From positions 1 to 64,000 of the forward strand of contig JACMLN010000092.1 of NCBI GenBank assembly GCA_014379585.1: a stretch of DNA of 64,000 nt, read 5' to 3'. Within the stretch, counting starts at the first letter, position 1; every line of letters starts with the position of its first letter. The notes beneath the pieces were generated by a model. It did no database searches. It was not told where the DNA came from and was given only the letters and a program-made list of their open reading frames with translations. The DNA is from Gloeobacterales cyanobacterium ES-bin-313. GTDB lineage: Bacteria > Cyanobacteriota > Cyanobacteriia > Gloeobacterales > Gloeobacteraceae. The translations under genes were made by a program, and so were the position numbers. This document shows, piece after piece, positions 1 to 64,000 of this stretch.

Positions 1-1017
1 AACGTGGGCAATCTAGCAGTCAAAGAATATCTGATCACCGCAATCTTGGCAGGTGATGTAAGTGATAGGGATTTGGTCGGCGCAGATTTGCCCCGTGCCA
101 GCCTGGGCGGAGCCTCCCTCAATGGTCGGAACCTCTCCCGGATCCGCCTCATTCTCGCTGATCTTAAGGAAGTAAACCTGTGTGGAGCCAATCTGACCTC
201 AGCCAATTTGGTCGGTGCCAACCTCCAAAAAGGCAATTTGTCCAACGCAAGATTGCGGGATGCCAAATTAGAGGCCGCCACTCTGTCTGAGGCCAATCTG
301 CAACGAGCCGACCTTTGCCGTGCAGACCTACGCAATGTCGATTTTCAAGGCGCGGATCTACGAGGTGCAGACTTTTCAAGAGCAGATCTTGAAGGTGCTG
401 ATCTGCGGGGCGCGGATCTGACTGGAGCGGATCTGCGGGATAGCAACCTCCGAGCCACACAGCTTGAAGCCGCGAATCTCTCAGGCGCTGATCTCAGCCG
501 CTGCGACTTGGCCGCCGCTATTTTTTCTGAGCAGACCCAAGTCGCCAATGCAGATTTCTACCGTTGCCACGGAATAGACCGATCCTTAGCGGCTCAACTG
601 GCTGAACGAGGCGCACTCGGTTTTGGCAGAGTTTCCCGACCTGCGCTCGAAATTCCTGACTTTCTGGTTCTCAAAGAAAAGCAGACTGAGACAGTTCAAG
701 ATGCTGAAACCGAAACCATTGCCGTTGAAACTGCAGTGGCAGAAGAGGGCGAAACAGAAGTTCAGAGTGTTCTTGCTGAAGATGCTGTGGTCGCACCGCT
801 TCAAGTTGTTGAAGTACCTGAAACAGTGATTGAAACCGTTCAAGTTGACGAAATTGAGCCGAATCAAGTGCTCGAACTGTTTGAAACAGTGGCTGACCCC
901 AGTCAAGTCGTTGAAGTCACCAATCCTCAAGAAACGACTCAGCCTTTAGTGAACAAGCCAAAGACAACCAGCACAACCAAGCGCAGAACAACTCGGAAGA
1001 CACCACCAATTAAGTAG
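1..1017 (+). CDS. Pentapeptide-repeat protein, 5' end open at window edge
   Basis: From about residue 20 to 170 the protein repeats the A-(D/N)-L-X-X pattern dozens of times, which in known members folds into a right-handed quadrilateral beta-helix. This is followed by an acidic Val/Glu/Thr-rich low-complexity segment (about 210-310) and a short basic Thr/Lys/Arg tail. A GTG at position 4 could start it, but the frame is open to base 1, so an upstream ATG may lie outside the window. There are no membrane segments. Molecular function is unknown; such proteins are abundant in cyanobacteria. The stop lies 6 bases from the stop of the convergent ictB-like gene. Confidence 0.85.
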   Translation, partial: NVGNLAVKEYLITAILAGDVSDRDLVGADLPRASLGGASLNGRNLSRIRLILADLKEVNLCGANLTSANLVGANLQKGNLSNARLRDAKLEAATLSEANLQRADLCRADLRNVDFQGADLRGADFSRADLEGADLRGADLTGADLRDSNLRATQLEAANLSGADLSRCDLAAAIFSEQTQVANADFYRCHGIDRSLAAQLAERGALGFGRVSRPALEIPDFLVLKEKQTETVQDAETETIAVETAVAEEGETEVQSVLAEDAVVAPLQVVEVPETVIETVQVDEIEPNQVLELFETVADPSQVVEVTNPQETTQPLVNKPKTTSTTKRRTTRKTPPIK

Positions 1018-1023
1018 TAGTGT

Positions 1024-2463
1024 TTATATTTCGCTACTAGAAGTTTTCTTTCTCTGCTGCCAACGCCAGAACTCAGCGGCGACTACCGCACACAGCAACC
1101 ACCAGACGAGTTGGACGGGGGGGCGAAACCAGACTGTGTCTGTGAAGCCATCGACGAGTAGACCAACGATGGCACAGGTTGCAGCGGCGCTCCAAAGGGC
1201 ACTTTCATCGGTGGTCAGTCTGCGCGCCCACGTGACAAGCCCTTGGAGAGTCGTAGCCAAGACCAACCAAACAAAAGTCAGCAATCCAGGAATGCCCATC
1301 TCGACGGTAATTTCCAGTGGAATCGAATAGGCGCTCAGGGCGTTGAACTTGGGGCGCTGAAAAAATGGGTAAATTGCTTCAAAGGTACGGTTGCCAGGCC
1401 CAATGCCCGTAAGCGGAAAAGCGCGGATCATGTCGAAAACTGCCGCCCAGACGTTGATGCGAAAGTTGTTGCTCGAATCTCCCCGCCCTGTAAAGATGCT
1501 GGAAGCCCGTTCCCGCAGAATCGGCACAGCCAGAACCACTAAACCCAACAGAACAAAACTGCCGATGACCAAACCGATTGGAATCCAAATCCGAATCTGC
1601 GGCGAAAAGCGCTCTGAAAACCACTGAAGTAGCAAAAAACTGAAGAGCAGGCTTGTCACCACCAAAGCAATCCAGCCACCCCGCGAAAAGGTGAGGACGA
1701 TGCACATTGCCGCCAAGAGACTGGCAAGCCCACCCACCAGTTTTGCTCCCCAAGACTTCCACACCAAGAAACCAACGATCCCTAAGGGAACTGCGGCGAG
1801 TAAATAGCCAGCCAGCAAATTCGGATTGCCCAAAAAACTGTAGACGCGGGTTGTATCGGCGAGGCTCGATTCAGGATCGACCCAGGTTGCCAGGGCTGCT
1901 GCCCCCGTACGCCATTGGTAGAGTCCAAAGAGTGTAACTGGCAATGTCGTCGTGAGATAGGTTGCCAAAGCGACTGTGCGGGTACGAGGATCGCAAAACA
2001 AGTGGGATGCCAGAGCAAAGACGAGCAGGTAAAGGGTAATTTTCACCCATCCATCCAGGCTCAGAGCTAACTGCGGTGAACCGAGTAGTGCGATGAACGC
2101 ACTCAACCAGAAAGCCGAGACAGGCAGCGCCAAGGGCAGATACGCCCGTCTTTGCAGAGCAAACAGCAGCACAGTCGAAACAGCAGCGATTAAAAGAATG
2201 CCACCGACGACTTCTGTTGGGAAGAAGGGGGAAACGATTAAAAGTGCCATGAGCACAATCAACGCAGTCGGCACCATCACTTTTGATATCGTGCTCCCCT
2301 CCGCCCAAGGGCTTATTTTTGCCTGTAAGCGCCCCGGTAAACTTGATTCCCACCAGGGTTGAAGTGAAGTCTCAATCAAAGCGATGTTTTGGAATCCGCC
2401 CCAAATTAAACTGCCAGTGAACCAGCGCTGCACCTTATATTCCGACAACAACGCCAGCAGCAT
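1024..2463 (-). CDS. ictB: IctB-like putative bicarbonate transporter / O-antigen ligase-family membrane protein
   Basis: A 479-residue polytopic membrane protein with about ten hydrophobic segments. The stretch around residues 325-375 (motifs GRGDSSNNFRINVW, GIGPGN, LSAYSIPLE) closely matches what I recall of cyanobacterial IctB, a protein first linked to inorganic-carbon accumulation and belonging to the Wzy/O-antigen-ligase superfamily. Its biochemical role is still debated. The start is ATG at 2461-2463. It converges with the pentapeptide gene and diverges from the gene at 2628. The family call is strong; transport of bicarbonate is inferred from the family name only. Confidence 0.85.
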   Translation of the reverse strand: MLLALLSEYKVQRWFTGSLIWGGFQNIALIETSLQPWWESSLPGRLQAKISPWAEGSTISKVMVPTALIVLMALLIVSPFFPTEVVGGILLIAAVSTVLLFALQRRAYLPLALPVSAFWLSAFIALLGSPQLALSLDGWVKITLYLLVFALASHLFCDPRTRTVALATYLTTTLPVTLFGLYQWRTGAAALATWVDPESSLADTTRVYSFLGNPNLLAGYLLAAVPLGIVGFLVWKSWGAKLVGGLASLLAAMCIVLTFSRGGWIALVVTSLLFSFLLLQWFSERFSPQIRIWIPIGLVIGSFVLLGLVVLAVPILRERASSIFTGRGDSSNNFRINVWAAVFDMIRAFPLTGIGPGNRTFEAIYPFFQRPKFNALSAYSIPLEITVEMGIPGLLTFVWLVLATTLQGLVTWARRLTTDESALWSAAATCAIVGLLVDGFTDTVWFRPPVQLVWWLLCAVVAAEFWRWQQRKKTSSSEI

Positions 2464-2627
2464 AACTTAGAAACGAAACTTCTTGAAATAGGGCAAGTTG
2501 CATTGCACAAAGATGTCGAAGCAAGAACTTTTCTAACTATTTGCCCGACTTCCTCAAGATTCAGACCTGAAACACGGTAGTAGAACAACGACTCGTGATA
2601 CTTGAGGAAGCACTTGTTCTCTGTATT

Positions 2628-3812
2628 ATGCCGTTACCTATTCCTAAACCGACTCCGACAGACCCATGGTTGAGCTTTCAGCCAGGATCGTGGCGTGAAT
2701 ATCTTGATGTTGAGGCTTTTATTGCTGAAAATCATAGCGCCTACCGAGGTGATGTGGACGGGTTGACAGGGCCATCAGATCGTACCCAATCCCTGTGGCT
2801 TCAGGCGCAGATGTTGCGCCAAGCACAATATGCACTGGCGCGGCGTTCCCAAGCCCATCGCGTTTCCATGGATGCGCCAAGAGAGCCAGAATATCTCGAT
2901 CAAGAAGAGGAATTAATCCTTGGATTTCCGAAGCACAGTGCTGGGTCAATGGAGAAACTACGTTTATTAGATTGCCGTCAAGTTGCACTCTACGGGGCAG
3001 CGTATCTTCAAGAATCTGTACCGATTTGGCAAGCGATTATTCCTAAAGTCTCCGCTCTTGCACAGAGCTACAAGATCGATCTTCGCCGTCCGGCTGCAAC
3101 AGCTCAAGAAGCAATCCAGTGGACGTACTTTGCATTTTTGGCCTGCCTCGAAACCGGAGTATGGGATCAACTCAGTTTGATTGGACTTGACACTTTTTTT
3201 GATATCTATCTTCAACGCGATATTCTTCGAGGGATCTTGATTGAAGAAGAAGCCCAAGAACTGATCGATGACTTTTTGATCAAATTGCGTTTGGTGTGCA
3301 GTATGCCAAATCCAGTTGGTGGGGAGGGATTGCATTTGCAACTACCGATTGCCGAGTTTGGGCAAGTCACCCGAACAAGCTATCGGCTTTTGAATACGCT
3401 GTATACCCTAGGAGCAACAGCGGAACCACAGCTCCTCGTTTTGTGGTCTGCAGATCTGCCAGAAACACTCCGTCAGTTCTGTGCAGAACTAACGACTGAT
3501 ACCGCCTCTTTGCGTTACACCAGAACACGCAATGCCCGCACAAGCCAGGTTCTTTCGTATCGGCCTGAATCCTTAGGTCAAAACTACCTAGAGCAAACAA
3601 CAGTCCTTTGTCAGAAAATTGATCAAAATCTTCAAGAACAGAATCTTGGCATCAACATCTTCAAGCGGGAAACCCTTGAGGGAGTGCTTTCCCATCCCCA
3701 TAAATTTATCCCGCTCACGCTGCAATTAAGTGAACGCGCCGCCGATCTTCAGACAATAACAGCGACTAAACGCCTGGAGATTGTATTGGATCTGCTGGAA
3801 GCATTGCAGTAG
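2628..3812 (+). CDS. Shortened pyruvate formate-lyase homologue lacking catalytic residues (pseudoenzyme)
   Basis: The 394-residue product aligns by eye with glycyl-radical pyruvate formate-lyase (PflB, about 760 residues). The N-terminal helix region (residues 14-60), RQVALYG (117-123), AQEAIQWTYF (159-168), the following QRDI...EEEAQELIDDFLIKLRLV region, SYRLLNTLYTLG (251-262), EPQLLVLWS (266-274) and the C-terminal INIFKRE (342-348) all have direct PflB counterparts. Missing are roughly 100 residues before RQVALYG and the whole central core with the Cys-Cys active site. The glycyl-radical loop is replaced: QLSERAADL (366-374) sits where PflB has RVSGYAVRF, so Glu369 replaces the radical Gly. 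It cannot be an active lyase. Its present function is unknown. ATG 2628 is preferred because the alignment then begins as in PflB; an in-frame GTG at 2595 is possible. The last 47 bases overlap the convergent ABC gene. Confidence 0.8.
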   Translation: MPLPIPKPTPTDPWLSFQPGSWREYLDVEAFIAENHSAYRGDVDGLTGPSDRTQSLWLQAQMLRQAQYALARRSQAHRVSMDAPREPEYLDQEEELILGFPKHSAGSMEKLRLLDCRQVALYGAAYLQESVPIWQAIIPKVSALAQSYKIDLRRPAATAQEAIQWTYFAFLACLETGVWDQLSLIGLDTFFDIYLQRDILRGILIEEEAQELIDDFLIKLRLVCSMPNPVGGEGLHLQLPIAEFGQVTRTSYRLLNTLYTLGATAEPQLLVLWSADLPETLRQFCAELTTDTASLRYTRTRNARTSQVLSYRPESLGQNYLEQTTVLCQKIDQNLQEQNLGINIFKRETLEGVLSHPHKFIPLTLQLSERAADLQTITATKRLEIVLDLLEALQ

Positions 3813-5622
3813 TTTCTTCGCCTTCTTGCAGGTTGTGGAGGCGTTGATAGAGACCAGGGCACGCCAAAAGTTCGCGATGATTACCAACCTCAGCAATTTC
3901 ACCTTGATCTAAAACAACGATCTGATCCGCCTCACGGACAGTACTCAAACGGTGAGCAATGATAATCACGGTGCGGGTACCAAAGATGCCTTCCATCGCC
4001 AATTGAATTGCGCGTTCCGATTCGTAATCCAGACTCGATGTCGCTTCATCGAAAACTAAGATATCCGGATCCGCAACAAGAGCACGGGCAATACCGAGGC
4101 GTTGGCGTTGGCCTCCTGAAAGGCGCATCCCCCGTTCACCGACGATTGTGTAGTACCCCTTCGGCATCGTGTTCACAAATTCATCGACACGGGCAATCCG
4201 GCAAGCTTCGCGCACCTGCTCTGGGGTTGCCATTGGATTGCCGTAGGTCAAGTTATCGAGAATCGTCCCATTGAACACATCGACTTCTTGGTGGACGATG
4301 GCGAGACGTTTGCGATAGCTGGTGATATCGAGATCTTGAATATTGGTGCCGTCGATCAAAATCGCCCCAGTTGTCGGTTCAAAGTAGCGAAAAAGCAGTT
4401 TTACGAGAGTCGATTTGCCAGAACCGGAGCGACCCACAAGGGCAATGGTTTGACATGGTTCGATCAACAAGTTGAGATTGCGGAGCACTGGACGATTGGA
4501 ATCGTAGCCAAAGCTGAGATTGTTGAGTTCTAGCTTGCCCGTGAATAAGTAACGGGAACGATCTGCTTTTTTAGCGTGGGCGAGATCGAGGGCTTCTGCG
4601 CTTTCGGGTGTGGCCATGAATTCATGAAAGCGCACCATTGAAGCGTAGCGGCGGGCAAATACTTCGGCCAAATCGCCGATGGGCGAGACTTCTGAGTAGG
4701 CCATACTCGCAACGGTGAGGGTCGTAATGAAGTGCCCAATGCTGATTTCGCCCCGCAAAGTTGCCGCCAAGGTGAAAGCTAACACCAAGAAAACACAGAG
4801 TTGCACCAAGGTCGCGCGCAGAGTATTGAGTTGGACGTAACCTAAGTGAATCCGGTAATCTAAGAACAAAAATTCCCGCTTAAAGCGTTGTTCTTGACGT
4901 TTGAGTTCTTCCGCTTCCGTGGCAAAAGATTTGACCGTCTTGATATTTGTAATGATTTCAGATGTGCGGCTTTCAGTTTGCTCTGTGTAATGATCGAGGC
5001 GTTCTTCGAGGGTAATGAGCTTTTCGAGCTTCGAGAAGGTGAGCGCCAAAATCACAAAGAATGAGGCCAAAAAGGCGCAGGCGATCCGCCAATCGATGCA
5101 CAAAATCACGACAAAAATACCGACAACCCGGACGCACTTTGGAATCCACTGTCCGGCAATTTCTGGGTACGTCCAGGCATGGTTCGAAATACCACGGGCC
5201 ACCAGACCCGCGATCCGGCCAGGATTGTTCTCGTCGTAGTACTCCAAGGGCAAACGCAGTAACTTAGCAAGTGCATGCTGAAAGCTATCCCGACGGGCAC
5301 GAAAAGTAATATCCCAGTGAAACCAATGGCCAATCCAGGGCTGAATCGGTGCACGCATCACGCTCACAACAAAGATGATCCCCAGCAAAACAGCCAAGGA
5401 CAGCCCTGCATCCACAGGTTTTCCGAGGCGCCCACCGACAAAAGCAGCAAAGCGCAAACATGGGCCATCCATGGGCTGCTTGGATAAGACATTCAAAATC
5501 TGCCCAGTAAAATAAGGAATCGCCAAGTCGATCACTTCAAACAGGCTAACCGCGCTAATACTGAGGATCGACTGCGTCCAATAGGGCCGAAAAAAGCCCA
5601 AAATCTTTCTAAAATTCGACAT
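3766..5622 (-). CDS. ABC exporter half-transporter (fused membrane and ATPase domains)
   Basis: A type IV (ABCB/MsbA-like) exporter of 618 residues. The N-terminal half (about 1-330) has six hydrophobic segments; the C-terminal half is an ATPase with Walker A GRSGSGKST, signature LSGGQRQR, Walker B ILVFDEATSSLD and H-loop AHR. Such proteins homodimerise and extrude lipids, peptides or drugs; the substrate cannot be told from sequence. The start at 5622 is chosen because GAGGA stands 5 bases upstream of this ATG; an ATG 24 bases further up lacks such a site. Its 3' end overlaps the end of the convergent pyruvate formate-lyase-like gene by 47 bases. Confidence 0.88.
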   Translation of the reverse strand: MSNFRKILGFFRPYWTQSILSISAVSLFEVIDLAIPYFTGQILNVLSKQPMDGPCLRFAAFVGGRLGKPVDAGLSLAVLLGIIFVVSVMRAPIQPWIGHWFHWDITFRARRDSFQHALAKLLRLPLEYYDENNPGRIAGLVARGISNHAWTYPEIAGQWIPKCVRVVGIFVVILCIDWRIACAFLASFFVILALTFSKLEKLITLEERLDHYTEQTESRTSEIITNIKTVKSFATEAEELKRQEQRFKREFLFLDYRIHLGYVQLNTLRATLVQLCVFLVLAFTLAATLRGEISIGHFITTLTVASMAYSEVSPIGDLAEVFARRYASMVRFHEFMATPESAEALDLAHAKKADRSRYLFTGKLELNNLSFGYDSNRPVLRNLNLLIEPCQTIALVGRSGSGKSTLVKLLFRYFEPTTGAILIDGTNIQDLDITSYRKRLAIVHQEVDVFNGTILDNLTYGNPMATPEQVREACRIARVDEFVNTMPKGYYTIVGERGMRLSGGQRQRLGIARALVADPDILVFDEATSSLDYESERAIQLAMEGIFGTRTVIIIAHRLSTVREADQIVVLDQGEIAEVGNHRELLACPGLYQRLHNLQEGEETTAMLPADPIQSPGV

Positions 5623-5679
5623 ATCTGTCCTCGCCTGCGCCTGCAATATAGCTTAACAACTTGCAATTTGCAGGTCTAG

Positions 5680-6132
5680 CTAGCGCACTACCAACACCGG
5701 ACATTGCGCGTGATGAATCACGTAGTCACTGACACTGCCCAGAACCAAGCGTTGAACATTCCCCAAGCCACGGGAACCGACAATTAAGACATCTACAGAT
5801 TCGCGTTCGGCAATCTCGCAGATCATGCTACGCGGCGAACCCATTTCGAGCAGCATTTCACTTTTGACTGCGGCAGCGACGCACATTTCGTGGGATTGTT
5901 CGAGTTGGGCTTGGGCAATAGCACGGTTCGACGCATCCAAGTCAGCAGGGGTGACCATTTGAAGTGGTAGCGGTTCTCCTGTTGGCAGCATCGCTGGCCA
6001 AGCGAGGGCATTGGTCGGCTCGGTCACATTCAGCAGAAGCAAAGTTGCATCGCAGGGCTTGCCTAGACGAATCGCCTGTTCTAGAGCGCGATCACTGGCG
6101 GGAGAGCCATCTATGGCGATCAAGAATTTCAT
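5680..6132 (-). CDS. Universal stress protein, UspA family
   Basis: A 150-residue single Usp domain. It begins with the typical strand and Asp-Gly-Ser (ILIAIDGS type) and carries the ATP-binding signature GSRGLGNVQRLVLGSVS near residues 120-137, that is G-2x-G-9x-G-S. Family members bind ATP and are induced by starvation or stress. Its ATG overlaps the stop of the upstream Ctp protease gene by 4 bases (ATGA type), so the two are likely cotranscribed and translationally coupled. Confidence 0.93.
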   Translation of the reverse strand: MKFLIAIDGSPASDRALEQAIRLGKPCDATLLLLNVTEPTNALAWPAMLPTGEPLPLQMVTPADLDASNRAIAQAQLEQSHEMCVAAAVKSEMLLEMGSPRSMICEIAERESVDVLIVGSRGLGNVQRLVLGSVSDYVIHHAQCPVLVVR

Positions 6133-7382
6133 ATCTTTCCTAGTTCTAGCTTGCTTTTAAGCACTTCTAAGCCTCGTGCGTACTGAGGATCGGCAGCAGT
6201 AGCAACCTGATTGGCTTTGAGGGTCTTGAGCAAAGCGGGTGGAATCAGCGCTTTTACGTCTGGAACGATCCCTTTTTTGTGAATATCTTTGCCAGAGGGG
6301 GTGAGGTAGTGGGCAATCGTGACATTCACGCCAGCGCCATTGCTGAGGGTGTTGACCTGTTGAATGATGCCCTTGCCAAAAGTTGTCGCTCCGACAAGCG
6401 TCGCTCGGCGATTGTCCTGGAGAGCACCAGCCAGAATTTCACCAGCGGAGGCAGTACCCCCATCGACCAAAATAATCACGGGTAGTTTGGTGTGGGGTCG
6501 CCCATCGGCCCTAAGTGTCTCACGGAGACCTTGGCGATCAACGACGGAGACGATGGTTCCATCTTCGAGGAACAGATTGGCGATCTCAACTGCGGCTTCG
6601 ACAAGTCCGCCTGGATTGCCCCGCATATCCAAAATCCACCCTTTGGCACCTTGGGCGGAGAGGGTATCGATTGCTAGTTGCATCTGCGGTGCTGCTTGTT
6701 CCGAAAATTCCTGCAACTGGAGGTAGCCGAATTTGTGCTTGCCGAAAGTGCGCAGGGAAGATTCGACCACGGGAATCGTAATCGAGCGCCGGGTGATCGT
6801 CAAACTGACCATTTTCTTAGCAGAACGGCGCAGCGTCAGTTTTACAGGCGTTCCGCTTTTGCCCCGAATGCGGCGGGAGATTGTTTCTAAGGCGACCCCT
6901 GTTGTTGTCTGGTCATCGACAGCCGTAATCAAATCCAAGCTTTGAACACCAGCGCCCTCCGCAGGTGAACCTTTGAAGGTCTTCACCACCAGGGGCAACT
7001 TCTCTTTTTTGGACAGACCAAGTGCGATTCCAACACCAACGAGTTCGCCTTTGGTCTCTTCTTTGAGTTCAGCAAATTCTTTCGGTGCCAGAAAGCGTGT
7101 GTAAGGGTCGTTGAGGAGGGCGAGGGCTTTGCGGATGGCTTTGTAGGCATCTTCATCGCTTTCGTAGTTTCGCGCAAGCAGTTGGCGGCGGACGGCTTGC
7201 CAATCCTGTTTGTTAAATGAACCATCTACATATTCGCGATCCACCGTCTGCCAGACTTCATCGACAAGAGACTTTGGAGCGTTGTTGAGCTGCCCAGCTA
7301 AGCGGGCAAGCACAGGTGCCCCGCCAACGATTAACAAGCCCACCAGAGCGAGGGGCAATAGAAATTTGCGCTTTTCCGCCAT
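6129..7382 (-). CDS. ctpB: Carboxyl-terminal processing protease (S41 family)
   Basis: A 417-residue Ctp-type serine protease with an N-terminal hydrophobic signal or anchor (residues 7-27), a PDZ domain (about 105-190, containing the GVGI and SPAEGAGV motifs) and an S41 catalytic domain. The catalytic dyad is visible as Ser312 in GGTASAGE and Lys337 in TTFGKG, spaced by 25 residues as in the D1-processing protease. It acts in the periplasm or thylakoid lumen. Cyanobacteria have several paralogues (CtpA, B, C); which one this is cannot be settled by eye, so the symbol is provisional. It is followed directly by the universal stress gene. Confidence 0.88.
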   Translation of the reverse strand: MAEKRKFLLPLALVGLLIVGGAPVLARLAGQLNNAPKSLVDEVWQTVDREYVDGSFNKQDWQAVRRQLLARNYESDEDAYKAIRKALALLNDPYTRFLAPKEFAELKEETKGELVGVGIALGLSKKEKLPLVVKTFKGSPAEGAGVQSLDLITAVDDQTTTGVALETISRRIRGKSGTPVKLTLRRSAKKMVSLTITRRSITIPVVESSLRTFGKHKFGYLQLQEFSEQAAPQMQLAIDTLSAQGAKGWILDMRGNPGGLVEAAVEIANLFLEDGTIVSVVDRQGLRETLRADGRPHTKLPVIILVDGGTASAGEILAGALQDNRRATLVGATTFGKGIIQQVNTLSNGAGVNVTIAHYLTPSGKDIHKKGIVPDVKALIPPALLKTLKANQVATAADPQYARGLEVLKSKLELGKI

Positions 7383-7525
7383 AGCAAACGCCCAATACGT
7401 TGCATGATCTTAACCCCTGGAATCATTGAGCGTAATACCAATACAACGATTGCCGCACCAATCCCAGAAACATGACTTGCCAAAAAGCTATGTGAATCTC
7501 GATGTTCTGAAAACCCGTAAACGTT

Positions 7526-8509
7526 TCAGCGAGTCAGCCAACGGGCGGCATCTTTGGCGTGGTAGGTCAGGAGCAGATCTGCTCCAGCGCGCTTCATCGA
7601 CAGAAGTGTTTCGAGAACGATCCGTTCTTCATCCACCCACCCCTTGAGGCTGGCCGCTTTGACCATGGCGTATTCCCCGGAGACATTGTAGGCTGCCACA
7701 GGGAGATCGCTCGCTTCTTTCACTTGATGAATGATGTCTAAGTAGGCCAGGGCGGGCTTGACCATCAACATATCTGCACCCTCTGCGATGTCGAGGCGAA
7801 TTTCTTTGAGGGCTTCACGGCGGTTCCCAGGATCCATCTGGTAGGTGCGGCGATCGCCAAATTGGGGAGTAGAGTCGGCAGCATCGCGAAAAGGACCGTA
7901 ATACGCACTGGCGTACTTGGCGGCGTAGGAAAGGATGGGCGTATCCATAAAACCAGCAGCGTCGAGGGCGCGACGAATCGCACTGACCATGCCGTCCATC
8001 ATGCCGGAGGGAGCAATGATATCGGCGCCAGCCTCCGCTTGGGCGACCGCAGTCCGTCCTAAAATTTCGAGGGTTGGATCGTTGAGGACTTTGCCCACAG
8101 TATCCCCAGGAACAATCACCCCACAGTGACCGTGATCTGTGTATTCGCAAAGACAAGTGTCAGCGAGAACAAGCAAGTCTGGTAGGGCTTTTTTGATGGC
8201 CGCAGTTGCTGCTTGGACAATGCCGTGATCGTGCCACGCTCCAGTCGCACCAGCATCTTTTTGTTCAGGAATGCCAAAAAGAATCACCGCCGGAATACCA
8301 AGATCTGCGACTTGCTGGGCTTCTTCAACGGCTTTATCGACGGAGAGCTGATAGACACCGGGCATAGACACGACTTCTTTGGCAAATCCACTCCCTGGCA
8401 CGACAAAGATCGGACTGATCAAGTCATCAATCCGCAAAAAGTTCTCGCAAACAAGACGGCGCATGGCAACGGAGGTGCGCAAACGGCGCGGGCGATGGGC
8501 TGGGAACAT
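7526..8509 (-). CDS. hemB: Delta-aminolevulinic acid dehydratase (porphobilinogen synthase)
   Basis: This enzyme condenses two 5-aminolevulinate molecules to porphobilinogen in heme and chlorophyll synthesis. The 327-residue length from the chosen start matches the family. The two active-site lysines are Lys198 ([15 protein letters not shown]) and Lys251 ([11 protein letters not shown]). Cys119, Cys121 and Cys129 in [15 protein letters not shown] form the zinc-site signature. ATG 8509 is preceded by AGGAG about 10 bases upstream; upstream extensions in frame have no family similarity. The gene diverges from the DUF5895-like gene across a 153-base intergenic region holding a perfect palindrome. 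Confidence 0.96.
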
Positions 8510-8566
8510 GGCTCTGATTCTCCTATTTCTGATGCCTACGCTAGCACTCCCAAATTTATTTTCTCC

Positions 8567-8590
8567 GCTTATGGACAAAAGTCCATAAGC
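8567..8590. promoter_or_regulatory. Perfect 10-bp inverted repeat between hemB and DUF5895-like gene (candidate operator)
   Basis: GCTTATGGAC and GTCCATAAGC flank a 4-base AAAA centre. The element lies in the divergent intergenic region, 58 bases upstream of the hemB start and 73 bases upstream of the rightward gene. It covers the -35 part of a candidate rightward promoter. There is no following T tract on either strand, so it does not look like a terminator. Binding by a dimeric repressor is inferred. Confidence 0.6.
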
Positions 8591-8601
8591 TCGTGTAAAA
8601 T
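8572..8601 (+). promoter_or_regulatory. Candidate sigma70-type promoter for the DUF5895-like gene
   Basis: TGGACA (8572-8577), an 18-base spacer and TAAAAT (8596-8601) resemble -35 and -10 hexamers. The -35 element lies inside the 10-bp palindrome, an arrangement typical of repressible promoters. This comes from sequence reading only. Confidence 0.45.
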
Positions 8602-8662
8602 ACAAATGGGTGAATGGACAAGCGTCCTAAACCCGTCAACGAAACTCAACGGAGACTCCTCG

Positions 8663-9427
8663 ATGTCTGTTAGTGCCGTCCTTAGCGCCTATACATCCGA
8701 TGAATTCAAGACCCTGGCTCCCCGTCCCCATTGCCAGTGGAATAACAAGTCCAAAACCAACTATGGATTGCTGATCGACCGTCTGAATGTTGAGACGGCT
8801 CAGTTTAGCCATGCCGTTGCCCTCAAAAATGGTTGGCGCAAGATCGCCCAAGAATTTAGTGGTTCGCCTCAGCCCGTGGATTGCCTGATCACGGCGAATC
8901 CAGTGCTCGTTGTCCTGCGGCGCGGGCTGACCAAAGTTTACGATCGCGCTTCCGGGGAATATCTGGGCGTTTACAACCGCAAAGAGCACAGCACCCTCAA
9001 CATCAGCAAAGTCAGCCGTTTCCTCGTCTTTTTGGCTGTGCATCACAAAGAGGGCTATCAATTGTTACATCCCCAGCCCATGCAGCTGTCCATGAAGGGG
9101 GTGCAGCGCGGTGCATTTCTCGAACCCGGTGGCCACATCGATGTCTTAGATAAGGCAGTCGAACAGTTTTACCCTGGAGCACCAAAGTTCGCCTTTGCCA
9201 CCCATGTCCAGACCACTCCAGAACTGCGCGGTCAATCGGGCAATTCCTCTTTGGTGACATGTTTGGCCAAGCCCCAGGCTATCGGTACTCAGGCCATTCT
9301 GGATGGGTACTTTATCGGTGAGGAGAACCTCCATGTCGTGATGGCAGCCTACGAAGCGACCAAGAATTGGCAGGCCACAGATGCAACAGCATCACCTTCT
9401 CCCCAAGCAGAAATCGAACAGGTTTAA
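8663..9427 (+). CDS. DUF5895-like protein of unknown function
   Basis: A 254-residue soluble protein. The order of short motifs (an aromatic/Gln start CQWNNK, YGLLIDRLN, a GWRKI...EF segment, NPVLVVLRRG, then a long middle and C-terminal part) resembles what I recall of the cyanobacterial DUF5895 family; no catalytic motif is recognised. The C-terminus is a Ser/Pro/Gln-rich tail. ATG 8663 is chosen because GGAG lies 8 bases upstream and because a longer in-frame version would run through hemB. It stands alone between a palindromic promoter region and a strong terminator, so it is probably a single-gene transcript. Confidence 0.7.
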   Translation: MSVSAVLSAYTSDEFKTLAPRPHCQWNNKSKTNYGLLIDRLNVETAQFSHAVALKNGWRKIAQEFSGSPQPVDCLITANPVLVVLRRGLTKVYDRASGEYLGVYNRKEHSTLNISKVSRFLVFLAVHHKEGYQLLHPQPMQLSMKGVQRGAFLEPGGHIDVLDKAVEQFYPGAPKFAFATHVQTTPELRGQSGNSSLVTCLAKPQAIGTQAILDGYFIGEENLHVVMAAYEATKNWQATDATASPSPQAEIEQV

Positions 9428-9445
9428 CCTCGACAGGACAGACAG

Positions 9446-9477
9446 CGACGGTATTCCTTGAGTACCGTCGTTTTTTT
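9446..9477 (+). terminator. Rho-independent terminator after the DUF5895-like gene
   Basis: An 8-bp stem (CGACGGTA with TACCGTCG), a 9-base loop and seven T residues follow the stop codon by 18 bases. Confidence 0.9.
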
Positions 9478-9481
9478 GCCA

Positions 9482-10783
9482 TCAATCCGCCAACACCTGT
9501 CCCCGCGTCTCGATCACAAGGGGCAAAAAGCACAGACCGACGAGTGGTATAAAACCGACGTAAAAGAGCGTGTTGAGGGCTAATTGCAAATTCCCTTGGG
9601 AAGCAATCGAACCGACCAAGAACGGGCCACCCGCAGCGATCACGCGTCCGACGTTGTAGCAAAATCCTGCTCCTGTCGCCCGCAACCGAGTTGGGAAAAG
9701 TTCAGGCAAGTAGTAGGTAAAACTGCCAAACACACCAAATACGGTGAGTCCAATCGGAAAGTACAGATAAAGCCGGGTGACTGGGGGCAAGTCGAGGCCG
9801 AACGTCGCCAAGACGGCAAGACCAGAAAGCAAAAAATAGGTGGCAAACATCGCCCGTCTGCCCAAGAATTTGGCAGCTGGCACCGTGAAAAGGGTACCGA
9901 TCAAACCACCGAGGTTGAAACTGTTGGAAGCCAGAGCTTTCCAGGCTTCGATCAAGCCTTGCTTATCGGCGGCCACTAAATTGCGTGTTGTCGCTTCGAC
10001 TTGAGCGAGTCCTGTGGCGACTATGGGAATAAATGCGTTGCAACTCCACCAAGTCAATAGAGCAGTCATCGCCATCAATAGGCCACTGATGGTGAGGGGA
10101 CGGTTCTCAGGACTAAATAGTTCTGCGATGGTGGGTGGTTTGGACTGATCGCTTTGCTCCCACTTTTCTGGCTCTTTGATCAAAAAGCGCACCACAAAAG
10201 CGGCGAAGGCAGGCAGCAATCCAAACAAGAAAACATAGCGCCAAGACGTTTCGGGGCTGCTTTTTAGCAAGGATCCAGCCACTTGGAAATTTAAAAAGGT
10301 TGCGAGAAGCAAACCAATGGGAGCAGAAGTATAGAGAATTGCCCCAGCTTCGATGCGACTTTTTTCAGGTACGACTTCGGCCACCATGGTCGCGCCTGCT
10401 GCCCACTCGCCGCCGATGCCGAGGCTAGTGAACAATCGACAGACGATCAGTACCCAAATATTGGGAGCAAAAGCACAGCTAGCGGTTCCAAGGGCATAGA
10501 CAATGATCGTGATTAAGAGTGTTTTGGTCCGCCCGATCCGATCTGCTACAGCTCCGAACAAAATTCCCCCAACTGCCCAGCCCAGCAGCAGCAAAGAAGT
10601 GAGCAGACCCGTCCAAAAAAACGTTGCTGACTTCGCTTCAGGGGAACCGATGGCAAGGCCCAATAGAGTCGGTACACAGTTTGGGGCGACAAAGTTGAAG
10701 AGCAAACTGTCAAAAATATCGAAGCCCCAGCCGAGCCAGGCCGCAAAAAGCACAGTCCATTGATACCGGGTTAAACTCAGCAT
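9482..10783 (-). CDS. MFS transporter, sugar/organic acid:proton symporter type
   Basis: A 433-residue carrier with about twelve hydrophobic segments. It has the MFS loop 2-3 motif GAVADRIGRTKTLL (near residue 80) and a second copy-like region FPTRLRATGAGF near residue 370, a pattern seen in the metabolite:H+ symporter group. Substrate unknown. ATG 10783 is preferred because it starts directly at the first predicted loop and helix; an upstream in-frame start at 10867 would add 28 residues without similarity. It converges with the DUF5895-like gene and is separated from it by the terminator. Confidence 0.85.
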   Translation of the reverse strand: MLSLTRYQWTVLFAAWLGWGFDIFDSLLFNFVAPNCVPTLLGLAIGSPEAKSATFFWTGLLTSLLLLGWAVGGILFGAVADRIGRTKTLLITIIVYALGTASCAFAPNIWVLIVCRLFTSLGIGGEWAAGATMVAEVVPEKSRIEAGAILYTSAPIGLLLATFLNFQVAGSLLKSSPETSWRYVFLFGLLPAFAAFVVRFLIKEPEKWEQSDQSKPPTIAELFSPENRPLTISGLLMAMTALLTWWSCNAFIPIVATGLAQVEATTRNLVAADKQGLIEAWKALASNSFNLGGLIGTLFTVPAAKFLGRRAMFATYFLLSGLAVLATFGLDLPPVTRLYLYFPIGLTVFGVFGSFTYYLPELFPTRLRATGAGFCYNVGRVIAAGGPFLVGSIASQGNLQLALNTLFYVGFIPLVGLCFLPLVIETRGQVLAD

Positions 10784-10926
10784 TGCACCGCGATAAAGAA
10801 AATCTTGTAGAAGTAGAGTACAACATGTGCTCAGCGATCTTGAGGGAAGACGCTTGGAATTCTCCAATTCAGCCTATCGGTCTTCACTCTTGAGGTAGAT
10901 CGCAGCCTGGATCGAAAGTCATATTC

Positions 10927-10955
10927 TTGGCACAAGCAATACAAAATAATACGAT
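10927..10955 (+). promoter_or_regulatory. Candidate promoter of the GH13 gene
   Basis: TTGGCA (10927-10932), a 17-base spacer and TACGAT (10950-10955) lie just upstream of AAGGAG and the ATG at 10973. The spacing is optimal for a sigma70-type promoter. Confidence 0.5.
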
Positions 10956-10972
10956 GTCTTAAGGAGTTCACG

Positions 10973-12841
10973 ATGGTTACTGCGCCCAAGACTCATGAGC
11001 ACCAGCGCCCGTCTCCCCGCAAGCCCCGTGCATCCGAACGTCCCTACATGGGGGCCATTCCTTATCGAGATGCTCAGGGCAAGATCCTTGGTTCGACATT
11101 TCGGGTTTGGGCACCCTTCGCAAAAAAAGTAGCAGTGATCGGGGATTTTAACCAGTGGTCTAAAACAGCCAATCTTTTAGTCCCTGAAGGCAATGGCAAC
11201 TGGTCTACTGATGTCGCTGACGCGATGCCGAATCAGGCTTATAAGTATGTCGTGATCGGCCAAGCCAGCGATGAAGCGCTCTATCGCAACGATCCTCGCG
11301 CCCGCTACCTTGAAGCCGGAAACTCGGTGATTATTGACCGACAATTCGACTGGGGTGATGAAAACTTTCAAATGCCTGCCTGGAATGAATTGGTTATTTA
11401 CGAAATGCATATTGGCACTTTTACCGATGTGCCGGGGAGCGATCCAGGCAGTCTCACCAGTGCCCTCAAGAAGTTTCCTTACCTCCAAGAATTGGGCATC
11501 AACGCCATCGAAGTCATGCCACCGGCTGAGTTCAATGGCCAATACTCCTGGGGATACAATCCTGCATTTCCGTTTGCCATCGAAAATGCGTTTGGCGACC
11601 CAGATGCTTTTCGAGCTTTTGTGAAAGAAGCCCATCGCCATGGCATCGCCGTGATTATGGACGTGGTCTACAACCACTTTGGCCCCGATGCCCTCTCCAT
11701 GTGGCAGTTCGACGGGTGGAGCGAAAATGGCAAAGGAGGCGCTTACTTCTACAACGACTGGCGGTGCTGGACGCCCTGGGGAGATACCCGTCCCGACTAT
11801 GGCCGCGACGAGGTTCGGCAATTTATCCGCGACAACGCGATGATGTGGCTCGAAGAATATCGAGTCGATGGTCTTCGCCTCGATGCCACTGCCTTTATTC
11901 GCAATGTTTACGGCAACGACAACGACTCTGGAAATGATCTGGCTGAAGGCTACGGCCTGATGCAATGGATCAACGAAGAAGTCGATGATCGTCACCCATG
12001 GAAGATTACGATCGCCGAAGATTTAGGCTGCAACCCCTGGCTAGTTAAATCCACAGAGGAAGGTGGGGCTGGTTTTAGTAGCCAGTGGGATATTGGCTTT
12101 TTGGGTCGGATTCGCCAGAGTTTGATCGTGCCTAACGACTACGGGCGCGATATGCACGCCATCGCCGAAGCCATTCAATTTCGTTTCACTGGTAATGCCC
12201 TCAGTCGGGTTATCTACACCGAATCCCACGACGAGGTTGCGAATCTAAAGGAACGCCTCCCCGAAGAAATCTGGCCAGGCAATGCCGGCAGTTGGTTCTC
12301 CCGAAAACGCTCAACCCTAGGCGCTGCTTTAGTGCTTACTTCTCCAGGGATCCCAATGATCTTCCAGGGGCAAGAATTCCTCGAAGACCGTTGGTTCGAC
12401 GATCAAGATCCCCTCGACTGGAGCAAACTTGAGCAATTTGGTGGCATCCACGACCTTTACCGAGACTTAATTCGGCTTCGCCGTAACTGGCAGGATAATA
12501 CCCGTGGCTTGCTCGGCCAAGAAGTCCAGGTGCATCATCTCAATAACGAAGACAAACTGATTGCCTTTCACCGTTGGGAAGAGGGTGGGGCAGGCGACGA
12601 TGTGATCGTCGTGATGAACTTTGCAGATCATCGTTACAATCACTACACCCTCGGTTTTCCTCGTCCTGGCCTTTGGCGTGTCCGTTTTAATAGTGACTGG
12701 GATGGCTACAGCCCCGACTTTGGGAACCATCCAGGCTTCGATACCGAAGCGACGACCATGCCTTGGGGGGATACAGACGGAATGCTATGGGCGGGAAACT
12801 TAGGTATTGGCCCCTACAGCGTTCTCATCCTTTCCCAATGA
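10973..12841 (+). CDS. GH13 glycosidase, branching-enzyme-like (CBM48 + alpha-amylase domain)
   Basis: A 622-residue protein. A CBM48 module (about 40-125, motif STFRVWAPFAKKV and GDFNQW) precedes a GH13 barrel with all three catalytic acids: nucleophile Asp304 (GLRLDATAF), acid/base Glu349 (IAEDLG) and Asp420 (TESHDE). Region I is MDVVYNHFGP. This architecture fits glucan branching or related alpha-glucan enzymes acting on glycogen in the cytosol, but it is shorter than the usual cyanobacterial GlgB, so exact activity is uncertain. AAGGAG 6 bases upstream sets the start. Its TGA overlaps the ATG of a histidine kinase gene, suggesting one operon with the two following signalling genes. Confidence 0.85.
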   Translation: MVTAPKTHEHQRPSPRKPRASERPYMGAIPYRDAQGKILGSTFRVWAPFAKKVAVIGDFNQWSKTANLLVPEGNGNWSTDVADAMPNQAYKYVVIGQASDEALYRNDPRARYLEAGNSVIIDRQFDWGDENFQMPAWNELVIYEMHIGTFTDVPGSDPGSLTSALKKFPYLQELGINAIEVMPPAEFNGQYSWGYNPAFPFAIENAFGDPDAFRAFVKEAHRHGIAVIMDVVYNHFGPDALSMWQFDGWSENGKGGAYFYNDWRCWTPWGDTRPDYGRDEVRQFIRDNAMMWLEEYRVDGLRLDATAFIRNVYGNDNDSGNDLAEGYGLMQWINEEVDDRHPWKITIAEDLGCNPWLVKSTEEGGAGFSSQWDIGFLGRIRQSLIVPNDYGRDMHAIAEAIQFRFTGNALSRVIYTESHDEVANLKERLPEEIWPGNAGSWFSRKRSTLGAALVLTSPGIPMIFQGQEFLEDRWFDDQDPLDWSKLEQFGGIHDLYRDLIRLRRNWQDNTRGLLGQEVQVHHLNNEDKLIAFHRWEEGGAGDDVIVVMNFADHRYNHYTLGFPRPGLWRVRFNSDWDGYSPDFGNHPGFDTEATTMPWGDTDGMLWAGNLGIGPYSVLILSQ

Positions 12842-14706
12842 ACCCGATGTTTTCCTTTGTCAAAAATGCCCGGCCCCTTTCTCCGGCGGCTGAAGCGTCT
12901 TTTACCCGACGCTTAAATCGGGTAGTTTTGATTCCAGCTTTGTTTATGTTTGTTCTCGTCGGGGTACTTCTTGCGCAGATCAGCTATCTCATCTCCGTGA
13001 CCCAGTGGGTTGAACATACAGATCAAGTGATCGTTAGACTCTGGACAACCCGACAGCTGATGCTCGACATGAAAACTGGAGAACGGGGATACTTACTCGT
13101 CGGCGATAAGCGCTTTTTGGAACCCTACAAATTGGCGGCGAGGGAAATGCCGCATTCATTTTCTCAGGCGATGGAACTCACAAAGGACAACGCTGAACAA
13201 CAAGAACGTCTGCGCAAAGTGCAGTCAGACTTTGTCGATTGGCAGTCCTTTACGGCCAAAATGATTCGATTTCGCGAAGACAATAATCCACTATACAAAA
13301 GCTTTGCTTTGAATTTAGAGAGTGAACAGCGCTTAGACACGCTTCTTAATCAGATGATCGCCATATCAAACGCTGAAGAGAAGCTGCGTGAGCAGCGCAA
13401 TAATAGTGTCAAGAAGCTTATTCCGATGTCGATTTTGGGAGCTGTTTCTGCCGCTGTTGTTCTTGGTGGGGTGCTCACATTTCTTGCTCGCAAAGAATTA
13501 TTTCGGCTTTCGGACAAGTACGAAGAGATCCTTAAAACAACTTTTGAGCAAGGGGAAAAACTCCAACAAAGTTTTGCCGAATTTCAAACCTTATCCGATG
13601 CAGTTCCCCAGATGGTTTGGAGGGCAGATCAGTACGGAGCTGTCGATTATATGAATCAGCGCTGGTACGAATACACCAACACCACTTCTGAAGACAATGT
13701 GGGCGAAGGCTGGAAGCAGATCTTGCATCCAGACGATCGCAAACGCGTCGAGACAGCTTGGCTAGAAAGCGTACTTACCGGCCAGCCCTACGATTGTGAA
13801 TATCGAATGCATCGTGGGAGCGATGGCAGCTATCGTTGGCATGTTTCACGGGGCATTCCGTTACGCAATAGCACTGGCCAAATCGTCAAATGGTTTGGAA
13901 GCACAACAGATATCGATGCCCAAAAACAGGCTGAGCAAGTCCTCCAAGAGCGTGCTCAGGAGTTGTTGAGCCTTGCCGAAAACTTGCAATCGAAAACCAC
14001 TAGCCTTGAAAAAAGCAACCGAGAGCTTGACCAATTCACCTACGTCATTTCCCATGACTTGAAGGCTCCGTTGCGGGCAATTTCAAATCTTTCCCACTGG
14101 ATTGAAGAAGACTTTAGTCAGCACTTATCAGAAGAGAATAGCCAGCAGATGCAACTCCTACGAAGCCGAGTACGGCGCATGGAAGATCTGATCAATGGCC
14201 TCCTGCAATTTTCCCGCATCGGGCGTACTGAAAATCATTACAAGACGATTCATGTCGATCAACTGCTCTTAGAGGTGATCGACAGCATCGATCCACCGGC
14301 TGGATTTCAGATTCAAATTATTCCAGAGATGCCCATCATCCAAGGCGAAGAAATGCTACTTAGACAGGTTTTTGCTAACTTGATCAGCAATGCCATTAAG
14401 CACCATAGCGGCTTAGAGGGAAATATTACGATATCGTCGCTCTCCAAAGGCAACTTCTATGAATTCGCTGTGAAGGACGACGGCCCAGGGATTGCTGCTG
14501 CCTTTCATGACAAGATCTTTGTCATTTTTCAAACCCTTCAAGCCCGCGACAAGCTTGAGAGTACAGGCATCGGTCTATCGATCGTCAAAAAGATTATTGA
14601 ATCCCAAGGCGGAACGATCTGGGTTGAGTCCATAGTCGGATCAGGGACAACTTTCCGATTTACTTGGCCAGCGAATGAAACGACTCAGAGTGATCTCAAG
14701 GGTTGA
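12838..14706 (+). CDS. CHASE3-PAS sensor histidine kinase
   Basis: A membrane sensor of 622 residues. A first membrane segment lies at about 28-50, then an extracytoplasmic CHASE3-like helical domain (about 50-190, with the typical LMLDMKTGERGYLLVGD motif), a second membrane segment (about 195-217), a PAS domain with PAC (about 250-365), a dimerisation/phosphoacceptor domain with His406 (VISHDLKAPLRA) and an ATPase domain with N, G1 (DDGPGI) and G2 (STGIGLSIVKK) boxes. The ATG overlaps the TGA of the GH13 gene (ATGA). The next gene, 6 bases on, carries a receiver and is the likely partner. Ligand unknown. Confidence 0.9.
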   Translation: MNPMFSFVKNARPLSPAAEASFTRRLNRVVLIPALFMFVLVGVLLAQISYLISVTQWVEHTDQVIVRLWTTRQLMLDMKTGERGYLLVGDKRFLEPYKLAAREMPHSFSQAMELTKDNAEQQERLRKVQSDFVDWQSFTAKMIRFREDNNPLYKSFALNLESEQRLDTLLNQMIAISNAEEKLREQRNNSVKKLIPMSILGAVSAAVVLGGVLTFLARKELFRLSDKYEEILKTTFEQGEKLQQSFAEFQTLSDAVPQMVWRADQYGAVDYMNQRWYEYTNTTSEDNVGEGWKQILHPDDRKRVETAWLESVLTGQPYDCEYRMHRGSDGSYRWHVSRGIPLRNSTGQIVKWFGSTTDIDAQKQAEQVLQERAQELLSLAENLQSKTTSLEKSNRELDQFTYVISHDLKAPLRAISNLSHWIEEDFSQHLSEENSQQMQLLRSRVRRMEDLINGLLQFSRIGRTENHYKTIHVDQLLLEVIDSIDPPAGFQIQIIPEMPIIQGEEMLLRQVFANLISNAIKHHSGLEGNITISSLSKGNFYEFAVKDDGPGIAAAFHDKIFVIFQTLQARDKLESTGIGLSIVKKIIESQGGTIWVESIVGSGTTFRFTWPANETTQSDLKG

Positions 14707-14712
14707 TGAGTT

Positions 14713-16248
14713 ATGTATGAACGCCTACACATTCTGATTATTGATGACGACGCGGTAGACCGAATGCAGTTGCGCCGTGCCTTTAAAGGAATGGGTGCTT
14801 CCTGTAGCGAGGCGGAAGATTGTGCTTCTGCTTTGATTTTGCTTAAGCGGCAGTCCTTCGACTGTGTCTTTATCGACTACGTGCTCCCAGACGGGGATGG
14901 TCTCAATCTCGTTTCGGAAATTCGTGCCCTCGGTGTTGCCTACCCACTCATTGTTTTGACTGGTCAAGGGGACGAGCAAAAAGCCGTACAGTTTATGAAA
15001 GCTGGGGCTTCTGACTATATGACCAAGGCGAATCTCACCCCAAGTTCCCTAGGCCAGGTGCTCAGAAGTGCCCTGCGTGTCTATCAAGCCGAAGAAGCGA
15101 CCCGTCAGGCAATTCAGAATTTGCGGGACAGCGAAGAGCGCTACCGCCTCGTGATCGAGGGTAGCAATGACGGAATCTGGGATTGGGACTTCCAGACGGG
15201 CAGAACCTTTCTTAACGACCGCTTCTTAGAAATTGTGGGCTTGACGAGTCTAAATTTTGGCGGAAAAATTGTAGATTTTTACCAATTGATCATCCCTGAA
15301 GATCGTCTTCGTGTCCGCAAAGCTTTCAAACTGCACTTTAAGTATCGGGTTGAATGTGCGATTGAGTTTCGCCTGCAGCGACCTGATGGGCAGGTACGTT
15401 TTTGCCTCTGTCGGGGGCAATCGCTTTACGATGAGCAAGACAAACTGGTTCGAATGACAGGGATTCTTAGTGATATTAGTGAGCGCAAATGGTTCGAATC
15501 TGAGCGAGATAAGCTCCTTGAAAACGAGCGTCAAGCCCGTCAAGAAGCACAGAATGCAAACCGAATGAAGGATGAATTTTTAGCGACGGTTTCTCATGAA
15601 CTGCGCACCCCCCTCAATGCAATTCAAGGTTGGACCCAACTTTTGCAGCAGAAGCGATTGCACGGCGATGCGATCACTAAGGCACTCGATACGATTGAGC
15701 GCAGTGCCCATATGCAAAATCAGCTCATTGAAGATCTTCTAGATGTCTCGCGAATTGTAGCTGGTAAGATGCGTCTCCAAATCGTACCGATTGCGCTGCA
15801 TCACATCATCGAACAGACGTTAGAATCGATTGCTCCCGCTGCCACCGCAAAAAGCATCACCTTAGTCTGTCAATTGAGTCGTAGTCACCGCCCAATGGTA
15901 GGGGATGTAGATCGATTGCAGCAAGTTGTTTGGAATCTGCTTTCCAATGCGATCAAGTTCACGCCTACCGGTGGTGAGGTGCTCGTTAATCTCGATTTTA
16001 CCGTGGACAATGCCGTAATTACCGTAAAAGACAATGGCCAGGGAATTCCATCAGAATTTCTGCCTCTCGTTTTCGAGCGTTTCCGTCAATTAGATGGCAG
16101 CAAGACCCGCCAGTACGGTGGTTTGGGTTTAGGTTTAGCGATTGTCCGTCACTTGGTTGAGTTGCACGGTGGAACGGTTGAAGTTGCTAGCGATGGAATC
16201 GGCACAGGGTCTACCTTCACCATCCACCTTCCCCTCCCACAGCCTTAG
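14713..16248 (+). CDS. Response-regulator/PAS/histidine-kinase hybrid
   Basis: A soluble 511-residue protein. It has an N-terminal receiver domain (1-125; acidic cluster at Asp11-13, phosphoacceptor Asp55 in FIDYVLPDGDG, conserved Lys105), a PAS-PAC domain (about 138-265), a HisKA domain with His295 (ATVSHELRTP) and an ATPase domain ending at the C-terminus (NLLSNAIKF, DNGQGI, GLGLGLAIV). There is no DNA-binding output domain, so it probably relays a phosphate within a multi-component pathway. It follows the CHASE3 kinase by 6 bases. The stop overlaps the stop of the convergent ccmO-like gene by 4 bases. Confidence 0.9.
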   Translation: MYERLHILIIDDDAVDRMQLRRAFKGMGASCSEAEDCASALILLKRQSFDCVFIDYVLPDGDGLNLVSEIRALGVAYPLIVLTGQGDEQKAVQFMKAGASDYMTKANLTPSSLGQVLRSALRVYQAEEATRQAIQNLRDSEERYRLVIEGSNDGIWDWDFQTGRTFLNDRFLEIVGLTSLNFGGKIVDFYQLIIPEDRLRVRKAFKLHFKYRVECAIEFRLQRPDGQVRFCLCRGQSLYDEQDKLVRMTGILSDISERKWFESERDKLLENERQARQEAQNANRMKDEFLATVSHELRTPLNAIQGWTQLLQQKRLHGDAITKALDTIERSAHMQNQLIEDLLDVSRIVAGKMRLQIVPIALHHIIEQTLESIAPAATAKSITLVCQLSRSHRPMVGDVDRLQQVVWNLLSNAIKFTPTGGEVLVNLDFTVDNAVITVKDNGQGIPSEFLPLVFERFRQLDGSKTRQYGGLGLGLAIVRHLVELHGGTVEVASDGIGTGSTFTIHLPLPQP

Positions 16249-16940
16249 TTCTGCTTAGGTAGGGACTTGAGATCTTGCATCTCGATAAAGACTTCTTCTG
16301 ATTGCTTAACAGTGAGAGGAATAACGAGGGGCTGTAACTGTTCAAGCATATAGGCGGCAGTAGGCAAGGTCTGTTCAAGCTCGTCAATTGGGCGAGGAAT
16401 GATCATCACGGCATGGAGTTCACCGACTCGCTGGGCTTCTTGAATACCTGCTTCCATGGCGTAAACCACATCGGCAACATGTCCTTGAACAATCCCCGTG
16501 ACGAGGCCCGATCCAATCTTTTCGTAGCCGATCAACTGGACTTCCGCAGTTTTGAGCATCTTATCCATGGCAGCAAGTAAAGGTGGAAACCCTCTTGTTT
16601 CCAGCAAACCGATCGCTTGATTGCTGAGATGGTCAAAATCTTTTTTGCGGACGAGGTGAGGAATACGAGTATTGATCGGCAACTGTTCTTCAAGATCTTT
16701 CCAGGGTCTAGGTAAAACCAGATAAGTCACTTCTTGATCGAACTCTTTGCCTTTTCTGACCCCAGCTTCAACCGCAAGGCGAACATCAGCCGTTTTGCCA
16801 CGCACAATGGCAGTGCACAGTCCAGCCCCAATTTTCTCGTAACCGATCAAAGTCACCCCTGCCGACTTGAGCATCTCATCGGCGATCCCGACGATCACGG
16901 CAAAACTGCCAGTGGAGACAAGTCCAAGCGCTGCTTCCAT
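16245..16940 (-). CDS. ccmO: Carboxysome shell protein CcmO (tandem BMC domains)
   Basis: The 231-residue protein contains two successive bacterial microcompartment domains, about 1-90 and 115-205. Each has the pattern ALGL(V/I)ETRGF or GLVSTGSF, then KSA.V.LIGYEKIG(S/A)GL, then IV.G..ADV..A(V/M)EAG. Tandem-BMC CcmO is a minor shell component of beta-carboxysomes and is needed for their assembly. The gene stands alone here, away from any ccmKLMN cluster. The C-terminal tail (about 205-231) extends beyond the second domain. Confidence 0.9.
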   Translation of the reverse strand: MEAALGLVSTGSFAVIVGIADEMLKSAGVTLIGYEKIGAGLCTAIVRGKTADVRLAVEAGVRKGKEFDQEVTYLVLPRPWKDLEEQLPINTRIPHLVRKKDFDHLSNQAIGLLETRGFPPLLAAMDKMLKTAEVQLIGYEKIGSGLVTGIVQGHVADVVYAMEAGIQEAQRVGELHAVMIIPRPIDELEQTLPTAAYMLEQLQPLVIPLTVKQSEEVFIEMQDLKSLPKQN

Positions 16941-17080
16941 GGATGACCAAAGTGGTACTGGCTCAAGCGTAACATCGAACTCTCTCTAAGGGGCGAGAGG
17001 GTTTCAATCCCCAAGAAAGATGTTTAGTCAAACTGTTTTCACTATTCTTGGCTCATCAACAAGTTTGAGAACGCATTGTT

Positions 17081-17428
17081 ATGAGAGACGAACTCGCTAC
17101 TCCAATGACTTTTGAGCAGAAAGAAGGTGTCGCCCAAGATGCCGCCATTTCTCATGAAGAAGATACAAATTTTGGCCTTACACCTGAATCTTTAAATCAC
17201 CATGTTGCGCCAAGAGAAATTCTTTTGGCATCTGCATCCTACGCTCAGGCTGCCCTCGGTTCTGGAACAGAAATTCAAGCTTTTCAACAAACTTCCGAAG
17301 AGCCGGAAGTCTGGAAGGCTTTGATCACAAATGAAGATAAAAAAGCCATTCTTGTTGCCAAGCGAGTTTCCCGTGGCTACGACCTCTATGTGGAAGATTT
17401 TATTGGCTCCACTGAAGGTCAGATCTAG
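17081..17428 (+). CDS. Hypothetical protein
   Basis: A 115-residue acidic, soluble protein with no family I recognise. The N-terminal half is Glu/Gln/Ser-rich; the last 40 residues (KKAILVAKRVSRGYDLYVEDFIG) look like a small beta-sheet region. No clear ribosome-binding site precedes the ATG. It lies between two leftward genes and has no obvious partner, so coding status is likely but not certain. Confidence 0.5.
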   Translation: MRDELATPMTFEQKEGVAQDAAISHEEDTNFGLTPESLNHHVAPREILLASASYAQAALGSGTEIQAFQQTSEEPEVWKALITNEDKKAILVAKRVSRGYDLYVEDFIGSTEGQI

Positions 17429-17471
17429 AGAAACATCAGATAGACTTTGCCCCAGTTCATTGGAAAATGCC

Positions 17472-18161
17472 CTAGCGCACCACTGGCTCTGACTGGGCGA
17501 CGATCTGGCCATCGAGTAGCGAGATTGTACGCGTCGCCCGTCCAGCAAAGCGGGGATCGTGGGTGACGATGCAGATCGTTGCACCCTTGCTATGGAGATC
17601 GTCGAGCAGATCCATCACCGCTGAACCGTTGGCCGAATCCAAATTCCCGGTTGGCTCATCGGCCAAAAGAATGGCAGGCTTGCCAGCCAGGGCACGGGCG
17701 ACGGCAACACGTTGCTGTTGCCCCCCAGACAATTGGGCGGGGTAGTGACTGAGACGATGGGACATTTCGACGCGATCAAGAGATTCTTTGACCCGCTTTT
17801 TGCGCTCTGCTTCATTCAATCCCCGGTAGGTAAGCGGAAGCTCGACATTCTCCGCCACGGTCAGATCTCCAATCAAATTGAAGCTCTGGAAAATAAAGCC
17901 GATTTCTCGATTGCGCACACGGGAACGCTCGGCCAAATTCAACTTTTCGACGGATCGACCATTAAGTTCGTAGCTGCCAGTCGAAGGAGAATCCAATAGG
18001 CCAAGAATTGACAGCAAGGTCGATTTCCCGCAGCCACTTGGCCCTGAAATCGCAATATATTCTCCAGCTTGAACATTAATATCGATTCCACTAAGGGCGC
18101 GGGTTTCAACTTCGTCGGTTAAGAAGACTTTGGCAACATTTTGTAAGCGAATCAGAGACAT
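17472..18161 (-). CDS. MacB/LolD-type ABC transporter ATPase
   Basis: A 229-residue ATPase with Walker A GPSGCGKST, signature [15 protein letters not shown], Walker [14 protein letters not shown] and H-loop THD. The LADEPTGNLD form is typical of the MacB/LolD/FtsE subgroup that powers FtsX-type permeases. ATG 18161 is preceded by AGGAG at 6 bases. It is the last gene of a leftward set (PadR, permease, adaptor, ATPase) and lies 14 bases after the adaptor gene, so it is presumably the motor for the ADOP permease. Confidence 0.92.
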   Translation of the reverse strand: MSLIRLQNVAKVFLTDEVETRALSGIDINVQAGEYIAISGPSGCGKSTLLSILGLLDSPSTGSYELNGRSVEKLNLAERSRVRNREIGFIFQSFNLIGDLTVAENVELPLTYRGLNEAERKKRVKESLDRVEMSHRLSHYPAQLSGGQQQRVAVARALAGKPAILLADEPTGNLDSANGSAVMDLLDDLHSKGATICIVTHDPRFAGRATRTISLLDGQIVAQSEPVVR

Positions 18162-18175
18162 CACTTGCTCCTAGA

Positions 18176-19429
18176 TTATTGAAGACGGATACGTTCGACA
18201 TTTTCTTGGGCGGCAGTGTCGGAGAGAATCACCCGATCCCCCACGGAGAGTCCACTGAGGACTTCGATTGTGTTGACGGAACTGCGTCCCAATTTGACCT
18301 GAACACGCACAGCTTGCTGACCATCAGCACTCAGCTTAAAGAGCTTTACCGTGCCATTTTCTTGACCAAAGGCTGGTCGGCCAATCGTCAACACATTTTT
18401 GAGGCGTTCAAGTTCGATGGTGCCATCGACGCTGAGATCCGGTCTTGCTCCCTTTGGCAGTGAGCCATCGAGTTGAACATCGACGGTGACTGTGCCATTT
18501 TGCACCGAAGGGTCGATGCGGCTCACTCGACCAGCGACGATGCCGTTTCGGGTATCAATGCTGGTCGGTTGGCCTAACTGAATATCTTTTGCCTGGGTTT
18601 CGGCGATCCTGAGACTGGCTTTGAGATGCCTAGGATCCGCTACCCGAGCCAGGTTTGTGCCAGGTGTGACTTGTTGACCGAGGTCGAGGGGCAACTGCTG
18701 AAGGACTCCGGGGGTTCCCGCTTTCACTTTGAGCGCTGCAACCAAACTTTGACGGAGGCGAAGTAGGGCTTGGAGCTGATCGATCTTTGCTGTTTGTACC
18801 GCCAACTGGGCATCGGTGGCCTGAGAGGCAATGGCGAGGCGTTGCTGTTCAAGTTGGGTGCGGGTCGCTGTTTCTTCCGCTTTAACGGCAGAAAGCTGAT
18901 AGGTCAGCCTTCCGATCAGCCCCTGCTTTGCCAGTTCTTCGTTGGCTGCAGCCTGCAACTTTGCTTGGCGGGCATCGGAGTTGGCCGTTGCCGCCGTTGC
19001 TTTTTGGGTGAGCAATTGACTGGTGAGTTGTACCCGCAGATTGGCGTACTCGGCGCGGGCTGCTTGCAGTTGAAGTTGGGTTTCGAGTGCCGACTGTTGC
19101 AGTTCAGGGTTGCTCAGTTCGAGCAGCACCGTATTCGCTCCGACCACGGCACCGGGTCGCGCCAAGATGCGCTCCACCCGGCCAATGCTCGTCGCTGCGA
19201 TCCAATGGAGATCCGTCGGAACCAGCGTACCGAGACCGCGCACCTGCCGGATCATATCGCCGCGCTTCACGGTATCCACCCAGACTGTTCCCCGATCGAC
19301 TGAGGGAGCCGCTGGTTCCAGCCGGGAAAGACCAAGGGCCAACGCTGCCACACCAGCAAGGCCGATCCCAGCGAGGATCACCGTCCGTATTCGCCGATTT
19401 GGGGTATCTAGACTACGAGGAACATCCAT
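18176..19429 (-). CDS. Periplasmic adaptor (HlyD/MacA-type membrane fusion protein)
   Basis: A 417-residue protein with an N-terminal membrane anchor (about 14-35), a lipoyl/barrel-sandwich half, a long Gln/Ala-rich coiled-coil hairpin (about 105-215), and beta-barrel and membrane-proximal domains (for example VRQVRGLGTLVP near the N-terminus and GLSVGDRVILSDTA near the C-terminus). Such adaptors bridge inner-membrane transporter and outer-membrane channel. ATG 19429 has AGGAG at 7 bases. It follows the ADOP permease gene by 4 bases, so the genes form one transcription unit. Confidence 0.9.
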   Translation of the reverse strand: MDVPRSLDTPNRRIRTVILAGIGLAGVAALALGLSRLEPAAPSVDRGTVWVDTVKRGDMIRQVRGLGTLVPTDLHWIAATSIGRVERILARPGAVVGANTVLLELSNPELQQSALETQLQLQAARAEYANLRVQLTSQLLTQKATAATANSDARQAKLQAAANEELAKQGLIGRLTYQLSAVKAEETATRTQLEQQRLAIASQATDAQLAVQTAKIDQLQALLRLRQSLVAALKVKAGTPGVLQQLPLDLGQQVTPGTNLARVADPRHLKASLRIAETQAKDIQLGQPTSIDTRNGIVAGRVSRIDPSVQNGTVTVDVQLDGSLPKGARPDLSVDGTIELERLKNVLTIGRPAFGQENGTVKLFKLSADGQQAVRVQVKLGRSSVNTIEVLSGLSVGDRVILSDTAAQENVERIRLQ

Positions 19430-19433
19430 TAAT

Positions 19434-22100
19434 TCACTCCTGACGTAAAGCAATCATCGGATCAACGCGGGTTGCTTTCTGGGCGGGTAGGTAACAAGCA
19501 AGCAATGCAGCAAGAGCAAGGATCAGCGAAACACCGACAAACGTTGGTGCATCGGTTGCACTGATACCAAAGAGAAAACTGGCGAGTAAGCGGCCTGTCG
19601 CCAGCGAAAGAATCAGACCAAGGGCAAGGCCAATCGACACCAGCAACATTCCCTGGCTAAGAATCATTTTTAGAACATCTCTTGGTTGGGCACCGAGGGC
19701 TAAACGAATCCCTAATTCGTTCGTGCGTTGAGCCACAGAATATGCCATCACTCCGTAGATACCAACCGTTGCCAGTATGAGAGCTAATCCCGCAAATAGC
19801 CCAATCAAGAGCATCTGAAAGCGTGGCTGCGCTACGGAATCGGCGATCAGTTGATCTACAGAAGTGACCTTACTAATCGACTGACTGCTATCAACAGCGA
19901 GTACTTCCTTGCGAATCAAAGGTGTGAGGCCATCCACACCAACATTGGAGCGAATCACCAAAGACATAAATGAGAGAGGCACTTGTTGAAAAGGGGCATA
20001 GGCATCTGAGCGCCCTTCTGCATCGAGGCTTGTATGGTGGACATCACCGACGATGCCAATAATTTCGTGTATGTTGTTTTTCGTGTCATATCCAACGACC
20101 AAGTGCTTGCCAATCGGGTCTTCGCCAGGGAAAAAATGTTTGGCCATGGTTTGACTAATCACTACTACCTTGGGCGATCCTTCTCGATCAAAAGCGGTAA
20201 ACCTGCGTCCACGTACGAGTGGAATGCCCATGGTTTGAAAGTAATCAGCACTGACGGCATTAAAGCCAGTAGAAGGTTGCTGTTCTGGCTTGAGGGGTGG
20301 ATGCTCTTGAACCGTAAAAGCGAGAATCATATTAGAGCCGCTCATCGGCATCGCTGCCACCGCACTAGCAGCTTTTACCCCTGGCACTACCCGAATTCGC
20401 TCTAAAACATTTTGGAAAAAAGCGGTCTGCTGTTGTGGCTTGGGATAGTTTGTCTCTGCCAGACTGATTTTGGTCGTTACCAATCCCTGAGGATTAAAGC
20501 CAGGATCGACACCTTGCAACACCATAAAGCTACGGATGAGTAGCCCTGCACTCGTGAGCAAGAGGAGTGCTAACGCGATTTCGGCGATAACGAGGAGATT
20601 GCGCAACTGCAGACGCTTTGCCCCTCCAGTCGAAGCGCGTCCTCCCTCTTTGAGATTTTTGTTGAGATCGCCTTGAGACACTTGCAAAGCCGGAGCCAAT
20701 CCAAACAACAAACCAGTGAAGACGGAAAGTACCAAGGTAAAACCTAGCACTGGCAGATCCAGAGAAACCTCCTGAAGACGTGGCAGATTGCTGGGGCCAA
20801 ACCATTTCAAAAGTTGGATACTGCCTACAGAAAGTAGAAGTCCCAAGAGACTACCTAAAGTTGAGAGCAAGATACTTTCGGTCAACAGTTGCCTCACCAA
20901 GCGGGAGCGACTAGCACCAAGGGCTGCCCGTAAAGCAATCTCGCGTTGGCGAATAGAAGCACGGACTAGGAGCAAATTAGCAACATTTGCACAGGCAATG
21001 AGCAAGAGACAACTCACTGCTGCGAGTAAAACAAACAGTGCCTGCCGAATATTGCCAACGAGCAATTCATGCAGGGAAAGAATGCTTACTTTGTCAAAAG
21101 CAGCATCGGAATCGGGATACTGCCGCGCAAGCCGCGACGCAATCGTACTTATTTCTGTTTGGGCTTGTGTGATCGAAATACCAGGCTTTAGACGAGCGAT
21201 AGCAATCGCGCTATGGTTACCCCGCGCCTGCCGCAGTTCTTCGTTCACTGTCATCGGGATCCATAACTCGGCGGGTGCTCTGAGTTGTCCTGGAAAGTCA
21301 AACTGCTCTGGCATGACACCGATTACTGTGTACTGCTTGCTATCTAGGCGAACTGACTGTCCAAGGACATTAGGCTGACCAGCAAACCGACGTTGCCAGA
21401 GGCTATAACTGAGCACAACCACCATGTCACGTCCAGGCTTTTCTTCCTCAGGCAAAAAACTTCGACCCAAGATTGGCTTGATGCCCAAGAGCGTCATTAA
21501 ATTGGGGGAAACCGCAGCCCCCCGCAGACGCTCTGGATTACCAGCATCTACATAGCTTGTTGGAAAAGATTGTACAATTGTCATTCCAGAAAGGACTTGG
21601 TTCTGGGCGCGCCAATCCAAAAAGTTACCTGCTGCGACTGGTATCGTTTTGCCGCCATTGGCTCGGTCAATATCTTGAATCGCTACTAACTTTTCCGGCT
21701 GTTCATAGGGTAAAGGCCGAAGCAGAGCAGTATTAACAATGCTGAAAATAGTTGTCGTAGCAGCGATACCGAGAGCCAGCAACAAAATGGCTGTTGCTGA
21801 AAAACTGAGACTTTTGAATAACATCCGTAGACCGTAACGGATGTCCTGTAAGAAAATACTAAAATGCTCACCAATCGCTGTTCTAGGAAGGTCTGTCGCT
21901 GTTTCTGACCAAAGTGACATCAGTCCTCTCCATCCATTTTGGTAGTACAAATCTTGGGCGCTGTCGGCAAAAACTTGGGCTAGTTCTCTGCCGTACTCTT
22001 CTTGAAATTCTTTGGGATAGAAATTTAACAGCCAGCGATACAGTCGAACCGAAATCGCCAGAGAAGTTGGAATTGCAGCCTTTTTCGTCGCATCAGTCAT
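19434..22100 (-). CDS. ADOP-type (duplicated orphan) FtsX/MacB permease
   Basis: An 888-residue permease of the kind first described as acidobacterial duplicated orphan permease. A short N-terminal cytoplasmic domain (about 10-85, containing YRWLLNFYPKEFQEEYGREL) precedes two MacB-PCD/FtsX units: the first with helices near 95-120 and a periplasmic domain to about 350, then four-helix blocks near 360-500; the second periplasmic domain spans about 510-740 and the last three helices lie near 765-880. ATG 22100 is chosen for GGAG 5 bases upstream. Neighbours supply an adaptor and ATPase; the PadR gene upstream probably controls it. The substrate is unknown. Confidence 0.88.
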   Translation of the reverse strand: MTDATKKAAIPTSLAISVRLYRWLLNFYPKEFQEEYGRELAQVFADSAQDLYYQNGWRGLMSLWSETATDLPRTAIGEHFSIFLQDIRYGLRMLFKSLSFSATAILLLALGIAATTTIFSIVNTALLRPLPYEQPEKLVAIQDIDRANGGKTIPVAAGNFLDWRAQNQVLSGMTIVQSFPTSYVDAGNPERLRGAAVSPNLMTLLGIKPILGRSFLPEEEKPGRDMVVVLSYSLWQRRFAGQPNVLGQSVRLDSKQYTVIGVMPEQFDFPGQLRAPAELWIPMTVNEELRQARGNHSAIAIARLKPGISITQAQTEISTIASRLARQYPDSDAAFDKVSILSLHELLVGNIRQALFVLLAAVSCLLLIACANVANLLLVRASIRQREIALRAALGASRSRLVRQLLTESILLSTLGSLLGLLLSVGSIQLLKWFGPSNLPRLQEVSLDLPVLGFTLVLSVFTGLLFGLAPALQVSQGDLNKNLKEGGRASTGGAKRLQLRNLLVIAEIALALLLLTSAGLLIRSFMVLQGVDPGFNPQGLVTTKISLAETNYPKPQQQTAFFQNVLERIRVVPGVKAASAVAAMPMSGSNMILAFTVQEHPPLKPEQQPSTGFNAVSADYFQTMGIPLVRGRRFTAFDREGSPKVVVISQTMAKHFFPGEDPIGKHLVVGYDTKNNIHEIIGIVGDVHHTSLDAEGRSDAYAPFQQVPLSFMSLVIRSNVGVDGLTPLIRKEVLAVDSSQSISKVTSVDQLIADSVAQPRFQMLLIGLFAGLALILATVGIYGVMAYSVAQRTNELGIRLALGAQPRDVLKMILSQGMLLVSIGLALGLILSLATGRLLASFLFGISATDAPTFVGVSLILALAALLACYLPAQKATRVDPMIALRQE

Positions 22101-22177
22101 GGATACTCCATCAGTCATGCAGCAGCTAGCCTGGACTGATCAAAAAGTGCAGGAAGGTAGGGGAGAAACTTGAACTG

Positions 22178-22543
22178 CTACGCAGGACCTAAAGCAGGCA
22201 GTAAATTGCGTGAGCGAGCGAGCATAACGAGATCCGAAAAGCGTTGCGCTTCAGCAGCAGCAATGCGTCGGCCTAGATCCGTCAGTTGGTAGTAGCGTCG
22301 GCGTTGATCGTCTCCGGGATCTAGGCGTTCCTCCGATTCAACGATCCAACCGTCTGCCAACAACTGTTTGATCGAGCGGTAAAGGGTTCCTGGGCCAAGA
22401 CGTACAGCACCGTCAGTGCGAAGATTCACTTCTTTAATGATGCTGTAACCGTGGCGCTCTCCTTCTGCCAAGGCAAGCAGAATGTGGAAAACCGCAGGGG
22501 TAAGGGGCAAAACAGATTTAACATCCACAGCAGGCGTACTCAC
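22178..22543 (-). CDS. PadR-family transcriptional regulator
   Basis: A 121-residue winged-helix protein matching PadR: LTPAVFHILLALAEGERHGYSI at the start of the domain, GPGTLYRSIKQLLADGWI for recognition helix and wing, then RRRYYQLTDLGRR. PadR repressors often sit beside, and control, ADOP or other efflux genes. The gene is 77 bases upstream of the ADOP permease and in the same direction. It starts at GTG 22543 without a visible ribosome-binding site. An inverted repeat upstream may be its own operator. Confidence 0.92.
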   Translation of the reverse strand: MSTPAVDVKSVLPLTPAVFHILLALAEGERHGYSIIKEVNLRTDGAVRLGPGTLYRSIKQLLADGWIVESEERLDPGDDQRRRYYQLTDLGRRIAAAEAQRFSDLVMLARSRNLLPALGPA

Positions 22544-22925
22544 AGGTTAAACTAGGAATATCCAAATCAGATATATCCGATATGGATAACATACCTACTG
22601 CGGCAAGAGGTGTCAACCCCCAATCTAGAATTTGGGAACTTGCATGTCTTCCCCTGCGACTAGAGCATCGAGTTTTCTTTCCACGGACTGCCTTCCCATC
22701 CAAACTTCAGCGATGGGGACAGATTCGCAGATCGACAACGCGTGTGGACAAAAAATTACTTTTTCGGAAGAATAGTGGTCAGGGCATCTCCTGCGAGGTC
22801 GCTGAAGATTCGTATAAATTAAAAACTATTTTCAATGTCTAAAAATATGAGTCTCCTCATGATAAGTTAATTAAGTGTTTATCGTTGTCTGCTTCGCGTA
22901 ATTTTCGTAGCACAAGGGCTGGAAC
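22544..22925. other. Intergenic region between padR and the rightward macA-like operon
   Basis: This 382-base divergent region has no convincing reading frame. At the padR side lies the short inverted repeat at 22574-22588. The part from about 22800 is AT-rich and probably holds the promoter of the rightward operon, whose first gene is preceded by AAGGGCTGGAAC. Nothing else is recognised. Confidence 0.6.
22574..22588. promoter_or_regulatory. Inverted repeat upstream of padR (candidate operator)
   Basis: TATCC-GATAT-GGATA is a symmetrical 15-base element in an AT-rich run about 30 bases upstream of the padR start; a further ATATCC occurs close to the gene at about 22558. Autoregulation by PadR is inferred from position only. 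Confidence 0.4.
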
Positions 22926-24239
22926 ATGGCAGTATCACAGATGAATCCAATTACAAAAATGCCAGTCTTCTGGCGGTGGGCTATAGGCGGAATTTTCGCC
23001 ATTGGAGTAGGTGTTGTCGGTTTCTCGGTACTGGCTCCGAAGCCCGATCCAAGTGCTAAGTTCGATAAATTTACGACCACGGTTGAATTGGTCAAGAGTA
23101 CCGATATTCGTATTACATCGGCTGGGCAGGTGGCACCGAACCGCAAAGTCAATGTTGGCCCTAAAGAAGCAGGTTTGCTCGCCCAACTTTTTGTCGATCA
23201 AGGCCAATCTGTGAAACAGGGACAGATTCTGGCTCGCATGGATATAAGTCGGGTTGTTAGTGAAGTGGCCCAAGCCAAAGCTACTGCAGAGCTTTCCCGC
23301 GCCAGATATTTAGAGTCTCGCAACGGCTACCGCAGCCAAGAAATTACCCAATCGGATGCGGATCTGCTTTCAGCAAAAGCCAGTTTTCAGATCTCCCGCA
23401 ACAACTTTCAGCGCTACCAGAGCCTCAGTGAAGCGAAGGCGATTTCGGATATTGAGCTGAACACGCGCCGCCTCGAATTTGAGAAAGCCCAAGAAGCACT
23501 CAAATCGGCAGAAGCCAAGCTGAATTTGTTGAAATCAGGGAATCGCTTCGAGCAAGTGATGGCCGCTAAGGCGCAGATGGAACAGTCCAATGCTCAGTTA
23601 GCCAATGCGACGACACGCCTCAACGACTTGACGATTCGTGCTCCATTTACGGGCATTGTTTCCCAGCGCTACGCCCAACCCGGAAGTTTCGTCTCGCCGA
23701 CGGTAAATACTTCCGGGGATTCAGCGAACTCCAGTTCGATCTTGTTGTTGATCGACCGATTGGAAGTGCTCGCAACTGTTGCCGAATCAGATATTGCCCG
23801 GATTAAAGTCGGTCAACCTGTACAAATTACGACGACGGCCTACCCTGGCAGGGTGTTCAAAGGCAATGTACGCCTCGTCGCGCCAGAAGCAGTGCAAGAA
23901 AGTGGCATTACCCAGTTTCAAGTGCGGGTACGCCTCAACGACGAAGCCGCTTACACCCTCAAGTCGCGCCTGAACGTCTCGGTCAACTTTATCGCTGGCC
24001 AACTGAAAGATGCTTTGGTGATTCCAACCACGGCGATTATCAGCAAGGACAACAAAACAGGGGTGCTCATTCCTGATCCCAAGAAGGGACCAACCTATCG
24101 GGAAGTAACCACAGGCCAGAGCCTCGGTGAAAAGACGCAAGTACTCTCTGGATTAAAGCCTGGAGAAAAGATCTTTGGCAAACTGCCCCCAGATCTCAAC
24201 ATCGAAGAAATTCTTGGCAAGAGCAATGATTTCCGGTAG
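22926..24239 (+). CDS. MacA/DevB-type membrane fusion protein
   Basis: A 437-residue adaptor with one N-terminal membrane helix (about 17-38), a biotinyl/lipoyl-like half (RITSAGQVAPNRKVNVGPKEAG and VDQGQSVKQGQILARMD), a coiled-coil hairpin (about 110-220), the second half-motif NDLTIRAPFTGIVSQRYAQPGSFV, and a barrel domain (about 280-430). First gene of a rightward four-gene operon with two permeases and an ATPase. In cyanobacteria related DevBCA and MacAB sets export glycolipids, peptides or drugs; the substrate here is unknown. Confidence 0.9.
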   Translation: MAVSQMNPITKMPVFWRWAIGGIFAIGVGVVGFSVLAPKPDPSAKFDKFTTTVELVKSTDIRITSAGQVAPNRKVNVGPKEAGLLAQLFVDQGQSVKQGQILARMDISRVVSEVAQAKATAELSRARYLESRNGYRSQEITQSDADLLSAKASFQISRNNFQRYQSLSEAKAISDIELNTRRLEFEKAQEALKSAEAKLNLLKSGNRFEQVMAAKAQMEQSNAQLANATTRLNDLTIRAPFTGIVSQRYAQPGSFVSPTVNTSGDSANSSSILLLIDRLEVLATVAESDIARIKVGQPVQITTTAYPGRVFKGNVRLVAPEAVQESGITQFQVRVRLNDEAAYTLKSRLNVSVNFIAGQLKDALVIPTTAIISKDNKTGVLIPDPKKGPTYREVTTGQSLGEKTQVLSGLKPGEKIFGKLPPDLNIEEILGKSNDFR

Positions 24240-24245
24240 GGCGCT

Positions 24246-25448
24246 ATGAATTGGTTTGAGAATTTCAAACTTGCAGCTTCGACCCTCTGGTCAAATCGTC
24301 TGCGTACGCTATTGACGATGCTCGGTCTGATCATTGGCATCAGCTCCGTGATCCTCGTCATTGCCCTTGGGGTCGGTGCACAACGCTTTGTGCGCGAGCA
24401 GTTTAGCGACTTTGGTACCAATGTGGTTGGAGTGATCGACAATGGGCCACGGATTAATGGCCGCCAACCCTTGACCCTCGACGATGCTGAGGCTTTGCGC
24501 ACCCAAACCCAGACAGTTCAGGCGGTTGCACCCATTGCCTATGGTGCTGGCAAAGTGACGTGGAGCAGTCGCAAAACCCAGGCTCAGATCCACGGTGTTC
24601 CCCTTGCTTTGGCGAAAGTGATTGGTATTCCGATCATCAAGGGACGGTACTTTACAGCGTCTGAATCTAAAAACCGCAGTCCCGTCGTGATCATTGGCCA
24701 AGGCATCGCCAAGCGCTTGTTTGGCTTTGAAGAACCCCTCGGCAAGACGATTATTTTGAATAGCCGTCCGTTGGTGGTGGTTGGCGTGACGAAGCGCGGA
24801 TTCTTTCCGGGGTTTGTGGACTTTGATCGCGGGATTATGATTCCGCAAACCCTGGCAATTGAGAGTTTTATTCGAAGTGACTCGCCCTTTGGTAAGCGCG
24901 TCGATGTCATCCTGGTTCAAGCCAAATTGGATGCGACAGTGGATCAGGTCACTTTTGACACCACCAACTTGATTCGCTTGCGCCACAAAGTCACCGACAA
25001 AGATGACTTCTCCATCGGTAATGTCCAGGAGCAAATCGATTTATTTAACAATATTGCCCTTGGTGTAACGATCATCTTAGGTCTGACAGCAGCGATTTCC
25101 CTCGTAGTGAGTGGCATTGGGATCATGAATATCATGCTTGTCAGTGTCACCGAACGTACTCGCGAAATCGGCCTACGCAAAGCCTTGGGCGCTTCTGAAG
25201 AAGTGATACTTGCCCAATTTGTGATCGAGGCGACGCTACTTTCTCTGGTGGGTGGGCTGATTGGCCTTGCCATCGGTTCTGCTTTGGCGATGACGATTGG
25301 CGCTGTTTCGCCGTTGAAACCTGAGATTACGCCTTGGGCGGTCATGCTCTCCATTGGCGTTTCCCTGGGAACGGGCTTGTTTTTTGGGGTCTTCCCGGCA
25401 AGACGGGCAGCCAATATGGATCCAATCACCGCACTACGTGCTGACTAG
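24246..25448 (+). CDS. MacB-type FtsX permease, copy 1
   Basis: A 400-residue permease with the MacB layout: helix 1 (about 20-42, LLTMLGLIIGISSVILVIAL), a periplasmic domain (about 50-270) and three C-terminal helices (about 275-395, including GIGIMNIMLVSVTERTREIGLRKALGA). It lies 6 bases after the adaptor gene and 12 bases before a close paralogue, so it is surely in the same operon. Two different permeases may form a heterodimer. Confidence 0.92.
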   Translation: MNWFENFKLAASTLWSNRLRTLLTMLGLIIGISSVILVIALGVGAQRFVREQFSDFGTNVVGVIDNGPRINGRQPLTLDDAEALRTQTQTVQAVAPIAYGAGKVTWSSRKTQAQIHGVPLALAKVIGIPIIKGRYFTASESKNRSPVVIIGQGIAKRLFGFEEPLGKTIILNSRPLVVVGVTKRGFFPGFVDFDRGIMIPQTLAIESFIRSDSPFGKRVDVILVQAKLDATVDQVTFDTTNLIRLRHKVTDKDDFSIGNVQEQIDLFNNIALGVTIILGLTAAISLVVSGIGIMNIMLVSVTERTREIGLRKALGASEEVILAQFVIEATLLSLVGGLIGLAIGSALAMTIGAVSPLKPEITPWAVMLSIGVSLGTGLFFGVFPARRAANMDPITALRAD

Positions 25449-25460
25449 CGAGGAACGACG

Positions 25461-26663
25461 ATGCCCTGGTACGAAAATTTTCGAATTGCTGCCTCAGCGC
25501 TGTGGGCGAATCGATTGCGCTCTGTGCTGACCATGCTCGGTTTGATCATTGGGATCAGTTCAGTTATTTTGATCGTCGCCATCGGTGTGGGCACCCAAAA
25601 GTTTCTCAAAGATCAATTTCGTAGTTTTGGCACGAATATCGTCATTCTTGGAGAAGATCCAGGACCAAGTAACCATCGCCCCCTCACCATCGAAGATGTC
25701 GAGGCACTACGCACGCAGATCTCGACGGTGGCTCAAGTTGCCCCCTTCGTCGCCCAAGATGGTCGGGTGGTGTACAAAAACCGTAACGGAAATGGTCGCA
25801 TTTACGGAATCACCCCTGAACTCGTGACAATGTTGAGCTTCCCGGTCATCAAAGGCCGTTTTTTCACGCGCGAAGAGATGGATCAGCGTGCCCACGTTGT
25901 TGTCATCGGTGAACAACTGAGCAAACAACTATTTAGCGCCGACAGCCCTCTAGGTAAGCAAATTCTGGTCAAAGGTCAAGCGATGACCGTGATTGGTGTC
26001 ACGAAGCAAGTTGCCCTCAAAGGCTATCTTTCCTACGTGGAACGCGGCCTAATGATGCCACTGACCACAGTGCAAGAAACGCTTATTTCCAGCAATACAC
26101 CCTTTGGCAAACATGTTGAAATGGTCTTTTTAGAAACGAAGCCTGGAGAGACGATCGAAGCAGCCACTTTTCAAGTCACCAACCTGATGCGTATGCGCCA
26201 CCAAATTACAGCAGAGGACGATTTCTTTGTTGGCAATGCCCAAGAAATTCTGAACGTTTTCAACAGTATTGCCGCTGGGTTAACCGTGCTTCTCGGTCTA
26301 ATTGCGGCGATTTCCTTGGTGGTTGGCGGCATCAATATCATGAATATTATGCTTGTCTCCGTCAAAGAACGTACCCGCGAAATTGGTCTACGCAAAGCCC
26401 TTGGCGCTTCCGAAGAAGTGATCTTGGTGCAATTCATTATCGAAGCTGTCTTGATTTCAGTGGTCGGTGGCTTCATCGGAATGCTCATCGGGATCGGTGC
26501 GTCTAGTGCAGTCGGCGCTATTTCTCCCCTCAAACCCGAAGTCACCCCCATGGCAATTTTCTTAGCTGTCGGCGTGGCCGCCGGAGTTGGCCTATTTTTC
26601 GGCATCTTCCCGGCGCGACAAGCTGCTCGTCTCGACCCCATTACTGCCCTACGCACGGAGTAG
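25461..26663 (+). CDS. MacB-type FtsX permease, copy 2
   Basis: Same length (400 residues) and layout as the preceding gene and clearly paralogous along its whole length. Both share for example the LTMLGLIIGISSVIL and MNIMLVSV(T/K)ERTREIGLRKALG segments, while the periplasmic domains differ more. GAGGA stands shortly upstream of the ATG. The pair looks like an old tandem duplication kept in one operon with a single ATPase. Confidence 0.92.
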   Translation: MPWYENFRIAASALWANRLRSVLTMLGLIIGISSVILIVAIGVGTQKFLKDQFRSFGTNIVILGEDPGPSNHRPLTIEDVEALRTQISTVAQVAPFVAQDGRVVYKNRNGNGRIYGITPELVTMLSFPVIKGRFFTREEMDQRAHVVVIGEQLSKQLFSADSPLGKQILVKGQAMTVIGVTKQVALKGYLSYVERGLMMPLTTVQETLISSNTPFGKHVEMVFLETKPGETIEAATFQVTNLMRMRHQITAEDDFFVGNAQEILNVFNSIAAGLTVLLGLIAAISLVVGGINIMNIMLVSVKERTREIGLRKALGASEEVILVQFIIEAVLISVVGGFIGMLIGIGASSAVGAISPLKPEVTPMAIFLAVGVAAGVGLFFGIFPARQAARLDPITALRTE

Positions 26664-26669
26664 CAACCA

Positions 26670-27356
26670 GTGGTCATTCAACTGCAGGACATTCGCAAAG
26701 TTTATACCATGGGCGGCAACGATGTCGCTGTCCTCAAAGGCATCAACATTGAGATTGATCGTGGCGAGTACGTAGCGATTATGGGACCATCGGGTTCTGG
26801 CAAATCGACTTTGATGAATATCATCGGTTGCCTCGACAAACCTACTTCTGGCACCTATCGCTTAAACAACCAAGATGTTGGCCGCCTAGAGCGTAAAGCC
26901 TTGGCCCAAATTCGCAACAAAGAGATTGGCTTTGTCTTCCAACAATTCAACTTGATGGCCCGCTCCGATGCCCTCGAAAATGTGACGTTGCCGGCTCTCT
27001 ACGCCGGGATGAAACCACAAGAGCGCAAAGAACGCGCTGGGCAACTGCTTTCTCGTGTCGGCCTCACCGCCCAGATCAACAATCGTCCCAACCAACTCTC
27101 CGGTGGCCAGCAACAGCGCGTCGCCATCGCCCGAGCCCTCATGAACCGCCCTAGCATTCTTCTCGCTGACGAACCCACTGGTGCCCTTGACACCCGCACA
27201 GGCAAAGAAGTGATGAACCTCTTCGAAGAATTAAATCAAGAGGGCTTAACCTTGATCGTCATTACCCACGATCAAGAAGTGGGCGACCGCGCCAAACGCA
27301 TCATCCGTCTTCGCGATGGCCTGATCGAGACAGAAGCTGCCGTAGTTCACAACTGA
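26670..27356 (+). CDS. MacB/LolD-type ABC transporter ATPase
   Basis: A 228-residue ATPase with Walker [10 protein letters not shown], signature [15 protein letters not shown], Walker [17 protein letters not shown] and H-loop THDQ. It begins with GTG 26670, 9 bases after GGAG, and lies 6 bases after the second permease gene. It should power the two FtsX-type permeases of this operon. Confidence 0.93.
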
Positions 27357-27386
27357 TTGCAGTATCAGGACTCCCATCCGCTAGAA

Positions 27387-28028
27387 TCAGCTATTCGAGC
27401 TATTGAGGTAGAGTTTGAGATCTCGAATGGCCGCACTCGTATTGCGAGTGTAAGCAATTTGCATACAGCGCGTGATGACGCTTTGCAGGTCAACGTCTGG
27501 GAAATGGCAGCTATTGTTTTGAAGTTGATAGATCTCGCCTTGGAGCTGATAAATTGAAGTCTTTTTATTTTTGTAGAGCCAAATCTCAGGAACACGATAA
27601 GGGAGATAATCCGATACATCAGAATAGCTGGTGACATCAATTTCGATCACTAAATCTGGAGGGGGATCCTTTTGCCAATCAATTTTGTTTTTGCCTGATA
27701 CGGCTTCCCAGTTGTCAATATAAAAACAATAGTCTGGTTCAATGCCGCTTTCTTCTGGTAAAGTCATCGTGATTGGGGTAAAGGCATCGTATTCTTGGTC
27801 TTTTTGATCCAACAGAGCTTTGACAATATCTGCGATGAGGTTGGCATCTCGACCATGTACAGCCAGTGGCGCCATTAGAAGAACTTCTCCATTTCGATAT
27901 TTCAGGCGCGGAATGGAGCTATCCCCACGCAGAACGCACAAACTCTGATAATCCTTCCAGGTTGCAGGCAACCGAACCACCGAACCTTCAGGTAATTGAA
28001 TTTGTTTAGGAGAAATAAGAGCAAACAT
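27387..28028 (-). CDS. Uma2-family (DUF820) PD-(D/E)XK nuclease-like protein
   Basis: A 213-residue protein of the very large cyanobacterial Uma2 family. The PD-(D/E)XK-like core is visible as IEPDYCFYI (near residue 98) and PPDLVIEIDVTS (near 125), followed by YRVPEIWLYKN. The biological role of the family is unknown; some members lie near mobile DNA or defence genes, but this one stands alone between an efflux operon and enolase. The frame is intact. Confidence 0.88.
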   Translation of the reverse strand: MFALISPKQIQLPEGSVVRLPATWKDYQSLCVLRGDSSIPRLKYRNGEVLLMAPLAVHGRDANLIADIVKALLDQKDQEYDAFTPITMTLPEESGIEPDYCFYIDNWEAVSGKNKIDWQKDPPPDLVIEIDVTSYSDVSDYLPYRVPEIWLYKNKKTSIYQLQGEIYQLQNNSCHFPDVDLQSVITRCMQIAYTRNTSAAIRDLKLYLNSSNS

Positions 28029-28151
28029 TGCTAGATCTTCCTACGGCAGCAGCTCATTGCAATGATAGCGGACTCTTCAGCCTTATTCAGCATTCGGCTC
28101 AAAGGCTTCTCATCCCCTATTCCCTGCCAGTTTGGAGGCTAAAGGAATTGA

Positions 28152-29516
<1,365 letters not shown>

Positions 29517-29531
29517 CCAGCCGAAGCGATC

Positions 29532-29570
29532 AAAAAGAGCAGATTCTCAGAGCGAGAATCTGCTCTTTTT
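29532..29570. terminator. Bidirectional rho-independent terminator between enolase and alpha-amylase
   Basis: Perfect 17-bp stem (AAAAAGAGCAGATTCTC with its complement), 5-base loop AGAGC, and T runs at the 3' side on both strands. It serves the two convergent genes. Confidence 0.95.
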
Positions 29571-29610
29571 GGCTGTACGCACAAGTTGCTTATAAATTCC
29601 GCGCAGCTGT

Positions 29611-31089
29611 TTACGTTGCAGGCACCCAAACAGATACGGATCCACCATTGCAGGAGAAATCTCCCCAGCCGTCTTCATTCGTAGTCACGTTTTCAGCTAC
29701 ATGTTCGGTGATATCGACATAAGTGCAATTTGGATGACCGACTTCCATCAGTTTGCTGCCGCCCTCGCCGTTGCTCAGAATAACGGCCATACCACCTGGA
29801 TGTTCTGGATTTCCTGAGCGCGTCCAACCGATTGTGCTGGGATGATCAAAGTAATCGAATTGCTCACCGAAGCCGTAGGTTTTGCGAGCAAAAAGAAACT
29901 TGTCAATGATACATTTATGGCTATCCATCCAAATCTCATGCTCATTGCCGTCGTTACCAATGTCTTTGTAATGTGCGCCATAGTAATCCCCGTAAAAAAT
30001 GCAAGGATAACCATCGCGCCGCAGCAAAATCAGGGCATAGGCTAAGGGCTTAAACCAGGGTTCAACGACGGATTCAAGGGATTGCAAAGGCTGAGAATCA
30101 TGATTTTCGGTCAACGTCACAGCAAGAGCAGGTTGGTGTTGGACAAGGGTATTGTCGAAGATTTGCCGCATGTCATAGTCTTCACCTTGTTGGCTAGCGG
30201 CATGAAAGTTGTAATGGAGTGGTGCGTCAAACAGGGAAACCTTACCATCGGTACTTTCAATAAAGTGGTGTAAGGCTTCGACTTCATATGACCAGTATTC
30301 ACCGACCGCGAAGAGATCTAGCTTGGCATAGTTGCGCACATGCTCTAGCCAGTCTTGGAAGAACTCTGCCGACACATGCTTCACTGCATCGAAACGAAAA
30401 CCATCAACTGCGGTGGTATCAAAGTACCATTCGCCCCAATATTTCAACTCTCCAACAACTTCTGGGTTGTCCATGTCTAAATCGCAACCCATCAAATAAT
30501 CAAAGTTGCCTTTTTCAAGATCCACATTGTCATCGAAGGACTTGCCCTTCAGCAAATACACCGCATTTTCTTCGGTGTTGTAGACATTATGATCGATGGC
30601 ATCGAAGTGCCACCAATGCCACTCCATCGTTGAATACTTGCCATCGCGCCCTGCAAACGTGAAGTGTGTCCAAGCTTTAATCATCTGGTAGTCGCCAATT
30701 GCAGCGGTACGTTCTTCCATCGCGAGCGGGGTTGCTTCTACTTCTTCTTCAAGATCTGCGCCCATCTTATGATTAAATACCACGTCGGCATAGACACGAA
30801 TTCCAGCTTTTTTTGCTGTTTTGATTGCTTTTAGGTATTCTTTTTTTGTTCCATATTTGGTGCGAATTGATCCTTTTTGATCGAACTCTCCTAAGTCGAA
30901 TAAGTCATATACCCCATAACCGACATCCATCCCACCACCTACACCTTTGTAGGCAGGGGGGAGCCAGAGCGAAGTAACACCGAGCTCTGCTAACTCTTCA
31001 GCATTTTCAATGACTTGATTCCAAAGGCTTCCATCTTCTGGAGTGTACCAGTGGAAATATTGCATCATTACGCCGTTGGGATCAGACAT
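29611..31089 (-). CDS. Cytoplasmic alpha-amylase, GH13 subfamily 5 type
   Basis: A 492-residue amylase without signal peptide, resembling the cytoplasmic AmyA of enterobacteria and liquefying Bacillus amylases. It starts with NGVMMQYFHWY. The catalytic residues are nucleophile Asp234 (GFRFDAVKHV), acid/base Glu264 (AVGEYW) and Asp331 (TENHDSQP), with region I at ADVVFNHK. It would hydrolyse internal alpha-1,4 bonds of glycogen or maltodextrin in the cytosol. ATG 31089 has AGGA 7 bases upstream. The gene is monocistronic and slightly AT-richer than its neighbours. Confidence 0.93.
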   Translation of the reverse strand: MSDPNGVMMQYFHWYTPEDGSLWNQVIENAEELAELGVTSLWLPPAYKGVGGGMDVGYGVYDLFDLGEFDQKGSIRTKYGTKKEYLKAIKTAKKAGIRVYADVVFNHKMGADLEEEVEATPLAMEERTAAIGDYQMIKAWTHFTFAGRDGKYSTMEWHWWHFDAIDHNVYNTEENAVYLLKGKSFDDNVDLEKGNFDYLMGCDLDMDNPEVVGELKYWGEWYFDTTAVDGFRFDAVKHVSAEFFQDWLEHVRNYAKLDLFAVGEYWSYEVEALHHFIESTDGKVSLFDAPLHYNFHAASQQGEDYDMRQIFDNTLVQHQPALAVTLTENHDSQPLQSLESVVEPWFKPLAYALILLRRDGYPCIFYGDYYGAHYKDIGNDGNEHEIWMDSHKCIIDKFLFARKTYGFGEQFDYFDHPSTIGWTRSGNPEHPGGMAVILSNGEGGSKLMEVGHPNCTYVDITEHVAENVTTNEDGWGDFSCNGGSVSVWVPAT

Positions 31090-31286
31090 GTTCGCATCCT
31101 GCACGAAGAAGTTTGTTAACTTATATTGCGGGATTCGTGCTACTTTCCAAATCTACCTTGCGGCATACTCCCTAGGTGTCGAGTCTCAGCCTTATGGATG
31201 AGTCGCAGCGGAAAACCTTTGCCGTCTAAGATTTTTCCTTTGATCCACATTGAGAGAAGATTTGTGTAAGTTTTTTCACTTGAGAA

Positions 31287-31359
31287 TGGAGGTTAGCGGA
31301 CTCGAACCGCTGACATCCTGCTTGCAAAGCAGGCGCTCTACCAACTGAGCTAAACCCCC
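31287..31359 (-). tRNA. tRNA-Ala (anticodon TGC)
   Basis: 73 bases on the minus strand fold into a full cloverleaf: acceptor GGGGGTT with AACCTCC (one G-T pair), D stem GCTC/GAGC, anticodon stem CCTGC/GCAGG with loop TTTGCAA, T arm AGCGG-TTCGAGT-CCGCT, discriminator A. CCA is not encoded. Confidence 0.97.
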
Positions 31360-31472
31360 GGAGCACCAGAAAAGGAGACAAACCTCTTTTCATTGGAACC
31401 GCTTTATTAGGATAATTGCTAAAGCCCCATGAGCGCAACGGCCAAATTCAGACACTGCGGAAAATAATATAG

Positions 31473-32315
31473 ATGGAACTCAACAGACAAGTGGTCGCTG
31501 CCTTTTATCAGTTTGTTAGCTTGCCAGACTACAAACAGCTGCGAGAAGTGGTGTTCCGCCTGTGTCAAGAACACCAGATCAAAGGCACAATCCTCCTCGC
31601 CGCCGAAGGAATGAACGGGACTATTTCTGGTTTGCGTTCTGATATCGATGCCGTGTTTAATTTTCTCCGTTCTGACCCGCGACTTGCTGACTTGCAACAT
31701 AAAACCTCTTTTGCCGAGGCACCCCCCTTTGATCGCCTCAAAGTCCGACTCAAAAAAGAGATCGTCACCATCGGGCTTCCAGAGGTCGATCCGCTTAAGT
31801 GCGTTGGCACCTACGTCCCACCCCAAAATTGGAATGCCTTAATCGCAGAGCCAGACGTGACTTTGATCGATACACGCAATAATTATGAAGTCTCAGTCGG
31901 TACCTTCAAAGGTGCGCAAAATCCCCAACTCCATACGTTTCGAGAGTTTCCTGAGTATGTGCGCACCCACCTCGACCCCAATACCCATAAACGCGTCGCC
32001 CTTTTTTGCACAGGCGGTATTCGCTGCGAGAAGGCAACTTCCTTCTTGATCGATCAAGGCTTCGAGGAGGTTTATCACCTGGAGGGCGGCATTCTTAAGT
32101 ATCTTGAAGACACTCCAACCTCCGAAAGCTTGTGGGAGGGGGAGTGTTTTGTTTTTGATCATCGGGTCACTGTCGATCAAAATTTGGCCGTTGGCACCCA
32201 TTCTCGGTGCCGCAGGTGTGGTGATCCCATCTCCCGCCACGAACTAACTTCTTCCCACTATCAACCCGGCATATCCTGTCCCCATTGCTACAGGATTGAA
32301 AGCGAGAGTTGTTAA
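31473..32315 (+). CDS. trhO: tRNA uridine(34) hydroxylase TrhO, rhodanese-domain protein
   Basis: The 280-residue product matches the YceA/TrhO family, which makes 5-hydroxyuridine at tRNA position 34 in an oxygen-dependent reaction. The N-terminal domain (about 1-105) has GTILLAAEGMNGTISG; the rhodanese domain (about 120-215) has LIDTRNNYE and the active-site loop FCTGGIRCEKA with Cys169 and Cys175. The C-terminus adds a Cys-rich CRRCGDP...CPHC segment, a possible zinc site. Its 3' end overlaps the 5' end of the following methyltransferase gene if that gene begins at 32296. Confidence 0.93.
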   Translation: MELNRQVVAAFYQFVSLPDYKQLREVVFRLCQEHQIKGTILLAAEGMNGTISGLRSDIDAVFNFLRSDPRLADLQHKTSFAEAPPFDRLKVRLKKEIVTIGLPEVDPLKCVGTYVPPQNWNALIAEPDVTLIDTRNNYEVSVGTFKGAQNPQLHTFREFPEYVRTHLDPNTHKRVALFCTGGIRCEKATSFLIDQGFEEVYHLEGGILKYLEDTPTSESLWEGECFVFDHRVTVDQNLAVGTHSRCRRCGDPISRHELTSSHYQPGISCPHCYRIESESC

Positions 32316-33114
32316 GGTATATGAAGCAACTTTGTCGGTAAACCCTGTGGTGCAACTGCCTTGGAATTTGTTTAGCTCCGAAGACCCAATCTTTGACATT
32401 GAAGCAGTTCCAGACGAATCAACTCAGCTTCAGAAAATGCGCACGCTCTGGGATGCGAATGCAAAGCACAACCCTTTGGTCTGCAACGATTTCTTCTGCG
32501 GGGGATTCCAAGAGCAGTACGAGCGCAATGGCCAACGCCTCGCCGACTTTCTAGCCCGAAAACTCCAGCTAGCCCCTGGAGCGAAAATTTTAGACTTGGG
32601 CGGCGGCAGTGGCCGCATCGCACGCTACTTAGCCCAAGGCTGCGAAAGCTATACTTTGGCGGATATTTCGCCCAACTTGGTTTGCCTTGCCCAAGCCAGA
32701 TTGCCCGAAAAAATCTTCCAATTCACTTGCTTGAGCGAAAACCGCCTGCCCTACCCAGACCAGAGTTTTAGTGATTGCATCGCCATTGATACAGTCATGC
32801 ATCTGCCTGAACGAACCCTCCGCGCGTATTTCAACGAAGTCGCCCGTGTCCTCACTCCTGGAGGCAAATTTTTCCTCACTGTTGGGGTCTCTCTAGAAGG
32901 ACCGACAGATATTCAAGCTGGCCGCTCCTTGATGCGCTTATTGAACCTGAAGCCTGTACCTGTCGGTTCACGGGTTGGTGCAGTGATGAATGCACTCAGT
33001 ACGGGAAGTACGCTCACGCTAAAACATCGCGGCAACGATTTTCCGAACCAACTCCCCATGATCGGCGTGCAGGCTCCTTTTTCGGGAAATTACTTACTTT
33101 TTGAGCGCACTTGA
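32296..33114 (+). CDS. SAM-dependent methyltransferase (class I)
   Basis: A 272-residue protein with a Rossmann-type SAM-binding domain: motif I ILDLGGGSGRIARYL (near residue 98), YTLADISP, then the post-I acidic region, FSDCIAIDTVMHLPE and VARVLTPGGKFFLTVG. The substrate is not evident. Start uncertain: TTG 32296 overlaps trhO by 20 bases; TTG 32332 or GTG 32347 in the same frame are alternatives. No ribosome-binding site decides it. Probably cotranscribed with trhO. Confidence 0.82.
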   Translation: MKARVVKVYEATLSVNPVVQLPWNLFSSEDPIFDIEAVPDESTQLQKMRTLWDANAKHNPLVCNDFFCGGFQEQYERNGQRLADFLARKLQLAPGAKILDLGGGSGRIARYLAQGCESYTLADISPNLVCLAQARLPEKIFQFTCLSENRLPYPDQSFSDCIAIDTVMHLPERTLRAYFNEVARVLTPGGKFFLTVGVSLEGPTDIQAGRSLMRLLNLKPVPVGSRVGAVMNALSTGSTLTLKHRGNDFPNQLPMIGVQAPFSGNYLLFERT

Positions 33115-33255
33115 TCTTCGCTTTTGAGGGCATGGATGACGATTCACTCGCCGCCAAGCGTGAGGTTTCGCTACACATAACCAAAGCTTAAACCACTGTT
33201 AACGAAGTGTCGTCTATTGAAACTTTAAAGTGTTTGAGGTTTCAGGGAGAGTGCG

Positions 33256-34611
33256 ATGAAAAGAACAATGTTGGGTTTAGGTCTTGCCCTCACCGTGGGC
33301 ATGTCTACCGCAGCACCGAATGCAATGGCGGTGGATCTGGTAGGGCGAGCAGTACTTCCAGCGGCAACCTTTTCACCTGGGCCGACTTCTGGGCAGTTCA
33401 TCACAACGGCCAATGGCCAGCCTGTGCCTTTCGTCAATTCTCAACCTGTACAAGGTTTTTCAGGTGTCTTGTTTGGCCCCAGATTTGGTACTTTCCTGGT
33501 GATGGTCGATAACGGTTTTGGCTCGAAAACCAACTCTGCCGATGCCCTGTTGCGCTTCTACTCGGTAAAGGCCGACTTTTTGACCCGTTTCGGTGGATCT
33601 GGCCAAGTGCTGCCTGTCGCGCTCGACACTGGGAAGACCTTGGACACATTTAGCGCCGAAAGTACTGTTCAACTCAATGACCAAGGCTTGAAGGCAGGTT
33701 TTTCAACCATTGCAGATCAGACGACCTACTACGCAAGTAGCACCATTGCCGTCGATCCGAACATCAAAAGCAATCGCTGGCTCACAGGTGCAGATTTCGA
33801 CTTGGAATCCCTGCGCAAAGCGAACGATGGCAGTTACTGGTTCGGCGAAGAATTTGGACCATTCTTGCTCCATGTCTCGGCGAGTGGCCAACTCCTCGAT
33901 CCGCCCTTTTCGCTCCCCAACTTCTTGGGACTCGGCACGCTGCCTTTAGTCCAATCACCCAGCAATCCGTTCTTGGGCACCAATACCCCGAACCTTCCAA
34001 ACTCTAAAGGTTTCGAGGGAATGGCGATTACACCCGACGGCTCCAAGCTTTACGCCATGCTCGAAGGCCCACTGACAACCGACACCAATCGCAATCGTCT
34101 GTTGATCAACGAATTTGACATCGGCACGAAGACTTTTACGGGACGGGTGTTCTACTACCGCATGGAAAATACTGTCGAAAGTGGTCAGGCGATTGGCGAT
34201 TTGACAGCAATTAACAACCACGAATTTTTGGTGATCGAGCGCGATAACTTCCAGGGAGACCCTAACAATCCTGCCGTCACGAATCCTGCCCGCTTTAAGA
34301 AGGTCTACAAGATCGACATCGATCAGCTCGATAGCCAAGGCTTCGCCCAAAAAGAATTGGTTGCCGATTTGCTCAACATCAACGATCCCGACAGTTTGGG
34401 TGGCAATGGTACGACCAACGGTATTTTTACTTTCCCCTTCGTGACCATCGAAGATGTCTTGCCCATTGACCGCGAAACGATCTTAGTGATCAACGACAAC
34501 AACTATCCGTTTAGTTCTGGCCGCACACCAGGGCAAGCAGACAATAACGAGTTTGTCTTGATTAAACTCGACAAACCGCTGCAACTTGACCCCCGCCTGC
34601 GTAAGCGCTAA
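33256..34611 (+). CDS. Exported esterase-like phytase-family protein
   Basis: A 451-residue secreted protein with a signal peptide (basic MKR, hydrophobic core, AMA cleavage near residue 25). The body fits the 'esterase-like activity of phytase' family, a predicted beta-propeller: FVNSQPVQGFSG, the VDNGFGSK motif, DFDLESLRK.NDGSYWFGEEFGP, KGFEGMAITPDG, FLVIERDN and TIEDVLPID. Known relatives hydrolyse phosphate or other esters; the actual substrate is unknown. GGGAG precedes the ATG. It stands alone. Confidence 0.85.
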   Translation: MKRTMLGLGLALTVGMSTAAPNAMAVDLVGRAVLPAATFSPGPTSGQFITTANGQPVPFVNSQPVQGFSGVLFGPRFGTFLVMVDNGFGSKTNSADALLRFYSVKADFLTRFGGSGQVLPVALDTGKTLDTFSAESTVQLNDQGLKAGFSTIADQTTYYASSTIAVDPNIKSNRWLTGADFDLESLRKANDGSYWFGEEFGPFLLHVSASGQLLDPPFSLPNFLGLGTLPLVQSPSNPFLGTNTPNLPNSKGFEGMAITPDGSKLYAMLEGPLTTDTNRNRLLINEFDIGTKTFTGRVFYYRMENTVESGQAIGDLTAINNHEFLVIERDNFQGDPNNPAVTNPARFKKVYKIDIDQLDSQGFAQKELVADLLNINDPDSLGGNGTTNGIFTFPFVTIEDVLPIDRETILVINDNNYPFSSGRTPGQADNNEFVLIKLDKPLQLDPRLRKR

Positions 34612-34716
34612 TTCGATTTGAGCATCATTTTAATAACAGAAATCCCATCCCTGCGCGTAAGGGGTTTCTGGAAGTGGTAGAATGGTGTATCGGATCGTAA
34701 CGAGGGGTAAAAATAT

Positions 34717-35610
34717 ATGAAGACAGCCTGGCTGTTTCCGGGGCAAGGTTCTCAGCATTTGGGCATGGGTGCGGAGCTAGAGCACACTCCAGAGGCAGCG
34801 CCTCTGTTTGCTGAAGCGGAAACAATACTAGGCTGGTCGGTGGTTGAAATTGCCAGAGGTTCAAAAGCTCTTTTGGATCGAACGCTTTACACCCAACCTG
34901 CTCTCTTTACGGTCTGTGCAGCCATGGCTCAAGTGGCTCTGGCTAAAGGCGTTCCCTTGCCCAAACTCATTGCTGGACATTCCCTAGGAGAATATACAGC
35001 CCTCTGGCTAGCAGGGGTATTTGATTTTGGCACTGGTCTTCGCCTCGTTTCTGAACGAGCACGGCTGATGGACGGCCAACAGGCCGGAGCGATGGCTGCT
35101 TTGATCGGTTTTGATCGGGTTTTGCTTGAGAGTCTGTGTGCGGAAAAGCCCGGTGTCGTGATCGCCAACGACAATAGCCCCATGCAAGTCGTGATCTCCG
35201 GCACCCCTGAGCGGGTCGCGGAAGTCGGCGCTGCAAGCAAAGCGAAGCGCGTCATCCCTTTAGCGGTCAGTGGTGCTTTCCACTCTCCATTGATGACACC
35301 CGCTGCCACTGCCTTTGCCCAGGTTCTTGAACGGGTCGATTTTGCCCCGGCCAAAATTCCTGTGCTCTGTAACGTCAAACCCCAGTTACCCACCACCGAC
35401 CCCACCAAACTCAAAGCTCGTCTGCAAAAACAGATCGACCATCCTGTGCGTTGGCGAGAAACCATTCTGACGATGGCCGACATGGGAATGACTGAACTCA
35501 TCGAAGTCGGACCCGGCACGGTCCTCACCGGTCTGGCCAAAAAAATGGTTCCGAATCAAAAGCTAACCAACCTACAAATTCCAGCAGATGTTTTGATTGC
35601 CGTCGGTTAA
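34717..35610 (+). CDS. fabD: Malonyl CoA-acyl carrier protein transacylase
   Basis: Transfers malonyl from CoA to acyl carrier protein in fatty-acid synthesis. The 297-residue protein has LFPGQGSQ at the N-terminus, catalytic Ser89 in GHSLGEY, the oxyanion GQ pair and catalytic His189 in SGAFHSPLM. GAGGGG precedes the ATG. The other fab genes are not adjacent; typA follows 73 bases later on the same strand. Confidence 0.95.
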   Translation: MKTAWLFPGQGSQHLGMGAELEHTPEAAPLFAEAETILGWSVVEIARGSKALLDRTLYTQPALFTVCAAMAQVALAKGVPLPKLIAGHSLGEYTALWLAGVFDFGTGLRLVSERARLMDGQQAGAMAALIGFDRVLLESLCAEKPGVVIANDNSPMQVVISGTPERVAEVGAASKAKRVIPLAVSGAFHSPLMTPAATAFAQVLERVDFAPAKIPVLCNVKPQLPTTDPTKLKARLQKQIDHPVRWRETILTMADMGMTELIEVGPGTVLTGLAKKMVPNQKLTNLQIPADVLIAVG

Positions 35611-35683
35611 GCCACCATAGCCCCATCGGCAGTGATAGGATAGTAACGATTCTTAACTTAAGCGCACTGCTTACAGGTCACCC

Positions 35684-37492
35684 ATGGAAACTATTAGTCT
35701 GAGTCCCTCTCAGATCCGCAACGTTGCAATCATCGCCCACGTCGATCACGGCAAGACTACTCTCGTCGATGCATTGCTCAAACAGTCCGGCATCTTCCGA
35801 GAAAATGAAGTCGTAGAAACCTGCGTGATGGACTCCAACGATTTGGAGCGGGAGCGAGGCATCACGATTCTTTCCAAAAATACAGCCGTGCGCTACCGCG
35901 ACTATTTGATCAATATTGTCGATACCCCTGGCCACGCGGACTTCGGTGGCGAAGTGGAGCGGGTGCTTGGCATGGTTGAAGGTTGTCTTTTGATCATCGA
36001 TGCCAACGAAGGCCCGATGCCCCAGACCCGCTTCGTTCTGCGCAAGGCACTGGAGAAAGGACTAAAGCCGATCGTGATCGTCAACAAGATTGACCGCCCC
36101 CAAGCTGATCCCCACCGCGCCATCGACAAAGCTTTGGATCTGTTCATCGAATTGGGTGCTGACGACGATCAAGCCGACTTCCCGGTGCTGTTTGCCTCTG
36201 GGATGAGTGGCTACGCCAAAAACGAATTGGAAGATGAGTCGAAAGATTTGCAGCCACTCTTTGAGGCCGTTCTGCGCCATGTGCCCTCTCCCGTGGGCGA
36301 TCCTGCCAAGCCATTGCAGTTGCAGGTAACGACCCTCGACTACTCCGAGTACCTGGGTCGGATCATTATCGGTAAGATTCACAACGGCGTGATTCGCTCC
36401 GGCGAAACCATTTCTTTGATTCGCGACACAGGCAAGATCGAGAAAGGCAAAGTCACCAAACTCTTTGGTTTCGACGGATTGAGCCGCATCGAACTGCCTA
36501 GTGCAAGTGCTGGCAACATCGTCGCCGTCGCTGGATTTGCCGATGCCACCATCGGTGAAACCCTCGCTTCTCTGGAGCATCCCGAAGCTCTGCCACTGAT
36601 TCGGGTCGATGAACCGACTTTGCAGATGACGTTCTCGGTCAACGATTCACCCTTCGCCGGACAAGAAGGCAAGTTCGTCACCAGCCGCAAGCTACGGGAA
36701 CGCCTCTTCAAAGAGCTAGAAACGAACGTTTCTTTGCGGGTTGAAGAAACCGATTCCCCAGATCGCTTCCAAGTCTCTGGGCGCGGCGAATTGCACTTGG
36801 GCATCTTGATCGAAACCATGCGCCGCGAAGGATATGAGTTCCAAGTTTCTAAGCCACGGGTCATCTTCCGCCAGGTTGATGGTCATATCTACGAACCCTT
36901 CGAACTGCTTGTCCTCGACGTTCCCGACGACGCAGCCGGTGGCTGTATCGAAAACTTGGGTCGCCGCCGCGCCGAAATGCAGAACATGCAAGCCTTCGGC
37001 AACGGACGCACCCAACTCGAATTTATTATCCCAGCGCGTGGCTTGATGGGCTTCCGCTCCGAAAGTCTGCGCCTCACCCGTGGTGAAGGGATCATGAGCC
37101 ACTCCTTCCTGGACTACCGTGCTTCCACAGGGGAAATGGCCTCGATGCGCAACGGGGTGTTGATTTCCTTCGAAGAAGGCGATTCCACCTACTACGCCAT
37201 CCAAAACCTCGAAGACCGGGGTGTTTTCTTTATTACCCCTGGTACCCGCGTTTATGCAGGCATGATCATTGGCGAAAACAACCGCCAACAAGATCTTGAG
37301 TTAAACGTCTGTAAGACGAAGAAACTCACCAACATGCGTGCATCCGGCGGGGAAGAACTCGTCCAACTCAAGACCCCGATCATCATGAGCCTTGAGCGCG
37401 CCTTGGAGTATATCAACGACGACGAACTTGTCGAAGTTACTCCCAAGTCTGTGCGCCTGCGGAAGATGGCCAAAAACACAGCCCGCCGCTAA
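35684..37492 (+). CDS. typA: Translational GTPase TypA/BipA
   Basis: A 602-residue ribosome-associated GTPase. G1 is [10 protein letters not shown] (near residue 19), switch I is ERERGITI, G3 is [15 protein letters not shown]4 is NKIDRPQA; domains II, III and V and the BipA-specific C-terminal domain follow (for example [29 protein letters not shown]). BipA assists ribosome assembly and stress growth. A terminator follows the stop. Confidence 0.96.
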
Positions 37493-37510
37493 GTTCAACT
37501 GATTTCATCG

Positions 37511-37541
37511 AAAAAGCCCTGATGTTATTCAGGGCTTTTTT
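37511..37541 (+). terminator. Rho-independent terminator after typA
   Basis: 12-bp stem AAAAAGCCCTGA with its complement, 6-base loop and a T run, 18 bases after the stop. The symmetry means it may also act for the leftward gene that ends at 37578. Confidence 0.93.
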
Positions 37542-37577
37542 ATGGGGTATTTTAGCTGCGCGAAGACAATGGAGGCT

Positions 37578-38171
37578 CTAATTGCTGTAGCGTTCTTCGG
37601 CGAAGGGTTCACCTCGACGGTGATAGCCGTTCAGTTCCCAGAAGCCCAGCTTTTCGGTTTCGAGAAATTCGAGGCCACTGAGCCACTTGGCACTTTTCCA
37701 GGCGTAAAGGTGGGGAATGACGAGGCGCAGGGGGCCACCGTGGTCTTGCGCTAAGGGTTCGCCAGCCTGGAGGTAAGCAAAAAAGTTTTCGGGTCGCGCA
37801 AAGTCATTGAGGGGAATATTTGTGGTGTAGCCGCCGTAGCAGTGGGCCATCACGTGTTGCGCCTTCGGGTCGATCTGAATCTCGTTTAAAAAGTCCGTTA
37901 CTTTGACCCCAGTCCACTGCACATCGAGCTTGCTCCAGCGCGTGACGCAGTGAAAGTCGATGGTGAAGTTATTCATAGGCAGAGCCATAAATTGCTCCCA
38001 GGTGAATTCTTTTTCCTGGGCGAGGCCATGTACTTTCAATCGCCAATCTTCGCGCTCAATTTTGGGGGTGCGCCCGTAGGTCATCACCGGGAAACCGTTG
38101 GTTAGATATTGGCCAGGTGGCACACGGCCATCGTTCTCGTTCCGTGGCTTCTTAAAGAACTTACCGAGCAT
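37578..38171 (-). CDS. Sulfite-oxidase-like molybdopterin oxidoreductase
   Basis: A 197-residue cytosolic protein with the SUOX molybdopterin fold: LKVHGLAQEKEFTWEQFMALP, then FHCVTRWSK with Cys75 as the likely molybdenum ligand, HCYGGYTTNIPL, and PLRLVIPHLYAWKSAKWLSGLEF. It lacks the heme and dimerisation domains of full sulfite oxidases and any Tat signal. Substrate unknown. Start: ATG 38171 is preferred over an upstream in-frame GTG (38192); neither has a strong ribosome-binding site. Confidence 0.88.
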   Translation of the reverse strand: MLGKFFKKPRNENDGRVPPGQYLTNGFPVMTYGRTPKIEREDWRLKVHGLAQEKEFTWEQFMALPMNNFTIDFHCVTRWSKLDVQWTGVKVTDFLNEIQIDPKAQHVMAHCYGGYTTNIPLNDFARPENFFAYLQAGEPLAQDHGGPLRLVIPHLYAWKSAKWLSGLEFLETEKLGFWELNGYHRRGEPFAEERYSN

Positions 38172-38341
38172 GATTTCACTTAGACACGCCACTCTTAGTG
38201 TAATTCGCTGTGCCTCGAAACTCTAAGGCTTAGAACCAAATTTGCGCATCCTAGGTTGATCGCAATCAGACATGGTTGATCATCGAGAGTGGGCAAATCA
38301 TGGTTTACCTCTACATTCGTGCATTACAGAACTAAACGCAA

Positions 38342-38986
38342 TTACTTGCAGGTCGTGCATTTGTGAAACAAGGCCATCCAATCACTTGCCCGTGCCGCAA
38401 TCTCTCCCCATTTCCCGCTTTGGACTTCCTGCGGGGGAGCGAGAGAGTAACCTAAGCCAACCGCCGCTGCTCCAGCTTCGAGATAGTCCAAGAAATTGTC
38501 CTCGCCGATGCCCCCAGTCGGCATCAAAGGAATGTCTGGAAACGGAGCACGCAGCGCTTTTAAATACTCAACTCCACCCACCTGGGTTACGGGAAAGAGC
38601 TTGATCAAGTCAGCACCGCTGTGCCAAGCAGTGAGAATTTCTGTGGGGGTCAAAGCACCCGCTATCGCCATCACTCCAGCATTCTGGGTCGTTGCTAACA
38701 ATTTCGGATCTGTGTGGGGACTGACGATAAATTTTGCACCCCAATCGATTGCCCGAAGCGCATCGTCCGGGGTAAGCACCGTGCCACAACCGACAAAGAC
38801 ATCTTTGAGACTAAGCAGTTCACCAATAATTTGCTCGGCTCCCGGTGTGGTTAGCGTGACCTCGATCAACCGAAATCCACCCGCAACAACAGCACGGCTC
38901 AGGGCAAGAGCAGCTACAGCAGAATCAGTGCGAACAATAGCGACTAGACGATGGCGAACAAAGTGTTCAAGAAGTGGATGTGGCAC
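38342..38986 (-). CDS. eda: 2-keto-3-deoxy-6-phosphogluconate aldolase
   Basis: Cleaves KDPG to pyruvate and glyceraldehyde 3-phosphate in the Entner-Doudoroff pathway, or handles 4-hydroxy-2-oxoglutarate. The 214-residue TIM barrel has Glu42 (IEVTLTTPGA), VGCGTVL and the Schiff-base Lys129 (GADLIKLFPV), with PTGGI near the phosphate site. Start is GTG 38986. Cyanobacteria with this gene can degrade glucose by the Entner-Doudoroff route; the dehydratase gene is not in the window. Confidence 0.93.
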   Translation of the reverse strand: MPHPLLEHFVRHRLVAIVRTDSAVAALALSRAVVAGGFRLIEVTLTTPGAEQIIGELLSLKDVFVGCGTVLTPDDALRAIDWGAKFIVSPHTDPKLLATTQNAGVMAIAGALTPTEILTAWHSGADLIKLFPVTQVGGVEYLKALRAPFPDIPLMPTGGIGEDNFLDYLEAGAAAVGLGYSLAPPQEVQSGKWGEIAARASDWMALFHKCTTCK

Positions 38987-39130
38987 AGGTTGCAGGAATC
39001 AGAGCGTGTTTCAGCATAGCCCCTGCCAGCGTTTCAAGGAGATATCTACTGAAGATTTCCCTGAAAAATCCTGCCTCACAACTTCCATGGGAGAAAAGCT
39101 GACTCCAGTTCAACGCAAAACGGATTTTGG

Positions 39131-39457
39131 CTAGTTTTTGGCAATCATCTGGAATCTATCTTCACCGTCGAGAGGGCGGGGCAACTTGGCAGTAGGACGA
39201 CGGCGGATAAATCTTGCTTCTGCTGTGTATTTTGGCTGCCAGGGAATGACTTTGCGTTCCGGCGGCTCAGGCTCACGGGGCAGCCGATCTATTAAGCACT
39301 GGAGCGCGCCGAGGCGTTTGCGATGGCGTTCTGCAGAACTGCATAGATCTTCTAGATCTTGCCTAAGGAGAGCCAAGCGAACCGCAGGATCAAAACTTTT
39401 CGGATCTTTCATCATACGTTTTAACAAACCGGGGGATGGAGGTTGCTCAGTGAACAT
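39131..39457 (-). CDS. Hypothetical protein
   Basis: A 108-residue basic, Arg/Pro-rich soluble protein that I do not recognise. Residues about 15-60 look helical (KSFDPAVRLALLRQDLEDL then an Arg/Lys-rich stretch), followed by a proline-rich tail. ATG 39457 is preferred over an in-frame TTG at 39484; no clear ribosome-binding site. It lies downstream of the cyclophilin gene in the same direction. Confidence 0.5.
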   Translation of the reverse strand: MFTEQPPSPGLLKRMMKDPKSFDPAVRLALLRQDLEDLCSSAERHRKRLGALQCLIDRLPREPEPPERKVIPWQPKYTAEARFIRRRPTAKLPRPLDGEDRFQMIAKN

Positions 39458-39520
39458 ACTGACGAAATTATGATACCTTACCAAAACTCCATTGAAACAT
39501 AATCAAAATTTTTCGGTATA

Positions 39521-39552
39521 CACGGATGCGGAGGGGGATCTCCGTATCCGTG
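39521..39552 (-). terminator. Hairpin after the cyclophilin gene (possible terminator)
   Basis: Arms of 13 bases (CACGGATGCGGAG and CTCCGTATCCGTG, one G-T pair) flank a 6-base loop, 10 bases after the cyclophilin stop. The T run on the minus strand is weak and displaced, so termination is plausible but not proved. Confidence 0.55.
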
Positions 39553-39562
39553 ATTGGGAGCT

Positions 39563-39982
39563 TTAGGCTTCGATCGTCACTTTGTTGATCTTGTCGCCCT
39601 TGCGAATCGCATTCACAACGTCCATATCTTCTGTTTTGCCGAAGGTCGTGTGAACACCGTCTAGGTGGCGTTGGGGAGAATGGCAGATAAAAAATTGACT
39701 GCCACCGGTGTCTCGACCGGCATGGGCCATGGACAAAGTGCCAGCAAGGTGCTTATTGCTATTGATTTCGCACTTGATCTTGTAGCCAGGGCCACCCGTA
39801 CCTGTGCCTTGGGGGCAACCCCCTTGAACCATGAAGTCGGGGATGACGCGGTGAAAGCTCAGACCATCGTAAAAGCCTTTTTGGGCCAGATCTACGAAGT
39901 TCTTCACGGTGTTTGGGGCATCAGCGTCGAACAGTTCGAGGGTCATTGTGCCTCGATTCGTTTCCATAATCGCGCGGGTCAT
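39563..39982 (-). CDS. Peptidyl-prolyl cis-trans isomerase, cyclophilin type
   Basis: A 139-residue minimal cyclophilin without signal peptide, so cytosolic. Signature [19 protein letters not shown] contains the catalytic Arg; [23 protein letters not shown] and [12 protein letters not shown] complete the active site. AAGGA lies 8 bases before the ATG. It follows the nnr gene by 28 bases and is probably the last gene of the radical SAM-psaL-nnr transcript. Confidence 0.94.
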
Positions 39983-40010
39983 TGGATATATCCTTCAAAC
40001 AATCAACTAC

Positions 40011-41603
40011 CTACTCTAACCAATCGAGCAACCCATCTGCTAATACCTGCGGTGGAACACCCAGCACAGTTCGCTTCTTAGCCAAATAGGCTCCAGTTTG
40101 GGCATGCCACCAAACACCACTGAGGATTGCCGCTTGCACTTCGCGGGTCTGAGCGGCGAGACCCCCGATCAGTCCAGCTAAGACATCTCCTGAGCCACCA
40201 CGGGCGAGTGCCGATGAACCGACAGGGTTGACCCAGAGCCTTTCCGATGGGCTGCTGATTACAGTACGGGCACCTTTGAGCAGGATCCAGGTGCCTGTAC
40301 GTTGGGCAGCATGGCGAGCTGCATCGAAGCGATCTCTGAGGTCAATATCTGGGAAAAGTCGGCAAAATTCGCCTGGGTGGGGGGTGAGGATCGTCGATCC
40401 TGGACGCTCAGAAAGCCAGTCGAGATTGCCGGCCAGTTGATTAAGGCCATCGGCATCGAGAACCAAGATCCCAGAGGCATTCACAATCACCTGGCGCAAA
40501 ATTTGGGGATTGAACTGGCCTAGGCCAGGGCCGAAAACTACGGATTGGTAACGGGCAAGATCGAGGTTGAGGGCGCTGAGACAGCCTTTGCTATCCTCTG
40601 GGCATCCAACAATTAACGCCTCTGGAAAGTCGGGTACAAGGCTAGCTCTGAGGCTACCGGGGACGGCGAGGGTGAGCATTCCGGTGCCACTAGCCCGCGC
40701 ACCGAGGGCAGCAAGGTGGACAGCACCGCTGTACTGAAGGGAACCAGCAATCACTAAAGTACTGCCCACGGTGTACTTGTGGGCAAGCAGAGAACGCTGC
40801 AAGGGCAAGCCAGCGCGGGCTTCATCATCGAGCAACAGGGTGATCTCTGAGTGATCAACGGAAATTGTCCCAGTTTTTTCCACTGAAGTCGTTGTCGGGT
40901 CATCGGTTTTCTCTGGAGCAGTTGCAGATGTTTCCTGTGCCGAAACCCTCAAAGCTGTCTGAATCTGCTGATCTTGCAGTCCGAAGTCGATGCGTTCGAC
41001 TTCCCCCAAATACTCCAGTGCGCAATCCTGCCAAAGCCCCCGCTTCCAAAGTCCTAAACAGAAGGTGTGAGTGGCACGAATGGCCGTTCCTAAAATGCTT
41101 CCCGTATCGGTGTCCATGCCAGAGGGCACATCGAGGGCAACGATTGGGATACCACTGCCATTGACGGCCTGAATGGCATCGGCGTAAACGCCCGTTACTG
41201 GACGCGTCAGTCCGAAACCGAATAGGCCATCGATCCAAAGATCGACATTCGGTAACTTAGAAAAATCACTAAAAACCTGGCCACCCAGACTTACAAAATA
41301 CTGACAATGACTGCGGGTGAGCGGTTTCGACAATGTCGCAGGTGTGTAGACTGCCACTTCCCGACCAGCTAGCAACAATTCACGGGCAACCACCAGTCCA
41401 TCGCCGCCGTTGTGGCCAGGGCCGACCAGAACCCCAACCCGCCGAAAACTTTCCCACGAAAAAAGCCGGTCGATGGTACCGCTGAGGGCCAGACCGACTT
41501 TTTCCATGAGTGCCTCGACAGGCATTCCAGAAGCACACAGCAAAGATTCAACGCGCTGCATCTGCTCAGTCGTAACCAGCAGGCGAGAAACGCGCTCAAT
41601 CAC
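40011..41603 (-). CDS. nnr: Bifunctional NAD(P)H-hydrate epimerase / ADP-dependent dehydratase
   Basis: Repairs hydrated NAD(P)H. The 530-residue fusion has an N-terminal epimerase (YjeF-N, about 1-220; VLVGPGHNGGDGLVVARELLL, DGLFGFGLTRPV, DVPSGMDTDTG) and a C-terminal carbohydrate-kinase-like dehydratase (about 255-530; VVFGPGLGQ, LDADGLNQLAG, LTPHPGEFCRL, GSGDVLAGLIGG). The two are joined by an Ala/Thr/Glu-rich linker (about 220-245). Start GTG 41603 overlaps the psaL stop by one base (TAGTG), so it is translationally coupled to psaL. Confidence 0.95.
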   Translation of the reverse strand: MIERVSRLLVTTEQMQRVESLLCASGMPVEALMEKVGLALSGTIDRLFSWESFRRVGVLVGPGHNGGDGLVVARELLLAGREVAVYTPATLSKPLTRSHCQYFVSLGGQVFSDFSKLPNVDLWIDGLFGFGLTRPVTGVYADAIQAVNGSGIPIVALDVPSGMDTDTGSILGTAIRATHTFCLGLWKRGLWQDCALEYLGEVERIDFGLQDQQIQTALRVSAQETSATAPEKTDDPTTTSVEKTGTISVDHSEITLLLDDEARAGLPLQRSLLAHKYTVGSTLVIAGSLQYSGAVHLAALGARASGTGMLTLAVPGSLRASLVPDFPEALIVGCPEDSKGCLSALNLDLARYQSVVFGPGLGQFNPQILRQVIVNASGILVLDADGLNQLAGNLDWLSERPGSTILTPHPGEFCRLFPDIDLRDRFDAARHAAQRTGTWILLKGARTVISSPSERLWVNPVGSSALARGGSGDVLAGLIGGLAAQTREVQAAILSGVWWHAQTGAYLAKKRTVLGVPPQVLADGLLDWLE

Positions 41604-42112
41604 TACTTAATCGTAGCAATGGCTGAAAAGAGGGGCAGGCCGACGACAAGCAAGAACGCAAAAAGCGCGCCACCGACACCACCGATCAAAAAGCCAGCGG
41701 ATAGACGGCTCCAGCCCTCACGAGAAAACTCAGGAACGTCGTTGGCCGTCGATGCGTAGGAGGACAAACCGATCATGGCAATCAAAATCAGGCCGATGGC
41801 ACTGCCAAGGCCAGCCAGAGCACCAATAAAACTAATACTGATCGGGCCGAAGGTGACGGCTTGCTGCAAGACGCCAGCGAACGCTTCACCTGTGGGTTTG
41901 AAGTTGCGCAGAGGTCCAAGCACTGCAAAAGGGCCAAAGATAAAGTAGCCGTGAGCCATCCCAATTTCGAGACCCCGCGTCAGCGGATCGAGTCCCTGCC
42001 GATAAATAGGCAGATTTTCGAGGAAAAACTTGACCACCGCCGAATTGTTGACGGGGGTAAGAAATGTCCCTTCCTGGGGATCGGGTGTGTAGACATAGCG
42101 TGCCAGGGTCAT
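41603..42112 (-). CDS. psaL: Photosystem I reaction centre subunit XI
   Basis: PsaL sits at the centre of the photosystem I trimer or tetramer. The 169-residue protein shows the family pattern: FLTPVNNSAVVKFFLENLPIYR, then GLDPLTRGLEIGMAHGYFIFGPFAVLGPLRN and two further membrane helices (about 90-120 and 140-165). It starts 4 bases after the stop of a radical SAM gene and its stop overlaps the nnr start, so it seems embedded in a housekeeping operon. Its presence shows that the organism performs oxygenic photosynthesis. Confidence 0.95.
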   Translation of the reverse strand: MTLARYVYTPDPQEGTFLTPVNNSAVVKFFLENLPIYRQGLDPLTRGLEIGMAHGYFIFGPFAVLGPLRNFKPTGEAFAGVLQQAVTFGPISISFIGALAGLGSAIGLILIAMIGLSSYASTANDVPEFSREGWSRLSAGFLIGGVGGALFAFLLVVGLPLFSAIATIK

Positions 42113-42116
42113 GATC

Positions 42117-43112
42117 TCAGTTCCACGAGCGTCCTAACGATACTACGTCCTCTATTGGCTCTTGTTCGAGGGGTGCAACACTCCTTAACTTTTCGTAGTG
42201 GGATCCCTGCTGTGTACCTCTGCGCCGCAATTCTTTTTGGATGGCATTGAGGACAGGCAATTTTTGGCGGGACCACTCCGGAGCAATCAAGAGATGGGCT
42301 AAAGCATCTCCAGTCAAGCGATGAACTTCCATTTTCCAGGGCAGTCGCTCCAAAGAATCACAGACCCAGCCAACATAATCCTCTTGGCTAAACATCGGAA
42401 TTTCCCCACGCAAATACTGTCCGGCCATCACCGAACCTTTGACAACATGCAGGGAATGAATCTTGATACCCTGAACATCCAAGTTGGCGATCAAGTCTAC
42501 CGATTGCATCATCATTGGGTGGGTTTCTCCCGGCAGACCATGAATCAGATGGGCGCAGATCTCAATGCCCCGCCTGCGGGTACGTTCGACGGCATCGACA
42601 AACTCTTCGACTGTATGGGCACGGTTGATCCGCTCCAAAGTCTTGTTGTGGGCACTTTGAAGACCGTACTCGACCCAAAGATATTTCTGAGTAGCAATTT
42701 CTTGCAACAGATCAAGAACAGGTTCAGGTACGCAGTCTGGGCGCGTGCCAATGGCTATCCCCACACAATCAGGATGCTCAAGGCCAACGCGATAAACTTC
42801 TCGTAGACGCTCTAGAGAGCCATGGGTGTTTGTAAAAGCCTGGAAGTAAGCGATAAACTTGCGTGCTTTGCTGCCAAAGCGTTTTTGCCAAGCCGCCATG
42901 CCAAGCTCTAGCTGCTCGGCAAGGGGGGTCGTTGGTGGGCTGACCTGAGCACTCGAACCGGAAGCATCACAGAACGTACAGCCCCCTTTTGTCTTTGTGC
43001 CGTCCCGGTTTGGGCAGTCGAAACCAGCATCCAGCGTTACCTTAAAAACTTTCTCACCAAAACGGTTGCGCAGGTTTTGGCTAAACAGGTTATAAGGAAG
43101 TGCGTTGTTCAT
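42117..43112 (-). CDS. Radical SAM protein, YhcC/YtqA (TIGR01212) family
   Basis: A 331-residue radical SAM enzyme. The cluster cysteines appear as Cys33, Cys45 and Cys48 in CPNRDGTKTKGGCTFC, the atypical spacing of this family. Further blocks are IAYFQAFTNTHG, VGIAIGTRPDCVPEPVL, WVEYGLQSAHNKTLERINR and ICAHLIHGLPGET. The reaction is not well established. Start: ATG 43112 (an in-frame GTG at 43133 is possible). Probably the first gene of the operon with psaL, nnr and the cyclophilin. Confidence 0.9.
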   Translation of the reverse strand: MNNALPYNLFSQNLRNRFGEKVFKVTLDAGFDCPNRDGTKTKGGCTFCDASGSSAQVSPPTTPLAEQLELGMAAWQKRFGSKARKFIAYFQAFTNTHGSLERLREVYRVGLEHPDCVGIAIGTRPDCVPEPVLDLLQEIATQKYLWVEYGLQSAHNKTLERINRAHTVEEFVDAVERTRRRGIEICAHLIHGLPGETHPMMMQSVDLIANLDVQGIKIHSLHVVKGSVMAGQYLRGEIPMFSQEDYVGWVCDSLERLPWKMEVHRLTGDALAHLLIAPEWSRQKLPVLNAIQKELRRRGTQQGSHYEKLRSVAPLEQEPIEDVVSLGRSWN

Positions 43113-43153
43113 AACGGCGCGTACAATTGGCACTTCTATGCTGCCATGTTTCC

Positions 43154-43177
43154 AAAAAAAAACTCCCCGAAGGGAGT
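43154..43177 (-). terminator. Rho-independent terminator (leftward) after the HEAT-repeat gene
   Basis: On the minus strand: stem ACTCCC/GGGAGT with TTCG tetraloop followed by an uninterrupted T run of nine. It lies 132 bases after the HEAT gene stop and 42 bases before the radical SAM start. Confidence 0.88.
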
Positions 43178-43216
43178 GTCAGAGTATAAGGAGAACCAGC
43201 ATATATACTCACTCTT

Positions 43217-43248
43217 TTGAACATCAAGGTGATGTTCAATTTGAACAT
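43217..43248. promoter_or_regulatory. Two overlapping palindromes sharing a TTGAACAT half-site
   Basis: Half-sites TTGAACAT, ATGTTCAA and TTGAACAT occur in series. The first pair forms a perfect 10-bp inverted repeat with a 3-base centre (43217-43239); the second pair forms a perfect 8-bp inverted repeat with a 1-base centre (43232-43248). The arrangement suggests cooperative binding of a dimeric regulator, or alternative hairpins in RNA. It sits between the HEAT gene and the terminator. Confidence 0.6.
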
Positions 43249-43308
43249 TTTTTGCGTTTTGGAGCAATTCTTAAGAAATATTTCGGGATCGCCATCAATT
43301 TTCAGTAA

Positions 43309-43959
43309 TTACTTTTTCAGTCCCAAAGCTAGGGCTTCGCGGGCAACTTCTGCAACTTGCTCGATGGGGTCGTGAATCAGCTTTTCCAATGCCTCGACAG
43401 CTTCGGATGTTCCTAATTGACCGAGGGACTGTGCCACTCGGAAACGTAGCTGCCAGTCCTCGTCATTTGCATATTTAATGAGCAGGGGAACTGCCCGCAG
43501 ATCACCCATCTGTCCAAGGGCGCCCGCCGCGACAGTGCGGGTCAAGGGCTCAGAGTCGAGCGCTTCCACCAAAAGATCAAAAGCACGGGGATGGGCAATT
43601 TCTCCTAGGGCAGCGACGATGCTGAATCGCACAAGCCACTCGCTATCGCGTTCGTAAGCAGTCACAAGGGCATCGATGGCTTCAGGATCTTTTAGATCTC
43701 CCAAAGCAGCGGCAGCGGCAGCCCGAACATCAAATTCGGGGTCAGTATTCAACAAGGAAATCATTGTTTCACGTTGCTGAAGATCTCCCATCTGCCCCAA
43801 CAAACTGACAGCCGCGTAGCGTACCCGTGCACTGGTGTCTTGAATCGCCTGTTCCAAGAGCGGAATCGCTTCTTGGGCTGCCAGTGTACGGAGGGTACCG
43901 ACCGCGCTGAGGCGATCGCTCAGTTCAGGACTAGCTAGCTTTGCTTTCAGATCTTCCAC
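43309..43959 (-). CDS. HEAT-repeat protein, NblB/CpcE-like
   Basis: A 216-residue protein made entirely of HEAT/PBS-lyase repeats, about six copies of roughly 31 residues (for example SARVRYAAVSLLGQMGD, FDVRAAAAAALGDLKD, SEWLVRFSIVAALGEIAHP, RTVAAGALGQMGD, WQLRFRVAQSLGQLG). Sequence and length resemble cyanobacterial NblB, which helps dismantle phycobilisomes under nutrient stress, and the related CpcE/F lyase subunits. The function here is inferred from that resemblance. It is the last gene of the yidC-khpB-yceD run, 15 bases after yceD. Confidence 0.8.
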   Translation of the reverse strand: MEDLKAKLASPELSDRLSAVGTLRTLAAQEAIPLLEQAIQDTSARVRYAAVSLLGQMGDLQQRETMISLLNTDPEFDVRAAAAAALGDLKDPEAIDALVTAYERDSEWLVRFSIVAALGEIAHPRAFDLLVEALDSEPLTRTVAAGALGQMGDLRAVPLLIKYANDEDWQLRFRVAQSLGQLGTSEAVEALEKLIHDPIEQVAEVAREALALGLKK

Positions 43960-43974
43960 CGTGCTTCTCTACTC

Positions 43975-44466
43975 CTAACTGAGATCTTCGCGCAATTTTG
44001 AGAGGGCTGACCAGCGATCATCTACTTTTTCACTTTTCTTTTCAACAGGCAAAATGCCGGGGCAGTCAGCTTCACAGAGCTTACGCATCGGCACTTCAAG
44101 ACAAAGATGCTGGTACACCAGGTCTAAAAGATCGAGTTCTCCATCGGCATTGAGGTGTTCTTCAAGGTTCATGATCGCGATCTCTTGCTCGCCCTTCATG
44201 ATCTCCGCCTCGTGGTCTAGCCAGATGATCTCATCAAAATTTGCCTCAAGCCGGTAATTGAAACCGCGCAGACAACGATCGCACTGCAAAGTGACAATCG
44301 TCTGGGCAGTACCCTCGACCTCTAAAAAGTCGCCGCGATGGGTGACAGTCACTTCCCCTTGAACTGGGGTAAGGGTTTCGAGGGCTTCAAGATTTTCGTC
44401 GATGACGACTGCTACCTGTCGGGTGGGCGTGGCCGCCAGATTGCGAAGCGCAATAGGCCGAATCAT
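43975..44466 (-). CDS. YceD-family (DUF177) protein
   Basis: A 163-residue protein of the DUF177/YceD family. The conserved core is VEGTAQTIVTLQCDRCLRGFNY (Cys pair near residue 63), an acidic middle and a second Cys pair (KLCEADCPGI near residue 135), suggesting metal binding. In many bacteria yceD accompanies rpmF and is linked to rRNA metabolism; in cyanobacteria it often follows khpB, as here. ATG overlaps the khpB stop by 4 bases. Confidence 0.88.
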   Translation of the reverse strand: MIRPIALRNLAATPTRQVAVVIDENLEALETLTPVQGEVTVTHRGDFLEVEGTAQTIVTLQCDRCLRGFNYRLEANFDEIIWLDHEAEIMKGEQEIAIMNLEEHLNADGELDLLDLVYQHLCLEVPMRKLCEADCPGILPVEKKSEKVDDRWSALSKLREDLS

Positions 44467-44966
44467 GACTCTGCGGGTGCCTCTTCATCGGTTTTGGGGC
44501 GCACGACGAGGCGGCGCTCTGGTTCTTTGCCGCGACTGAAGGTATCGAGATCCGGTTCTTCTTGAAGCAGGACGTGAATATGGCGACGTTCCGCAGCGTT
44601 GAGATTGCCGAAGACGTACTCTTCTTGGGTCTCGCGGACTTTAGCGGCAGCTTCCCAAGCCATATCCGTCAATTTCTGCAGATGTTCGATGCGGTGGTTG
44701 GCAAGTTCGACAGTAAACAGGGTCTTTTTGTCATCCAAGACGTGCATGGTCGTGTTCAGCATGTACTGGAGCGCATCAAGGGGCTCGCCTTCGTTGCCTA
44801 GCAGGAGCGCCTTTTGACGGTCATCTAGATCTGTGGAGCTGATCTCCAGCCAAGGCTGCTCCGTAAGCGGCGTTGGCGATGGGATTGTCGCCACGTCGGC
44901 AGGTGTTCCCATCAGTTGGAGAACCGTTTTGAGCCAGTTTTTTGCTTCTTCTTCTGGAGTTTCCAT
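44463..44966 (-). CDS. khpB: RNA-binding protein KhpB (Jag/EloR), KH-R3H
   Basis: A 167-residue protein with a KH-like segment (about 40-80; NEGEPLDALQYML) and an R3H domain (about 90-150; NLNAAERRHIHVLLQEEPDL and REPERRLVV-type ending). The Jag_N domain found in firmicutes is absent, as is usual in cyanobacteria. It directly follows yidC with a one-base overlap, the conserved yidC-jag order. Confidence 0.9.
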   Translation of the reverse strand: METPEEEAKNWLKTVLQLMGTPADVATIPSPTPLTEQPWLEISSTDLDDRQKALLLGNEGEPLDALQYMLNTTMHVLDDKKTLFTVELANHRIEHLQKLTDMAWEAAAKVRETQEEYVFGNLNAAERRHIHVLLQEEPDLDTFSRGKEPERRLVVRPKTDEEAPAES

Positions 44967-46081
44967 CAGGCTTTTTTCTTGCGACGCGATTTGTTCTCGA
45001 AAGGCAAGGGCTTCTCGCCATCTTCTTTGCGCTTTTGCTGGTCGATCACCCGCTGAATATTTTCAGGTAAGGGTTCACGGTAGAGCACGACGGTCTGGAA
45101 GATCTGAAAGAGGTTGCCAAGCAAAATGTAGAGTAGCACGCCAGCAGGCAGCGGGAAGAAGATAAACATCCCGGTGAAGATAACCGGGGTAAACTTATTG
45201 ATCTGTTTTTGCTGGTCGGTGATGTTTGGGTTGTTTTTGGAGGTCAATTGGGTCGAGAAATAGGTCGAGATGCCAAACAACAAGGTCATGAACAAGTTGT
45301 CCCAGTGGATCCCCTCTTTGCTTTGCACCCCAGAACGACCCAGTTGTTCGATGAACAGAAAACTACTCTTCGCGGCAACACCAGGAACAGTCGTATGCAC
45401 CTGGACATCGCCTACTGCACTCGTCTTGAGCAGGCCAGTTTCGGCATCAATGGTTGCCTTGTCACTGCCACCGGGAATTTCAAACGTTGGCTTCAAGTTA
45501 GGTGGATTAAAGGGCTGATCCTTGCCTGTCAAAACCTTGAACTGCACCGTTTGGCCAACAGGCACATCGGCTGAGTTTGGACTGAAAGTCACCACTTCAC
45601 GCTCTTTCATGCCATCGGTGAGATAGATCGTGTGTTGGCCACTCGTCCCATCAAGTTTGACCTGAGTGATCTCGGTGGTGGGCTTGATGTGTACTGTCGA
45701 GATTTGGACGACATCCCCGAACGGTGAACCACGCAGGGTCGCAAATAGAGCAAAAAGAATGGGCATCTGAAAAAGCAAGGGCAAGCAGCCAGCCAAAGGA
45801 TTACCGAACTCTTTGTAGATCGCTTGTGTTTCAGCTTGAAGCTTCTCAGGCTCGTTTTTGAACTTTTCCTGAGCCTCTTTCATGCGGCGCTGCATTTCAG
45901 GCTGCACCAACTGCATCTTGCGCGCGTTGCGGATCGTGCCTGCGGTCAAGGGCCAAAGACCACCCTTTACCAATAAGGTCAGCAGCACAATCGCCATGCC
46001 GTAATTCGGGATAATTCGATAGAGAAAATCCAGAATCGGCAGCATGAGGTTGTTGGTCAAAAAACTGATGCCAAAGTCCAT
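44966..46081 (-). CDS. yidC: Membrane protein insertase YidC/Oxa1/Alb3
   Basis: Inserts proteins into plasma and thylakoid membranes. The 371-residue protein starts with a membrane helix, has the cytoplasmic positively charged helical hairpin (RKMQLVQPEMQRRMKEAQEKFKNEPEKLQ), GCLPLLFQMPILFALF, then a roughly 130-residue hydrophilic insert (about 125-265) before the last helices, and a Lys/Arg-rich C-terminal tail. The insert is typical of cyanobacterial YidC. Here the gene heads the run with khpB, yceD and the HEAT gene; rnpA is not upstream. Confidence 0.95.
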   Translation of the reverse strand: MDFGISFLTNNLMLPILDFLYRIIPNYGMAIVLLTLLVKGGLWPLTAGTIRNARKMQLVQPEMQRRMKEAQEKFKNEPEKLQAETQAIYKEFGNPLAGCLPLLFQMPILFALFATLRGSPFGDVVQISTVHIKPTTEITQVKLDGTSGQHTIYLTDGMKEREVVTFSPNSADVPVGQTVQFKVLTGKDQPFNPPNLKPTFEIPGGSDKATIDAETGLLKTSAVGDVQVHTTVPGVAAKSSFLFIEQLGRSGVQSKEGIHWDNLFMTLLFGISTYFSTQLTSKNNPNITDQQKQINKFTPVIFTGMFIFFPLPAGVLLYILLGNLFQIFQTVVLYREPLPENIQRVIDQQKRKEDGEKPLPFENKSRRKKKA

Positions 46082-46229
46082 TCAGGCCCCGCAAGGTAAA
46101 GCAGTGTTACAGTCACTCAATTCTAGACTAGAAAGCCCCATTGTTCTGTACGTCTCCCCCCCTAAGGCTGAGACGACTGTGGGGCAAGGCAAAGGGGTTT
46201 CGATTGATAGACCCGACGCGCAAACCGAA

Positions 46230-47456
46230 TTAGACCAAATCCTCGCCCCAGCCCAGTGCGCTTGCAACGGTTCGCACATCTTTATCGCCGCGCCCTGAAC
46301 AGTTAATGACCACGATCTTTTGCGGATCTAACTGGGGGGCAAGAGTGTTCAAGTAGGCGAAGGCATGGGCAGTCTCTAAAGCTGGAATAATTCCCTCTAA
46401 TGTACATACCAACTTCAGGGATTTAAGCGCTTCAGCGTCGGTGATGCTGTAGTATTCAGCGCGGCCAATGTCTTTGAGGTGGCTGTGTTCAGGGCCAACA
46501 CCGGGATAGTCGAGGCCCGCGCTGATCGAGTGCGCCTCTTGGATCTGGCCTTCATCGTTTTGGAGTAGATAGCTCATTGCGCCGTGGAGGACTCCAGGGC
46601 GGCCAGCGGTGAGAGTAGCAGCATGTTTGCCCGAATCCACTCCTTCTCCTGCGGCTTCGACCCCAATCATTCGCACTTGGGCATCATCGACAAAATCATG
46701 AAACAGACCGATGGCATTGGAACCACCGCCGACACAGGCGAGCAACACATCGGGCAATCTACCGAAGCGTTCGAGGGATTGTTGGCGGGTTTCACGGCCA
46801 ATCACGGCTTGAAATTCGCGGACGAGCATCGGGTAGGGATGGGGGCCAGCGGCAGAACCGAGAATGTAGTGGGTCGTTTCAACATTCGTCACCCAGTCGC
46901 GGATTGCTTCAGAAGTGGCATCTTTGAGGGTGCCGGAACCTGCGTCTACGGGGCGAATTTCCGCTCCGAGCAATTTCATCCGGTAGACATTCAGTTTTTG
47001 ACGCTCGATATCTTGCACACCCATATAGATAATGCATTCCAGACCGAAGCGAGCGCATACTGTGGCTGTGGCGACACCGTGCTGACCGGCTCCCGTCTCC
47101 GCGATGATGCGCTGCTTGCCCATACGAAGCGCTAGGAGGGCTTGGCCGAGGGCATTGTTGATCTTGTGAGCGCCAGTGTGGTTCAGATCTTCTCGTTTCA
47201 GGTAAATCTGGGGGCCGCCGTGGTGAGCCGTGAGCCGCTCTGCGAAATAAAGCGGCGTTGAGCGACCGACAAAGTCCCGTAAGTAGCCAAAAAGTTGATT
47301 TTGAAATTCGGGGTCGCCCTTGTAGCGCAAAAATGCCGTTTCGAGTTCGGCCAAAGCGCTCATCAAAGTTTCAGGCACGTACTGGCCACCGAAGCGACCA
47401 AAGCGCCCCCGACTATCGGGGAGGCTGCTCAATTTCACAGGTGCAGTGTAGGTCAT
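46230..47456 (-). CDS. trpB: Tryptophan synthase beta chain
   Basis: Condenses indole with serine in the last step of tryptophan synthesis. The 408-residue PLP enzyme starts with [16 protein letters not shown], has the PLP-binding Lys98 in [21 protein letters not shown], the phosphate-binding GGGSNAIG and the C-terminal NCSGRGDKD. No trpA or other trp gene is adjacent. Confidence 0.97.
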
Positions 47457-47592
47457 GGATCTGAGGGATTTTTAATATCCACCCAAGATATCTCGAAATC
47501 GAAAACCTGCTCGAAAAAGTGCTGCCCAGGCTACAACTTCAAGCCGAACTGCGGTCGCTCTGATACAAGGGTAGAAGGATTTGAGACGTGTG

Positions 47593-48192
47593 ATGAAACA
47601 AGCAAAATTGGGCTGGAACTTTTGGTTGCAGTGGGTTCTGGCCTACGTTCTCGGTTCGGTTGTCGGTAGTTCCATCGGCAAACCTTTAGGAGAAGCCATT
47701 TCCAGCCAGATGAGTCCAGGTCTTGGTGGCCCCTTGGGCGCAGCGATTGCTGGTGCCTGTGTCGGCTTGGCTCTTGGCTTTGCCGAAGCACTCGTCCTCG
47801 GTCCTTACTTGAAATCGATCACGCCCTGGGTCGTGGGAACGGCTATCGGCTCAACCGTTGGAACCGTACTCGGTGGCCTTCTCGATAAAACGGTTCAGAG
47901 TCAACTGCACCTTTCGGACTTACTGAGCAGTATTTTGGGATTCATGGTCGTCGGCCTGTGTATCGGTGTTGCCCAGTGGTGGGTCGCGAAAGAACAATTC
48001 AAAGAGTTTTCTTGGTGGATTGTTGCTGTCGTTGTTGGCCTCGCCTTCGGCCCCCTAGTCAACCTCATTGCTCTTAGCACCTTGAGTTTTGTCGGCCCTG
48101 CCGTCGCCTTCTTCGTGCGCCCTCTTGTAAGCGGCGCAGTCACTGGAGCGATTTTGATTGGGCTACTGAACCCTGAAGAAAAAGCGCTTTGA
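47593..48192 (+). CDS. Membrane protein of unknown function with glycine-zipper helices
   Basis: A 199-residue protein with about six hydrophobic segments rich in Gly/Ala (for example VGSSIGKPLGEAI, GAAIAGACVGLALGF, GTAIGSTVGTVLGGLL). The N-terminus, with LGWNFWLQWVLAYVLG, is a form I have seen in many uncharacterised cyanobacterial membrane proteins. No function can be assigned. ATG 47593 is preferred to in-frame TTG 47581. It diverges from trpB. Confidence 0.75.
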   Translation: MKQAKLGWNFWLQWVLAYVLGSVVGSSIGKPLGEAISSQMSPGLGGPLGAAIAGACVGLALGFAEALVLGPYLKSITPWVVGTAIGSTVGTVLGGLLDKTVQSQLHLSDLLSSILGFMVVGLCIGVAQWWVAKEQFKEFSWWIVAVVVGLAFGPLVNLIALSTLSFVGPAVAFFVRPLVSGAVTGAILIGLLNPEEKAL

Positions 48193-48326
48193 CTGCCTAC
48201 AGCCCAAAACAAAACTTTGTAGGAAACTTAAAAACCTGGAAACAACATGGGTACACACCAGTGAATTATCCGTGATAGTGCTAGGGCATTCTGGTATAGG
48301 CACCGGTATCTAAACTGACAACTCTC

Positions 48327-50465
48327 ATGTTGGATCTCTTTAAGGACGCTTTAAGCAATCTCGTGAACGGCGACTTAAGCAAGGGAGTTGTTGGACAGTT
48401 CATCAAAGCTATCCCTGAGGCCGCGAGAAAGGAGCTTGGCGAAAGTTCTGAGGCTGAACAGATCCTCCGCCAATTGATCGATGGTTTTGCCGAATATCAC
48501 AAGCATTTCGAAGACAGGCATGGGCAGTTGAAAGTCATCGGTCGTTCTAAGCCCATTTCTCTTGAGTCGGTTTACGTTGCGGCCAAGTGTTTGGATTTAG
48601 AACAGGTAGACTCCTTCAAATCTCTTGAAGAACAAGAAGCAGTATTCCGTCTGCAAAGCCATCGTCAGAAATTTAACGAGGCTCCCAAGGGACCCCAAGA
48701 TGTCCTGGCACTTGCCAATCAAGAAAAGTACTTAATGTTGCTAGGGGCGCCGGGAGCAGGTAAATCGATCTTTATGCGTAAGATTGGCCTCGAAGCCTTG
48801 GAAGGTTCTGGATCTGGGTACGAACATGACTGCTTTCCCGTGCTGCTGGATCTGCGCAAAACAGCGGCAAGTGTACCGAAAATCGTTCAGCAAATCGCAA
48901 ATGAGTTTAAGCATTTTGACATTCCGTATTCTGAGGAAGGAACGGCTGGATTGTTGGAGAAAGGTCAGTTGCTGATCCTTTTTGATGGTCTTGACGAGAT
49001 ATCCGATCAAGACCGCGACGGGATTGTTGGCACCATAAGGGATTTTGTGGATCGCTACGGCCAGAATCGCTTTGTGATTACTTGTCGCACAGCGGCCTAC
49101 AAAGATTACTTTTCAAAGTTCACGAACACTGCAATTGCAGACTTTGACGGTTCTCAGATCCAGCAGTTTATCCAGTTGTGGTTTGAGGAGAATGCGCAAA
49201 TAGCCAACGAACTCTGGAAGTTGCTTGAAAGCGGCGAACACGAAGGCACTCGCGCGCTGTGTACCAGCCCACTGCTTTTGACAATGATTTGTCTGGAGTA
49301 CAGACGTTCCTTACAATTGCCCAACAACCGGGCAGTGCTCTTTGAAAGGGCACTGCGGCTCTTTTTAGAGGAATGGGATGCCTCCAAACTGATTCGTCGT
49401 GCTGAGGTTTATAAGGGGCTAGATACCCGATCCAAAGAGATTCTCCTTGGCGATATTGCTCTTAGTTCCCTTGAAGCGGATCGTCCATTTTTTCACCGCA
49501 CTGCTCTAGCAAAGCAGATCACAGATCTCATGAAAGACTTGCGGCCTGAGGAAAAAAATGTTGATAGCAATGCAATGATCGAGGCCATTGCAAAACAGCA
49601 TGGTCTATTGGTCGAGCGTAGTACCGATGTTTACTCTTTTTCCCAACTCACCCTCCAGGAGTATCTTGCGGCAAAAGCGGCTGTGGACAAAAGAGCTTTT
49701 CCTGATCTCGTAGAACAGCATCTCGCCAATTCGCGATGGCGCGAAGTCTTCCTGTTATCGGCAGGGTTGCTCAATCCTGCGGATCAACTGCTCCTCTTGA
49801 TCGAGCAGGAAGCCCAGAAATTGATGCAGACAACAGCGCTTCGGGATCTCCTCCTTTGGTGTGATCGCATTCCCTGCGGTTCCAGTGGGCGATTTATGAC
49901 TGCCTACGGTCGCGCTAGTGCCTTGGCTCTCGCCCTTGACGTCAACCGCAAACCAGCCCTCGAACGCACCCGCACTCTTGCCCATAAGCTCTCCCGCGCC
50001 CTATCTCTGGATCTGGCCTCAGACCGGGCTTTAGCCCTAGATCTTACCCTTGCCTTGGATCTAGAACGCACCCGTGCCAAAGCCGTAGATCGCACACTTT
50101 CTCGTGCCCTTTCCACTGAGCGTGCTCGCACTCTGGATCTCTCCCGCACTCTCGCCCGCGTCCGGACCTACGCATTCTCTCAGTTTTTCTCAGAAGACCT
50201 TTGCGCGTCTTTGATGAAATTTACACAACTGCCAAAAGAAAATTCGATGGATCGTTTCGAAGAAATGCGTACATCCATCTTGGAAGTTTTGGATATGCCC
50301 CTTCAAGCCCTCAGTTCAGAAGACTATGGGACATTGGCAGATTTCTTGGCTGCCCAACAGTTATTGGTAGACTGCCGAAACGCAGCAGTTCGTGTCAGCC
50401 ATCAGGTCTGGGAGTCCATCTTGGAGAGAATGTTGGTCGTTGCTCCTTCGTTACTGAGTATTTGA
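48327..50465 (+). CDS. NACHT-family STAND NTPase with Ala/Leu/Asp/Arg repeat C-terminus
   Basis: A 712-residue protein. The N-terminal 1-125 is helical with no named domain. The NACHT module has Walker A GAPGAGKS (140-147), Walker B ILFDGLDEI (Asp220, with Asp223-Glu224), the sensor-like ITCRTAAY (251-258), and the downstream motif FSQLTLQEYLAA (438-449) typical of bacterial NACHT proteins. Residues about 530-615 are a low-complexity repeat of ALALDL..RTRTLA-like units. Bacterial NACHT proteins include antiphage sensors, which makes defence possible; no effector domain is evident. The next gene, 54 bases on, encodes a CHAT protein. No ribosome-binding site is obvious. Confidence 0.88.
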   Translation: MLDLFKDALSNLVNGDLSKGVVGQFIKAIPEAARKELGESSEAEQILRQLIDGFAEYHKHFEDRHGQLKVIGRSKPISLESVYVAAKCLDLEQVDSFKSLEEQEAVFRLQSHRQKFNEAPKGPQDVLALANQEKYLMLLGAPGAGKSIFMRKIGLEALEGSGSGYEHDCFPVLLDLRKTAASVPKIVQQIANEFKHFDIPYSEEGTAGLLEKGQLLILFDGLDEISDQDRDGIVGTIRDFVDRYGQNRFVITCRTAAYKDYFSKFTNTAIADFDGSQIQQFIQLWFEENAQIANELWKLLESGEHEGTRALCTSPLLLTMICLEYRRSLQLPNNRAVLFERALRLFLEEWDASKLIRRAEVYKGLDTRSKEILLGDIALSSLEADRPFFHRTALAKQITDLMKDLRPEEKNVDSNAMIEAIAKQHGLLVERSTDVYSFSQLTLQEYLAAKAAVDKRAFPDLVEQHLANSRWREVFLLSAGLLNPADQLLLLIEQEAQKLMQTTALRDLLLWCDRIPCGSSGRFMTAYGRASALALALDVNRKPALERTRTLAHKLSRALSLDLASDRALALDLTLALDLERTRAKAVDRTLSRALSTERARTLDLSRTLARVRTYAFSQFFSEDLCASLMKFTQLPKENSMDRFEEMRTSILEVLDMPLQALSSEDYGTLADFLAAQQLLVDCRNAAVRVSHQVWESILERMLVVAPSLLSI

Positions 50466-50519
50466 CAACGGTTATTGGGCTAGCTAACTTTAAGATGATT
50501 TGAAATTCTGAGGGTTTTG

Positions 50520-53297
50520 ATGCGCCTTATGAGAGCTATTCTGTTAGCAACTTTACTGACTGTTGGAGTAAGTACAACCCTTACTGTGCCCACATTTTAT
50601 GCAGTACAGGCGCAGGATACCTTAAGCGAGGCAGAACGTCTCTATGCTCAGGCAAACAGTCAGATTAAGGCAAGCCAACTTCGTGATGCCTATCAATCGT
50701 TGCAACAGGCGTTGTCACTTTTTCGCAGTGCCCAAAATCAACCGGGCGAGGCAAAAACGTTAGAAACTTTGGGGATTGTTCTCTTTGTCGCTGGACAACC
50801 TGCTCAAGGAGTCGGTTACCTACAACAGAGCCTGAAGATAGTACAGGCAATTGGTCTATCACAAAATGAGTTACGGCTTTTAGGGAATTTGGGTTCGGCC
50901 TATACCAGTGCGAAAGACTATACCACTGCTCGAAAATATCTAGAACCGAGGTTGGTATTGGCGCGCAACTTAAAGAATGTGGAAGCAGAAGGGGAGACAT
51001 TAGATAAGCTGGCAAGTACCTACGCATCAGAAGGCAATTATCCAAAAGCGTTGAGTCTCTTCCAGGAGTACTTGGTGATTCTTGGAAAACAGCCTGATCG
51101 CAAAGCCACCATGGAAACCCTTGCCAATGTGGGTAGGCTTCATTTGCTTCTGAAGAACTACCCCAAAGCCCTTGATGCTTTTCAGCAATCTCTAAATCTT
51201 GCTGGTACCCTCAACGACCGCAAAGCTGAAATTGTTGCGCTTTCAGGCTTGGGGCAAGTTTATTCTGAAAACGAGAATTTTTCGAGTGCTCTCCCTTACT
51301 TTCAGCGGGCAGCCGAAACTGCGCGCGCAATTCAAGACAGTAACAAAGAGCTGATCGCTCTACAGGACTTGGCTTCTACTTACTACGCTCTTGGTGCCTA
51401 TGCCAACTCAGCAAGCCTTTACTATCAAAGTCTTCAGATTGCCCAAAAGAATCAGGTTCCAAGAAAGGAATTAACAGCCTGGAATGGCCTCGGTAATTCA
51501 ATGTATCAAGTCGGGGATCTAAAAGGTGCAGTTGACTATTACAAACACAGTTTAGAGGTCGCCAGATCCTTAAAAGATCGTTCAGCCGAAGGGCAGGCAC
51601 TCGGAAATCTTGGACTTGCGTATGCTGAATTGGGCGATGATTATCCAACGGCAATCCAATACTACGAACAGGATTTGGCCATCGCTCGCGAATTGAAAAT
51701 GCCTCTCGCCGAAGGGCAAGCCCTGGCTTTTTTGGGGAAAGTTTATCTACAACTAGAAGACTATACAAAGGCGAGAGATTACAATCGCAAAAGTGCTGAA
51801 ATTCTCGGTGCGCTCAAATATAGCCGAGGAGAAGGTCTGTCCTACGTCAACTTGGGTGTTGCACTTTTGAAACTCGGCAACTTGAGCGAATCTGAAAAAG
51901 CTTTGCGAAAAAGTGTAGCTGTACTTGAACCCCTCCAAGCGAAAGTGAGTGGCGACAAGGCGGATGCGCTACGCGTTTCTTTATTCGAGCAGCAGCAGCG
52001 TAGCTATTCAGCACTTCAACAGGTATTGATTGCGCAAAACAAGCCTACTGAAGCGCTTGAGATCGCCGAACGAGGACGAGCACGGCCTTTCGCTGAGTTG
52101 CTTGCTGAACGTTCTTCCGCCAAGCCTACCAGTACTTTAATGGGCATCAGTCAGATTCAGCAAGTTGCCAAAGAGCTAAATACGACACTTGTTGAATATT
52201 CAACAATTACCGACCTTGTTAAAGTCAATAACAAATCTCAACTAAAAGTCACTGAACTGTTCATCTGGGTGATTCAACCGACAGGTAACGTCCGCTTTAA
52301 ACGTGTAGATCTTAGACCAATCTTAAAAGATGGGAGCAATACCCTCGATAGTCTGGTGCGCAGTAGTCGCGAGTCTCTAGGGGTTACGGGTCGTGGCGGC
52401 ATTCGTATCGCTGCTACTAATAAACCGACAGAGCTAGGCAACTTAAATCAGCTACACAAACTCCTCATCGAGCCAATTAGTGAATTCTTACCAAAGGAGC
52501 CAGGAGCGAATGTCGTGTTCGTGCCTCAGGACGCGCTATTTTTGGTGCCTTTCTCCGCTCTCAAAAGTGCTACTGGCTCTTACTTACTTGAAAGTTACAC
52601 ACCTTCGTTTTCCCCCTCGATCCAGGTGTTGCAACTCAATCACCAGTTAGCCAAGCGCGGTGCAGGCACGACCCCTTCTGAAGTGCTGGTGATGGGCAAT
52701 CCCAAGATGCCGAGCGTACCCGATGAGAACCAAAAACCGGTTCAACTTGCAGCGCTACCTGGTGCCGAATTGGAAGCGAAACAAGTAGCCAGCTTACTAA
52801 AGACCCAAGCAGTCATTGGTACACAGGCGACCAAAGCTTTCCTGCTGCCAAGAATGACTCGCTCTCGCATCATTCACCTAGCGACCCACGGCCTTCTTGA
52901 TGACAGCATTGCTGGTTTAAGTATCCCTGGCAAGATCGCCTTTGCGCCTTCTGGTCAAGATAATGGTTTACTCTCAGCGGATGAAGTCTCCAACTTAAAA
53001 CTGAATGCAGACTTAGTCGTATTGAGTGCCTGCGACACAGGACGTGGACGCATTCTTGGCGATGGAGTTTTCGGACTATCACGAGCCTTTATGTCCGCTG
53101 GAGCACATAGCCTAATTGTCTCACTCTGGTCAGTTCCCGATGCACCAACTGCTTTTTTGATGTCTGAGTTCTACCGAAATCTTCAAACAAATAGCAACAA
53201 GGCGGCAGCACTACGGCAGGCGATGCTGACCACCCTGAAGCGAAGCCCCGATCCTAAAGATTGGGCTGCCTTCGTCCTCCTCGGCGAAGTCCAGTGA
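50520..53297 (+). CDS. Exported TPR-CHAT caspase-like peptidase
   Basis: A 925-residue protein with a signal peptide (residues 1-33; hydrophobic core, VQAQ end), about eleven tetratricopeptide repeats (about 35-500, pattern A..YF..AL.I....) and a C-terminal CHAT domain (about 620-925). The caspase-like dyad is His790 in HLATHGLL and Cys838 in LSACDTGRG. Cyanobacteria have many TPR-CHAT proteins with unknown substrates. ATG 50520 is preceded by AGGG. It follows the NACHT gene by 54 bases, so they may be cotranscribed, but the signal peptide puts it outside the cytosol. Confidence 0.9.
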   Translation: MRLMRAILLATLLTVGVSTTLTVPTFYAVQAQDTLSEAERLYAQANSQIKASQLRDAYQSLQQALSLFRSAQNQPGEAKTLETLGIVLFVAGQPAQGVGYLQQSLKIVQAIGLSQNELRLLGNLGSAYTSAKDYTTARKYLEPRLVLARNLKNVEAEGETLDKLASTYASEGNYPKALSLFQEYLVILGKQPDRKATMETLANVGRLHLLLKNYPKALDAFQQSLNLAGTLNDRKAEIVALSGLGQVYSENENFSSALPYFQRAAETARAIQDSNKELIALQDLASTYYALGAYANSASLYYQSLQIAQKNQVPRKELTAWNGLGNSMYQVGDLKGAVDYYKHSLEVARSLKDRSAEGQALGNLGLAYAELGDDYPTAIQYYEQDLAIARELKMPLAEGQALAFLGKVYLQLEDYTKARDYNRKSAEILGALKYSRGEGLSYVNLGVALLKLGNLSESEKALRKSVAVLEPLQAKVSGDKADALRVSLFEQQQRSYSALQQVLIAQNKPTEALEIAERGRARPFAELLAERSSAKPTSTLMGISQIQQVAKELNTTLVEYSTITDLVKVNNKSQLKVTELFIWVIQPTGNVRFKRVDLRPILKDGSNTLDSLVRSSRESLGVTGRGGIRIAATNKPTELGNLNQLHKLLIEPISEFLPKEPGANVVFVPQDALFLVPFSALKSATGSYLLESYTPSFSPSIQVLQLNHQLAKRGAGTTPSEVLVMGNPKMPSVPDENQKPVQLAALPGAELEAKQVASLLKTQAVIGTQATKAFLLPRMTRSRIIHLATHGLLDDSIAGLSIPGKIAFAPSGQDNGLLSADEVSNLKLNADLVVLSACDTGRGRILGDGVFGLSRAFMSAGAHSLIVSLWSVPDAPTAFLMSEFYRNLQTNSNKAAALRQAMLTTLKRSPDPKDWAAFVLLGEVQ

Positions 53298-53435
53298 ACA
53301 CCCAATCACTGGCAATATCCATTTGGCTCCCTTTAGGTCAAGCAACGAAAATTAACTTTTGTATAACCTGAAAAAGCAAATTATATAAATGAACAGATGC
53401 TAGGATTCTGCTGCATTTCAACCAAGAATAAAGTG

Positions 53436-54065
53436 ATGGAAGACAATCTTGAAAATGACCCAACTCAGAATCCATCTGGTATGGATCAGAACGCTATCTT
53501 GTTCGACGAATCGGCGTTTGGCGAATCCTACGGTGTGATGGGGATTGGTGGTGCTGCATCGGACAGATCGGCAAACAACGATGCTGACCGCGTTGAGGAA
53601 TTGGCAGAAAGCTTTGAGCGCGTAGGCGAGGAATATGATCTGCCACCTGCTCTACTCGCTGGTATTGCTAGCCGTGAGAGCCATGTTGGTGACGTGTTGG
53701 GTCAGTACGGTAGCCAGCCCGGTTGGGGAGATCATGACAACGCCTATGGCATGATGCAAATTGACCAACGCCATCATACTGTTGATGAGAGCAATGGTCC
53801 TCTTGGCGAGGCTAATATTGAGCAGGGGGCTGAAATCCTCTCGGGTTATCGTGACGACATTACTGAGGCGCATCCAGACTGGACAGAGGCGCAGCAGTTA
53901 CGGGGAGCAGTCACTGCCTATAATTCCGGTGTTCGTAATGTCCAGACACTAGGCGGACTCGACCAAGGAACGACTGGCAATGATTACTCAGGGGATGTGT
54001 GGGCACGAGCGCAGGTTTTCGCCGAGGATGTTTTTGACGATGATCAAGAATGTGAGCAACCCTGA
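53436..54065 (+). CDS. Goose-type lysozyme homologue (GH23-like)
   Basis: A 209-residue protein. The C-terminal two thirds (about 50-205) match animal and bacterial g-type lysozymes: GIASRESHVG with catalytic Glu81, GWGDHDNAYGMMQID with Asp99 and Asp110, QGAEIL, DWTEAQQLRGAVTAYNSGVRNVQ and GTTGNDYSGDVWARAQ. The Glu-Asp-Asp spacing equals that of goose lysozyme after allowing for one 5-residue insertion. It would cleave peptidoglycan. No signal peptide is visible; the first 50 residues are acidic and Asn/Gly-rich. ATG 53436 or an in-frame ATG at 53397 may start it. Confidence 0.88.
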   Translation: MEDNLENDPTQNPSGMDQNAILFDESAFGESYGVMGIGGAASDRSANNDADRVEELAESFERVGEEYDLPPALLAGIASRESHVGDVLGQYGSQPGWGDHDNAYGMMQIDQRHHTVDESNGPLGEANIEQGAEILSGYRDDITEAHPDWTEAQQLRGAVTAYNSGVRNVQTLGGLDQGTTGNDYSGDVWARAQVFAEDVFDDDQECEQP

Positions 54066-54446
54066 GTCATTTTGAATTTCTATACGAGTTGTCGCGTTTC
54101 ACTTTTCAATTGAGCGGTTTAATCACAAGGTATATAGTGGCAAACTATTGCGAATGCCGATCAAAACTCGCAGTATTTCTACTTTGGTGAGTTAGATAAA
54201 TATAGCGGACTGCATTAGGGGGCAGGGGCAAGCCCCGCCCCCTAAAACCCCCGCCCCTTGGGGGACAGACTGCCTGTCCCCCAAACCCCCTCGGCAACTT
54301 TTATGGCTTGATACTCGGAATTGCATCGGGCGCTACGCGTGGTGATGCGGAATTGGAGGGGGATCGGGTGAGGTCTGGGTTAGCGATGGGATGTGCATTG
54401 GGTTTAGATCCCTCTTTCACTCATTGCGATGGCGAATTGGTATTAC
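54066..54446. other. Non-coding region between lysozyme and kinase genes
   Basis: No convincing gene. The left half is AT-rich. The right half has the GC-rich palindromic repeat described separately. A small rightward frame at 54308-54574 has no features of a real gene and overlaps the kinase gene. Confidence 0.6.
54215..54290. repeat. GC-rich double-hairpin element (REP-like)
   Basis: Two successive palindromes. The first (54215-54245) pairs TTAGGGGGC-A-GGGG with CCCC-GCCCCCTAA with one bulged A; the second (54258-54284) is a perfect 11-bp stem TTGGGGGACAG/CTGTCCCCCAA with loop ACTGC. Runs of C between them allow alternative pairings. Form and extragenic position are those of dispersed cyanobacterial palindromic repeats; no other copy lies in this window, so dispersal is inferred. 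Confidence 0.7.
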
Positions 54447-55781
54447 TTACTGACGAGTATATTTCTTCAGCCAGCAGCGAATCTCTTCAGCAACTAACTT
54501 TGCTTCAGCATCATCTAATCGATGGAGTATGCCCATGCTTTTATTGTTTTCCTGCAGAAATAAGAATGCCTTAGAATACTTTTGGATAACTAAAGGCTTA
54601 GAGAGATCTAACACTGCTTTCCTATAAATAATTCCTGCTACTGAGTAGTTAATAAGTAATTTTTCCTTGCTAAAGCTGAACTTAACCCCATTGACAACAC
54701 TGAGGCTATCAGTTGCTACAGCTTTGATGATTTGCGCAAGAAGGTATATGGATAGCTGCAGTGTAATAGAAAAAATCATTAGAGGATATTTGCCGAAATT
54801 GCCAGTGCAGATGATGTACAAAAATGAAAAGAAAGAACCTTCAATTGTTCGCCAGAAAACATAAGAACTGAAAAGGCTCCAGACCTTGTTTTTTGGCAAT
54901 TCAGATAGCTCAATGAGAAGCTTATTTTCAGTACTTTCAATAGAAGAAATGTTTGATTGTTTCAGGGAAGCTTCTGATTCTTTAAAAAGTTTCGAGATGA
55001 CTCTAAGTTCATCTAAAGCATCGCTTGCATTTGTAAAGCGTTGATTTGGATTTGTGAAAAGAAATCGGTTCACCCAGCGATTAATGATCTGTTGAGAAAT
55101 AATTTTTTTATTACTCTCTATTTGAAACTCTTTTCTGGAAAATTCTGCAGGATCTGCTCCTGTGAGAAGATAAAGTAATGTAGCCCCAAGGCCGTATAAA
55201 TCGGAGGCGGGTAGCGTCTGTCCACCAAATTGCTCAGGAGCCATATAGCCATAGGTGCCCACTACTGTTAGTGTATGGCCGATGTTAAGTTCTGCTTGAA
55301 CTGAGCCAAAATCAATGAGATAAATCTTTTGATCTTCTCCAAGAATAAGATTACTGGGCTTAATATCTCGGTGTAGAACCGGTGGTGAAAGCCCGTGGAG
55401 ATATACGAGAATTTCCAAGACCTGCTCCGCAATTTCTAAGACTTTTTCAATACCCAAAGGAACGTCGATTTCTGCAAGAGATTGTCCAGGAATATATTCT
55501 TGAACTAGGTTTAGAGAACGCTCAACCTTTGTTTCAATCCAGAAAAAATCTTGGTATTTCGGAATGCGAGGGTGATCTAGCGACTGTAAAGTTTTGGCTT
55601 GACGCTCAAAAAGTTCATGTTCTTTCCAAGCAGCTTCGCCATTGAAAAAGAGCATTTTGATGATGACAGGATTCTGAGTTTTCTGATCAAGAGATTTCCA
55701 TGTTTCTCGAAGGCCATTGGCACCTAGGCGAGTCTCCAAGAGATAGCGATCTTGAAGACAAGATTTTTCTTCACTCGGCAT
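54447..55781 (-). CDS. Membrane-anchored Ser/Thr protein kinase, copy 2
   Basis: A 444-residue kinase. The catalytic domain (about 12-270) has a degenerate glycine loop (RLGANGLRETW), ATP Lys42 (VIIK), HRDIKPSN with Asp139, DFG at Asp157, and GTYGYMAPEQFGG in the activation segment. Two hydrophobic segments (about 305-360) and a C-terminal cytoplasmic part of about 85 residues follow. It starts immediately after the stop of the paralogous kinase gene (TAG-ATG), so the two are cotranscribed. The gene is visibly more AT-rich than its surroundings, a possible sign of transfer. Confidence 0.9.
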   Translation of the reverse strand: MPSEEKSCLQDRYLLETRLGANGLRETWKSLDQKTQNPVIIKMLFFNGEAAWKEHELFERQAKTLQSLDHPRIPKYQDFFWIETKVERSLNLVQEYIPGQSLAEIDVPLGIEKVLEIAEQVLEILVYLHGLSPPVLHRDIKPSNLILGEDQKIYLIDFGSVQAELNIGHTLTVVGTYGYMAPEQFGGQTLPASDLYGLGATLLYLLTGADPAEFSRKEFQIESNKKIISQQIINRWVNRFLFTNPNQRFTNASDALDELRVISKLFKESEASLKQSNISSIESTENKLLIELSELPKNKVWSLFSSYVFWRTIEGSFFSFLYIICTGNFGKYPLMIFSITLQLSIYLLAQIIKAVATDSLSVVNGVKFSFSKEKLLINYSVAGIIYRKAVLDLSKPLVIQKYSKAFLFLQENNKSMGILHRLDDAEAKLVAEEIRCWLKKYTRQ

Positions 55782-57200
55782 CTAGTTGCTCTCCTGAGTG
55801 AATTTTTCTCGCTTCTTCTGAAAGAAATTAATGAGCCATATTTCTTCTTTTTTGCTTATATCAGTACTAAAAATGTACTCATCTTTTCCTGATTTAAGAC
55901 AAAGTTTTCTACCGCGAATTCTAATGGAATCATTTGGAAAGATGTCGTAGGAGTCAGTTGCTGATTCAAGAGAGGTATTGGCGTCCCAAGGTGCTTTCCA
56001 CCGATGTCGAGTTTTACCGCCTACGCCTTGTAGTACTGAGCATTGGTTCCTATCAAACTCAAGCCGTGTCCAATGACTCAGTCGCCAGTTGGAGAGTGCA
56101 TAGGCTGAAAGTGCGATCACTCCAGTAACGATGCCGCATAAAAAATTCCATTGCAAGGGATATGTTGGAATAAGCGTGAAAATCAAGACTAAAGCCCCCC
56201 AATTTATGACACTCACACCACCAAATAAGTAGGAAATCACTCTCCCCCAACATGCCAATCTTTGCAGAGCGTCTGGGTCATTGTCTTTATCCAAACTCGC
56301 AGAAGGGGGGATCTCAATGCCAATTTTGTCTTTTTCATAATCGATCACCAAAAAACGTTCCGGTGCGTCGATCTTTTCAGGAGGAAGTAAGCTTTCGTAG
56401 CGCTTGAATTCTCTTAGCTTGAGTGCATCTAAGGCTTCTAAAGCACTGCTAAAACGCTTTTCAACTTCTGGCTCGACCATGTGTTCTAACCACTCTTTAA
56501 GATAGGTACTCACCCCAACGCGGTTTTGAAAACGTAAATAGAAGCCATCGGCAACAAGTTCAGAAGGCTTCACACCGGATATGGCATAGATGAGCGTTGC
56601 ACCGAGGCTATAGAGGTCTGAGGCTGGCACAGCGCGTCCACCGAACTGCTCCGGGGGCATGTAACCGAAGGTGCCCGCGACAGTCATCGATTTTTCTGGC
56701 CCTGAGTAGACCTGGATCGCTCCGAAGTCGATTAAATAGACTTCATCGGCTTCGCTGAGAATTAAGTTGCTCGGTTTGATATCCCGATGGATCAGCGGTG
56801 GCTCCTGGCTGTGCAAGTAAATCAGAATGTCTAAAATGCTCTTTGCGACTGCCTCAAGGCGTTCCTCACTGAAGCGGTAGCCTTTTTGGACAAATTCAGA
56901 CAAAGAGAGGCCGGGGATAAAGTCCTGGACAAGACAAAAGTAGTGACCTTCAGGCTGCTCTAGCCAAAAGGCATCGCGGTGTTTTGGAATGCGGGGATAG
57001 TCCAATTTCTGGAGGGTTTCGACTTCCCGCTCAAAGTACTTGAAATCCTGCCACTGAGTACTGCGCCCAAAGTAAAGACTTTTCAAAGTCACGCGCTGGC
57101 TTGTGTGTCGATCTTCGGCAAGCCAAGTCTGCCGTTCAGCATTTTGAGCCAGACTATCAATCAGCAAATAGCGGGACTGAATCTCACCAGTCAACGGCAT
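55782..57200 (-). CDS. Membrane-anchored Ser/Thr protein kinase, copy 1
   Basis: A 472-residue kinase. The catalytic domain (about 10-270) has ATP Lys40 (VTLK), HRDIKPSN with Asp140, DFG at Asp158 and GTFGYMPPEQFGG. The glycine-rich loop is abnormal: SLAQNAERQTW has no glycine where the family has G-x-G-x-x-G. Two hydrophobic segments (about 325-375) follow, then a C-terminal region of about 95 residues resembling a PH-like or beta-rich fold. Same architecture as the following gene, so the pair arose by duplication. It diverges from nrtA. Confidence 0.9.
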   Translation of the reverse strand: MPLTGEIQSRYLLIDSLAQNAERQTWLAEDRHTSQRVTLKSLYFGRSTQWQDFKYFEREVETLQKLDYPRIPKHRDAFWLEQPEGHYFCLVQDFIPGLSLSEFVQKGYRFSEERLEAVAKSILDILIYLHSQEPPLIHRDIKPSNLILSEADEVYLIDFGAIQVYSGPEKSMTVAGTFGYMPPEQFGGRAVPASDLYSLGATLIYAISGVKPSELVADGFYLRFQNRVGVSTYLKEWLEHMVEPEVEKRFSSALEALDALKLREFKRYESLLPPEKIDAPERFLVIDYEKDKIGIEIPPSASLDKDNDPDALQRLACWGRVISYLFGGVSVINWGALVLIFTLIPTYPLQWNFLCGIVTGVIALSAYALSNWRLSHWTRLEFDRNQCSVLQGVGGKTRHRWKAPWDANTSLESATDSYDIFPNDSIRIRGRKLCLKSGKDEYIFSTDISKKEEIWLINFFQKKREKFTQESN

Positions 57201-57530
57201 ACAAAAACACAGAAGCGACAGAAGTTAAACATTTTCGTGTGATGCATGATCTGGTTGGAGCGATGGCCATCTTTGATTCGCTTTGCAAAAACAGTATAGC
57301 TGTGACCGCTTTCCCCAGGAAGGTCTGCACTGATGACCTGAAAAGCGACATCCACGCAATTTCTGAGCCGTTCGGGGCAAAATCTACCCTTTCGATGCAG
57401 TTTGGTTATCAAAACTGCACAAGAAACTTAAAGTCCGGGAATTTACGTAACCAAAACTACATTCTGCATTCTTTGCAAAGTGTTTTCTGTATGTAACAAA
57501 ATTTTCATTTGGGGTCTGTAGTAGGGCATT
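57201..57530. other. Divergent regulatory region between kinase pair and nrtA
   Basis: 330 bases without a supported gene. It holds a perfect NtcA box and the nrt promoter on the right side, and presumably the leftward promoter of the kinase pair. Short frames here have no coding features. Confidence 0.65.
57447..57460 (+). promoter_or_regulatory. NtcA-binding site upstream of nrtA
   Basis: GTA-ACCAAAAC-TAC fits the consensus GTA-N8-TAC exactly, 70 bases before the nrtA start. NtcA activates nitrogen-assimilation genes when ammonium is low. The matching -10 element is not clear: only a weak T-rich hexamer lies at the usual distance of about 22 bases. Confidence 0.75.
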
Positions 57531-58826
57531 ATGTCGAATTCACATCTTGAAACTCTTGCTGCTTCCAAGCTCACCCGCCGCGATATCCTGGTCGGCGCTG
57601 GTGCTGCGGTTGCTGCTTCGCTTCTGCCAGCGGGCTATGTCAATGCTGCCGATGCACCAGAAACAACGAAAGCCAAGCTTGGTTTTATCTCCTTGAGTGA
57701 CTGTGCGCCCCTCGTGATCGCCAAAGAGAAGGGCTACTTCGAAAAGTACGGCATGAAGGACGTAGAAGTAGCGAAGCAAGCTTCCTGGGGGGTCACACGG
57801 GACAACCTTGAACTTGGTTCAGAGGGTGGTGGGATCGATGGTGCCCATATTCTTTCCCCGATGCCCTACTTGATTTCTACAGGCGCGATTACCAAGGGCA
57901 GCAAAAAGGTCCCGATGCATATTCTTGCCCGTCTGAATGTGAATGGCCAAGGGATTTCTGTCGCCCAGAAGTACAAGGCTTTGGGCATAAGGATGGACGC
58001 TTCTTTGATGAAGGCAGAAGCCGAAAAGGGGAAGGCGAAAGGCGACCCGATCACCATTGCCCAGACGTTCCCCGGTGGTACCCACTGGGCCTGGATTCGC
58101 TACTGGTTGGCAGCAGGTGGCATAAATCCGGACACCGATGTCAAAGTGATCACTGTGCCACCCCCCCAGATGGTCGCCAACATGAAAACTGGGGTCACAG
58201 ACGCTTTTTGCGTGGGCGAGCCTTGGCACCAACAGTTGATCAACCAACAGATCGGCTACACCGCCTTAACCACAGGTCAACTGTGGAACCGCCACCCTGA
58301 AAAGGCCTTTGCCATGCGCGCCGATTACGTGGAGAAATATCCGAAGGCTTCAAAGGCGCTGCTGATGGCAGTTATGGAAGCGCAGATGTGGTGCGACAAA
58401 GCCGAAAATAAGGATGAAATGGCCCAGATCGTCTCCAAGCGTCAGTGGATCAATGCGCCAGTTTCAGACATCGTTGCCCGCTACAAGGGGATCTTCGATT
58501 TTGGCGATGGTCGTCCCGTCGAGCGCAATAGCCCCCACGTCATGCAGTTCTGGAAGAACTTTGCCTCCTACCCCTACAAGAGCCATGACACTTGGTTTGT
58601 GACCGAGGACATTCGTTGGGGCGCACTGCCATCTTCGACGGATACCAAAAAGTTAGTGGCTTCGGTCAACCGCGAAGATATCTGGCGCGATGCAGCGAAG
58701 GCAATGGGACAACCTGTGCCCAAGAGCACTTCACGGGGCGTTGAAAAGTTCTTTGATGGCATCACTTTCGATCCCAAAAACCCAGAAGCTTATCTCAAAG
58801 CCGTCAAGATCAAAAAAATTGTTTAA
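57531..58826 (+). CDS. nrtA: Nitrate-binding protein NrtA of the ABC nitrate transporter
   Basis: A 431-residue periplasmic solute-binding protein (CmpA/NrtA family). The N-terminus has a twin-arginine signal (LTRRDILVGAGAAVAASLLPAG) ending in AxA-like NAAD; there is no lipobox cysteine, unlike characterised NrtA lipoproteins. Family motifs are LGFISLSDCAPLVIAKEKGYF, SWGVTRDNLELG, TFPGGTHWAWIRYWLAAGGI, PPPQMVANMKTG, FCVGEPW and HPEKAFAMRADYV. The close homologue CmpA binds bicarbonate; the narB gene downstream and NtcA box upstream favour nitrate/nitrite. Confidence 0.9.
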   Translation: MSNSHLETLAASKLTRRDILVGAGAAVAASLLPAGYVNAADAPETTKAKLGFISLSDCAPLVIAKEKGYFEKYGMKDVEVAKQASWGVTRDNLELGSEGGGIDGAHILSPMPYLISTGAITKGSKKVPMHILARLNVNGQGISVAQKYKALGIRMDASLMKAEAEKGKAKGDPITIAQTFPGGTHWAWIRYWLAAGGINPDTDVKVITVPPPQMVANMKTGVTDAFCVGEPWHQQLINQQIGYTALTTGQLWNRHPEKAFAMRADYVEKYPKASKALLMAVMEAQMWCDKAENKDEMAQIVSKRQWINAPVSDIVARYKGIFDFGDGRPVERNSPHVMQFWKNFASYPYKSHDTWFVTEDIRWGALPSSTDTKKLVASVNREDIWRDAAKAMGQPVPKSTSRGVEKFFDGITFDPKNPEAYLKAVKIKKIV

Positions 58827-58868
58827 CTTCCCCCAGTTTTTTATTCACTGTCTGTAGGAAAGTTTCCA

Positions 58869-59723
58869 ATGACTGCTACCAAAGAATTGCCGAAGTCGGC
58901 AGCTGCAGAGAATGCAGCGTTCAATGCCGAGAAAGATCAAAAGCTCAAGGTCTTGATCAACAATCTTGCTCCGGTACTTTACCCACTGCTTGCCTTGATC
59001 TTCTTCTTGATTCTCTGGCAGGGATTAAGTGCTGCAAAGATGACTGGTCAAGTGCCGGGGCCGCTGCAAGTGGCGAGCGATACCCAACCTTTAATCGTCG
59101 GCTTCTTTAACAACGGCGACAACGACAAGGGTCTATTTTGGCAGTTACTCGCCAGTCTCCAGCGGGTCGCTATCGGTTATACCTTAGCCGCAGTGATTGG
59201 GGTGACTTTGGGAATCTTGATGGGATCGCTGAAACCCTTCAATCTTGCTCTCGACCCGATCTTTCAAGTGTTGCGGACGATTCCTCCCTTGGCTTGGTTG
59301 CCGATTTCCTTGGCAGCGCTGAGTCAAGCAGCACCTAGTGCCATCTTCGTGATCTTCATCACGGCAGTTTGGCCGATCATCATCAACACAGCGGTCGGTG
59401 TTCGCGCCACACCCCAGGACTACCAGAATGTGGCCAGCGTTCTGAAGCTCTCAAAAACAACCTATTTCTTCAAGATTTTGTTGCCCTCGGCAGCTTCCTA
59501 CATGTTCACAGGACTGCGCATTGCTGTCGGTCTTGCATGGCTTGCGATTGTTGCCGCTGAAATGCTGATTGGTGGCGTGGGCATCGGCTTCTTCATCTGG
59601 GATTCCTACAACAGCTCACGGATTTCGGACATTATCTTGGCGGTCATTTTGGTCGGTCTGATCGGTTTTGCCCTCGACCGCGCTGTCTACTACGCCGGCA
59701 AGACGCTGATCGCCTCGGAATAA
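58869..59723 (+). CDS. nrtB: Nitrate ABC transporter permease NrtB
   Basis: A 284-residue inner-membrane permease with about six hydrophobic segments and the BPD permease EAA-like loop (about 180-200, GVRATPQDYQNVASVLKLSK). TAGGA stands before the ATG. It follows nrtA by 42 bases and precedes nrtC by 15 bases. It forms the channel for nitrate delivered by NrtA and dimerises. Confidence 0.94.
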   Translation: MTATKELPKSAAAENAAFNAEKDQKLKVLINNLAPVLYPLLALIFFLILWQGLSAAKMTGQVPGPLQVASDTQPLIVGFFNNGDNDKGLFWQLLASLQRVAIGYTLAAVIGVTLGILMGSLKPFNLALDPIFQVLRTIPPLAWLPISLAALSQAAPSAIFVIFITAVWPIIINTAVGVRATPQDYQNVASVLKLSKTTYFFKILLPSAASYMFTGLRIAVGLAWLAIVAAEMLIGGVGIGFFIWDSYNSSRISDIILAVILVGLIGFALDRAVYYAGKTLIASE

Positions 59724-59738
59724 TTACAGGAGCCTGTC

Positions 59739-61736
59739 ATGGCCTTTCTTGAAATCCAAAATGCTGGGAAGCTCTTCACTTCCGACAACGGCACAAAGTA
59801 CGAAGCCCTCCGTGGGGTCAATCTTCAGATCGAAGAAGGACAGTTCATCTCGATCATCGGGCACTCCGGCTGTGGCAAATCGACGGTGCTCAATATGGTC
59901 GCAGGTCTGGGAATGGCCACCAGTGGGCGGATCGTCGTCGATGGTACCCTTGTCACTGGACCTGGGCCAGATCGCATGGTCGCTTTTCAAAATCACTCGC
60001 TGTTGCCTTGGTTAACGGTGCGCCAAAATATCGCTCTGGCAGTCAATGCAGTCCACAATGAGTTGTCAGAAGTGGATCGCAACGCCTTAGTTGAAGAGCA
60101 CATCAAGCTGGTCAGTCTCGAAAAGGCCGCTGACAAGAAGCCTGGACAGATTTCCGGGGGTATGCGCCAACGGGTCGGCATTGCCCGTGCCTTGAGTACG
60201 CGCCCCAAAGTGTTGCTGCTGGATGAACCATTTGGAGCACTGGATGCGCTGACGCGGGGACGTTTGCAGGAAGAATTGGCGCGCATCTGGGAAGCCCATC
60301 GGATCACGGTGATCATGATCACCCACGACGTAGACGAAGCCCTGTTGCTCTCGGATCGAATCGTGATGATGACCAACGGCCCTGCAGCGAAAGTCGGGGA
60401 CATCATGACTGTGGAATTGCCCCATCCCCGCAAGCGGATGGAAGTTGTCAATAACCCAAATTACTATCGACAACGCAACGAACTGATCGATTATTTACAA
60501 AAGGCAAAGCAGGCGAAAAAAGCTGCTCCCGCAAAGCCTGTGTCAGTTCCATCTGGTACTTCTAGCCTCGAAAAAACAACGGTCAGCCTCGGCTTTGTGC
60601 CCCTCTTGGACTGCGCACCCTTAGTGATCGCCAAAGAAAAAGGCTTCTTCGAGAAGTATGGATTAGATGTCAATCTGTCTCGGGAAGTGAGTTGGAAAGC
60701 ATTGCTCCAAGGGGTGCTCGGAGATCGGCTCGATGCGGCGATGATGGTCTGTGGCATGCCTGTGGGGGAAACCCTGGGCGTTTACAAAAAGCCTTCTACG
60801 GCTCTCGTCACCGCCCTCACCCTTAGCCGCAATGGGAATGCAATCACGCTCTCCAGCAAGTACTACGAAAAAGGTGTGCGCACCCGCGAAGATTTCGCGA
60901 ATTATCTTAAAGAAGACAAATCGGGTAAGCCCCACACTTTGGGAATGACATTTCCAAGTTCGATGCACAATTTGCTGCTGCGCTATTGGTTGGCCGGAGC
61001 AGGCATTGACCCAGAGAAAGATGTCAATTTAGTCGTGATTCCACCGCCGCAAATGGTATCCAACTTGCAGGCTGGGAATATTGGTGGTTTCTGCGTGGGC
61101 GATCCTTGGAATAGCCGCGCAATCCACGAAGGGCTGGGTTTCGCGCCTGCTACCGACATGGATATTTATCCTGGACACCCCGAAAAAGTTTTGGGTTTAA
61201 AAGAGACTTGGGCTGATGCCTATCCGAAAACCCATCTTGCGCTCGTCAAGGCATTGATCGAAGCCTGTCGCTACTGCGACCAACCTGAGAATCGCGAAGA
61301 AGTGATCCAACTGGTTTGTCAGAAACAGTACGTCAACGCCGATCCGATCTACGGAGCGGTTTCCCTTAGAGACCGCTTTGACTACGGCTTTGGGCGCACG
61401 GAAACTGTATCCAATTTCAACCTTTTCTCCCAACACCAAAGTGGTTTCACCGAACAACTCTGGAGTCTGACCCAGATGGCGCGTTGGGGCTTGGTGCCTT
61501 TTCCCAAGAACTATCAGGCTGTGCTTTCACGGGTTTACCGCTCCGAAATTTATGGACGTGCCTGTACGGAGTTAGGACTTGTCGTCACTTCCGACGCGCC
61601 AACCTCTTTGACATTGCCGGATGGCAGTGTCTTTGACTCCGCCGATCCCCTGGGCTACCTCGAAAGTCTTGCCATCAAGCAACCGATTGAAGTCGCTGAG
61701 ATCAAGTTGCCTGCCCACCTGTTGACCATCGTTTAG
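59739..61736 (+). CDS. nrtC: Nitrate transporter ATPase-substrate-binding fusion NrtC
   Basis: A 665-residue two-domain protein specific to this transporter family. The ATPase (about 1-255) has Walker A GHSGCGKST, signature ISGGMRQRVGIARAL, Walker B VLLLDEPFGALDAL and the H-loop THDVDEA. An Ala/Lys/Pro linker (about 258-280) leads to a NrtA-like domain (about 285-660; GFVPLLDCAPLVIAKEKGFF, TFPSSMHNLLLRYWLAGAGI, PPPQMVSNLQAG). In Synechococcus this domain senses ammonium and inhibits transport. AGGAG precedes the ATG. Confidence 0.95.
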   Translation: MAFLEIQNAGKLFTSDNGTKYEALRGVNLQIEEGQFISIIGHSGCGKSTVLNMVAGLGMATSGRIVVDGTLVTGPGPDRMVAFQNHSLLPWLTVRQNIALAVNAVHNELSEVDRNALVEEHIKLVSLEKAADKKPGQISGGMRQRVGIARALSTRPKVLLLDEPFGALDALTRGRLQEELARIWEAHRITVIMITHDVDEALLLSDRIVMMTNGPAAKVGDIMTVELPHPRKRMEVVNNPNYYRQRNELIDYLQKAKQAKKAAPAKPVSVPSGTSSLEKTTVSLGFVPLLDCAPLVIAKEKGFFEKYGLDVNLSREVSWKALLQGVLGDRLDAAMMVCGMPVGETLGVYKKPSTALVTALTLSRNGNAITLSSKYYEKGVRTREDFANYLKEDKSGKPHTLGMTFPSSMHNLLLRYWLAGAGIDPEKDVNLVVIPPPQMVSNLQAGNIGGFCVGDPWNSRAIHEGLGFAPATDMDIYPGHPEKVLGLKETWADAYPKTHLALVKALIEACRYCDQPENREEVIQLVCQKQYVNADPIYGAVSLRDRFDYGFGRTETVSNFNLFSQHQSGFTEQLWSLTQMARWGLVPFPKNYQAVLSRVYRSEIYGRACTELGLVVTSDAPTSLTLPDGSVFDSADPLGYLESLAIKQPIEVAEIKLPAHLLTIV

Positions 61737-61748
61737 GAGCCACCCGTT

Positions 61749-62552
61749 ATGAGTCAACCTGCAGCTTTTCTAGAAATTAGCGGCGTATCCAAGGTCTTCC
61801 CCACCCCCAAAGGTACTTTTGTTGCCCTCGAAGATGTTTTTCTGAAAATCAATAAGGGTGAATTTGTTTGCTTGCTGGGACACTCCGGGTGCGGCAAATC
61901 GACGCTGCTCAACATGGTGGCTGGACTCAGTAAAGCCAGTCAAGGTGGAGTGATCCTCGAAGGCAAAGAAGTCGATACGCCTGGACCGGATCGGATGATT
62001 GTCTTCCAGAACTATTCGCTGTTGCCGTGGCTGAGTGCCTACGACAATGTGCATCTGGCTGTTCAGGCGGCCATGCCCGACAAGCCAGAAGCGGAACGTA
62101 AAGCGATTACCCAGCAGTACATCGAGATGGTCGGTCTAGGCCCAAATGCGCAGAAGCGTCCCAAAGAATTATCGGGAGGGATGAAGCAGCGGGTTTCGAT
62201 TGCCCGTGCCCTGGCAATTCGTCCGAAAGTCTTGCTTCTCGATGAACCTTTCGGTGCTCTCGATGCGCTGACCCGCGAAGAGATGCAGGAAGAAGTGCTC
62301 AAGATCTGGGAAGCGGATCGCACAACGGTTTTAATGATCACCCACGAAATCGACGAAGCGATCTTGATGGCGGATCGCATCGTGATGATGACCAACGGCC
62401 CAGCGGCCAAGATCGGGGAAATTTTCGATGTCCACTTTCCCCGCCCCCGTTCCCGCAGCGAGATTATGGAAGATCCGGCGTACTATACGCTGCGCAACAA
62501 AATCCTTGAATTTCTCTACGAACGCTTCGGAGCGCCAGTCTTAGCCGACTGA
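61749..62552 (+). CDS. nrtD: Nitrate transporter ATPase NrtD
   Basis: A 267-residue ATPase with Walker A GHSGCGKST, signature LSGGMKQRVSIARAL, Walker B VLLLDEPFGALDAL and THEIDEA. It closely resembles the ATPase half of NrtC and pairs with it as a heterodimer. TAGGAGCC precedes the ATG and it follows nrtC by 12 bases. Confidence 0.95.
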   Translation: MSQPAAFLEISGVSKVFPTPKGTFVALEDVFLKINKGEFVCLLGHSGCGKSTLLNMVAGLSKASQGGVILEGKEVDTPGPDRMIVFQNYSLLPWLSAYDNVHLAVQAAMPDKPEAERKAITQQYIEMVGLGPNAQKRPKELSGGMKQRVSIARALAIRPKVLLLDEPFGALDALTREEMQEEVLKIWEADRTTVLMITHEIDEAILMADRIVMMTNGPAAKIGEIFDVHFPRPRSRSEIMEDPAYYTLRNKILEFLYERFGAPVLAD

Positions 62553-62633
62553 TTTTTTCCATCGCTTTCGGGCTTTTCCAGAGAAGGGCGGTGTTCCAGC
62601 CCACGAAGAACCAATGTGTCACCCTGTAGAGTA

Positions 62634-64000
62634 ATGAGCCAATTAAACCCTCCCGTCAAGACCCTCTGTCCCTACTGCGGCGTGGGTTGCGGTCTGGAGG
62701 TCATTGAGACACCGAAGGGCGAAAAAATCCGGGGAGACCGCGACCACCCCTCTAGCCAAGGAATGCTCTGCATCAAAGGGGCCACGATCCTGGAATCGAT
62801 CCATAAAGATCGGCTCCTTCACCCAATGATGCGGGACAATTTGCATGCACCTTTCCGGCAAGCTAGTTGGGAGGAGGTTCTCGATCGCATTGTTGCCGGT
62901 ATTCGGAGCGTCCAGGAAACCTATGGTTCCGGTGGTTTCTGCATGTACGGTTCAGGCCAATTTGTGACTGAAGATTACTATGTGGCGCAGAAATTGGTGA
63001 AGGGTTGTCTGGGCACGAACAATTTCGATGCCAACTCCCGGCTGTGCATGTCTTCAGCCGTTTCTGGTTACATTGAGAGTTTAGGATCCGATGGGCCACC
63101 CTGTGTCTACGACGATCTCGATAAAGCGGATGCTTTCTTTTTGATTGGTAGCAACACAGCAGAATGTCATCCAATCGTCTTTAATCGTTTACTTCGACAC
63201 CGTCGCCAACATCCAGAAACACGCATTGTTGTCGTCGATCCACGCTGTACAGAAACCGGTCAACACGCCGATCTACACCTTGCGATTCGTCCCGGTACAG
63301 ACATCGATTTGATGCATGGGATTGCCCATTTGCTCTTGGCTTGGGGAAAGATCGATCAGACTTTTATTGATCGATCCACTTTCGGCTTTTCCGAATATAC
63401 AGATATTCTTCGTCACTATCCACCGGATGTTGTTGCCCTACGCTGTGGCATCAGCGTAGAGGCATTGGAATCGGCAGCGCACATCTGGGCAGACTCCAGC
63501 CGAGTGCTGTCATTGTGGTCCATGGGAGTCAACCAATCCACCGAAGGAACGGCGAAAGTTCAAGCGATTATCAACGTCCATCTTTTAACCGGGCAGATCG
63601 GCAAAGAAGGGGCAGGGCCATTTTCTTTGACGGGGCAACCGAATGCCATGGGGGGCCGAGAAGCGGGTGGGCTTTCTCACCTCCTGCCGGGGTATCGTTC
63701 CGTCAAAAATCCTGAGCATCGCGCCCAAGTCGAGAATCACTGGGGATTGCCATCGGGAAGTATTGCACCCCAGCGGGGTCGGCACGTTTGGGAGATGATC
63801 GAGGGGCTAGAAACAGGAGAAGTCGGTTTGCTTTGGATTGCGGCCACCAATCCGGTCGTCAGTCTTCCCGACCTAGAGCGCACCAAGAAAGCCTTACTCA
63901 AATCGCCTTTGACGATCTACCAAGAGGCGTATTTCCCAACTGAAACCTCCGCCTATGCCCACATTTTGCTTCCGGCAACCCAGTGGAGTGAAAAGTTAGG
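62634..64000 (+). CDS. narB: Assimilatory nitrate reductase NarB, cut by window end
   Basis: Reduces nitrate to nitrite with ferredoxin as donor. The first 455 codons are open to the right edge; the full protein is usually about 710-740 residues. A [4Fe-4S] site is formed by Cys12, Cys15, Cys19 and Cys46 (LCPYCGVGC ... MLCIKG). Cys138 in [12 protein letters not shown] is the expected molybdenum ligand of the bis-MGD cofactor. Other blocks are [33 protein letters not shown] and AATNPVVS. It follows nrtD by 81 bases and is probably in the nrt operon under NtcA control. Confidence 0.96.

What the first reader, a model, noticed from the sequence alone, without database searches (positions are those of the whole stretch)
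53436..54065. Goose-type lysozyme with complete catalytic residues but no export signal
Glu81, Asp99 and Asp110 keep the spacing of goose lysozyme after one 5-residue insertion, and TAYNSGVRNV and GTT.DDY-like blocks match animal enzymes. G-type lysozymes are patchy in bacteria. The lack of signal peptide means either cytosolic storage, release by lysis or phage-like holin, or delivery by a secretion system through the acidic N-terminal 50 residues.
Basis: partly seen in the sequence, partly recalled or inferred. Interest (0 to 1): 0.6.

Follow-up and report, generated by a model that had tools for sequence, protein, structure and literature searches.

The report
Signal-less goose-type lysozyme in a cyanobacterium
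A cyanobacterium carries a small, catalytically complete goose-type lysozyme without an export signal; its closest sampled relatives are lysis enzymes of bacterial viruses rather than animal lysozymes, so it most likely is a phage-type lysin kept in the genome, and the proposed secretion tail is simply part of the enzyme's own fold.

Summary
Window 53436-54065 (+) encodes a 209-aa goose-type lysozyme (GH23): E = 1e-32 to goose lysozyme, 42-44% identity, Glu81/Asp99/Asp110 matching goose Glu73/Asp86/Asp97 after a 5-residue insertion, and a predicted fold superposing on animal g-type lysozymes. Neither start gives a signal peptide.

The interpretation needs correcting. The "acidic N-terminal 50 residues" are no delivery tag: residues ~19-50 are the first part of the g-type domain, also present in goose, phage and cyanobacterial relatives. 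Closest by identity and in the full tree (94/83) are signal-less lysins on phage contigs, one in a lysis-type gene order; animal enzymes form their own clade, though an animal grouping is not rejected (p-AU 0.11). No phage genes flank the window gene. A contractile injection system occurs elsewhere in the genome, but its presence across genomes does not track the lysozyme.

New: a few percent of sampled cyanobacterial genomes carry close g-type domains, mostly fused to M15/M23 peptidase and peptidoglycan-binding domains, several directly beside NB-ARC STAND NTPases, more often than chance. Here NACHT and CHAT-TPR genes lie upstream.

Best reading: a phage-endolysin-type g-lysozyme retained by a cyanobacterium. 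A link to NLR-like conflict systems is possible but unproven.

The parts
53436..54065 (+). g-type lysozyme CDS, 209 aa, single catalytic domain, no signal peptide
53397..53435 (+). possible 13-codon upstream extension (ATG at 53397); no signal peptide in it either
53481..53483 (+). alternative start, Met16 (MDQNAIL...), the start position that matches phage relatives (e.g. MPTNAIL in L034)
   Evidence: inference from alignment A3
   Evidence: aligned with goose residues 13-45, phage lysins and cyanobacterial fusions
53676..53678 (+). Glu81 codon, catalytic acid (goose Glu73)
53706..53720 (+). 5-residue insertion YGSQP (residues 91-95) relative to animal enzymes; a similar insertion is in cyanobacterial L082 (GGNKP)
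53730..53732 (+). Asp99 codon (goose Asp86)
53763..53765 (+). Asp110 codon (goose Asp97)
50517..53297 (+). CHAT peptidase with TPR repeats and an N-terminal signal-peptide-like segment, 139 bp upstream, same strand; possible operon partner (not shown)
   Evidence: no terminator-like site found between the two genes
48327..50465 (+). NACHT STAND NTPase with NCH2 domain, 52 bp upstream of the CHAT gene; possible partner (not shown)

Best explanation
The gene encodes a stand-alone g-type lysozyme (GH23) of the signal-less, endolysin-like kind found in phages, retained in this cyanobacterium without the rest of a phage. Glu81 should act as the general acid and Asp99/Asp110 should position the water that splits the MurNAc-GlcNAc bond of peptidoglycan. 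Having no export signal, the enzyme should stay in the cytosol and reach peptidoglycan only when the inner membrane is breached: by a holin (of a co-resident or infecting phage), by membrane damage, or by programmed cell lysis. Shown here: family, triad, fold prediction, lack of signal peptide, nearest sampled relatives in phage contigs, absence of phage genes next to the window gene. Inferred: enzymatic activity, cytosolic location, phage origin, the trigger that gives it access to the wall.
For: Family and triad. AlphaFold model pLDDT 82, Foldseek best hits are animal g-type lysozymes only, E 1e-10 to 4e-9, rmsd mostly 1.1-2.1 A, with lytic transglycosylases far behind at E 8e-3 or worse. 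Highest-identity relatives are phage lysins: 46% over residues 4-196 (L032) and 51% over 46-189 (L033), against 42-44% for animal enzymes. The relatives on viral contigs are small and without signal peptide: L033 and L034 sit near terminase large and small subunit genes (phrog_2, phrog_426), L035 next to a portal/head-tail gene (phrog_332). In L034 the order is small two-helix membrane protein (holin-like), lipoprotein (o-spanin-like), lysozyme (roles read by eye, no PHROG hit). Tree of 34 domains: window plus L032-L034, support 94/83; animals a separate clade, 99/99.
Against: The gene is not in a prophage: neighbours are NACHT, CHAT-TPR, Ser/Thr kinase and nitrate-transport genes. No holin or spanin next to it. 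Base composition and codon use do not mark it as a recent import (GC 0.52 against 0.51 for the window; codon adaptation 0.750, the lowest of 28 genes but close to its neighbours). In a smaller tree the phage grouping drops to 75/72, and neither grouping with cyanobacterial fusions (p-AU 0.15-0.23) nor with animals (p-AU 0.11) is rejected. Cyanobacterial fusion proteins are close by path length, so vertical or within-phylum descent with loss of the extra domains is possible. Myxobacterial g-type lysozymes could not be sampled.
Confidence: 0.5

Rival explanations
1. A lytic effector of an NLR-like conflict system: the NACHT STAND NTPase (and the CHAT peptidase) upstream sense phage or stress and release or activate the lysozyme, so that the infected cell lyses before the phage is finished.
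For: NACHT and CHAT-TPR genes lie directly upstream on the same strand, with 52 and 139 bp gaps and no terminator-like site between CHAT and the lysozyme. Related signal-less peptidoglycan hydrolases of other cyanobacteria lie directly beside NB-ARC STAND genes: L078, L079, L080, L085, with NACHT-type STAND genes next to L082. NB-ARC genes number only 2-15 per genome; chance of 4 or more of 10 loci having one within 3 kb is 3e-6, or 0.002 for 2 of 7 when orthologous loci are collapsed. Published precedent: lysozyme-like and papain-like peptidoglycan-attacking domains fused to the EAD1 adaptor in STAND-linked conflict systems (PMC7159879).
Against: The statistic was devised after seeing the loci and the distance was chosen by me. 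The window's neighbour is NACHT, not NB-ARC, and the CHAT protein appears exported, so the three may not meet. No EAD or other adaptor domain was found in P0001. PADLOC gives no hit for the lysozyme and only a weak one for the NACHT protein. Peptidoglycan lies outside the cytosol, so a membrane-breaching partner is still needed.
Confidence: 0.2
2. A cyanobacterial cell-wall or anti-competitor enzyme descended from the multi-domain M15/M23-PG_binding-g-lysozyme proteins, delivered by an unrecognised route (non-classical export, vesicles, or release from lysing cells).
For: Six other Cyanobacteriia genomes carry strong g-type domains (E 8e-51 to 1e-65), mostly fused to VanY/M15 or M23 peptidase and PG_binding_1, and most of these proteins also lack a signal peptide. 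A window-plus-cyanobacteria clade is not rejected (p-AU 0.15). L082 shares a 5-residue insertion at the same place.
Against: Highest identity is to phage lysins (49%) rather than the fusions (38-44%). The gene is absent from the 8 other genomes of its order. No export route is evident.
Confidence: 0.2
3. Cargo of the genome's contractile injection system, addressed by its acidic N-terminus.
For: The genome encodes a sheath, three tube-like proteins and a further CIS-like gene on contig C39.
Against: Different contig; the N-terminus is part of the g-type domain; sheath present in 5/10 genomes with the lysozyme or a GH23 relative and 6/10 without, including four family members that lack the lysozyme.
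Confidence: 0.04
4. Recent transfer from an animal to the cyanobacterium.
For: 42-44% identity to vertebrate enzymes; a window-plus-animals clade is not formally rejected (p-AU 0.11).
Against: Higher identity to phage lysins; animal sequences form a 99/99 clade of their own; no intron and no extra cysteines (one Cys).
Confidence: 0.03

Closest known systems
Animal goose-type (g-type) lysozymes, GH23 (goose 153l, salmon 3mgw, cod 3gxk)
   Same: Catalytic triad, TAYN.G..NV and GTT..DY blocks, whole-domain fold, N-terminal segment
   Different: No signal peptide, no disulfide cysteines (one Cys), pI 4.05 against 9.3-9.9 for the animal domains, 5-residue insertion after the catalytic Glu region
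Signal-less g-type lysins on phage contigs (IMG/VR 3300042876_001176, 3300031251_000133, 3300006104_000187, 3300031251_000072, 3300025327_000027)
   Same: Small single-domain proteins, no signal peptide, NAIL-type start of the domain in several, up to 51% identity
   Different: Those lie among phage packaging, portal or lysis-type genes; the window gene does not, and is far more acidic (pI 4.05 against 5.8-9.4)
Cyanobacterial VanY/M15-PG_binding-g-lysozyme and M23-PG_binding-g-lysozyme fusions (L078-L083)
   Same: 38-44% identity over the g-type domain, mostly signal-less, several beside STAND NTPases
   Different: Multi-domain (475-1072 aa); the window protein is the bare catalytic domain
Myxobacterial g-type lysozymes described in PMC11576321 and PMC12855814
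   Same: Bacterial g-type lysozymes close to animal ones, per those papers
   Different: Could not be retrieved or compared here; cyanobacteria are not mentioned in either paper
Lysozyme-like EAD1 effectors of STAND-linked conflict systems (PMC7159879)
   Same: A lysozyme-type domain in an NTPase-regulated conflict setting
   Different: The window protein has no fused adaptor domain and its link to the NACHT gene is only positional

Membership tests
g-type lysozyme (GH23) | Glu and two Asp catalytic residues in the g-type spacing | tested here: met
   E81, D99, D110
g-type lysozyme (GH23) | Whole-domain sequence similarity to g-type rather than SLT-type enzymes | tested here: met
   E 1e-32 to goose lysozyme against 9e-7 to Pfam SLT
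g-type lysozyme (GH23) | g-type fold | tested here: met
   Predicted model, nine PDB hits at E 1e-3 or better, all g-type
g-type lysozyme (GH23) | Muramidase activity | not testable with these tools
   Needs purified protein
Phage endolysin | No signal peptide, single catalytic domain | tested here: met
Phage endolysin | Close homologues in phage genomes | tested here: met
Phage endolysin | Located in a phage or prophage with holin or spanin genes | tested here: not met
   Neighbours are cellular genes
Contractile-injection-system effector | Encoded with the CIS, or co-occurring with it | tested here: not met
Contractile-injection-system effector | N-terminal loading tag outside the catalytic domain | tested here: not met
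   Residues 19-50 are domain; only residues 1-16 remain outside
STAND/NLR-type conflict system effector | Gene next to a STAND NTPase | tested here: met
   NACHT two genes upstream
STAND/NLR-type conflict system effector | Conserved linkage in related genomes | tested here: inconclusive
   Linkage seen for relatives, not for orthologues of this gene, none of which was found
STAND/NLR-type conflict system effector | Activation of the effector by the NTPase | not testable with these tools
   Needs genetics or biochemistry

The most novel reading that the evidence does not exclude
Cyanobacteria have recruited goose-type lysozyme domains, bare or fused to peptidases, as signal-less wall-cutting effectors controlled by NLR-like STAND NTPases (NB-ARC or NACHT), so that infection leads to lysis from within: the same lysozyme fold that animals use in immunity working downstream of NLR relatives in bacteria.
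Probability: 0.17. Interest if true: 0.75.

Novelty: new member of a known kind. Interest (0 to 1): 0.4.

Why it matters
Recent papers derive animal g-type lysozymes from bacteria and discuss myxobacteria, without mentioning cyanobacteria; signal-less g-type lysins in phages and cyanobacterial fusions widen the donor pool that such trees need. If the STAND neighbourhood is functional, it would add a wall-cutting output to bacterial NLR-like systems. As an isolated gene the finding is a modest one: a known enzyme family in an unusual host.

Tried and rejected
Signal peptide from another start (53397, 53436, 53481): none. Actinomadura locus L002: 47% over 51 residues, but interrupted by a stop and with no open frame of a lysozyme, and a profile search of that genome finds nothing; at best a remnant or a chance match. 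Actinobacterial phylum search with the profile: only weak matches (best E 2e-7), no strong g-type domain. Plasmids: one distant NlpC/P60-GH23 fusion in Skermanella. First phylum search with the single sequence suggested the gene was almost unique in cyanobacteria; a profile search of another draw showed it is rare, not unique. CIS cargo tested by sheath co-occurrence and dropped. PliG inhibitor not searched for. Myxobacterial sequences could not be fetched with the scans left.

Full report
Observation. The ORF at 53436-54065 (+) is intact and encodes 209 residues. Sequence search against solved structures gives only animal g-type lysozymes, best E 1.2e-32. E81, D99 and D110 occupy the positions of goose E73, D86 and D97; one 5-residue insertion (residues 91-95) lies between the first two. 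A model built from the window protein and viral relatives (pLDDT 82, pTM 0.82) matches animal g-type lysozymes in the PDB at E 1e-10 to 4e-9, with lytic transglycosylases MltF, MltC and MltE far behind. By sequence, fold prediction and active site this is a g-type lysozyme, not an SLT-type lytic transglycosylase; activity is untested.

Export. None of the possible starts gives a signal peptide. Alignments reject that: residues ~19-50 match the beginning of the domain in phage lysins (for example NAILSEYSPSG... in L032 and NAILTHYMPTG... in L034), in cyanobacterial fusions (NAILYELTPTGAS... in L083) and in goose lysozyme from residue 13. Only about the first 16 residues lie outside. The whole protein, not just its N-terminus, is acidic (pI 4.05, net charge -34), the most acidic of the relatives compared and of 28 genes of the window. 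The reason is unknown.

Relatives. Profile scans of viral contigs found g-type domains in small signal-less proteins: L032 (46% over residues 4-196), L033 (51% over 46-189), L034 (38%), L035 (45%), L012 (35%). L033 and L034 lie by terminase genes and L035 by a portal-type gene. L034 has a holin-like and an o-spanin-like gene directly before the lysozyme; I read these two roles by eye, PHROGs gave no hit. Salisaeta icosahedral phage 1 has a more distant relative. In cyanobacteria a first search with the single sequence found no strong match outside the window's genome (386 genomes); the profile, in a different draw of 390 Cyanobacteriia genomes, found strong domains in six others and a weaker group in SH3-type proteins. 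Most strong ones are fused to VanY/M15 or M23 peptidase and PG_binding_1 domains. None of the eight other genomes of the window's order has it.

Tree. With 34 domains the window protein groups with L032-L034 (94/83), then with L083, then with the other cyanobacterial fusions; animals form a separate 99/99 clade. With 16 close rows the phage grouping is weaker (75/72), and holding the window with cyanobacteria (p-AU 0.15-0.23) or animals (p-AU 0.11) is not rejected. The direction of transfer is therefore not settled.

Neighbourhood. Upstream on the same strand are a NACHT STAND NTPase (48327-50465) and a CHAT-TPR protein with a signal-peptide-like start (50517-53297); downstream are two Ser/Thr kinases on the other strand and a nitrate-type ABC transporter. 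No phage gene is next to it. Codon use and GC do not single the gene out. No terminator-like site lies between CHAT and the lysozyme, and promoter-like sites are not above chance.

STAND linkage. Looking at the flanks of the relatives, four loci have an NB-ARC STAND gene within 3 kb (L078, L079, L080, L085) and L082 has NACHT-type STAND genes next to it. The genomes hold 2-15 NB-ARC genes each. The chance of four or more of ten is 3e-6, or 0.002 for two of seven with the orthologous loci L078-L080 and L084/L086 collapsed. This test was made after the pattern was seen. A published survey already reports lysozyme-like domains fused to the EAD1 adaptor in STAND-linked conflict systems (PMC7159879). 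I keep this as the most novel reading, not as the main one.

Injection system. The genome has a sheath gene with tube-like genes on contig C39. Across 20 genomes the sheath is present in 5 of 10 with the lysozyme or a GH23 relative and in 6 of 10 without, so co-occurrence gives no support for a cargo role.

Verdict. A real, catalytically complete, signal-less g-type lysozyme; most likely of phage-endolysin type and retained in a cyanobacterium. The secretion-tag idea is rejected. What lets it reach peptidoglycan is open.

Noticed in passing
L009 7842-12173 (G000 contig C39): Contractile injection system cluster in the window's genome: sheath (569 aa), three tube-like proteins and a further CIS-like gene.
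   Followed up: partly
L078, L079, L080, L083 (cyanobacterial genomes): Signal-less multi-domain peptidoglycan hydrolases combining VanY/M15 peptidase (and mostly PG_binding_1) with a g-type lysozyme; not found described in the papers searched.
   Followed up: partly
L084 and L085: Clusters of signal-less wall hydrolases: M15 peptidase next to a PG_binding-GH23 protein, and in L085 an amidase-like gene, beside an NB-ARC gene.
   Followed up: no
window 53436-54065: Extreme acidity of the lysozyme (pI 4.05, 21% Asp+Glu), the most acidic of all relatives and neighbours compared; animal g-type domains are basic.
   Followed up: partly
window 49900-50200: The NACHT protein carries a stretch of repeated Arg/Leu/Ala/Asp-rich units (ALALDLTLALDLERTRAKAVDRTL...).
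   Followed up: no
window 44966-46081: YidC/Oxa1-type insertase (60KD_IMP) with a Big_2 Ig-like match inside it, an unusual combination.
   Followed up: no
L002 5001-5156: Actinomadura kijaniata stretch resembling the start of a g-type lysozyme but broken by a stop: remnant or chance match.
   Followed up: partly
L031 4287-5534: Skermanella plasmid pSM-1 protein fusing an NlpC/P60 peptidase to a GH23 domain.
   Followed up: no
window 54210-54290: G+C-rich palindromic repeats downstream of the lysozyme gene (GGGGGCAGGGGCAAGCCCCGCCCCC and GGGGGACAGACTGCCTGTCCCCC).
   Followed up: no
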